The position numbers and the translations under genes are program-made. Under the pieces are notes generated by a model. That model had not been told where the DNA came from. It did not search any database and saw nothing but the letters and a program-made list of their open reading frames with translations. This document shows, one piece after another, positions 1 to 35,943 of a stretch of DNA of 35,943 nucleotides (positions are counted from its first letter, which is position 1; every line of letters starts with the position of its first letter). This DNA is from a virus, in the IMG/VR virus record IMGVR_UViG_3300003267_000152, positions 1 to 35,943 of that record. One strand, written 5' to 3'.

Positions 1-351
1 GAGCTGCGCGCGCGCATCGCTGCCTGCGCGCTTCGCGTCGGCCAGGAAGGAAGTCGCCCGCTTCACGCCCTGGTTGACCGCGGCGTCGAAGTGGATGAGC
101 GCCAGGCCCGCCGGGAGCGCATCGCACCCGGCGACGTTCCAGTAGTCCAGGCGGTAGATGATGGCGACGTGCTCGCGCTTGAGGTCGACCACATTGCCCG
201 GAAGGTCGAGCTCCGGGTGGCGGGTCTTGAAGCTCTCGAGCGTGCGCTGCGTGATGCCCATGTTGGTCGCGCCGCCGGGGTCTTTGGGATGGTTGACGTA
301 GCCGCCCTCCTCGCGGAGAGCGTGCTCAAGGGCATGGTCGAACGCGCTCAC
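1..351 (-). CDS. GH108-family endolysin (muramidase), 3' end cut by window edge
   Basis: Only the first 117 codons are present; the frame is still open at base 1. The start is a GTG whose G precedes the TGA of the upstream spike gene (GTGA overlap). The translation has the GH108 signature: EEGGYVNHPKDPGG at residues 14-27, then ATNMGIT, with Glu15 in the EGGY motif as the expected catalytic acid. A later stretch, LIHFDAAVNQG (residues 86-95), matches the family's structural core. GH108 enzymes cleave the glycan of peptidoglycan; known members are about 160-190 residues long, so perhaps a third of the protein, including most of a C-terminal binding domain, is missing. No signal peptide or membrane segment is visible, so a holin would be needed for release. 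Position after the tail genes fits a lysis role. Confidence 0.88.
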   Translation of the reverse strand, partial: MSAFDHALEHALREEGGYVNHPKDPGGATNMGITQRTLESFKTRHPELDLPGNVVDLKREHVAIIYRLDYWNVAGCDALPAGLALIHFDAAVNQGVKRATSFLADAKRAGSDARAQL

Positions 352-2459
352 GCGAAGCTCCTGGTGACGTCGTCGACAACGCCGTAGTAGGTGGTGCCGC
401 CGTAGCCGAACGCTTCGAGGCTGATGACGCACGCCGCCGTGACGGTGATGTTGAGCGTGAGCTCCTCGTAGGTCGCCGCCGCCGCCGACATGGTCACGGT
501 CTGGTCCGCTGCCGGTCCGCCAGGCTGGCCGCCACGCACGCGCAGGCCGAACGTCAGGCCGGTGTTGGAGCGCAAGCACCACGCCTTGAGCGTGAGCGTG
601 CCAGCGCCGGGGGCGTAGAACTTGCCCACCTCGAAGTTGAGCGGATACGCCGCATCGCGGTTCGAGCTCGTCGGCGAGAGCTTCCAGGCGATGCCGCTCG
701 CGGTGTGCCGGTCCGCGCCGCTCTCGCTGTTGACCTGGCCGCCATCGGTCCAGCAACGGATGGCGCCAGCCACGCCGTCGTGGTCGACCGAGTAGAGGAA
801 GTCGTCCTGGAAGTTAGTGCCTGCGTTGACCTCGGTCGCGCTGCCGAACGTGGCGCCGACGAAGCGCACGTTACCGCCCATGCTGCCTTGGACGTCCGCG
901 GTGGTATTGCCGCTCATGGTGCCGCCGCGGAAAATGACGGGGTGGCGCGAGCGTGGCCGGAAGGCACCTCCCACCGCGTAGGCGCCATTGTTCTTGAGCT
1001 CCGAGAAGGTGACGCCGATGTTGCCGCCGATGGCCTGGTTATCCCATTCCCACCCGCTGCCGCCGTTGTTGTTGACCTTGCCGATGTTCATGTCGCGCTT
1101 ATCGCCAGCGTAGCCCGGCGACATAACGCCAGAGACGTCGTTGCCATAAATCTCACCATTGGTCGCGTTGTACTTGACCTCGGTGCCATTCGCGCGAACC
1201 ACGGCAGTACCGCCAGAGCCGCTGATGCTGTTAGCCACGCACCACCGCCAGCCCATCACGGAGTCGGTGACGGAGGAGTCAAGCCAGAGCGACGCGCCGC
1301 TGGCAGTCGCGGCATCACAGTCGATGGTCCCGACGTCAGCGGTCTCGACGTTGGTACAGGTGCCGGTGATATAGAGCGCGTTGGCGCGGACCAGGATGAT
1401 GCGGTCGAGCTTGATGTAGCTCTTGCCGGTCGAGTAGAGGTAGCCGAGCCCGTTGCGGAAGTCGACGAAGGTGTAGTCCTCCTGCGTCGTCATGTTGGTC
1501 TCGTCCCACCCGCCGCTGAACTCGATGACGTTGCCGGCCGTCCCGCTGTCCTGGATGGCGTCGACCTGCGTCGTCGACGAAGCCGGGCAATAGCCAGGGT
1601 GGAGCGTGGGCTCGCGCTTGTAGCCGGTAGCCGTGGTGGTCGTGCCGCTGTAGCCGCGCGCGGCCGTCGCGGCCGAGGTGTCGACGCCCATGTCGAGCGT
1701 GATGGTCGTGGTGTCGATGCTACGGATGGGCCAGAAGCGCGGGCCGCTGGAGTCGTGGCTGATGAGCGACGTGAGCGAGAGCGAGTCGGCCGCCGTCGAA
1801 TCCTTACAGGTGATGATGTTGTCGAGCAGGATGGTCTGCGCGCCGTTATCGGCGTCGACGTAGAGCGCGACCGACTGGATGCTGGCACCGAGCGCCGCGG
1901 CCTTGTCAATGGTCTGCGGAAGCCAGGTGTTGAGCGCGCCGACCTTGTCGATGGTGAACTGGTCAACCACCACCGCGCCGACCGTGTCGGAGCACAGGCA
2001 CAGCCGCATCATGCCCGACGTGATGAGCGTGCCCGCCGTCTGGCGAATCCAGAAGGAGAGCTGCTTGTACGCCGAGTAGTCGGTCGCGCCGCCGAGCGTC
2101 TTGTACGCGGCGAGGCCCGTGGTGAAGCCCGCGGCGACCGCGATGCTGACGCTGTTGCTGCCTTGCTTCCGGTTGGTGTTGGTCGTACAGGTGACGTTCG
2201 CGCTCGCGGTCCAGGCGGATTCGCACAGGTCGACGTTCGCGTTGAGCGCCGCGGCCAACGTGGCGGTCGGGCTGAGGTCGGTGAGCGTGAGGTTGGTCCC
2301 GAGCGACGTCGGCGCCTTGGAGCGCATGAGCTTACAGCGGTCTCCGGGCGCGATGCGCGCCGCGGTCAGGCCGGAGGTCAGCGTCTTGACCCGGTTGGCG
2401 AAGCTCGTCGCGTCGTTCGCGTCGTTGCCGCCGGTGAAGTCGAGGAAACGGTCAGCCAC
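348..2459 (-). CDS. tail spike-like / appendage protein
   Basis: 703 residues starting with GTG and overlapping the end of the preceding small gene by 8 bases. The N-terminus (MADRFLDFTGGNDAND) resembles the opening of phage spike and pectate-lyase-like proteins, where a 'D-G-ND-NDG' phrase precedes a right-handed beta-helix. Residues from about 300 to 560 are rich in Gly, Asn, Thr and short hydrophobic strands, as expected for a beta-helix. The last 100 residues look like a beta-sandwich that could bind carbohydrate. Enzymatic residues cannot be identified by eye. Location directly after the tail fibre and before the endolysin supports a receptor-binding or capsule-degrading appendage. An alternative is a minor virion protein without enzymatic activity. 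Confidence 0.65.
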   Translation of the reverse strand: MADRFLDFTGGNDANDATSFANRVKTLTSGLTAARIAPGDRCKLMRSKAPTSLGTNLTLTDLSPTATLAAALNANVDLCESAWTASANVTCTTNTNRKQGSNSVSIAVAAGFTTGLAAYKTLGGATDYSAYKQLSFWIRQTAGTLITSGMMRLCLCSDTVGAVVVDQFTIDKVGALNTWLPQTIDKAAALGASIQSVALYVDADNGAQTILLDNIITCKDSTAADSLSLTSLISHDSSGPRFWPIRSIDTTTITLDMGVDTSAATAARGYSGTTTTATGYKREPTLHPGYCPASSTTQVDAIQDSGTAGNVIEFSGGWDETNMTTQEDYTFVDFRNGLGYLYSTGKSYIKLDRIILVRANALYITGTCTNVETADVGTIDCDAATASGASLWLDSSVTDSVMGWRWCVANSISGSGGTAVVRANGTEVKYNATNGEIYGNDVSGVMSPGYAGDKRDMNIGKVNNNGGSGWEWDNQAIGGNIGVTFSELKNNGAYAVGGAFRPRSRHPVIFRGGTMSGNTTADVQGSMGGNVRFVGATFGSATEVNAGTNFQDDFLYSVDHDGVAGAIRCWTDGGQVNSESGADRHTASGIAWKLSPTSSNRDAAYPLNFEVGKFYAPGAGTLTLKAWCLRSNTGLTFGLRVRGGQPGGPAADQTVTMSAAAATYEELTLNITVTAACVISLEAFGYGGTTYYGVVDDVTRSFA

Positions 2460-2655
2460 CAGCCGCCTCCTCGTTGCGCCGCGCGCACTCTACTTCGGCC
2501 AGGGCAAGCGCCTCGCTCGGCAACGGCTCCGACGGGAACTTGAGGCGCAGCCCCTCCTCCTCGTTGGTCTCGGCGTTGGTGATGACGACGATGCCGTACC
2601 AGGAGCCGCCCTCGAGCGGCTCTGCCCTCACGAACTCGACCACGCTCCAGCTCAT
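2452..2655 (-). CDS. small hypothetical protein in tail-fibre operon
   Basis: 67 residues. The ATG shares its A with the upstream TAA stop (TAATG), which marks the start and suggests translational coupling. It opens MSWSVVEFVR and is acidic, with Glu-rich patches (ETNEEEG) and no membrane segment. The second half (EALALAEVECARRNEE) looks helical. I do not recognise the family. Its place between fibre and spike genes suggests a small virion accessory or chaperone for fibre assembly, but nothing in the sequence proves this. The longer frame extending upstream runs antisense-like through the fibre gene and is not used. Confidence 0.6.
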   Translation of the reverse strand: MSWSVVEFVRAEPLEGGSWYGIVVITNAETNEEEGLRLKFPSEPLPSEALALAEVECARRNEEAAGG

Positions 2656-2852
2656 TAGCCCGTCCCCATCGTGCCGACGCTTTCGCCGTACCAGTTGAAG
2701 TCGAGGGTCTCCGGTGCCGCGGTGCTCGCCGGCACCCAACACCAGCACTCGCCGAACCAGTTGTAGTCCAGCGTGGTCACGGCCGAGCTCGCCACCGCCG
2801 CCGCATCGGGCGAGAGCATCAGGAGACCGAACAGCTTGAACCCTTGGAACAT
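2655..2852 (-). CDS. small hypothetical protein with internal repeat
   Basis: 65 residues; the ATG overlaps the fibre gene's TGA (TGATG). The N-terminus (MFQGFKLFGLLML) is hydrophobic, and the middle is small-residue rich. The rest holds two copies of a short motif, TTLDYNWFGE and ETLDFNWYGE, about 20 residues apart. The repeat is unusual for so small a protein and implies two equivalent binding or strand elements. No family is recognised. The neighbours (tail fibre upstream, small gene and spike downstream) make a virion or fibre-assembly role likely, but a small membrane protein involved in lysis cannot be excluded. Confidence 0.55.
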   Translation of the reverse strand: MFQGFKLFGLLMLSPDAAAVASSAVTTLDYNWFGECWCWVPASTAAPETLDFNWYGESVGTMGTG

Positions 2853-4528
2853 CAGGCGTCCGTCGCGGCGTTGGTGGTGAGGAACAGGTCGACGTGGTGG
2901 AGCCAGTAGTCGACGCCGTCGAGAGTGTCGCCCGCATCCGCCGCCTTGCGGTAGAGGCGAACGTAGATGGTGTCGCCCTCGCTCGCGCCGGTGACAGCGA
3001 TGGCCCCGGTCTCGGCCGAGACCTGGAGCGTGGTCGCGTTGGGATGGGTCGTCGTGACCTCCTGCGCCGTGTTCCAGGCCGAGTCGATGGTATCGCCATC
3101 GCCGAGGCAAAGGGTCTGGATGCCCATGATGACGTCGCCCGAACCGCTCGCGGCCTGGCCGCGGAACTTCGCCGTCAGCGTGCTTTCGTTCCAGCCCTTC
3201 GGCGCCGGGAAGGAGAGGTAGGCATACTCGGTCGCCGTGCCGTCGAAGGCGAGGTAGCCGAAGTTGACCTTGTTGGTCGTGCTTTCGCCGGTGGCGAGCG
3301 CGGCGCAGCCGTTGGTCGTAGTCGGGCGCCAGGCGCCGGCCGGGAGCGGGATGAGGTGCTTGCCGACCGGGTTATAGGCGGCCTGGAGCTCGGCGGTGAT
3401 GGTGCCGGCGCCGTCGTTGTAGGTGACGTCCAGCGTGGTCGAGTCGATGAACAGCGCGCCGACCCGGTCGTCGACCGCTTCGGAGAAATCGCTGATGGTG
3501 GCCGCGGTCTGGGTGCCGGTGTGGTTCGCGCGCGCCAGGTAGTAGGCCGAGCTCTGCCCATCGAGAAGGTCGGCATCGAGGCCCGACGCAGCGCCGTCGA
3601 CCGTGAGCAGCTTGGAGAGCACGTCGGCGGCGGTGTAGCTCGCGGACGGAAGGGCGGCCGACGCGACCGCGCTGACCGCGTCGAGCTCGGCCTGGGTCGC
3701 AACGGAGAAGGCGAGCATGGCTTCGGTGACGGCGCCGGCGTCGATAGTCCAGACCGTGCCTCCTGCCGAGACCGTGATGCTGCCCTTGTCGCCGTCGGCG
3801 ATGACCGCGGTCGGCGCGGCCCAGGAACCGTCGGCGCGCAGGAAGTTGGTGGTGCCGCCGCCGCTCGCCGGGGCCAGGCCCTTGAGCGCGTCGGTGAAGG
3901 TGTTGAGCAGCGTGGTCGCCTGGGTGCCGGTCAGGTCTTCCGGGTCGCCGGAGCCCGCGGTGACGCGGCCCTTGATGCGGGCCGTCGCCATATCGGCGAG
4001 GATGGTGTTGGTGACGCTGTTGACCGCGAGCACCGCGTTGGCGAGCTGGCCCACGGTGGCGAGGTCGGTGACGGCGACGCCATCGGCCGCGTTCTCGACG
4101 CGCGCGCCGAGCGCGTCCATGCGCTTCGCCGCGTCGGTGTCGGTGTTCTTGCGAACGATGGCGCGGTCGAGCCGCTCCGCCGATTCCTGGACCAGGAGCA
4201 CCACGCGGTCGAAGTCGTCGTTGATGCCGGAGCTCGAGAGCCCGCCGTTGGTGAGGTAGTCCGCGGTGCGGGTGTGCGGCGTGTCGCGCCAGACGTTGAC
4301 TTGGTCGCCCGCGTTGAGGCCGACCAGGAAGACGAAGGTGCCGCCGGCCGCGGCCTGGACGTCGGTCACGGTGTAGTCGACGGTCTCGGTCTTGAGCACG
4401 CCGTTGACCGCGACCTTGAGGTCGGTGGCCGCCCAAATCGGGAAGCCGTAGGCGAACGTCGTCTGGCCGGCGCCGGCCGTGTAGGGGCCGCTGCGCGGGA
4501 GGAGGTCGTTGACGACGGTGATGCTCAC
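2852..4528 (-). CDS. tail fibre protein (T7 gp17-like N-terminus)
   Basis: 558 residues. Residues 1 to about 130 match the virion-attachment domain of podovirus tail fibres: GAGQTTFAYGFPIW, then LKVAVNG, DYTVT, GGTFVFLVGLNAGDQVNVWRDTP, and a helical LVQESAERLDRAI segment. This domain binds the tail next to the tubular proteins. The middle contains the GLDADLLDGQSSAYY and ANHTGTQ phrases common in fibre shafts, and the C-terminal 200 residues are a probable beta-rich receptor-binding head. The start ATG overlaps the upstream TGA (ATGA). It determines host adsorption together with the spike-like protein downstream. Confidence 0.88.
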   Translation of the reverse strand: MSITVVNDLLPRSGPYTAGAGQTTFAYGFPIWAATDLKVAVNGVLKTETVDYTVTDVQAAAGGTFVFLVGLNAGDQVNVWRDTPHTRTADYLTNGGLSSSGINDDFDRVVLLVQESAERLDRAIVRKNTDTDAAKRMDALGARVENAADGVAVTDLATVGQLANAVLAVNSVTNTILADMATARIKGRVTAGSGDPEDLTGTQATTLLNTFTDALKGLAPASGGGTTNFLRADGSWAAPTAVIADGDKGSITVSAGGTVWTIDAGAVTEAMLAFSVATQAELDAVSAVASAALPSASYTAADVLSKLLTVDGAASGLDADLLDGQSSAYYLARANHTGTQTAATISDFSEAVDDRVGALFIDSTTLDVTYNDGAGTITAELQAAYNPVGKHLIPLPAGAWRPTTTNGCAALATGESTTNKVNFGYLAFDGTATEYAYLSFPAPKGWNESTLTAKFRGQAASGSGDVIMGIQTLCLGDGDTIDSAWNTAQEVTTTHPNATTLQVSAETGAIAVTGASEGDTIYVRLYRKAADAGDTLDGVDYWLHHVDLFLTTNAATDA

Positions 4529-6972
4529 GGGTTCAACCTCTTGAGGTCAGGGGCGCGCTCGGGCGCAGCCTCGCCAGGCCGCCACCAGTACCCCTGCGCG
4601 GTGTCGTTGTAGCGACGCCGCTCCCGCTCGACCATCTTCCCACGGGCCGCCGGGTCAGCCAACAGCCGGAGCTGGTCGGCGACCTCGCGCTCGTAGGCCA
4701 GGCGGGCGTACCAGAGCGAGCTGCCCGGCGTGTTGGACGCGAGGAAGCGGATGGTCTCGTCGGCGAAGTGGGTCTCCTCGCCGCGGAGCGCCTGCTGCGC
4801 GTTGCCCGTGGTGAGCTTCCAGACGTCGTTGACCAGGCCCGCGGACGGGCCGAGCAGGGTGGCGATGGGCCCCTGGTCGAAGCGGTTGGCGTCGGCATAC
4901 AGGAAGTCGCCGAGGATGCCGAGGCCGCCGCCCTGCGCGTAGGCCGCGGCCCAGGAGCGGGCGTTGTCCATCGGGCGGGGGTCGAGGCCCTTGCTGACGT
5001 CCTTGAGCTGGAGCGCCACGGCACCCATGACGGTCGTGCCGATGGTCAGTCCGGCGATGTAGCCGGTGCCGCGACCCCACCCGGCATAGCCCGCGCGCAT
5101 GAGGTGGCTCGCCACGATGCTGACCGGGAAGCTCTTGAACTGCGTGGCCGAACGCACCAGCTCGCCCATCGCCGTACCGCGCGCGGTGCCGGCGGTGGTG
5201 ATGACTCGGCCGCGGGCATCGGGCTCCGGGATGGCGAAGGTGGTCTCGGTGAGCAGGCCCTCCTGGAGCTTGGAGGTGAGCGCCTGGCGCGTCGCCTCGT
5301 CGAGGTCGGTGCGGTTGAGCAGCTTCTCGAAGCTGAACACCTTGGCGCCATCGAAGTCGAGCGGCTCGGTCGCGCGGATGACGTCCCACTCTTTCGCGCT
5401 GATGCCGTAGGCATCCATGAACCGCTTGAGCTCCTCGGGGAGCTTGTCGAGCGTCTTGCCCTGGTGGTCGGCGACGTGGCCGAGGAACTCGATGCCGAAC
5501 GCCTTGCGACCGGCGTCGGTCCAGGCGGTGAGGCCGCTGGCGCGCATGGTGAAGTCGGCGGCGCGCGCGCTGAACCCGTAGCCGGTGACGTCGGTGAAGC
5601 GGTTGGCGGCGAGCGCGGTGCGGGTCCAGGCATCGGCGGCCAGGCCGGCGCGGACGGCGAGCAGGCGGTCAGCCTCGTTCGCCGGGTTGAGCAGCGAGAG
5701 CTGGCGCGCGAAGACCTTGGTCGCGCTCATGCCGTTCCACGCCGCGGTCTGGCGGATGAAGCCGAGGTCGGTGACGGCCGAGAGCGTCGCCGCCCCCAGG
5801 CGCGTCGAGGTGAGCAGGTTGCGGATAGTCTGACCGGCATCGGCCAGGCGCACGTCGCTGTTCACGCCGGCGCTGCCGCTGGTCACGTCCCACAGGCTCT
5901 CGAGGTAGCGCAGCTCGAGCGCGCTGGCGCCGTCCTTCTTGGCGAGGTCGAGCAGGTAGCGGAAGGTGTGCGCCGGGTTGGGGCCGAGCAGCTCGAGCAG
6001 CGCAATCTCCCGCGCCATGACCTCCATGTGCGAGGTGAAGACGTGGAAGAGGTCTTCGGCGCCGAACCGCTCCTGGTACTCCATCCAGGCATCGCCGTCC
6101 TTGAACGCCAGGAAGCGACGGTGCTGGTGGCGGTTGGCGACCTTGCCGCCGGCCTGGCGGCCCGGCGTGAGGTCGATGAGCCCGTCCGTGGCGATGCTGT
6201 CGTAGGCGTGGTCGAGCGCGAACATGAGCTCCTGGTCGCCCATCGGCACGCCGTCGGCGTCGACCATCTTGGCCCGGTCGAGGCGCGGCAGGACGAAGTC
6301 GAGCCAGGCGCGCTTGGCCTGGAGCGGCGTCTTGCCGACGCCGGCCGCGCGCATGACCTTGAGCTGGTCGTGGTGCTGCGGCATCCCCCAATCCTCGCGC
6401 TTGGCGATGTTGCCGCCGGCGCGGTTGAAGCGGACGCGGAGCTGCTCGCTCACCTCGCCCCACAGCTTCGCCACGATGGCCGCCTCGCCGTTGCCGGTGC
6501 CCTGGCCGAACAGCTCGCGGACCGTGTCCTGGAGGAGCTGCTTGTCCTGCCAGAAGCCGAGCGCACGGGTGCGGAGCTTCTCGAGCCCGTCGGCGAACTT
6601 GGCGTGGCTCTGCGCCAGGATGGCGCGCGTGCGGTAGTCGACGTTGCCGGGGTTGCGACGGCCGCGCACGTCGCGCGCGAGGATGCTGGCGATGCCGGCG
6701 CCGGTGCCGTCGACGTGGGCGCGGGCGCGGTTGGTGGCGCGCGCGACCGCGACGGCCTGGAGCTGCGCCTGGCGCTTGGCGAGGGCGGTGGCCTTGGCGA
6801 CGCCGTCGAGCGCCTTCTTGGCCGCGGCGCTGGCCGCGTCGGCCGGGCCCATGCCGTCCAGGACGAGCTGCCGCTCGTAGCCGGCGGCAGCCTTCGCCAC
6901 GCGAGCGGCCTGCTCCTTGGTGAGCCGGCCCGCCGCGAGCGCGGCTTCCAGACAATCGCCGAGCCTAGCCAC
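4525..6972 (-). CDS. large internal virion / DNA-ejection protein
   Basis: About 815 residues. I chose the GTG at 6972 because GGAGG lies 5 bases upstream; a GTG at 6978 would have the ribosome site touching the start. The N-terminal 130 residues are alanine-rich and helical. The centre carries DWGMPQHHDQ and HRRFLAFKDGDAWMEYQERFG, phrases I associate with large podovirus internal virion proteins of unknown biochemical activity. A Gly-rich hydrophobic stretch (GYIAGLTIGTTVMGAVAL) lies about 650 residues in and could insert into the host membrane during ejection. It sits in the position of T7 gp16, between other inner proteins and the tail fibre. I see no lysozyme motif. Confidence 0.7.
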   Translation of the reverse strand: MARLGDCLEAALAAGRLTKEQAARVAKAAAGYERQLVLDGMGPADAASAAAKKALDGVAKATALAKRQAQLQAVAVARATNRARAHVDGTGAGIASILARDVRGRRNPGNVDYRTRAILAQSHAKFADGLEKLRTRALGFWQDKQLLQDTVRELFGQGTGNGEAAIVAKLWGEVSEQLRVRFNRAGGNIAKREDWGMPQHHDQLKVMRAAGVGKTPLQAKRAWLDFVLPRLDRAKMVDADGVPMGDQELMFALDHAYDSIATDGLIDLTPGRQAGGKVANRHQHRRFLAFKDGDAWMEYQERFGAEDLFHVFTSHMEVMAREIALLELLGPNPAHTFRYLLDLAKKDGASALELRYLESLWDVTSGSAGVNSDVRLADAGQTIRNLLTSTRLGAATLSAVTDLGFIRQTAAWNGMSATKVFARQLSLLNPANEADRLLAVRAGLAADAWTRTALAANRFTDVTGYGFSARAADFTMRASGLTAWTDAGRKAFGIEFLGHVADHQGKTLDKLPEELKRFMDAYGISAKEWDVIRATEPLDFDGAKVFSFEKLLNRTDLDEATRQALTSKLQEGLLTETTFAIPEPDARGRVITTAGTARGTAMGELVRSATQFKSFPVSIVASHLMRAGYAGWGRGTGYIAGLTIGTTVMGAVALQLKDVSKGLDPRPMDNARSWAAAYAQGGGLGILGDFLYADANRFDQGPIATLLGPSAGLVNDVWKLTTGNAQQALRGEETHFADETIRFLASNTPGSSLWYARLAYEREVADQLRLLADPAARGKMVERERRRYNDTAQGYWWRPGEAAPERAPDLKRLNP

Positions 6973-9900
6973 CCTCACCTCCCACAGCGCACAGGCGGAT
7001 GGCCGCGAGGGCCTGCTCCTCCTGCGCGAGCTCGGCGACGCGCTCGCCGGCCAGCCGGGTCTCGACCTCGAGCCCCCGGTCAGTCTGGACGATGCGGTCG
7101 GGAACCTCCAGCAGGTCGCCCTGCTCGGCGAGGGTCTGGGTGTACTGGTCCTCGACCTCGCTGACGGCGCGAGCCGCGTCGTCGCCCAAGTAGTCGGTGA
7201 GGTCGGTCGGGCTGGCCTCGGCGTCGCCGCGGGCCAGCTCCAGGTCGCCTTCGAGCTCGAGCCGAGCTCCGGCCGGGGTCAGCTCGGCCGGTCGAGCACC
7301 GGCCCCTTCACCGGCCTGCCCTCCTCGAGCTCCTGCGCCTTCTGCGCCGCGAGCGCCTTGGCCTGCCGCTTCGGGTCCGTCACGGCCTTGGTCAGCGCGT
7401 CCGGCGCCAGCTTCTTGACCGGCTTGACCTTCATCGCTTTCACCTCCTCGCAGACGATTGTACAGCGAAGCGTCAGCGACCTCAAGGTCGCCGTCGCCGA
7501 GCTTCCGAGCGACCAAGACGGGCGCGTCGGTGTTGTCGTAGAGCCTGAACTCGTCGACCACGTCGACGTACTGCTGCCAGGCACGGGCGAACCCGTCATG
7601 GGCGCGGTCGAAGTCGTCGCGCGGGACGAACCGGCCGGTGCGCTCGCCGCGCGCGATGGCGCGCGACCAGGCGACCTCACGGTCGGCCACGCCGACGCCG
7701 ACGAGGCGGACCTCGTAGCCGGCGTCCTTGAGCGCCTGGAGCTCCTTCACGCCCTTCGCGCCGTCGCTCATGGTCCGGTCGTAGACGATGGGGTAGCGGC
7801 GCTTGATGGCCTCGGCGAGCGCGCGCTTGGCGAGCGCAGAGCCCTCCTCATGGACCACGGCCGAAGCACGCCAGTCGCCGGTCTCGGCGATGCGCTTGAA
7901 CTCCGGGATGCGGTTGACCTTGACGTCGTCGGGGTCGATGCGGACCGCCCCGTCGGGGAGCTGGTCCTCGAGCGAGCGCAGGATGAAGCTCTTGCCGGAG
8001 CCCCCGCCGCCGGCCATGACGTAGGCGACCGGGCGCTCGCCCTTCTTGGTCGCCTTGCCGCCCTTGAGGATGGCCTTGACCACCTTCTCGCGGAACGCCT
8101 CGCGCTCCGGCGTGTCGATGGTATGGGTCGGCGTGAGCAGCGGGTCGTCGCTCGGCAGCGCCTCCTTGAACGCCTGCGCCTTCGGCGCGCCCGGCAGCTC
8201 GACGCGACGTGGCTTGGACTCACGCACCGCCTTGAGGAACTGCTCCGCCGCCTGTTCGCGGCTCGCGCCGTCCTTGAGCGCCTTCGCGGCGGCGGTCAGC
8301 GCGTCGCTGACCGGGCCCTTGAGGTTGGCCTCACGCGCGAGCGCGGCAGCGAGCTCACCTGCCTCGGCGGCGCGGCGCGCGTTGGCCTCGGCGTTGAGGA
8401 CGTTGCCCTCCTCGGCGATGAGGCCGGCGCGCTGCTCCAGCGTGCCGAACGTGCTCTTGTCGCGGCGCAGCATCCGCACGACGCGGTCGAACACCACGGC
8501 GCGCTCCTTGAACAAGCTCTGGGCGACCTCCATCGTGCCGAACAGGTCGTCGGTCGTGGCACGCTCGAAGCCCGCGGCGCGGGCCTGCTCGACCATCATC
8601 CGGGCCTGGACCTCGTTGGCCGGCTCGGCGTCGCGGAGCAGGCCGATGACGGCCGTCTGCTCCTTCTCGCCCTTGATGAGGTCGCCGACGATGGCGCCGT
8701 AGCGCGGCTCGACCACCTCGTTGACGACGGCCAGGAAGGGCACGTCGCCGAGCTTCGCCAGGCCGTTCGCGTCGCGCACGATGGCGCTGTTGGGCGGCAG
8801 GTTGAGGTCGACGTGCTCGCCCGCTTCGCGCAGCACCTTGGCCGCGTCGACCGCGGTGCCGGTCCCCTCGGCGATGTTCTTGATGGCGGCCAGGCGGCGC
8901 GCGGTCCCGCGCGTCACGCCATCGGCCTCGCGCAGGACGAAGCCGAACAGCTTGACCTCGGCCGGGTCTTGGCCGGTAGCGATGGCGCGCTTCGCCAGAC
9001 CGAGCCGCTGATGGCCGTCGACGATGAACCGCTCGCCGGCCTTGGTCTCGTAGACGATGACGTTGTTGGCGCGCATCGGCTCCCAACGGGTGACGCCCTG
9101 GAGCGCACGGGTCACACCCTGGGCGTCGCCGCCGCCCTTGAACTGGAACGCCTTGGCGTCGACCTGGATGCCCGCCGGGTCGAGCAGCTCGGGCTGACCG
9201 CTGCGACCGCCGGCCTGGCTGACCAGCTCGCTCACGTCGACCGGGCGCATGGCGTCGGCCTGGGCGCGAGCCTGGGCGGCAGCGGCGGCGTGGGTCGGCA
9301 TGGCCTCGACCGGGAACGGGTTGGTCTCGGCGAGCTCGAGCGCCTCGGCCACGTCCTCGGCGGCGTCCTCGACCTCGTCGGTCAGGGCGTCGCCGGCGGC
9401 GCGGCGCTCGCGGTAGAGCTCGAGCAGCTTCTTGGCGCGGTCGACCGGCTTGAGCCCGCGCAGCGAATCGGACAGGGCCGACCCGGTGGCGCGCAGGACG
9501 CCGGCACCAAGGCCCGCCGCCAGCACGTTGAGCGCGGCGTCAGAGACCTCGTAGGGCGAGCCGAGCTCGGCCTTGAAGTCGAAGACCTGGGCCTGGATGG
9601 GCACCTGGAGGGCGCCCTGGATACCGGCCTCGGTGGCGCCGACCTTGAGCGCGGTGCGCGCGATGGCTCGCGCGCCGACCGCCTCGACGGCCGGGGCGGC
9701 GCCGAACGGAAGGGTGGTGGCGACCAGCGGGTCGGTGATGGCGCCGGTCAGCACGCCGACCAAGCGCGACGACGCCGGGGCCTTGGCCGCATCGGACTCG
9801 GCGAGCTGGCGCAACGTGGCCGCGGTCTCCTGGGTCCAGAGCTTGAGCTCGCGGTCGCTGATGCCGGCGTTGGGGAAGCGCGCCTCGAGCTCGCGCATCC

Positions 9901-10237
9901 GGCGCGCGGCCTCGACGATGGACGGCATGGTCAGGCGCCACGACTCGATGCCGTCTTCGTCGTTGCGGTCCATCAGCGCGCGGACCTGCGCGTAGGCGAA
10001 GGGTTCGCGGCGAATGTCCCCGACCCAGGCCGCCGGCTCCTTGGTCAGCCCCTCGATGAGGGATTGGCGGCGCTTGCTGGCCTCGCCGCGCCAAAGGTCT
10101 TCGGACCAAGACTGGTCTTCGGACACGAACCCCGCGAGCGTCGCCTGAAAGCCGACCTTCCACGGGAGCGGAGCATCCTCCTCGGCGACGAACGGGCGGA
10201 GCTTGGCCTCCTGGACCTGGTCGAGCTCGCCGCTCAC
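6965..10237 (-). CDS. polyvalent protein: DdrB/ParB-like domain plus zeta-toxin-like kinase domain
   Basis: 1090 residues from a GTG overlapping the upstream TGA (GTGA). Residues 1-330 are mostly helical and resemble internal virion proteins. Residues about 355-475 form a ParB/sulfiredoxin-like domain of the DdrB type, with the hallmark RFIVDGHQRLGLAKRA (403-418). A helical part follows. Residues about 735-915 form a zeta-toxin-like P-loop kinase: Walker A GGGGSGKS (743-750), RIDPDDVKV, VVHEEGSALAKRAL, YDRTMSD and R..GRFVP. Zeta toxins phosphorylate UDP-N-acetyl sugars and block wall synthesis. A Gly/Ala linker (930-985) precedes an acidic helical tail. Lying among ejection proteins, it may be packaged and injected. 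Activity and target are inferred, not shown; it may instead be a general small-molecule or protein kinase. Confidence 0.8.
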   Translation of the reverse strand: MSGELDQVQEAKLRPFVAEEDAPLPWKVGFQATLAGFVSEDQSWSEDLWRGEASKRRQSLIEGLTKEPAAWVGDIRREPFAYAQVRALMDRNDEDGIESWRLTMPSIVEAARRMRELEARFPNAGISDRELKLWTQETAATLRQLAESDAAKAPASSRLVGVLTGAITDPLVATTLPFGAAPAVEAVGARAIARTALKVGATEAGIQGALQVPIQAQVFDFKAELGSPYEVSDAALNVLAAGLGAGVLRATGSALSDSLRGLKPVDRAKKLLELYRERRAAGDALTDEVEDAAEDVAEALELAETNPFPVEAMPTHAAAAAQARAQADAMRPVDVSELVSQAGGRSGQPELLDPAGIQVDAKAFQFKGGGDAQGVTRALQGVTRWEPMRANNVIVYETKAGERFIVDGHQRLGLAKRAIATGQDPAEVKLFGFVLREADGVTRGTARRLAAIKNIAEGTGTAVDAAKVLREAGEHVDLNLPPNSAIVRDANGLAKLGDVPFLAVVNEVVEPRYGAIVGDLIKGEKEQTAVIGLLRDAEPANEVQARMMVEQARAAGFERATTDDLFGTMEVAQSLFKERAVVFDRVVRMLRRDKSTFGTLEQRAGLIAEEGNVLNAEANARRAAEAGELAAALAREANLKGPVSDALTAAAKALKDGASREQAAEQFLKAVRESKPRRVELPGAPKAQAFKEALPSDDPLLTPTHTIDTPEREAFREKVVKAILKGGKATKKGERPVAYVMAGGGGSGKSFILRSLEDQLPDGAVRIDPDDVKVNRIPEFKRIAETGDWRASAVVHEEGSALAKRALAEAIKRRYPIVYDRTMSDGAKGVKELQALKDAGYEVRLVGVGVADREVAWSRAIARGERTGRFVPRDDFDRAHDGFARAWQQYVDVVDEFRLYDNTDAPVLVARKLGDGDLEVADASLYNRLRGGESDEGQAGQEAGAGRADQGRDGPEAAGQGARGAEGAGARGGQAGEGAGARPAELTPAGARLELEGDLELARGDAEASPTDLTDYLGDDAARAVSEVEDQYTQTLAEQGDLLEVPDRIVQTDRGLEVETRLAGERVAELAQEEQALAAIRLCAVGGEGG
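7279..7434 (-). CDS. overprinted small basic protein inside the polyvalent gene
   Basis: 51 residues in a different frame from the host gene, entirely within it. The ATG at 7434 is preceded by a strong ribosome site, AGGAGGTG, with a 6-base gap. The product (MKVKPVKKLAPDALTKAV at the start, ending VLDRPS) is lysine-rich and helical with ordinary amino acid use. The host frame over the same bases is an odd Gly/Gln/Ala-rich string. That contrast suggests this small frame is the constrained one. Function is unknown; it could be a small DNA-binding or chaperone-like protein, or an antidote-type partner of the kinase domain encoded just upstream. This is a call from ribosome site and composition only. 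Confidence 0.5.
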   Translation of the reverse strand: MKVKPVKKLAPDALTKAVTDPKRQAKALAAQKAQELEEGRPVKGPVLDRPS

Positions 10238-12357
10238 GGCGCGTCGTACCAGCGCAGCACGAAGGGCTCGCCGTCGTCCTTGAGCAGGTAGCGGTTGCCG
10301 CGGGCATCGTTGGCCGAGGAGAGGCTGACCAGGAAGCGCCCGCGGCCGATGCCGACGAGGCGACCCTTGGAGAGCGTGAGCTCGCGCGCGGTCTCGCCGT
10401 CGAGACCCGCGACGTCCTCGAACAGCGCCGGCGGCAAGCCCTTCATCCACGTCTTGAACTTGCTGGTGTCGACGCCGGGCGCCGGCGACGGGAAGACCGA
10501 GAGCCCGCCGCCGCTCGACCAGCTCGCCATGCCGCCGGTGACGTCCTGGATGGCCTGCTGGAGCCGGCCGGTGTTGAGCACGCCGCTCGAGTCGCCGGCG
10601 ACCTGGGACCGGCGCGCGTACAGCGCGAGCACGGTGTCGACCACGGGCTCGGGGTCGGCGTAGCCGGCGCGGAGCTGCGCGAGCTGCGGGCGCAGCACCT
10701 CGTCGCTCGGGACCAGCTTCTTGTCGGCCGCGACCAGGTCGAGGCCCATCAGCGCCTCGCGCGCCACGTCGAGCCCGGCCTGCGGGTCGGAGCCGACCGA
10801 GCCGATGAACGCCAGCGTCTTGTAGCCCTGCTTGTGGAGCTGCTCCATGACGTCGGGGAACTGCCGCGGGCCGAACGCATCGGCCAGCGAACCGAGGAGC
10901 TGCGCGCGCTCTGCGGCCGGGCTGTTGTTGAGCGCCGAGCCGAGGGCCGTGGTCTCCTGCTTGGTGAGCGGCGAGACCTGGCGGCCGTAGTGCGCGCTCG
11001 CCACGCGCGCGGCATCGCTGCGCGCCGCGACCGCGTCGGCCAGGGCATCGGGGTTGCCGAAGTCGAGCGGCGGCAACGGCGGAGCGATGCCCTGCTTGAC
11101 CGCGTAGCCCATCGGGTCTTCGGCGAGCGCCTGGGTCGCGCGGTCGTGGACCTTCTGGAACGCCTGGAGCTGCGCCGCCTCGACGGGCTTGACCTTGCGC
11201 TTGCGGAGCTCCGCCTCGCGCTCGCGCAGCCAGGCTTCCTGCTGGACCGGCGAGAGCTTGGCGAACTGCGCGCCCTGGCGCGCCATCATCGCCCCCTTCC
11301 GCACCTCGAGCTCGAGGTCGGTCCCCTCGCTGGCCTTGACCAGCTCGTCGAGCCCCTCGACCTCGAAGCCGGCCTCGAGCGCGCCCTTCGCGTCCTGCCA
11401 GTCGTCGCGCAGCTTCTTCTCGCGCGCGACGCGCTCGGCGTCGACGATGGCCTTGGCGCGCGCCTTGTCGGCGTTCTCGCGGGCGAGAATCGCATTCATG
11501 CGCGCGAGCGCGCGGTCGCGCTGCTCCGGCTCGAGCTCGGCCAGCGCCTTGTCCTCGCCGGTCTCGAGCTTGTCGAGCCGCGCGTTGGCCTTCTCCAGGT
11601 CGCCCTCTCCGACCAGGCGCTCGAAGCTGCCGATGACGCTCTCGACCTCGACCTCGGTGTCCAGGTCGCGGAGCATCTTGTCGGCGACCACGGGGTCGAG
11701 CGCGCCGTTGGGGTTGTCCTTGGTACGGCGCGCGCCGGCGATGACGGCGCGGTAGCGTTCCTGCTCGAGGAGCAGCTCGTCGAGGTCGCCATTGCGCGCG
11801 GCCTTGAGCGCGCCGCCGCGGAAGGTCTCGGTGCTCTGCGCGAGCTCGGCCTCGGCCTCGTCGAGCGCGACCTTGCGGCCACGGTCCAGGACTCGGTTGC
11901 GACGATTGCCGGCCTGGAGCTCGAACTCCTGCTCGAGCTCGGCGCGCACGCTCTCGTCGGCGCGCTCCACCAGCTCTCGACGGAGCTCGGTCGCCAGCAC
12001 GTCGAACTTCGCCGGGTCGTTACCTGCGTCGCCCTCGTACTGGTCGAGCTTGGTGGTGAGGTCAGCCGAGAGGCTGGCGCGATGCGCGGCCAGGGCCGCC
12101 TCGTTGTAGGTGCGGCCGTAGACGCCGACCGCGTTCTTGCGGAGCTCCGGCTTCTTGGTCTTGTCGGCGCCCGCGGCGGTGCCCGCCTTCTTGGCCTTCT
12201 CGGCGATGAGCGGCGCGGCGAACTCCGCGGCGGTGTCGCGGAACTTGCCGAACAGCTCGCCGAGGCTCTGCTGCTGGCGCACGATAGCGCTCATGCCGCT
12301 CAAGCGGTCTTCGACCTGGCCCTGGGGCTCGCGCTGGTAGCGGGGAGGGGCGGGCAT
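10234..12357 (-). CDS. internal virion protein (T7 gp15-like position)
   Basis: 707 residues, strongly charged and helical. The first 450 residues are a long array of Glu/Arg/Ala-rich helices (for example RVAREKKLRDDWQDAKGAL) that probably form coiled coils or a helical tube. The C-terminal 250 residues are more globular and end in LLKDDGEPFVLRWYDAP. No enzyme motif is seen. The location after the small gp14-like protein and before the two large inner proteins matches the T7 order of core proteins that line the ejection channel. It overlaps the next gene by 4 bases (GTGA). Sequence alone does not give its exact role. Confidence 0.68.
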   Translation of the reverse strand: MPAPPRYQREPQGQVEDRLSGMSAIVRQQQSLGELFGKFRDTAAEFAAPLIAEKAKKAGTAAGADKTKKPELRKNAVGVYGRTYNEAALAAHRASLSADLTTKLDQYEGDAGNDPAKFDVLATELRRELVERADESVRAELEQEFELQAGNRRNRVLDRGRKVALDEAEAELAQSTETFRGGALKAARNGDLDELLLEQERYRAVIAGARRTKDNPNGALDPVVADKMLRDLDTEVEVESVIGSFERLVGEGDLEKANARLDKLETGEDKALAELEPEQRDRALARMNAILARENADKARAKAIVDAERVAREKKLRDDWQDAKGALEAGFEVEGLDELVKASEGTDLELEVRKGAMMARQGAQFAKLSPVQQEAWLREREAELRKRKVKPVEAAQLQAFQKVHDRATQALAEDPMGYAVKQGIAPPLPPLDFGNPDALADAVAARSDAARVASAHYGRQVSPLTKQETTALGSALNNSPAAERAQLLGSLADAFGPRQFPDVMEQLHKQGYKTLAFIGSVGSDPQAGLDVAREALMGLDLVAADKKLVPSDEVLRPQLAQLRAGYADPEPVVDTVLALYARRSQVAGDSSGVLNTGRLQQAIQDVTGGMASWSSGGGLSVFPSPAPGVDTSKFKTWMKGLPPALFEDVAGLDGETARELTLSKGRLVGIGRGRFLVSLSSANDARGNRYLLKDDGEPFVLRWYDAP

Positions 12358-12360
12358 CGG

Positions 12361-12783
12361 TCAGCCGTACAGCTTCGTCACGGTGGCCGTGGTGTCGGCG
12401 AGCGAACCGATGGCGCCGTAGGTGCCCGCGCGGCGCGCAGCGCCGCCCTGCGCGATGAGCAGGTTGCGCGAGCGCGAGGTGCGGTACTGGTCCGCGAAGC
12501 TGTCGAGCTGTGCCTGCTGGACGTCGGACTTGGTGATGGCGAGGCGCGAACCGGAGCCAGGGTCGATGTTGCCCTTCGCCGAGTGGACGGTCTGGAGCGA
12601 GAGCGCGTTGATGAGGCGACGCTTGCGCTCGATTTCGCGCTGCTTGAGCGCGTCCTTCTCGGCCTTCGCCTGCTCCTTGTACATCGACTCCTGGAACTTG
12701 CCGGAGTCGTAGGCGGCCTTGGCCTGGATGGCACCGCCGACGACGGTCGCACCCACCAGAAGCGGCAACGCAAAGGCGCCCAT
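12361..12783 (-). CDS. internal virion protein (T7 gp14-like)
   Basis: 140 residues with a good ribosome site (GGGAGG) before the ATG. Residues 3-24 are a hydrophobic segment (ALPLLVGATVVGGAIQAKAA). A basic coiled-coil region follows (KAEKDALKQREIERKRR, residues 40-56), then a Ser/Ala/Gly-rich tail. Small podovirus inner proteins of this design form the outer-membrane part of the ejection channel. It follows the nozzle gene by one base and precedes the other ejection proteins, as in T7. The family assignment rests on architecture and order. Confidence 0.72.
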   Translation of the reverse strand: MGAFALPLLVGATVVGGAIQAKAAYDSGKFQESMYKEQAKAEKDALKQREIERKRRLINALSLQTVHSAKGNIDPGSGSRLAITKSDVQQAQLDSFADQYRTSRSRNLLIAQGGAARRAGTYGAIGSLADTTATVTKLYG

Positions 12784-15294
12784 CTACCCTCCCTCGGTCT
12801 CGAGCTGGAGGTCGAGCCCCTGGACCTCGAACGGCATGGGGTCGACTTGGTCGATAGTGTACGTCAGCGGCTCCCAGGTCCAGTTGGTCGAGTCGTCGAT
12901 TTCCTTGGCGCCGGTGAACGCCGCCGGCGCGGCATCGAACTGGCCGAGGTCCGTCCGCAGGTCGATGAGCTCGCGGCCGTTCACCCGAACGCCGAGGCTC
13001 TGGTAGACCTGGAGCTTGGCCTTGACCACCCGCTTCTTTCGGAGCAGGTAGTCGCCGTCCTGGAGCTGGACGTTGAGCGGCATGGTCGTAATGACCGGGT
13101 TCCAATCGAAGCCGACCTCGTAGGCCGAGACCGCGTAGGCCGCGTTGCCGGCGCCTGCGGTCAGCGCGACGTCGTTGAGGGTCTTGCCGTCGGCCCGGCA
13201 GCGAACCGTCGCCGTGAGGTTGGCGCGGCCGGTGGCGATGGTCGTCGCTGCCGGGCCGTTGGTGCCCTGGTAGGCCGAGTCGAGGTAGTAGCTCTCGCTG
13301 TACTCCTCGAGGTCGAGCTCGGCGACGCCGTTGATGGTGCGCTGGACCGCCAGGTAGATGACCTCGCCGACCACGCCGACCGCCTTGAACAGGCCCGGGT
13401 TGTTGGCCGTGCCGGTGGTCCACTTGACCCAGGCGTTCACGTCCTGGGAGCGGATGGTGTTGAGCACCGCCATCGTGCCGTCGGTGTTGACGACGAGGAT
13501 GAGGTTGGAGTCGTCGCTGCTCGAGCCCTGGAAGCCGGCCAGGTCGACGATGCCGTTGAGCAGGTGCGACGCCATGATGGAGAGCGGCGGCGCGCCGTAG
13601 GCTTCCTCCTCCTGGCCGAAGACGAACGAGCGGAGCACCTTGCCCGTGCGCTGGACGAACGAGGTCGCGCCGTCGATGTTGACCGGCCGGATGCGCTTGC
13701 TGCCGAACTTGGTCTGGAGCGAGAGGAAGCCGTTGCCCGGCGTGATGGGCGCCTCGGTGAAGTAGAGCTCCGCGCCGGTGGTGAAGACCTGACAGTCGCG
13801 CCCGCCGACGATGTTCTGGATGCCGTTGAACTGGTCGGTCGCCAGCGTGAACTGGATGGGGTCGTCGTCGAGCCCCTCGCTGGTCTCGAAGTCGAAGTAG
13901 CTCGAGCTGCGGGACGCGAACACCGTGGTCGGCAGGCTCTTGGTGCCGCCGAACCAGAGGCGCGCTTCATGGAACGCGACCGAGCGCGGGTAGCCACGGG
14001 CCGCGCTCCACGCCTTCTCGGTCCGCGGCACGCCGTCAGCGACCGCCGTGACCGCGATGCGGTTGGCGCTGTTGCCCGTGACGGGCACGCCAATCATCAG
14101 GTCGTAGTCGTCGGCGCTGTCCTCGGCGAAGGTGAGGCGGTAGGTCAGCGCGCCGGTGCGGCTCACGCTCACGCCCGCGGTGCCGGTGGTCCAGCACGCC
14201 TGGACCTCGCGGCGGATGTTCTCCATCGTCTTGTTCTGCTGCGCCGCGTTCGCATCGCCGGCGTAAACAATGTCGCCAGAGAGCGCGCCGTCGACGTCGA
14301 GCTTGAACTTGTCGCCTGCGGCCCACGCGCCGCCGGTGAGCTGAATGTCCTGCTGTTCGGAGGTCGGCGTCGGGGAGCTGGTGTCGTTGTAGTCGACCAT
14401 CGGCCAGCTCGAGAAGGGCACGTCGTCGACGTACCAGACCGTGCCGGCGGTGCCGCGGAGCAGGCGCAGCGGATGGACGTCTTCATGGACGAAGATGCCG
14501 GTGTTGAGCGCCTGGGCGTAGTCGACGTCGGCGAGCTGCGCCGAGGTGAACGGCGAGCGCACGTTGGCGACCACCGCGCCCGCGCTGTAGACCGCGATGT
14601 TGCGGTCGGTCAGCGCGAGCAGGTAGCCGGTCGAGGTGTTGAACTCGAACGGGAGCAGCCGCCCGACCGAGACCGTGGTGGTCTCGACCCACAGGCTGAA
14701 CTCCTTGAGGATGACCTGCGCGGTGGTGAGGTCGGTCGCGCCGACGCGCGCGATGCGCCAGTAGCGCGCGGTGACGCCGGTGCCGGCGCTGCCGCGGCGG
14801 TAGGTGCGCGAGGTCGAGTCGACGCGCTCGAGCGCGGAGCCGAGCGTGTTGAAGGTGACGTTGTCGGTCGACCATTGGATGACGAACTCGGTCGAGACCG
14901 CGCTCGCCAGGACGTCGAGCTTGATGCCGTGCGCGTCCGCGTAGTTGACCTTCTGGGCGCTGCCGAGGTCGTAGTGGACCACGACGTAGGGGTTGATGAC
15001 GCCGATGTTGACCGTGGTGTCGACCACGGTGGACTCGTCGTTGTCGTTGGCGTTCGCGGTGGTGCCGCCTTGCGGGCACGTGATGGTCATGCCGGTCAGG
15101 CGCGTGAGCGTGAACGGGAGCCGGTCGCGGAAGCGCAGGCCGCCACGGCGCCGCGCGCCGCCCTGGGGGCGGATGACGATGTTGGTGCCGACCGAGCACC
15201 CGCTGTAATACTGGCGCAGATCGGCGCGCGCGGCCATCAGCGGCGAGAGCACGCCGCTGGCGAAGTGCGTCTGGAGGTAGTGGGCGCGGCCCAC
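12784..15294 (-). CDS. tail tubular protein B (nozzle), with discoidin-like insertion
   Basis: 836 residues; the GTG overlaps the TAG of the tubular A gene (TAGTG). The N-terminus has the nozzle signature: GVLSPLMAARADLRQYYSG, then RPQGGARRRGGLRF and, further on, GRLLPFEFN and SPFTSAQLADVDYAQ. The second half carries the usual VLRSFVFGQEEEAYG and DLAGFQGSS phrases. The protein forms the distal tail tube through which DNA exits. Residues about 60-208, between the RRxGG and LLPFEF motifs, are extra relative to the plain T7 layout. They look like an F5/8 type C (discoidin) beta-sandwich: HYDLGSAQKVNYADAHG, EFVIQWSTDNVTF and TARYWRIARVG. Confidence 0.9.
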   Translation of the reverse strand: MGRAHYLQTHFASGVLSPLMAARADLRQYYSGCSVGTNIVIRPQGGARRRGGLRFRDRLPFTLTRLTGMTITCPQGGTTANANDNDESTVVDTTVNIGVINPYVVVHYDLGSAQKVNYADAHGIKLDVLASAVSTEFVIQWSTDNVTFNTLGSALERVDSTSRTYRRGSAGTGVTARYWRIARVGATDLTTAQVILKEFSLWVETTTVSVGRLLPFEFNTSTGYLLALTDRNIAVYSAGAVVANVRSPFTSAQLADVDYAQALNTGIFVHEDVHPLRLLRGTAGTVWYVDDVPFSSWPMVDYNDTSSPTPTSEQQDIQLTGGAWAAGDKFKLDVDGALSGDIVYAGDANAAQQNKTMENIRREVQACWTTGTAGVSVSRTGALTYRLTFAEDSADDYDLMIGVPVTGNSANRIAVTAVADGVPRTEKAWSAARGYPRSVAFHEARLWFGGTKSLPTTVFASRSSSYFDFETSEGLDDDPIQFTLATDQFNGIQNIVGGRDCQVFTTGAELYFTEAPITPGNGFLSLQTKFGSKRIRPVNIDGATSFVQRTGKVLRSFVFGQEEEAYGAPPLSIMASHLLNGIVDLAGFQGSSSDDSNLILVVNTDGTMAVLNTIRSQDVNAWVKWTTGTANNPGLFKAVGVVGEVIYLAVQRTINGVAELDLEEYSESYYLDSAYQGTNGPAATTIATGRANLTATVRCRADGKTLNDVALTAGAGNAAYAVSAYEVGFDWNPVITTMPLNVQLQDGDYLLRKKRVVKAKLQVYQSLGVRVNGRELIDLRTDLGQFDAAPAAFTGAKEIDDSTNWTWEPLTYTIDQVDPMPFEVQGLDLQLETEGG

Positions 15295-15863
15295 TACCGG
15301 ACCTCGGTGAAGGGCGAGCTCTGGACCGCAATGTTGGGCCGACCCTGCGCGTCAGCCCATTGGGCGCGGCCGAGCTGGTAGACGTAGTCGCGGCGCGCCG
15401 ATTCCTTCTTCTCGAGCGAGCCCGTGAGCGGCAGCGCCATTTCCAGCGTCATGCGCGCGACGAGCAGCTCGTAGAAGTAGGGCGGCGTCTTGCCGAGCCC
15501 GACGTCGGGCTTGTAGATGTAGTCGAGCGCGAGGCCGCTGGTGTTGCTGTAGAGCTTGTCGCCGACGATTTGGTAGTTGACGCCGCGCGGGTAGACCGCA
15601 ACCGCCATGACCATATCGGCCGGCAGGGTGTACTGGTAGCTGTACTCGTTGAGCGGGACCGCGACGTCCTGCGAGAGCGTGACCTTCTTGAGCGCGAAGC
15701 GCCACAGCGTCGCGGCGAGCTCGTTCTCGTAGGTGCGCTCGAACAAGTTGAGGCCGACCTGGACGCCGTAGCGGTCGTCAGACTCCGAGGTCGGGGGCTT
15801 CTCGCCGAGCTTCACGCACGCCGAGGCGATGACCTTGAGCCTGCTCGCGCCTTCAATGGGCAT
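15294..15863 (-). CDS. tail tubular protein A (gatekeeper)
   Basis: 189 residues, within the usual size of T7 gp11-like proteins. The start ATG follows AGGAGCTGACC, a good ribosome site. Family features are the N-terminal INxA-type helix (RLKVIASACVKLGE), ERTYENELAATLWRFALKK (residues 42-60), YQYTLPADM and a helical C-terminus (ARRDYVYQLGRAQWADA). The protein forms a ring between portal and nozzle and closes the head after packaging. It is followed at once by the nozzle gene with overlapping stop and start, as expected for two proteins assembled in fixed ratio. Confidence 0.9.
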   Translation of the reverse strand: MPIEGASRLKVIASACVKLGEKPPTSESDDRYGVQVGLNLFERTYENELAATLWRFALKKVTLSQDVAVPLNEYSYQYTLPADMVMAVAVYPRGVNYQIVGDKLYSNTSGLALDYIYKPDVGLGKTPPYFYELLVARMTLEMALPLTGSLEKKESARRDYVYQLGRAQWADAQGRPNIAVQSSPFTEVR

Positions 15864-15865
15864 GG

Positions 15866-16081
15866 TCAGCTCCTACCGTGGGCCAGGGTCTCCAGCGAGT
15901 CGACGCGCTTCGCCAGCGAATCGTACCGCTCCTTGGAACGTTCCTCATGCTGCTCGAGGCGCTCGCGGTAGACCGCGAGGTCGCGCACCAGGCCGACGAG
16001 GACGATGCCGACCCAGGCTTGGAAAGCGGTGAACAGGCCGAGGGCGAACAGGATGACTCCCACGAACCACTCCGGTACCAC
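15866..16081 (-). CDS. small membrane protein with coiled coil; holin candidate
   Basis: 71 residues from a GTG with AAGGAG six bases upstream. Residues 5-32 are hydrophobic (FVGVILFALGLFTAFQAWVGIVLVG), long enough for one membrane helix or a tight hairpin. A charged helical tail follows (RLEQHEERSKERYDSLAKRVDSLE) that would form a coiled coil. Three bases separate it from the tubular A gene. The design suits a class III-like holin, a lysis regulator or a small virion membrane protein. No holin signature can be confirmed. It lies in the late operon, where lysis proteins may be expressed. Confidence 0.62.
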   Translation of the reverse strand: MVPEWFVGVILFALGLFTAFQAWVGIVLVGLVRDLAVYRERLEQHEERSKERYDSLAKRVDSLETLAHGRS

Positions 16082-16109
16082 GTCGACTCCTTCGGTTGCC
16101 CTTCAAGGT

Positions 16110-16148
16110 GAAGGCGGACCAGCTCCCAGGAGAAGCTGGCCCGCCTTC
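16110..16148 (-). terminator. strong inverted repeat between decoration-like and membrane-protein genes
   Basis: Two 15-base arms (16110-16124 and 16134-16148) pair with one mismatch around a 9-base loop. It lies in the 89-base gap between two late genes transcribed leftwards. There is no T-run on either side, so it may act as a weak terminator, a processing site or an mRNA end stabiliser that lets capsid and decoration messages exceed tail messages. Confidence 0.4.
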
Positions 16149-16170
16149 GGTCTGACCGCAGGGGGGCAGG

Positions 16171-16449
16171 TCAGTCGGTGTCGGTCGTGCCCACCGCCAG
16201 GCCGTCGCGGACGTCGACGGTCGTGCCGTCGTTCGCGTCGACGTGGAGGAAGTAGACCTGCGGCGTGCCGCCGGTGTCGAGCGTCGCCATGATGACGTCG
16301 CCGACCTTGAGGTCCGCCGCCGCCGCGTTGAAGTAGCCGGCGGTGTTGACCGTGGCGACCGTGTCGGCGCTCTTGTACGCCCACAGGGTCGGGAAGTTGC
16401 TGTTGGCGTGCGCGCTGATGCGCGCGAGCCCGGGGTGCGAGTAGGCCAT
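16171..16449 (-). CDS. head decoration / head-fibre-like structural protein
   Basis: 92 residues. The sequence begins MAYSHPGLARISAHANSN and continues with LWAYKSADTVATVNTAGYF and LKVGDVIMATLD. This 'A-TVNTAGYFN...LKVGD' pattern recurs in small virion proteins encoded next to the major capsid gene in many podoviruses. It is predicted to be a beta-barrel that sits on the capsid or carries fibres. It lies directly downstream of the capsid gene, separated by an 85-base gap with a hairpin. The ribosome site is weak (GAGAG region). Confidence 0.68.
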   Translation of the reverse strand: MAYSHPGLARISAHANSNFPTLWAYKSADTVATVNTAGYFNAAAADLKVGDVIMATLDTGGTPQVYFLHVDANDGTTVDVRDGLAVGTTDTD

Positions 16450-16478
16450 GTTTGCGGTTCCGCTCTCTTGAGGGAGGA

Positions 16479-16501
16479 CCGGGGGCCTTGCGGGCCCCCG
16501 G
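16479..16501 (-). terminator. GC hairpin after capsid gene
   Basis: A perfect 9-base stem, CCGGGGGCC at 16479-16487 with GGCCCCCGG at 16493-16501, around a 5-base loop. It lies in the gap downstream of the capsid stop. No T-run follows on the minus strand. A partial terminator or mRNA stabilising hairpin that keeps capsid expression above that of distal genes is likely. Confidence 0.42.
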
Positions 16502-16534
16502 AGTCCCGGGGGTTTCGTTCAGGGTGGAGAGCGG

Positions 16535-17377
16535 TCAGCTCTCGTAGGTCTGGACCTTGACGACGCCGTCGCCATCGCGCGAGACCGCGCCGGCCTTCAT
16601 CATCCCGTTGACGAGCCAGCTCGTCTTGGTCGGGATGTAGTTGACCTCGGTCTTCACATCGATGCCGATGGCGAGGCCGACCGCGCTCTTGTGGTAGGCC
16701 CAACCGTCACGGGTGTTGCCCGTCAGCGTGAGGCCGCCCTCGGAGCGGGTCTCGATGCTGTGGAAGGCGAAGCCCATGAAGGTGTTGACCTCGCCCTGGA
16801 CCAGCGCCTTCACGCTGTTGTAGTCGTTGGAGCCGACCTCGGTCTGGGCGAGCGCGCTCTCGAGGCCCACCGCCGAGTGGAGCAGGTGGCGGTCGGTCGA
16901 GGGCACGCCCTTGTCGTTGAGGTAGCGCGCGGCGCGGCGCATCTTCGCGGTGTTGAGGTCCGTGTTGGCGCCGCCGATGGCGACGGTCACGGTGCCGGCC
17001 GGCGACGCCTCGGCGGCGAGCGCGGCGATGACGAGCTGGTCGAGGCGGCGGCCGAGGGCCGACGTCACGACGTAAGCGAGCTCCTTCTGCTCGTCGAAGT
17101 TGACCGTGGCCGCGTCGAAGACGTCGGTGTACTCCGGCGCGTTCCAGTTGGCGAGCGTCGCCGTCTGGGTGGAGTGGCTGACGTCCATCGGGGTCACGTC
17201 CGCCTGGGAGGGCTTCTGGTTCGCCAGGCCCTTGCCCATCTTGCGGAACTTGTAGGTGTCGCCGACGACGTTGGTGCGGACGGTGACGGTGGGACGGAGG
17301 CCGCCGGCGGTCTGGAACGCCTGCTTGACCTCGTTGTCGAACTCGGTCTTGGCGACCGAGGAAAGGGTCTTGGACAT
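16535..17377 (-). CDS. major capsid protein (HK97 fold, podovirus type)
   Basis: 280 residues, short for an HK97-fold capsid but usual for this podovirus group. The start lies at MSKTLSSVAKTEFDNEVKQAFQ. Recognisable blocks are VVGDTYKFRKMGKGLANQK, a DVSHSTQTATLANWNAPEYTD strand region, the long spine-like helix ELAYVVTSALGRRLDQLVIAAL (about residues 95-116) and a C-terminal ...VNYIPTKTSWLV. It is placed between scaffold and tail genes, as expected. A 241-base leader with a promoter candidate, a hairpin and a DnaA box lies upstream, suggesting separate strong expression. The ribosome site (GGGAG, 11 bases away) is only moderate. Confidence 0.87.
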   Translation of the reverse strand: MSKTLSSVAKTEFDNEVKQAFQTAGGLRPTVTVRTNVVGDTYKFRKMGKGLANQKPSQADVTPMDVSHSTQTATLANWNAPEYTDVFDAATVNFDEQKELAYVVTSALGRRLDQLVIAALAAEASPAGTVTVAIGGANTDLNTAKMRRAARYLNDKGVPSTDRHLLHSAVGLESALAQTEVGSNDYNSVKALVQGEVNTFMGFAFHSIETRSEGGLTLTGNTRDGWAYHKSAVGLAIGIDVKTEVNYIPTKTSWLVNGMMKAGAVSRDGDGVVKVQTYES

Positions 17378-17553
17378 GATGACGAACTCCCGTGTGCGCC
17401 CGGCGCGCGACCATCGCTCGCCTGTGGCGTTGAACCCGTTGCTCTACGCTTCGGGCCGGGTGTCCGTGAGGGCCGGCGCCTTGCGAGGTCCGCCCTCGCC
17501 TGGCGCTTCTCGCTCGGCGGGCCTCTCTCGAGGGTGTCCGCTTCGCTTGAAGC

Positions 17554-17577
17554 CCCCGGCGGCGTGACCCGCCGGGG
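17554..17577 (-). terminator. hairpin in capsid gene leader
   Basis: CCCCGGCGG (17554-17562) pairs with CCGCCGGGG (17569-17577) over a 6-base loop. It is downstream of the scaffold gene and immediately downstream of the capsid promoter candidate. It could be a scaffold-operon terminator or a 5' stabiliser of capsid mRNA. No T-run is seen. Confidence 0.38.
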
Positions 17578-17578
17578 T

Positions 17579-17587
17579 TGTGGATAA
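17579..17587 (-). promoter_or_regulatory. isolated DnaA box in capsid leader
   Basis: TTATCCACA on the minus strand, an exact match to the high-affinity DnaA box. Its end overlaps the -10 element of the capsid promoter candidate by two bases. Bound DnaA would be placed to repress or time this promoter. Other perfect copies in the window are clustered at 26.9-27.1 kb plus one at 31175. Confidence 0.45.
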
Positions 17588-17614
17588 CTTAGACCGCGGT
17601 CAGGAAGGCGTCAA
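17586..17614 (-). promoter_or_regulatory. candidate sigma-70 promoter for capsid gene
   Basis: On the minus strand, TTGACG (17614-17609) is followed after 17 bases by TAAGTT (17591-17586). The -35 matches at 5 of 6 positions but the -10 at only 3 of 6. The spacer contains a perfect 10-base palindrome, GACCGCGGTC (17592-17601), an operator-like element. Location just after the scaffold stop and about 210 bases before the capsid ATG supports a role in capsid overexpression. Confidence 0.4.
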
Positions 17615-17618
17615 GCCC

Positions 17619-18596
17619 CTACTGCTGGCGGCCGACCACCTGGACGTCGGGGCCGGTCCCGACCTTGAGCGCGAGCAGCCGGCGGTACTCCGCCAGCTTG
17701 CCCTGGTCGAGGTCGATGGGCCGCTCGCCCTTCTCGTTCGGCTTGAGCAGCACGGCAATCTGCGCGTCCAGCGCAGCGCCGTCGCCAGTCCCGCCCTCGT
17801 TCGGGGCCTTGCCGGCCTGGCGCATCATGCCGAGCAGGGTCTCGACCATGCGGAAGCCGCCCGCCGTGGTCGTGACGTGGCGGTAGTCCTCGAACTGCTC
17901 CTCCGAGAGGTTCGCCCGGGCCCATGCCGTCACGTCGTTGACGCGCTGCTGGCCGTTCTCGCCGAGCGCGTCGAGCTCGGCCTTGAGGTCGACCGCGCTG
18001 CGCGTCGCCTCCCACTTCACGAACTCATGGAGCGCCTGGGTGAAGACCTCCTGGCTCATGCCCGCGTTGCGGGCGATGGCCTGGAAGCCCTTGAGGAGCG
18101 GATGGTCCTTGTCGAACTCGCCCTCGACCAGCGGCTTGCCGTCCTTGTCGGTCGGGAGCGTCAGCTCGTAGTCGACCGGCTTGCCGTCCTTGTCGACCGG
18201 GGCGCCCTTGAAGCCGCCCATCTTGGCGGCCTGCTCGCCGAACTTCTTGGCGAGCTCGCCGTTGGCGACGCCGAGCTTGGCGAGCGTGGCGACCGCGTCG
18301 AGCTTGCCGTCCGCGCCCATGACGCGGTACTTCTCCGGCACCGCTTCGTGCGCGAGGCCCGCCTTGGCGAGCGTGGCCGCATAGTCGACCTTGCCGTCCT
18401 TGCCCTTGACGTGGTGCTCGGCGGCGATGGTCTCGATGGCCGGCGGGCCCTTCTGGCCCTTGTCGCCCTCGCCCCCCTTGCCGTCGCCGGCCTTCTGGCC
18501 CGCGGTGTCGGCGAGCGACTGGTGCTCGTCGCCGCCCTTGTTCTGGTCGTCAGCGCCGCCGGCGCCGCCGCCCTGGTCCTCGGTCTCCCCTGCCAT
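17619..18596 (-). CDS. scaffolding (capsid assembly) protein
   Basis: 325 residues beginning MAGETEDQGGG with CAGGAG as ribosome site. The first 50 residues are a Gly/Asp/Lys-rich disordered tail. The body is acidic and helical, with repeated PVDKDGKPVDYELTLPTDKDG-type segments that also occur in podovirus scaffolds. The C-terminal part (LDQGKLAEYRRLLALKV) forms a helix probably used to bind the capsid. It lies between portal and capsid genes, the canonical place. The protein guides procapsid assembly and leaves the head before packaging. Confidence 0.82.
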   Translation of the reverse strand: MAGETEDQGGGAGGADDQNKGGDEHQSLADTAGQKAGDGKGGEGDKGQKGPPAIETIAAEHHVKGKDGKVDYAATLAKAGLAHEAVPEKYRVMGADGKLDAVATLAKLGVANGELAKKFGEQAAKMGGFKGAPVDKDGKPVDYELTLPTDKDGKPLVEGEFDKDHPLLKGFQAIARNAGMSQEVFTQALHEFVKWEATRSAVDLKAELDALGENGQQRVNDVTAWARANLSEEQFEDYRHVTTTAGGFRMVETLLGMMRQAGKAPNEGGTGDGAALDAQIAVLLKPNEKGERPIDLDQGKLAEYRRLLALKVGTGPDVQVVGRQQ

Positions 18597-18611
18597 GTTC
18601 TGCTCCTGGGT

Positions 18612-18914
18612 CTACTTGCTCGACGGGTCTCGCGCCAGCTCCATCTGGCGCAGGATGCCGCGGACGAGGTCGGCGCGGCCTTCGCGGATGCCGGCCTCGA
18701 ACTGCGTCGCGGTCGGGTGAACGGTGGGCTGGAGGATGGTCGCGCGGACCATCTGCTCCAGGATGCGCTTGCCGTCGTCGCTCTCGAAGACGCGCCGGTA
18801 GCAGCTCGCCAGCTCGAGCATCGCGGAACGCTGCTCGGTCGTGAGCTTGCTGGTGTCGGAGAGGTCGAGCGGGCTCCAGCCCGCGCGCTTGAGCAGGTCG
18901 TCGAGGTGACTCAC
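18612..18914 (-). CDS. Bbp19-like small phage protein
   Basis: 100 residues from a GTG that overlaps the portal stop (GTGA). The core, ASCYRRVFESDDGKRILEQM then HPTATQFEAGIREGRADLV, matches the pattern of Bbp19-like proteins: 'F.t..G..vLe.l' and 'aye.GrR..v..I'. These are often encoded next to the portal. The biochemical role is unknown; head morphogenesis is likely by position. No membrane segment is seen. A longer upstream frame antisense to nothing real is rejected because the GTG is coupled to the portal stop. Confidence 0.7.
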   Translation of the reverse strand: MSHLDDLLKRAGWSPLDLSDTSKLTTEQRSAMLELASCYRRVFESDDGKRILEQMVRATILQPTVHPTATQFEAGIREGRADLVRGILRQMELARDPSSK

Positions 18915-20497
18915 GCCGGCGCCCCGCCTCGCTGCTGGATGGCCTGCGCTCCCGCGGCGACCGTCTTCTTGAGCTCCGCCTGCTCCTCCTCGGTACGGAT
19001 GAGCGACTGGTCGAGCCCGGTCTTGCGACCGACGAACGCGGGGATGGCCTCGGTCTTGAAGCCGAGGTTGACGATTTCGGGACCGAGCGGCGCGCACACC
19101 TCGAGCGCGCGAGAGAGCGCGAGCAGGTCTTCGGTGTCCTGCGCCCGGGCGAGCGGGCTCACGTACTTGAGCGTGATGAGCTTGCCGTCGACCTTGAGCG
19201 GCGGAATCTTGCCGCGGCGGACAAGAATGTCCGTCGCGCGGCGCACGATGGCGGTGAGCAGCTCGCTCTGGATGCGGCCGAACATCGCGCCCTGCTGCTG
19301 GAGCAGGTCGCGGTCTTCGATGGCGACCTCGGTCGCGGTCTGGACCGGACCCTCGCGGCGCCGCGTGTCGACCATCAGCGTCTTACGAATGTCCTCGCGG
19401 AGCTGGAGAATCATGTCCTGGCTGATGGCGAAGTTGCCGCCCATGTCGAGCGCGCGCAGCGACGGGTTGCCGTCGGCGTTGCTGGCGACCGGGATGATGG
19501 TCGCCGGGGCGAACTGCGCGGTGTAGGGGTTGAGCACGCCATCGCTGACCGAGGTGAACGGCGGCGCAATCTGGAGCGCGGAGTGGCGGAGCTGGAACTC
19601 CACCATCGCGTTGAGCGTCCTGATGTTGGGCAGCGCCTTGAGCACGTTGCCGCGGCCGTACAGCTCGCCCGGTCGCACGCTCGCGCGCGCGACGATGTAC
19701 GGGCCGGTCAGGCCGTAGTCGTAGCGCCACACCACCTCGTCCTGGTCGATGACCACGCCGTAGTAGTGGCCGTCCTTGGGACGGAAGACGCATCCGTAGG
19801 TGAGCGTGACCGGCGCCTCGGGGTTCTCCTTCACGCCCTTCTTGGTCTTGGTCGTGAGCTTGATGCCGGGGAACATCCGCTCGATGTTGCGGCCGCGCGG
19901 CTTGCGCTCGAGCCAGCAGGTCTCGACCGTGCCCCACGGGCCCTCCTCGAGCTCGATTTCGGCGAGCGGGACCGAACGGAACTCGAGCACGCGCTCGCCG
20001 TCGCCTTCGTCGCACGTCAGCGCGCACGTACCGACCATGAGGTCTTGGTAGCACTCGGCGAGCACGCTCGAGAGGTTGCTGTGGTTGAGGTGCTGGAACA
20101 GGACGTTGGTCGCGTCCTGGAGCTGCTCGAGGATGGCGGGGTCTTCGGACTCTTGCGGGTTGACCTCGGAGCCCGGACCGTACTGGCACCACTCGCGCCA
20201 GCTCGGCGTGAGCATGGACTGGAGCAGATTCGCGGCCTCGTCGACCGCGGCCACGGCGGTCGAGTCGTACAGCTCACGGCCGAGCTTCTCGCCCTCGCTG
20301 CCCTCGGTGAAGTAGAAGGTCTCGCGCTGCGGCAGCGCGTACTCGTAGGCTTCGCGGTAGATGGCGACCCACTTGGTCTTGCGCTCGGCCGCCTTCTTGC
20401 GACGGTCGAGGAGCGCCTTGGCGTTCTCGAGGTCGGGCGGGAGCAGCGCGAGGAGCCGCGGCCCGTTGACCGGCTTGGTGGGGAGAGCGCGCTTCAC
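18911..20497 (-). CDS. portal (head-tail connector) protein
   Basis: 528 residues, the typical size of T7 gp8-like connectors. The start is GTG overlapping the previous TGA. The N-terminal region has KWVAIYREAYEYALPQRETF and LYDSTAVAAVDEAANLLQSMLTPSWREW, diagnostic of the podovirus head-to-tail connector family. ARASVRPGELYGRGNVLKALPNIRTLN and a clip/crown helical region DTRRREGPVQTATEVAIEDRD follow. Twelve copies form the DNA channel at the head vertex and bind terminase and tubular A. It is followed by Bbp19-like and scaffold genes. Confidence 0.92.
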   Translation of the reverse strand: MKRALPTKPVNGPRLLALLPPDLENAKALLDRRKKAAERKTKWVAIYREAYEYALPQRETFYFTEGSEGEKLGRELYDSTAVAAVDEAANLLQSMLTPSWREWCQYGPGSEVNPQESEDPAILEQLQDATNVLFQHLNHSNLSSVLAECYQDLMVGTCALTCDEGDGERVLEFRSVPLAEIELEEGPWGTVETCWLERKPRGRNIERMFPGIKLTTKTKKGVKENPEAPVTLTYGCVFRPKDGHYYGVVIDQDEVVWRYDYGLTGPYIVARASVRPGELYGRGNVLKALPNIRTLNAMVEFQLRHSALQIAPPFTSVSDGVLNPYTAQFAPATIIPVASNADGNPSLRALDMGGNFAISQDMILQLREDIRKTLMVDTRRREGPVQTATEVAIEDRDLLQQQGAMFGRIQSELLTAIVRRATDILVRRGKIPPLKVDGKLITLKYVSPLARAQDTEDLLALSRALEVCAPLGPEIVNLGFKTEAIPAFVGRKTGLDQSLIRTEEEQAELKKTVAAGAQAIQQRGGAPA

Positions 20498-20811
20498 TTC
20501 GCCGCCGTGATGCCGCCGCCACCACCACCGCCGAATCCACCACCGCCACCGCCACCGCCGCCGGCGCCACCACCGCCGCCGCCGCCCCGACCGCGCGAGG
20601 TGAACGAGCCGCCAGCGGTCGCGGCGCCGGTATCAGCGAGCGACGCCGGCACGATGCCGGTGAGGAGCTGTTGGATGCCGAGGCGACCGCGGAGCAGCGC
20701 CTTCTTGCGCGCGTTCTCGAGTCGGTCGAGCCGGTCGAGCTCGTTGGTGTTGCGCTTGCGGAGGTACTGCTCCTCCTGCGTCGGGGGCGGAACCTTCGGG
20801 GAGCTGCCCAT
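20494..20811 (-). CDS. small head-region protein with polyglycine tail
   Basis: 105 residues. The N-terminal half is charged and helical (PPPTQEEQYLRKRNTNELDRLDRLEN), then comes a short RLGIQQLLTG segment. Residues about 75-100 are almost all glycine, broken by single Ala, Phe and Arg, ending ITAAK. Similar small proteins starting with a 'K.P.PT..E..YL' phrase occur just upstream of podovirus portals; function is unknown. The polyglycine is probably disordered. Its GGC/GGT repeats are slippage-prone, so the length may vary between relatives or assemblies. Confidence 0.7.
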   Translation of the reverse strand: MGSSPKVPPPTQEEQYLRKRNTNELDRLDRLENARKKALLRGRLGIQQLLTGIVPASLADTGAATAGGSFTSRGRGGGGGGGAGGGGGGGGGFGGGGGGGITAAK

Positions 20812-20812
20812 G

Positions 20813-20950
20813 TCAGCGGCCCGAACCCGGCGCCGGCCGGACCATGCGCTGCGCGTGACCGCCGCCGGTGGGGATGACGGCAGCGAGGCCCTTGCCCTTC
20901 GCTTCGCCGTTGCGGAACTGGCCGGGGAACTTGGACTTGAGCATACCCAT
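20813..20950 (-). CDS. short basic hypothetical protein
   Basis: 45 residues; ATG overlaps the upstream TGA (TGATG) and the stop lies one base before the next start. Sequence MGMLKSKFPGQFRN then GGGHAQRMVRPAPG is basic and lacks hydrophobic segments. It is too short to place in a family. The tight packing between two real genes and the coupled start are the evidence. It probably belongs to the head assembly group. Confidence 0.5.
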   Translation of the reverse strand: MGMLKSKFPGQFRNGEAKGKGLAAVIPTGGGHAQRMVRPAPGSGR

Positions 20951-21405
20951 CACGCTCTCCTCACCGATGACCGCACGCGCCCGGCGTGCTCGAGGTGCCG
21001 GAGCAGGCCCTCCGGCGTGAACGGGCCCCATCCTCGCACGCCGAGCACGTGCTTCGCCAGCTCCACGCAGGACCAGGGCGCGACCAGCCAGGGAACCCGT
21101 TGCCGGTACTGCGCCCTATACCCCACCACCTCGACCATGCGCGTCCAACCCTCGGGGAGGAGCGACGGGAGCGGCTCGGTCGAGAGGCCGAGGAGCCTGA
21201 CGTCAAGGTAGTCGAGCCGGAAGTCGAGCGCCAGCCAGGCCACGTCGGCCCGCACGATGACGAAGACATGGGCCAGGTCGGGGTCTAGGAACCGGCTCCA
21301 CCAGTAGGGGCGGTCGGCGCGGGTGAACACCAGCCAGGCCGTGACCGGGGCGAAGCCGGCGGGCACGTCCGCGAGCGATGCCTGTGGGAACTTGACCCAG
21401 GTCAA
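20950..21405 (-). CDS. papain-like (permuted NlpC/P60-type) protein, putative
   Basis: 151 residues. Two conserved-looking blocks suggest a circularly permuted papain fold: a histidine in DPDLAHVFVIV (His46) and a cysteine at the start of a helix, PWSCVELAKHVLGV (Cys113), followed by FTPEGLLRHLE. In permuted NlpC/P60 proteins the His comes before the Cys, as here. Such proteins between terminase and portal are common in podoviruses and usually unnamed. Possible roles are processing of capsid or scaffold, or wall hydrolysis in the particle. Assignment is by pattern only. Confidence 0.55.
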   Translation of the reverse strand: MTWVKFPQASLADVPAGFAPVTAWLVFTRADRPYWWSRFLDPDLAHVFVIVRADVAWLALDFRLDYLDVRLLGLSTEPLPSLLPEGWTRMVEVVGYRAQYRQRVPWLVAPWSCVELAKHVLGVRGWGPFTPEGLLRHLEHAGRVRSSVRRA

Positions 21406-22952
21406 CGCTTAGGCCCAAACGGCGACCAGGTCTGCTTGACCACCACCACGCCGGCGCCCTGGACGCCGAGGGTCTGACCGACCTTCGCGTTCTCGCCGCC
21501 GCCGAGCAGGCCGTACTCGCACGCCTCGACGACGTGACTGTACTCGTTCTTGTCGGGCGCGTCCTTGAAACGGTCGGTGCCCGCGACCTGGAGCCGCTTG
21601 TAGCAGAAGCCGCCGGCCAGGCCCTTCGCCAGCACGCGGCACTTCGGCGAGACCAGGAATCCCGGCTTGCCGTTGACCAGGCGCGTGAGCGGGCGCGTGA
21701 GCGCGGCGCGGCGCAGGGTGGTGTCGTTGCTGATGGCCGCGCGGACCGGGATGCCGCCGGCGCGCAGGATGCCCATGACGCTCTCGGAGTCGGTCTGGGC
21801 CCGGTTGTCGCCGGAAGGGTCGCCGATGAACTCGAAGCGCAGGCCGGGCGCCAGGAGCGCAAGGTCGGCGAGCTTGGCCTGGAGCAGGGGCAGGAACCCG
21901 ACCGCGTCGAGGTCGATGGCGACCACCTCGTCGAGCGCGAGCCATTGGCCGCTGACCTGGCGCTGGAGGAACGCCGCCGCCGGGGTGAGACCGAAATCGA
22001 GCCCGACGATGATGGGCAGGTTGGCGGTCGGCAGGAGCGGCGCCGTGGCGAGGTGGATGGTGCTGTTGAACTCGGGGTGGACCGGCTTGCCGTCGACCGC
22101 GAAGCCGCGGAGGTTGGCGAGGTTGACCCGAATCCAGTCCTCCTTGTTGCCGTAGAGCTGGCGCTCGTAGTAGCCGGCCGCGAGGTTCTGGAGGTTCTCG
22201 GCGTTGGGGTTGACCACCCACCGCTCGCCCTGGCGGATGACGCCGCCGGGCTGGACGTAGAAGGCGAACGTGCCTGGCTTGTACCTCGCCTCTCCCTTGG
22301 GCAGCTCGCCGCGCGCGGCCTGGTCCATCAGCGCCGCGAGCCAATGGTCGTCGTCGGGCGCGTTGTAGTCCATCAGCACCCGGTAGTCCTCGGGCGGCGC
22401 ATCCTCGGGGCGTTGGGTGCGGCCGATGCGACCGCGGAGCATCGAGAGCACCGCGTAGGGCTGCTCCTTGGCCTCGTTCATCCACCCGAACGTCGCCTGG
22501 TAGCCGCGCAGCTTCTTGACGTGGTCCTCGCGGTCGAGCGCCAGGAAGACGACGTCGTGCTCGACGTAGGTACCGTCCTCGAGGTGGAAACGCAGCTCAT
22601 GGACCGGCGGGTGGTCCTGCTTGAACCGGCCGAGCTCGTCGGTGAAGACGCCGCGCCAGTCGCGGATGGTGGTGCCGATGAGGTCGGGGTAGGTGTTGCG
22701 GGTGACGATGGTGAGCCCGCGGCGCGTGCCGTCGCGCTGCGGCCTGACCTCGGTGATGAGCTTGAACAGCTTGGCGAGCACCCCGTTGGTCTTCGCCGAG
22801 CCGAGCGGCCCCTGGATGCCCTCGACCTCGGCGTTGGAGAGGTGGAACGCCTCGAGCACCGGCCCCTGCGGCGCGAACCTGAACTCGAAGCTCACCTCGC
22901 GCGGGAAGGGGGCCGCGCGGAGGTTGAGCGGGCCGACCTGCTTGCCGCCCAT
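21402..22952 (-). CDS. terL: terminase large subunit
   Basis: 516 residues. The ATPase part has a Walker A-like GPLGSAKT (48-55), the adenine/arginine region RNTYPDLIGTTIRDW, and Walker B with catalytic Glu in TFGWMNEAKE (154-163). The nuclease part has the RNase H-like acidic residues in VGLDFGLT (Asp319), FIGDPSGDNR (Asp378) and the C-terminal NEYSHVVEACEY. The enzyme pumps DNA into the procapsid and cuts concatemers. The start ATG overlaps the upstream TGA. It is followed by the papain-like and portal genes. The type of DNA end it makes cannot be told from the sequence. Confidence 0.93.
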   Translation of the reverse strand: MGGKQVGPLNLRAAPFPREVSFEFRFAPQGPVLEAFHLSNAEVEGIQGPLGSAKTNGVLAKLFKLITEVRPQRDGTRRGLTIVTRNTYPDLIGTTIRDWRGVFTDELGRFKQDHPPVHELRFHLEDGTYVEHDVVFLALDREDHVKKLRGYQATFGWMNEAKEQPYAVLSMLRGRIGRTQRPEDAPPEDYRVLMDYNAPDDDHWLAALMDQAARGELPKGEARYKPGTFAFYVQPGGVIRQGERWVVNPNAENLQNLAAGYYERQLYGNKEDWIRVNLANLRGFAVDGKPVHPEFNSTIHLATAPLLPTANLPIIVGLDFGLTPAAAFLQRQVSGQWLALDEVVAIDLDAVGFLPLLQAKLADLALLAPGLRFEFIGDPSGDNRAQTDSESVMGILRAGGIPVRAAISNDTTLRRAALTRPLTRLVNGKPGFLVSPKCRVLAKGLAGGFCYKRLQVAGTDRFKDAPDKNEYSHVVEACEYGLLGGGENAKVGQTLGVQGAGVVVVKQTWSPFGPKR

Positions 22953-23101
22953 CAGTAGCCGAGCCAGCTATCCAGGAACCCGCCGAGCAGCCACAGGCCG
23001 AGCAGGAGGGCGATGCCGCCATACTCGCGCCAGAGCTGGCGCCGGCGCGCGCGGCGTTGCTGGCGCGCCCACTCCTCGAGACCGCCGGGGCTACCGTACA
23101 T
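22952..23101 (-). CDS. small membrane protein between terminase genes
   Basis: 49 residues. A basic N-terminal half (WARQQRRARRRQLWREY) precedes a single hydrophobic segment GGIALLLGLWLLGGFLDSWL near the C-terminus. The ATG at 23101 lies inside the end of the small terminase gene (11-base overlap), and its TGA overlaps the large terminase ATG. The 'positive inside, then one short Gly/Leu helix' form resembles a pinholin or small inner-membrane anchor. It could be the missing holin, but location argues equally for a packaging-linked membrane factor. Confidence 0.55.
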   Translation of the reverse strand: MYGSPGGLEEWARQQRRARRRQLWREYGGIALLLGLWLLGGFLDSWLGY

Positions 23102-23696
23102 CGGCCTCGACCTCGACGTCGGCGACCTTGCGGCCAGACAGGTCGACGACCTTGACCCGGGCCCGGACCACGGCGCCCTCGTCGCCGAACATCTTGAGGA
23201 ACCGACCGAGGTCGCGGAGCGCGTCGAGCTTGTTGAGCAGCTTGACCTTGCGGATGGTCTCGACCTCGGTCTCCGCGTCGGCGTTGCCCTCGTCGTCCTC
23301 GCCCTTCTTGGTGCGGCTCGTCTTGACGTGCTCGACCTCGAAGCCAAGCAAGGCGCGGCGGGCGCGCTCCGGCATCTGGGGCACGGGGAGCAGGTTGCCG
23401 TCGGCGTCGTAGAAGTCGGCCGGGTCCAGGAAGGCGACGTTGCGGAACTCGTTGACCACCTCCTTGACCGTGACCAGGGCGGTGTCCTCGAGCTCGGTGC
23501 GGTGCCTGGCGAGCGCAGCCTGGACCGCCGGCATGGCGAGCATCCGGGAGCCGGCCGCGTCGGGTCGCTTGCCCTTGAACCCGCACCGCACGATGGCGTC
23601 GGTCGCGTTGAGGTCTTTGAGGTACTCGGCGACGAACCGCTCCTGACCGACGACGGTCTTGGTGCGCTTGGTCTTGGTCGCGCGCTTGCCGCTCAC
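23091..23696 (-). CDS. terS: terminase small subunit
   Basis: 201 residues from a GTG overlapping the previous TGA (GTGA). The N-terminal DNA-binding domain has the Terminase_2 signature RFVAEYLKDLNATDAIVRCGF then GSRMLAMPAVQAALA (residues 20-63). A central NVAFLDPADFYDADGN block and a coiled region follow. The C-terminus, with RKVKLLNKLDALRDLGRFL, is the usual oligomerisation or TerL-contact part. It recognises the packaging site and recruits the large subunit encoded next but one. The basic N-terminal tail KRATKTKRTK suits DNA binding. Confidence 0.9.
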   Translation of the reverse strand: MSGKRATKTKRTKTVVGQERFVAEYLKDLNATDAIVRCGFKGKRPDAAGSRMLAMPAVQAALARHRTELEDTALVTVKEVVNEFRNVAFLDPADFYDADGNLLPVPQMPERARRALLGFEVEHVKTSRTKKGEDDEGNADAETEVETIRKVKLLNKLDALRDLGRFLKMFGDEGAVVRARVKVVDLSGRKVADVEVEADVR

Positions 23697-24244
23697 GTGG
23701 CGAACTCCAGTCGGCGCATGACCTCGAGCTCGAGGGTGGCGCGGTCGGTGTCGGGCAGGTAGTCCTGGAGGGCCAAGTCTAGCAGCGGGCTCCAGACGTC
23801 GCGCTCGAATCGGTCCTGGCTCATGGCATCGAAGGCGATGCTCTCGACGTCGAGCACGGAGCGCCCATCGGGGAGCAGCATCAGCTCGAACAGGCCGAGC
23901 TTGACCTTGACCTCCTTGAGGAAGGCGCGCATCGGCGGCGGCGGGTCGCGCCGGTCCGCCTCGCGCATGACCTCGAGCAGCGCGAACGCCTTGCGGTGGT
24001 GGCCGAGGTTGCGCGGTCGCTTCACCACGCACTTGACCACCTCGCCGAGCGCCCACGTCCGCATGGACTCGCGGCTCGCGTCGTCGGCAGGCCGAACGCC
24101 TTGCGGCGTGCGGACGAGGTACAGCTCGAGCCCTGAACGCGCCGAACCCTGGCCCCGCTTCCCGGAATGGTCGGGGGCAACCGTCGACTCCCCACCCGCC
24201 TTCCGTGGCGAGCCAGAGCCAGGGTTGGGCGCGCTCTCGCCCAT
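23693..24244 (-). CDS. DUF1367-like phage protein
   Basis: 183 residues starting MGESAPNPGSG, with a TGATG junction to the deformylase. The first 40 residues are low-complexity. The rest has the pattern of DUF1367 proteins: LGEVVKCVVKRPRNLGHHRKAFALLEVM (a basic, helical block), then LPDGRSVLDVESIAFDAMSQDRFE. DUF1367 proteins are found in replication or Nin-like regions of phages; function is unknown. The low-complexity start may not be translated; an internal start near the SGLELYLVR segment is possible. Confidence 0.65.
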   Translation of the reverse strand: MGESAPNPGSGSPRKAGGESTVAPDHSGKRGQGSARSGLELYLVRTPQGVRPADDASRESMRTWALGEVVKCVVKRPRNLGHHRKAFALLEVMREADRRDPPPPMRAFLKEVKVKLGLFELMLLPDGRSVLDVESIAFDAMSQDRFERDVWSPLLDLALQDYLPDTDRATLELEVMRRLEFAT

Positions 24245-24789
24245 CAGCCGCCCGCCTTCGGGTGGCCCGGCGGGTAGGTCACGTCCTTGGCCCGCTCGGT
24301 GAAGTTGATGCCGTTGAGGTGGTCGACCTCATGCTGGACCACCGCGGCCTCGAGCATTTCGAGCCGGCGCACCTGGCGCTCGCCGTCGAGGTTCAAGAAG
24401 CTGACCTTGATGGTCTTGGACCGGACCGTGCGCCCGCTCACGCCAGGCTGCGAGAGGCACGCCTCGGTCCACTCGGCGCGGCCGGTGCGGATGCCGATTT
24501 CCGGGTTGACCATGACCTCGGGGTCGCGTCCGCCGCCCCGGGTGTGCCCGACGTCGAACACGATGACCCGGACCATCGCGCCGACCTGTGGCGCCGCGAG
24601 CCCGATGCCACCGTTGTCGTACATGGTCGCCAGCATCCGGCCGGCGAGCAGGGCCAGCGCGCGCCTGCCGTCGACGTCCATGCCGTCGAAGTCGACCGGA
24701 GCGGCCGGCGCGTGGAGCCGCGGGTCCGCGAACGGGATGAGCTCGAGCGGCTCGAAGGCCGGGAGCGGGGCCGGCTGGTCCTCGGTCAT
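24244..24789 (-). CDS. def: peptide deformylase
   Basis: 181 residues; ATG overlaps the preceding TGA (ATGA). All three metal-site motifs are visible: motif 1 GIGLAAPQVG (61-70), motif 2 EACLSQPG (109-116, Cys111 as metal ligand) and motif 3 QHEVDHLNG (152-160, with His153, Glu154, His157). Motif 2 has Ala in place of the usual Gly (EGCLS), a conservative change also seen in some phage enzymes. The enzyme removes formyl from nascent proteins; in phages it may support host translation late in infection. It lacks any targeting signal. It is the only clear host-metabolism-type enzyme in the window. Confidence 0.93.
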   Translation of the reverse strand: MTEDQPAPLPAFEPLELIPFADPRLHAPAAPVDFDGMDVDGRRALALLAGRMLATMYDNGGIGLAAPQVGAMVRVIVFDVGHTRGGGRDPEVMVNPEIGIRTGRAEWTEACLSQPGVSGRTVRSKTIKVSFLNLDGERQVRRLEMLEAAVVQHEVDHLNGINFTERAKDVTYPPGHPKAGG

Positions 24790-25307
24790 TGGAGCTTCCT
24801 GGGCAGCATGATGACGGCCCCCCTGCGCTTGGCTGACTCCTGGCCGACAGCATAGCGCAACGCCTGGCCGAGCGTAGGCTGATTCGTCAGCTCGCCGGCG
24901 GTGTCGGTGATGGCGCGGAGCGCCTCCTGGAAGTCGGTGTCGGTCCGCCCCGCGGTCTTCCACAGGGTCGCCAGCTCGCGGGCGCCGTCGTACCAGGCGG
25001 CCACGTCGAAGTCGACTGCGGCCTGGAGCAGCTCGGCCATCAGCTCCTTGACGCTGGCCTCGGTGGCGGTGAGCTGCTTCGCGCGGTGCGGCGCCTGGTC
25101 GCTGACGAGGTAGACCTCGACGTCGGCCTCGGTCTTCTCGTAGACCAGCCACCCGCGCTCGATGTTGCGGGCGACCACGTCGCGGCTCGCCTCGTGCGCC
25201 AGCGCCCGGCGGAAGTAGTACCGCATCCCGTCGCACGCGAGCACGCGGGTCGGGTCGCGCATCGCCTGGGACCGCTCGGGGGCGGCCTTGTCGACCTTCG
25301 CGGTCAC
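24786..25307 (-). CDS. hypothetical protein, 173 residues
   Basis: GTG start overlapping the TGA of the HNH nuclease gene (GTGA). The protein is soluble and helical, with a conserved-looking central part CDGMRYYFRRALAHEASRDV and ERGWLVYEKTEADVEVY, and a C-terminal QALRYAVGQESAKRRGAV. No enzymatic motif is recognised. It lies between a Ref-like nuclease and the deformylase in a tightly overlapped leftward operon. I can assign no function. Confidence 0.62.
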   Translation of the reverse strand: MTAKVDKAAPERSQAMRDPTRVLACDGMRYYFRRALAHEASRDVVARNIERGWLVYEKTEADVEVYLVSDQAPHRAKQLTATEASVKELMAELLQAAVDFDVAAWYDGARELATLWKTAGRTDTDFQEALRAITDTAGELTNQPTLGQALRYAVGQESAKRRGAVIMLPRKLQ

Positions 25308-25672
25308 GCTCGACCTCCGACCGTGTTCTGGCGCCGACGCTCGATGGCCCGGTTGGTGAGCTTGAGCAGCTCCTCGTCGGAGCCGAATGCCGCGTGGTAC
25401 GCCCGCGTGCTCTTGGCCCGGCTCGGACCCCAGACCTTGCGCGCGCCCTGCTGCGTGTAGCCGAACGGCGGCACGCCGCGATGGTGCCAGGGACACTCGA
25501 GAAGCGTGGCCTGGTGCCCGATGCGGCGGTCGCCGCTCTTGAGGTGGCTCACGTCGCAGCCCTCGGGATAGGCGAGCGGGACGCCGGAGAGCTGCTGGCA
25601 CGCGACGCACGCGAGCCCGTTCATCAGCTTGAACCGCTCCCGGTCGGAGAGCTTGGCTTGGGCGCGGGCCAT
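25304..25672 (-). CDS. Ref-like HNH nuclease
   Basis: 122 residues; ATG shares its A with the upstream TGA (TGATG). The sequence has CVACQQ (Cys22, Cys25), then DVSHLKSGDRRIGHQATLLECPWHH (the HNH core at residues 40-64) and GFG-type end AAFGSDEELLKL. This order matches the Ref (recombination enhancement) family of RecA-dependent HNH nucleases found in phages such as P1. Such nucleases cut DNA at RecA filaments. Its context, with RecT and an exonuclease elsewhere in the window, is consistent with a recombination role. Confidence 0.78.
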   Translation of the reverse strand: MARAQAKLSDRERFKLMNGLACVACQQLSGVPLAYPEGCDVSHLKSGDRRIGHQATLLECPWHHRGVPPFGYTQQGARKVWGPSRAKSTRAYHAAFGSDEELLKLTNRAIERRRQNTVGGRA

Positions 25673-25887
25673 CAGAGCGTGATGTTGACGCGCTCGAAGC
25701 GCCCCGGACCGTTGAAGTTGACCCACCGCAGCAGGTACGGCGGCTCGTCGCCCGGCGCGACCAGCACGCTCGGGACCACGGGCTCGCAGACCGGGTTGAC
25801 GCCGCGAATGCCGTTCTCGAAGACCAGCAGCACGCGCGCGTCCGGCGGGATGGGCGGAAGCGCGTAGACGATGCCGTCGACGCGCAT
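25672..25887 (-). CDS. hypothetical protein, 71 residues
   Basis: ATG overlaps the upstream TGA (TGATG), and the stop overlaps the HNH gene start. The sequence MRVDGIVYALPPIPPDARVL and PYLLRWVNFNGPG is proline-rich and beta-like, without charged helices. No known family is recognised. Gene packing and coupled start support it as real. Confidence 0.52.
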   Translation of the reverse strand: MRVDGIVYALPPIPPDARVLLVFENGIRGVNPVCEPVVPSVLVAPGDEPPYLLRWVNFNGPGRFERVNITL

Positions 25888-26213
25888 CAGTCGAACACCC
25901 GGCGCCACCACGGGCGACGGTCGCGGCCAGCGGTCGCGCCGACCTCGACCTCCACCCCGTCGATGCGGATGGTGCCCTTGACGCCCGGACCAGCGACCAG
26001 CTCGCCCGATGGCGTGGTCTCGAGCAGGAGCATCCGGTGGTGCTCGGCGCGCGCGAGCTTGAGGTCGCCCTCGAGCGCGGCGTCGATGGCCGGCTTGGTG
26101 TACGCCGAGAGCGGGCGCCCCAACAGGTGCGTGCGCTCGCCGGTGGCGAGCATCGCGCCGTAGACCGCGGCGGCCTGGACCGGCCCCACCGTGCCCATGC
26201 CAGCCAGGCTCAC
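25887..26213 (-). CDS. hypothetical protein, 108 residues
   Basis: ATG overlapping the upstream TGA (ATGA). The N-terminal 30 residues are weakly hydrophobic (GPVQAAAVYGAMLATG). A helix-rich middle (AAIDAALEGDLKLARAEHHRML-like) is followed by a beta-like GTIRIDGVEVEVG and a basic Trp-rich end. It could be a small DNA-associated protein, but I do not recognise it. It belongs to the same leftward operon as its neighbours. Confidence 0.55.
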   Translation of the reverse strand: MSLAGMGTVGPVQAAAVYGAMLATGERTHLLGRPLSAYTKPAIDAALEGDLKLARAEHHRMLLLETTPSGELVAGPGVKGTIRIDGVEVEVGATAGRDRRPWWRRVFD

Positions 26214-26401
26214 TTCTCGGCCGGCGTGGTGAACGCCTGGACCGCGCGCCGCACCGCACCCTCGTCCTCGACCTTGCGGAAGGGCAGGCCGGTGTTGGTG
26301 TGGAGCTGGCGGAACAGCCGCACGAAGGTCTCCTCGGGGCTCTCCTGCTCGGCGGGCCTCTCGCTCGCGCTGCGCTGCTTCACGTCTTCACCCTTCGCCA
26401 T
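26210..26401 (-). CDS. small hypothetical protein, 63 residues
   Basis: The ATG lies within the end of the replication gene and has a good ribosome site (AGGAGG, 7 bases before). The sequence MAKGEDVKQRSASERP is charged and disordered at first. A helical TFVRLFRQLHTNTGLPF then VRRAVQAF follows. It may be a helper of the replication protein, since its translation is linked to that gene. No family is recognised. Confidence 0.55.
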   Translation of the reverse strand: MAKGEDVKQRSASERPAEQESPEETFVRLFRQLHTNTGLPFRKVEDEGAVRRAVQAFTTPAEK

Positions 26402-27065
26402 GATGAGCCTCCTGGGCCTTGCGGTTGTGGTCGTCCCAAGCCGCCTTCACGCGAGCGTGCCAGGCAGCCGTCGATTCCGCGCCACCCTGCTTCAATGGCA
26501 GCGGATTGTCAAGCAGGCGGCGCCACGTGGTCGCCTCGTCGTGGAGCTTCTGCGTCGCGGCCTGCCGCGCCAAGCTCTCGCGGAAGCGCCGCGTCTCCTC
26601 GGTCTCGACCGGCGCGTGGAGCTCGTCGTCGACCTTGGTCCTCGTCGCCTGCCAGTTGCCGGCGAGCGCCTGGGGCGAGAGCAGCACGTTGGGCCAGAGC
26701 TGGCGGTAGCGCGCCGCGTGCGCCCGTATGAGCACAGGGGTCGCCTGGACCGCCCGGAGGTCGCGGGTCGCCGCGTTGAGCCGCCCTCGCTCCATCCTGG
26801 TCAGCCTGGCGACGTCGTAGCCGCACACCGAGGCCAGCTCCTCGAAGACTTCGTCGCGCGGACGAGCTCGCTTGGAGTTATCCACAGGGTTATCCACAGG
26901 CCGCGCTCGCTCTTGAGACTTCACTTGAGGCTCTGTGGATAACTCGCGTGAGCTCTTGGAAGTTGGAATCCTTCCCTCCTCCACCCTCTCTGCCTTACTA
27001 CCCTTAGTAGTTATAGAGGCAGGCAGGAGAGCTGTGGATAAGTCGAGCTGATGCGGCCTTTTCAT
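26388..27065 (-). CDS. replication-initiator-like protein (helicase-loading C-terminal domain)
   Basis: 225 residues. The first 75 are low-complexity and basic; they are written partly by repeated DnaA boxes, giving VDNPVDN- and LST-type phrases. Residues about 75-140 have the compact helical domain seen at the C-terminus of phage DnaD- or O-like initiators: FEELASVCGYDVARLT..ERGRLNAATRDLRAV..TPVLIRAHAARYRQLWPN, then LSPQALAGNWQATR. That domain is thought to contact the replicative helicase or loader. A winged-helix N-terminus that would bind DNA is missing. The ribosome site before ATG 27065 is poor, and the frame is open back to 27150 but with no other start. Confidence 0.72.
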   Translation of the reverse strand: MKRPHQLDLSTALLPASITTKGSKAERVEEGRIPTSKSSRELSTEPQVKSQERARPVDNPVDNSKRARPRDEVFEELASVCGYDVARLTRMERGRLNAATRDLRAVQATPVLIRAHAARYRQLWPNVLLSPQALAGNWQATRTKVDDELHAPVETEETRRFRESLARQAATQKLHDEATTWRRLLDNPLPLKQGGAESTAAWHARVKAAWDDHNRKAQEAHHGEG

Positions 27066-27119
27066 CGAGAATCGTAGCTCCGAGCCTGTTGATAAGTCTG
27101 TGGATAACCTTGTGGAAAA
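26878..27119. promoter_or_regulatory. DnaA-box cluster; putative replication origin
   Basis: Five exact DnaA boxes (TTATCCACA or its complement) lie at 26878-26886, 26890-26898, 26934-26942, 27033-27041 and 27099-27107. Near matches lie at 27087-27095 (TGTTGATAA) and 27111-27119 (TGTGGAAAA). The first two are a direct 12-base repeat. Between them lies a comparatively AT-richer stretch (about 26990-27020). The cluster spans the start of the initiator-like gene, as in lambda-like origins placed inside the initiator gene. So many exact boxes in high-GC DNA would be improbable by chance. Unwinding site and directionality are not shown. Confidence 0.72.
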
Positions 27120-27149
27120 GCTCCGGGTATCCCTGGGGGAACCCGTGGA

Positions 27150-27524
27150 CTACTTCGGCCAGGGAAGAACCTCGACCTCGGCGTCGTTGAAGGGCTTGAA
27201 GCGGGCGAAGACGAGCTGGTGAGGGCTCTCTGCCAGGACGCGGTCGGCGTTCATGCGTGCGACCGCGAACCCAAGGCCGCGGAGCTTGGCCCTCTCGCTC
27301 GAGCTGAACCAGCGGCAGAGCTGGTCGAGCGTGCGGACGCCGGTCCCGTGGTAGGCGCCGGGGATGCCGCGGGCCGTGATGAGGTCGTGACCGAACTCCT
27401 CCATCCAGGTCGGCTGATAGGTCGGGCGGCCTTGGTCAATCCACAGGGTCGTGATGCCGGGGCGGAAGGGGCCGCGCCCGTCAAGGTGTTGGACGCGGAG
27501 GACCACGCCAGGCGGGAGGCTCAC
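27150..27524 (-). CDS. hypothetical protein, 124 residues
   Basis: GTG start overlapping the upstream TGA (GTGA). The protein is globular, with VLRVQHLDGRGPFRPG near the start, ALGHDLIT- and GVRTLDQLCRWFSSSERAKLRGLGF in the middle and PHQLVFARFKPF at the end. Blocks resemble a small enzyme or nuclease-like fold, but no catalytic pattern is recognised. It sits between a winged-helix candidate and the replication gene in a leftward early operon. Confidence 0.6.
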   Translation of the reverse strand: MSLPPGVVLRVQHLDGRGPFRPGITTLWIDQGRPTYQPTWMEEFGHDLITARGIPGAYHGTGVRTLDQLCRWFSSSERAKLRGLGFAVARMNADRVLAESPHQLVFARFKPFNDAEVEVLPWPK

Positions 27525-27787
27525 GCCATGAGCCCCGCGCGCCGGCGCCGGCGGACCTCGGCCTTGCCCTTGGCGGTCAGGCAGACCTCGAGCGCGGCGC
27601 GGCTGTTGGCCGCCAGCACCTCGCGCTGCTCGACCAGCTCGAGCTCGACCAGGCGCGGGATGATGACCCCACGCTCCTTCACGGGGAGCCGCTGGAAGGT
27701 CGCGCGGTACAGGTCGCGCCGGCGCATCCAGCCATCGGCGCCGGCAAGGCAACGCAGCGCGCGCTGCTCGTTGAGGTTCAGGTCCAT
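27521..27787 (-). CDS. winged-helix-like DNA-binding protein (putative regulator)
   Basis: 88 residues. The pattern MDLNLNEQRALRCLAGADGWMRRRDLYRATFQRL, then RGVIIPRLVELELVEQ and LTAKGKAEVRRRRRAG is that of a small winged-helix domain: helix, helix, recognition helix, beta wing with a terminal 'T-KG' turn. It lacks the extra dimerisation helices of MarR-like proteins. The ribosome site AGGAG lies 10 bases before the ATG. The gene follows a promoter candidate after a leader of about 110 bases. It may regulate the leftward operon or contribute to origin function, since the initiator downstream lacks a winged helix. Confidence 0.62.
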   Translation of the reverse strand: MDLNLNEQRALRCLAGADGWMRRRDLYRATFQRLPVKERGVIIPRLVELELVEQREVLAANSRAALEVCLTAKGKAEVRRRRRAGLMA

Positions 27788-27904
27788 CGTCTTCGGTCTC
27801 CTGGTGTTGACGGCCGCCGCGTGGCCTACTCCCGCTTCTCTGCCTCGGCAGCTTTTCTAACCCGCTCCCGACGCTGCGCTTGCGTCAAGCACGCGACGGC
27901 CCGA

Positions 27905-27934
27905 AGTCTAGCACAGCGTCGGCGCGAGCGTCAC
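27905..27934 (-). promoter_or_regulatory. candidate leftward promoter
   Basis: On the minus strand, GTGACG (27934-27929) is followed after 18 bases by TAGACT (27910-27905). The -10 shares the CTAGAnT form with the two divergent promoters near 28.8 kb. It lies in the 143-base gap ahead of the winged-helix gene; apart from this promoter and a short inverted repeat at 27878-27890, nothing else is seen there. Confidence 0.4.
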
Positions 27935-28137
27935 GCCACCTTGGGCAGCCGGCCCAAGATGACCTGGGTCTCCTCCGCGGTCAGCCGGAGCTTCTCGACG
28001 GGGATGCCGTAGCCGAGCGAGACCAGGCGGCGCGCGCCCGTGTCGGAGTCGATGACGTACTCGACCTCGGGGGTCCACACACTACCGTCACCGAACAGGG
28101 GAAGCTCGATGCGGGCCTTGCGAATCGTGGGCGTCAT
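27931..28137 (-). CDS. hypothetical protein, 68 residues
   Basis: ATG at 28137, two bases after the upstream stop. The sequence TIRKARIELPLFGDGSVWTP and EYVIDSDTGARRLVSLGYG looks like a small all-beta protein, ending in a helix TAEETQVILGRLPKVA. No family known to me. It belongs to the first leftward transcript after the divergent promoter. Confidence 0.58.
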   Translation of the reverse strand: MTPTIRKARIELPLFGDGSVWTPEVEYVIDSDTGARRLVSLGYGIPVEKLRLTAEETQVILGRLPKVA

Positions 28138-28139
28138 GG

Positions 28140-28421
28140 TCAGAGGCTCCAGTTGGGTCCGCCCTCGGCCGCCGTGGGGGCGAGCTCCGGGAGGAGGCGG
28201 TTGAGGATGCCGGCGCCGGCGTAGTGCTCGGCGCGGACCGTGCCGTAGCTGTACCAGGGCGCCTTGGGGTCGAGCTCGAGCGCCTTGGCGCGGGCCTTGT
28301 CGACGCGCGCGAGCGCGGCGGCGTGCTGCTCGAAGGGGCCGAGCAGCGGGCGCCAGTCGGTCCCGGAGCGGACCACGCTGACGTAGTAGTGGCCGGGGCG
28401 CGAGTCGGGTTGCTGGTCCAT
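28140..28421 (-). CDS. hypothetical protein, 93 residues
   Basis: ATG overlaps the upstream TGA (TGATG). The pattern HYYVSVVRSGTDWRPLLGPF, a central helix ALARVDKARAKALELDPKA, then WYSYGTVRAE is often seen in small phage early proteins of unknown function. It lacks membrane or zinc motifs. Placement in the early leftward operon suggests a host-interaction or regulatory role, but this is not shown. Confidence 0.58.
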   Translation of the reverse strand: MDQQPDSRPGHYYVSVVRSGTDWRPLLGPFEQHAAALARVDKARAKALELDPKAPWYSYGTVRAEHYAGAGILNRLLPELAPTAAEGGPNWSL

Positions 28422-28723
28422 CAGGCGCCCACCTCCGGCATCGCATAGCGCGGCACGAAGCACCCGCCAAGCTTGCCCGTCGTCCGGTCCATGTGACGCA
28501 TGATGCCGAAAACGTCGTGTGCGAAGTCGAACCCCGGCGCCTTCTCGAGCTCGTCGAGCTTGAGCGGACACCCGTTCGCGTGGCACGCCATCAGGTCCAT
28601 CATCACGGTCTGCCTGTTGAGCGCGACCCCGGCTTCTTTGGCCTCGGCCATCGCCCGGTCGGTGATGCGCCCGATGACCTTGAGCTCGAAGCGGCTCACG
28701 TCGAAGCTGATTTTGGTCTTCAT
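28421..28723 (-). CDS. DUF6874-like small protein; first leftward gene
   Basis: 100 residues with a strong ribosome site (GAGGAG, 7 bases before the ATG). Sequence blocks VIGRITDRAMAEAKEAG, QTVMMDLMACHANGCPLKLDEL, FDFAHDVFGIMRHMDRTTG and CFVPRYA match the pattern I know for DUF6874 proteins of phages and prophages. Function is unknown. It is the first gene of the leftward operon and probably one of the earliest expressed, about 20 bases downstream of a good promoter. Confidence 0.7.
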   Translation of the reverse strand: MKTKISFDVSRFELKVIGRITDRAMAEAKEAGVALNRQTVMMDLMACHANGCPLKLDELEKAPGFDFAHDVFGIMRHMDRTTGKLGGCFVPRYAMPEVGA

Positions 28724-28748
28724 GCTGGTCTCCTCTCGTTGCGACCTG

Positions 28749-28777
28749 AATCTAGACCCCGCGCCGCCTGTTGTCAA
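28749..28777 (-). promoter_or_regulatory. leftward sigma-70 promoter
   Basis: On the minus strand, TTGACA (28777-28772) is a perfect -35, followed after exactly 17 bases by TAGATT (28754-28749). Transcription would begin near 28742, about 20 bases before the DUF6874-like ATG at 28723. It drives the leftward genes and mirrors the rightward promoter. Confidence 0.78.
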
Positions 28778-28800
28778 TACCCTGCCGCTATGTTGACAAC
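28770..28800. promoter_or_regulatory. inverted repeat across both -35 boxes; operator candidate
   Basis: GTTGTCAA (28770-28777) is mirrored by TTGACAAC (28793-28800) with a 15-base middle. The arms contain the -35 hexamers of both divergent promoters, so one bound dimer could shut both. The symmetry may also simply result from having two promoters face each other. No repressor gene is obvious, although the winged-helix protein at 27.6 kb is a candidate. Confidence 0.48.
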
Positions 28801-28821
28801 ACGCTAGGCATGGGCTAGAGT
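28793..28821 (+). promoter_or_regulatory. rightward sigma-70 promoter
   Basis: Perfect TTGACA (28793-28798) followed after 17 bases by TAGAGT (28816-28821). Transcription should begin near 28828, which excludes a GTG at 28828 as the start of the following gene and supports the ATG at 28858. It drives the rightward recombination operon. Confidence 0.78.
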
Positions 28822-28857
28822 CAGGGCGTGCTCGAGAAACCCACCAAGGAGAAAGCG

Positions 28858-29298
28858 ATGGCAACACTCAAAGCTCGCCTGGTCGCGCTGTACAACGCGG
28901 CCGAGGCACATCAGGACTGCTACTACGCGGACGGCGAGGAGCACGGCAACGATGCCGAGCTGTTCGGCCTGCTCGCCAACGAGGCCGGCAAGCTCGAGAC
29001 CCGCGTGGCGGAGTTGGAGGGGGCGCTCCAAGCCATCGAGTTGAAGGCGCTGCGCTACATGGGCCAGCACAACAAACAGTCGCGCGGAGCGTTCGGCGAC
29101 CTGGCGCGCTCAACGCGCGCCGCGCCCGGGTCATTGTCCAGCATATTGGACGCCGAACAGTCGAAGTCCAGCATATCGGCGCGTTGTCCACACGAATGCT
29201 CGGACTGTGGCGGCTCCGGCATCGCCGATTCGTTCGACACGCCCGAAGGCGAGGGCTCCGACGTGGCCTGTCAGTCGTGCTGTGGAGGTGGCAAGTGA
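28858..29298 (+). CDS. coiled-coil protein with DnaJ-like zinc finger
   Basis: 146 residues. The ATG is chosen because AAGGAG lies 6 bases upstream and the promoter start point is near 28828. The first 70 residues form a helical, coiled-coil region (ANEAGKLETRVAELEGALQAIELK). A disordered Ser/Ala-rich middle follows. The C-terminus has CPHECSDCGGSGIADS and VACQSCCGGGK, a pair of CxxC(x)GxG knuckles like the DnaJ central zinc finger. It probably binds one zinc and a protein partner. First gene of the rightward operon, so early expression is likely. Function is unknown. Confidence 0.68.
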   Translation: MATLKARLVALYNAAEAHQDCYYADGEEHGNDAELFGLLANEAGKLETRVAELEGALQAIELKALRYMGQHNKQSRGAFGDLARSTRAAPGSLSSILDAEQSKSSISARCPHECSDCGGSGIADSFDTPEGEGSDVACQSCCGGGK

Positions 29299-29438
29299 AC
29301 GAAGCCCTCCAGGTGCTCGTCGTGACCGTGGTCTCGCTCGGCCTGGTCTACGCCAGCCTCCGGCCGGTGAAGCCGCCGCCCTGCTACGTGAACCTCCAGG
29401 CCATCCACTACGCCGCGCTGCGCGCGGCAAGGAGCTGA
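29295..29438 (+). CDS. small single-span membrane protein
   Basis: 47 residues from a GTG overlapping the upstream TGA, with GGAGGTG as ribosome site. Residues 4-22 are a membrane helix (ALQVLVVTVVSLGLVYASL), followed by a proline-rich RPVKPPPCY and a short soluble end. It may be an early host-membrane effector such as a superinfection-exclusion or lysis factor. Nothing more specific is visible. Confidence 0.52.
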   Translation: MNEALQVLVVTVVSLGLVYASLRPVKPPPCYVNLQAIHYAALRAARS

Positions 29439-29439
29439 C

Positions 29440-29682
29440 GTGGTCAAGGTCATCAAGGTCGGCGACACCGTCCAGGTTCGCCCGGCGTTCGGGGCACAGC
29501 CCGCGGTCGCGGCGCGCGTGCTCCAGCTCGAGGTGGTCGAGGCCGGCGAGAAGGAGGGCGGCGTCCAGGTCAATGCCTTCGCGCTGTGCGAGAAGACCGC
29601 GCCTCACTTGGTCGTCGTGTACTCCACGGGCATCCCGCCGTGCCCGACGCGGTGGGCCTACGGCACCCAGGTAGTGCTCTGA
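29440..29682 (+). CDS. small beta-rich hypothetical protein
   Basis: 80 residues from GTG 29440 with AAGGAG upstream. MVKVIKVGDTVQVRPAFG at the start suggests an SH3-like barrel (KOW-type 'GD.V.V' turn). The remainder is beta-like, ending WAYGTQVVL. It is a possible nucleic-acid or protein binding module. The stop overlaps the next ATG (TGATG). No firm family assignment. Confidence 0.55.
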   Translation: MVKVIKVGDTVQVRPAFGAQPAVAARVLQLEVVEAGEKEGGVQVNAFALCEKTAPHLVVVYSTGIPPCPTRWAYGTQVVL

Positions 29683-29939
29683 TGGCGCACGGCACCAAGA
29701 AGGTCCGCCGCGCCACCGAGGAAGCGGCCAAGGCGGTGCTCGAGCAGGTCGGCGGCGAGTACCTCGGCATCGACGCCGCGGGCCGCGGCGGCCACCTCGC
29801 CATCCTGTTCTCGCTGGACGGGCGCGAGCATCGCCACGTGACCGGAGGCAACGACCGCTACGCCGAGCAGAGCATCAAGCGCATGGTGACGAGCTCGCTC
29901 AAGGCGCACGTCGCCAGGCTGCGAAGCCCCCCTGCTTGA
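29682..29939 (+). CDS. hypothetical protein, 85 residues
   Basis: ATG overlaps the upstream TGA. The sequence MAHGTKKVRRATEEAAKAVLEQVGGEYLGIDAAGRGGHLAILFSLDGREH has an N-terminal basic helix and a beta hairpin with a GGH turn, recalling the small HicA-like or double-stranded RNA-binding alpha/beta fold. C-terminal helix SIKRMVTSSLKAHVARL. The HicA resemblance is weak, and no partner antitoxin follows. A promoter candidate begins at its stop codon. Confidence 0.55.
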   Translation: MAHGTKKVRRATEEAAKAVLEQVGGEYLGIDAAGRGGHLAILFSLDGREHRHVTGGNDRYAEQSIKRMVTSSLKAHVARLRSPPA

Positions 29940-29964
29940 CACTATGACGCCGCTCTGCTACCGT
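29936..29964 (+). promoter_or_regulatory. candidate internal rightward promoter
   Basis: Perfect TTGACA (29936-29941) then TACCGT (29959-29964) at 17 bases. The -10 is weak (3 of 6). It is placed in the only gap (64 bases) of the early rightward operon, ahead of the LPD29 gene. Confidence 0.42.
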
Positions 29965-30003
29965 TCAATCGCCGGGTAGCTCCGGCAAGCTCAAGAGGTG
30001 AAC

Positions 30004-30678
30004 ATGGACTGCGAATATCTCTCCTGCGCCGCGACGGCCAAGCTGCTCCGCCAGGCACTCAAGGAATCCTTCCCCGGCGTGAAGTTCAGCGTGCGCTCGA
30101 GCGTCTACGCTGGTGGCGCCAGCATCCGCATCGGCTACGTCGACGGGCCCTCGGCTCTGATGGTCGAGCCCATCGCCAGGGCGTTCTCCGGCGCCTACTT
30201 CGACGGGATGATTGACTACAAGGGCTACCGCGAGCACCTGCTCGACGGCAAGCTGGTCAGCTTCGGCGCCGACTTCGTCTTCGTCGAGCGTAAGCACAGC
30301 GACGAGGCCACGCTCAAGGCGATGACCGACGCGGCGGCCTACGCCGGCGTCGCTCTCCCGGCCGAGCCGGTCCAGGTCTACAAGGCGCGCGGGCTGGACG
30401 GCCTGGTCCCCTTCCGTGACCCCCAGGAGCCGGTCTTCCGGCGCCGGTTCTACGACAGGTTGAGCAAGGCCAGCGACCGCCTCGCGCCGAGCCCGAGCGC
30501 CACGCTGGCGCGGGTCAAGTTCTACGGCGATGACGGCTACGGCCAGGGCACGGTCGGGAAGCCGGGCGGCTCCGGCGGAGGCCAAGCCTACAAGGCCCAG
30601 GAGGAGGCGCGCGAGCGCCAGGCCAAGCTCAAGGCCGGCGCGGCGCTGGCGACGATGACGCCCGCGGGTCGCGCATGA
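30004..30678 (+). CDS. LPD29-domain protein (polyvalent-protein-associated domain)
   Basis: 224 residues. ATG 30004 follows AGAGG by 5 bases and is preferred over GTG 29998. Residues 3-85 match LPD29: LSCAATAKLLRQALKESFPGVKFSVRSS, then YAGGASIRIGYVDGPS and FSGAYFDGMIDYKGY. LPD29 occurs in large polyvalent proteins of phages and conjugative elements and as small single-domain proteins; its activity is unknown. The rest is mostly loop and helix, with a Gly-rich segment and a basic helix EEARERQAKLKAG at the end. The presence of this domain alongside a ParB-zeta polyvalent protein in the same genome is notable. Confidence 0.82.
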   Translation: MDCEYLSCAATAKLLRQALKESFPGVKFSVRSSVYAGGASIRIGYVDGPSALMVEPIARAFSGAYFDGMIDYKGYREHLLDGKLVSFGADFVFVERKHSDEATLKAMTDAAAYAGVALPAEPVQVYKARGLDGLVPFRDPQEPVFRRRFYDRLSKASDRLAPSPSATLARVKFYGDDGYGQGTVGKPGGSGGGQAYKAQEEARERQAKLKAGAALATMTPAGRA

Positions 30679-30899
30679 GGTTGGTCGACATAAGCTCCGG
30701 CCCGGCCCTCGTCTTCAAGCTCTGCGAGGACGGCCACAGCACGGCCGAGGTGGTCGCCAGCCGGCGCGACCCTGGCCTCTACGACCTGCGCCGCAAAGAC
30801 GGCGCGACCAAGCGGGTCCGCATCCGCGAGCAGTTCCTCAAGGAGGAGCTCAAGGACGCGATGGTCGATTTCCACAACGAGCTGGAGAACGCGACGTGA
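30675..30899 (+). CDS. small hypothetical protein, 74 residues
   Basis: ATGA overlap with the LPD29 gene. MRLVDISSGPALVFKLCEDG then a beta-like TAEVVASRRDPGLYDLRR, and a charged helix REQFLKEELKDAMVDFHNELE. Size and position suggest a partner of the LPD29 protein. Unrecognised. Confidence 0.55.
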   Translation: MRLVDISSGPALVFKLCEDGHSTAEVVASRRDPGLYDLRRKDGATKRVRIREQFLKEELKDAMVDFHNELENAT

Positions 30900-31168
30900 G
30901 CCGCATCATCCCGTTCGAGCGGTGCCTCTCGCCGACCTTCGAGGCGCCGGAGCCCAAGCCCATCAGGCGCCGGCCGGAAGTCGAGCGCGAGCCGGAGCGG
31001 AGGACCGCGCCGAACGTGACGCCTTGCGGCGCCGATGGGTGCGACGGATTCCACCACCACCCGGTCAAGCTCAAGGCCGACCCGTTCGGGTTCGGTCTCA
31101 TGGTCCCGACCAAGGGCTCCTATTGCCCGGAGTCGGAGTGGTTCAAGTTCTGGAAGGAAACGCTCTGA
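30896..31168 (+). CDS. small hypothetical protein, 90 residues, possible metal binder
   Basis: GTG overlaps the upstream TGA (GTGA). After a proline- and arginine-rich, disordered first half (EPKPIRRRPEVEREPERR) come CGADGCDGFHHHP, a His/Cys cluster that could hold a metal ion, and an aromatic end SYCPESEWFKFWKE. Unrecognised family. Its stop overlaps the next ATG. Confidence 0.52.
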   Translation: MSRIIPFERCLSPTFEAPEPKPIRRRPEVEREPERRTAPNVTPCGADGCDGFHHHPVKLKADPFGFGLMVPTKGSYCPESEWFKFWKETL

Positions 31169-31416
31169 TGCTGATTATCCACAAGCTCAAGTGCCCGAGC
31201 TGCGGCAACGAGACCGCGGTCAACATCGAGGCGCCCAAGCCCGGCCACGCCGGCCGCGGCCTGACCACGTGCGGCTCCTGTAAGGAGACCATCGCGGTCG
31301 AGTACGTCGTCAAGGTCGAGGTCGATGCGACGCCCGGCCTCGTCACGTGGGACCGCCCGGTCCCGGCGGCGCCTGCCGCCGAGCCTGGTCCCGCTCCTGG
31401 TGGAGGTCAGCCGTGA
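31168..31416 (+). CDS. zinc-ribbon protein
   Basis: 82 residues; ATG overlaps the upstream TGA (TGATG). MLIIHKLKCPSCGNE (Cys9, Cys12) and TTCGSCKETIAVEY give two CxxC knuckles of a zinc ribbon. The C-terminus is a Pro/Ala-rich tail. An exact DnaA box (31175-31183) is embedded in codons 3-6 (the IIHK region). It may bind DNA or protein next to RecT, but this is only from the motif. Confidence 0.6.
   Translation: MLIIHKLKCPSCGNETAVNIEAPKPGHAGRGLTTCGSCKETIAVEYVVKVEVDATPGLVTWDRPVPAAPAAEPGPAPGGGQP

Positions 31417-35943: not shown

Follow-up and report, generated by a model that had tools for sequence, protein, structure and literature searches.

A DnaA-box cluster at an initiator-like gene as a probable host-DnaA-recognised origin in a high-GC phage contig

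The window analysed here is the whole IMG/VR record IMGVR_UViG_3300003267_000152, a viral contig of 35,943 bp with about 69% GC. Its minus strand carries, in order, small ORFs, an initiator-like gene, a peptide deformylase, NinB, terminase and virion genes, and RecT and a YqaJ exonuclease are encoded on the plus strand. The genes around the initiator-like ORF, and the conserved domain within it, are as follows.

23693 to 24244, minus strand: NinB/Orf-type recombination mediator, downstream and in the same direction (phrog_319, E 1.5e-21)
24247 to 24795, minus strand: phage-borne peptide deformylase gene (NCBIfam, E 1.3e-34)
26388 to 27065, minus strand: initiator-like ORF of 225 aa, with about 65 atypical N-terminal codons and a conserved C-terminal domain
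26619 to 26852, minus strand: conserved five-helix C-terminal domain, residues 72-149 (family alignment/profile and structure model)
27150 to 27524, minus strand: upstream co-oriented ORF (phrog_1106, E 7e-4; no HTH match)

The position of an initiator-like gene ahead of NinB corresponds to a lambda-like gene order. The contig has no recognised gene for a DNA polymerase, a primase or a helicase, unlike its TerL relative BcepC6B, and this suggests that replication probably relies on the host machinery. BcepC6B and other TerL relatives were considered as a guide and set aside, since BcepC6B encodes polymerases of its own and its early region is unlike that of the window. The highest repeat density of the contig was seen at about 20440-20690, in a low-complexity stretch just upstream of the head-tail connector start.

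A pattern search of 26878-27119 (242 bases) returned five exact copies of the DnaA box TTATCCACA and two copies with one mismatch, in agreement with the cluster that the first-pass annotation had described for this high-GC genome.

26878 to 26886, plus strand: exact DnaA box, TTATCCACA
26890 to 26898, plus strand: exact DnaA box, at 12-bp pitch with the box at 26878
26934 to 26942, minus strand: exact DnaA box, read as LST in the ORF
27033 to 27041, minus strand: exact DnaA box, read as LST in the ORF, 16 nt from a trio-like element
27087 to 27095, minus strand: DnaA box with one mismatch (TTATCAACA)
27099 to 27107, minus strand: exact DnaA box
27111 to 27119, minus strand: DnaA box with one mismatch (TTTTCCACA)

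Ten sites with at most one mismatch to TTATCCACA were present in the whole 36-kb contig, compared to an expectation of 0.79 +/- 0.87 from dinucleotide shuffles, and the largest count in any of 100 shuffles was three. The boxes at 27087, 27099 and 27111 share the 12-bp pitch of the pair at 26878 and 26890, and that pair, read on the minus strand, encodes PVDNPVDNS. Lone exact boxes lie at 17579-17587 (minus strand), between the major head protein and scaffold genes, and at 31175-31183 (plus strand), in an AT-rich spot (31141-31190, 44% GC) upstream of recT. Besides the DnaA boxes, no repeat family with at least three copies was detected in 26380-27800, and no iterons were found in this interval near the initiator-like gene. 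No close relatives of the contig were found.

We next consider the stability of the DNA, calculated as nearest-neighbour stacking energy along the whole contig. The least stable segments at every length considered fell in the cluster (30 bp, 26988-27017; 50 bp, 26994-27043; 100 bp, 26918-27017), together with the following features.

26872 to 27121, no strand: least stable 250-bp segment of the contig, a candidate unwinding region (5.6 sd above mean stacking energy; 51.6% GC)
27005 to 27016, plus strand: TAGTAGTTATAG, DnaA-trio-like, with a 16-nt spacer to the box at 27033 and the orientation of DnaA-trios

The origin-like architecture proposed in the first-pass annotation was thus supported, in that the dense boxes coincide with the deepest stability minimum of the contig. 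DnaA-trio elements are described as having at least three contiguous trios and a spacer to the box of at most 16 nt (PMC8287927). When TAGTAGTTATAG was split into trios, three of the four read 3'-GAT-5' with one interruption, giving a longest contiguous run of two; TAGTAGNNNTAG occurs once on the plus strand of the contig, inside this element. We regard TAGTAGTTATAG as a suggestive candidate DnaA-trio element only. Trios as a general mark of viral box clusters were rejected: among 118 other viral clusters there was no run of four and no trio excess, the downstream and upstream sides being alike. The earlier annotation had also proposed cumulative GC skew as a check, a minimum elsewhere speaking against an origin here. 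The minimum was found near the contig ends and the maximum near 28.4 kb, formally against the proposal; because the skew tracks gene orientation on both arms, it is uninformative for the origin and was dropped as a test.

The first-pass annotation placed the boxes inside the gene, encoding the N-terminus of its product, a placement that is uncertain. The frame 26388-27149 (minus strand) is open through the cluster and has its first ATG at 27065; the chance probability of such an open frame is 0.03-0.06. A coding signal was absent: codon log-odds, from a training set of 12 other contig genes (5,536 codons), stayed below zero in each of the six frames between about 26840 and 27150 and recovered at the conserved domain, where codon usage is normal. 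The codons TTA, ACA and ATA, never used in the training set, are present in 26840-27150, and rare codons make up about 29 of the first 66 codons of the initiator-like ORF. The box region may therefore be either a spacer, with a later GTG start, or a translated linker shaped by selection at the DNA level. Since PVDNPVDNS matches a peptide found in other phage initiators, translation of at least the two domain-proximal boxes is favoured.

Direct similarity searches with the initiator-like protein gave nothing convincing in phages, plasmids, IMG/VR, genomes, Pfam, PHROGs, NCBIfam or PDB. In Pfam the sole hit was HTH_31 (E 0.014, below the cut-off), inside the C-terminal domain; a PDB profile search with the domain family returned only geminin (E 0.2), and no plasmid matches to the domain were obtained. 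Relatives were reached by way of a DNA pattern for the motif W-P-x3-L-T-P-x-A-L-x2-N-W alone, which gave 15 IMG/VR stretches; a subsequent alignment search added L150 and L151, and a bacterial-genome scan with the family alignment added one more, L164, from an Actinomycetota MAG. Identity to the C-terminal domain of the window over 66-76 aa was 47% for L150, 45% for L151 and 42% for L152. BLASTP with the L140/L152 protein against the window protein gave 3e-10 over 69 residues, and an HMM built from the relatives without the window protein recovered it at E 4.6e-23. By these sequence comparisons, the window protein shares the C-terminal domain of a phage-initiator family. L135 and L138 have HTH_36 N-termini and PHROG labels of 'replication initiation', 'O-like' or 'DnaD-like helicase loader', and the L140 protein matches a replication-initiation PHROG.

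In nearly all relatives the domain stands behind an N-terminal region, a wHTH where one is recognised. The N-terminus of L164 is winged-helix-like by eye, L150 and L151 have longer N-terminal regions without domain assignment, and L153 has the C-terminal domain with no recognised wHTH and no DnaA boxes. The window protein was said earlier to lack a DNA-binding domain, and the profile searches agree: the wHTH profile found no match in six frames of the whole contig (best E 2.8), though relatives carry one. The same search ruled out a hidden or frameshifted upstream wHTH. The missing wHTH and the N-terminal half without normal codon usage could mean that the contig represents a defective prophage or a decayed phage in which the DNA-binding half of the initiator has been lost, the boxes being left over from a composite origin. 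We consider this very improbable: the codon usage of the C-terminal domain is normal, the structural genes are open frames, and a set of seven boxes, only two of them with a single mismatch, where box-bearing initiator genes usually have two or three boxes, argues for active selection.

AlphaFold2 predicted a confident five-helix domain at residues 72-149 (pLDDT about 96 when the full protein was modelled; a mean of 88 when the domain was modelled by itself). The top match of a structural aligner was lambda P in the DnaB-lambda P complex (9oa1; residues 37-120), with Z 6.8 for the full model and 6.3 for the domain, and a DnaD-like CTD (2zc2) was also listed (Z 4.2 and 3.7, respectively); these scores are too low to exclude a chance match between helices. 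With Foldseek by itself, no structural hit reached significance (E > 1). The weak likeness to the lambda P and DnaD folds may thus reflect a common helical arrangement. In lambda P, fragment 103-233 binds DnaB (PMC6391071), and P loses its function when residues 9-86 are deleted (PMC3640518). Because the matched part (37-120) is mostly outside the DnaB-binding fragment, helicase contact by the C-terminal domain, assumed in the first-pass annotation, is a hypothesis only.

In L150, L151, L152 and L164 the linker preceding the C-terminal domain ranks first, or close to first, in repeat density within its locus. The repeats are iteron-like: L152 has 11-bp GACCGTCACGC units and L164 12-bp CGGTGGTCCAGT units, L151 has ATCGGGTCACCCGAT, and L150 combines 11-bp units with a simple repeat; low-GC relatives showed no clear iterons. 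At the same linker position the window has DnaA boxes in place of the repeats. TTRTCCACA was found once in total across the eleven viral records that hold relatives.

A scan of IMG/VR for tandem boxes at 12-bp pitch returned at least 120 loci, and among the matches listed 49 loci had four or more boxes. The idea that phage box clusters always lie beside replication genes was rejected, as neighbours among the matches listed were mixed and included lysis, terminase and GP88 genes. Since viral contigs often have tandem DnaA boxes next to unrelated genes, boxes alone do not define an origin. The cluster could instead be a DnaA-responsive control region for early transcription, or a DnaA sink, with replication starting elsewhere, as the many box arrays beside non-replication genes, the lone exact boxes at 17579 and 31175 and a box region as devoid of coding signal as a regulatory spacer would allow. 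This seems quite unlikely given that the cluster coincides with the deepest stability minimum of the contig, that an initiator-family gene lies there in lambda-like gene order, and that the VDN pair occupies the linker position where other initiators hold boxes or iterons.

We also asked in which phase the tandem boxes are read, counting ORFs with at least 70 residues ahead of the boxes that run through them with TGTGGATAA on the coding strand. Among the matches listed, the VDN phase was seen 29 times and the only other stop-free phase twice, a count that includes many related loci and does not represent independent events. The wHTH profile matched at least 13 tandem-box loci (about six lineages) in which the boxes lie in frame behind the wHTH and encode a PVDNxVDN-type peptide, as in the window. 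Curated profiles identified the initiator of L028 (Phage_rep_O, 2e-10), named L048 (HTH_36, 2.7e-8) and L035 as HTH_36 replication initiators, and assigned L171, L183 and L203 as replication initiators. A 26-nt core of the window, CCTGTGGATAACCCTGTGGATAACTC, was found in 16 IMG/VR stretches, in eight of which it lies within wHTH initiator-like ORFs, and is identical in L171, L183, L194, L212, L213, L215, L216 and L222. The C-terminal parts of the box-bearing wHTH initiators showed no match to the domain model of the window. In-gene DnaA-box modules thus recur in phage initiators, and the chimeric initiation system suggested in the first-pass annotation is less unique than it was made out to be.

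The wHTH initiator-like proteins of L171, L183, L194, L213, L215, L222 and L216 stop a few residues after PVDNPVDNS, the mirror image of the window protein, which retains the C-terminal half only. In L171, L183 and L194 an HNH/terminase-like ORF closely follows the gene, and an AT-rich CTAAGAACTATAAGA-type stretch separates the two. The similar high-GC viral contigs L041 (105-360), L079 (3205-3460) and L177 carry two DnaA-box arrays, each with 3-5 boxes and separated by about 170-200 bp, in the interval from a small-terminase-like ORF to the large terminase gene. At a contig end, near 12900-13379, L210 has about 24 DnaA boxes (at most one mismatch) within 600 bp.

In the four box-bearing initiators examined for it (L028, L048, L035 and L171), additional repeats occur no more than about 100 bp from the boxes. 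These repeats, and the retention by other box-bearing phage initiators of their own wHTH, speak for a composite origin, in which DnaA is accessory, as it is in iteron plasmids, and an unrecognised phage DNA-binding partner acts with the C-terminal-domain protein. The candidate partner is the small ORF at 27524-27799, which is winged-helix-like by eye only; it matches no HTH family and is absent from the wHTH-profile hits, and 26380-27800 has no repeats of three or more copies besides the boxes. We judge a composite origin unlikely on this evidence.

We consider it probable that 26.87-27.12 kb is a phage replication origin recognised by host DnaA and served by a reduced initiator. From the boxes, the stability minimum, the C-terminal homology, the lack of a wHTH match and the recurrence of in-frame boxes in phage initiators, we infer DnaA binding, opening, origin activity and helicase recruitment at the cluster. 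Host DnaA would bind the high-affinity boxes in 26.87-27.12 kb and, once bound, would melt the adjacent AT-rich stretch. The product of 26388-27065 (minus strand) would then recruit or load the helicase, replacing the host loader or acting beside it. The phage protein would be a reduced initiator that has kept its C-terminal domain and has DnaA boxes in its linker segment. The stricter version, in which the origin is purely DnaA-specified, with recognition and opening left to host DnaA, the phage's own recognition domain and iterons discarded and the remnant initiator only recruiting helicase, is put forward tentatively. Such an origin would close a series where in-gene DnaA boxes first assist and then replace phage recognition.

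If the proposal is true, phage replication would be coupled to the host cell cycle as well as to host DnaA and the ATP state of DnaA, and the passage of origin recognition from virus to host would become testable. Tandem boxes read as PVDNxVDN after a wHTH could serve as a signature for candidate origins in uncultured phages; no description of an in-frame DnaA-box module in phage initiators was found in searches of the open-licence literature.

Several known systems resemble the locus in part. Iteron plasmid origins of the P1 oriR type carry DnaA boxes, and like them the window has DnaA boxes adjoining an initiator-like gene, but it has neither Rep-binding iterons nor plasmid Rep homology. The helicase loaders lambda P and DnaD give the best, though weak, matches to the predicted five-helix fold of the window protein, and sequence similarity was not detected. 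Bacterial oriC (PMC8287927) has in common with the locus a cluster of consensus boxes, an unstable segment and a trio-like element in the right orientation; the window differs in being phage-borne and away from dnaA, with imperfect trios (three of four, interrupted) and a spacer at the 16-nt limit. The box-bearing wHTH initiators (L028, L035, L048/L191/L203, the L171/L183 group, L212 and L216) have tandem exact boxes at 12-bp pitch encoding a PVDNxVDN-type peptide after the wHTH; they have two or three boxes, with further repeats in the four examined, whereas the window is the extreme case, having seven boxes and neither iterons nor a wHTH. The usual description of lambda O-type phage initiators is that they recognise an origin of their own. 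The in-gene origins of the lambda O, O-like and HTH_36 type share with the window a replication gene before NinB and origin-like repeats within or beside the linker that leads into the C-terminal domain; in the window the N-terminal wHTH is absent, DnaA boxes replace the iterons, and similarity to lambda O is not detectable. The locus is most likely a DnaA-specified variant of the lambda-type in-gene origin and belongs with a class of box-bearing initiators that recurs among phages.
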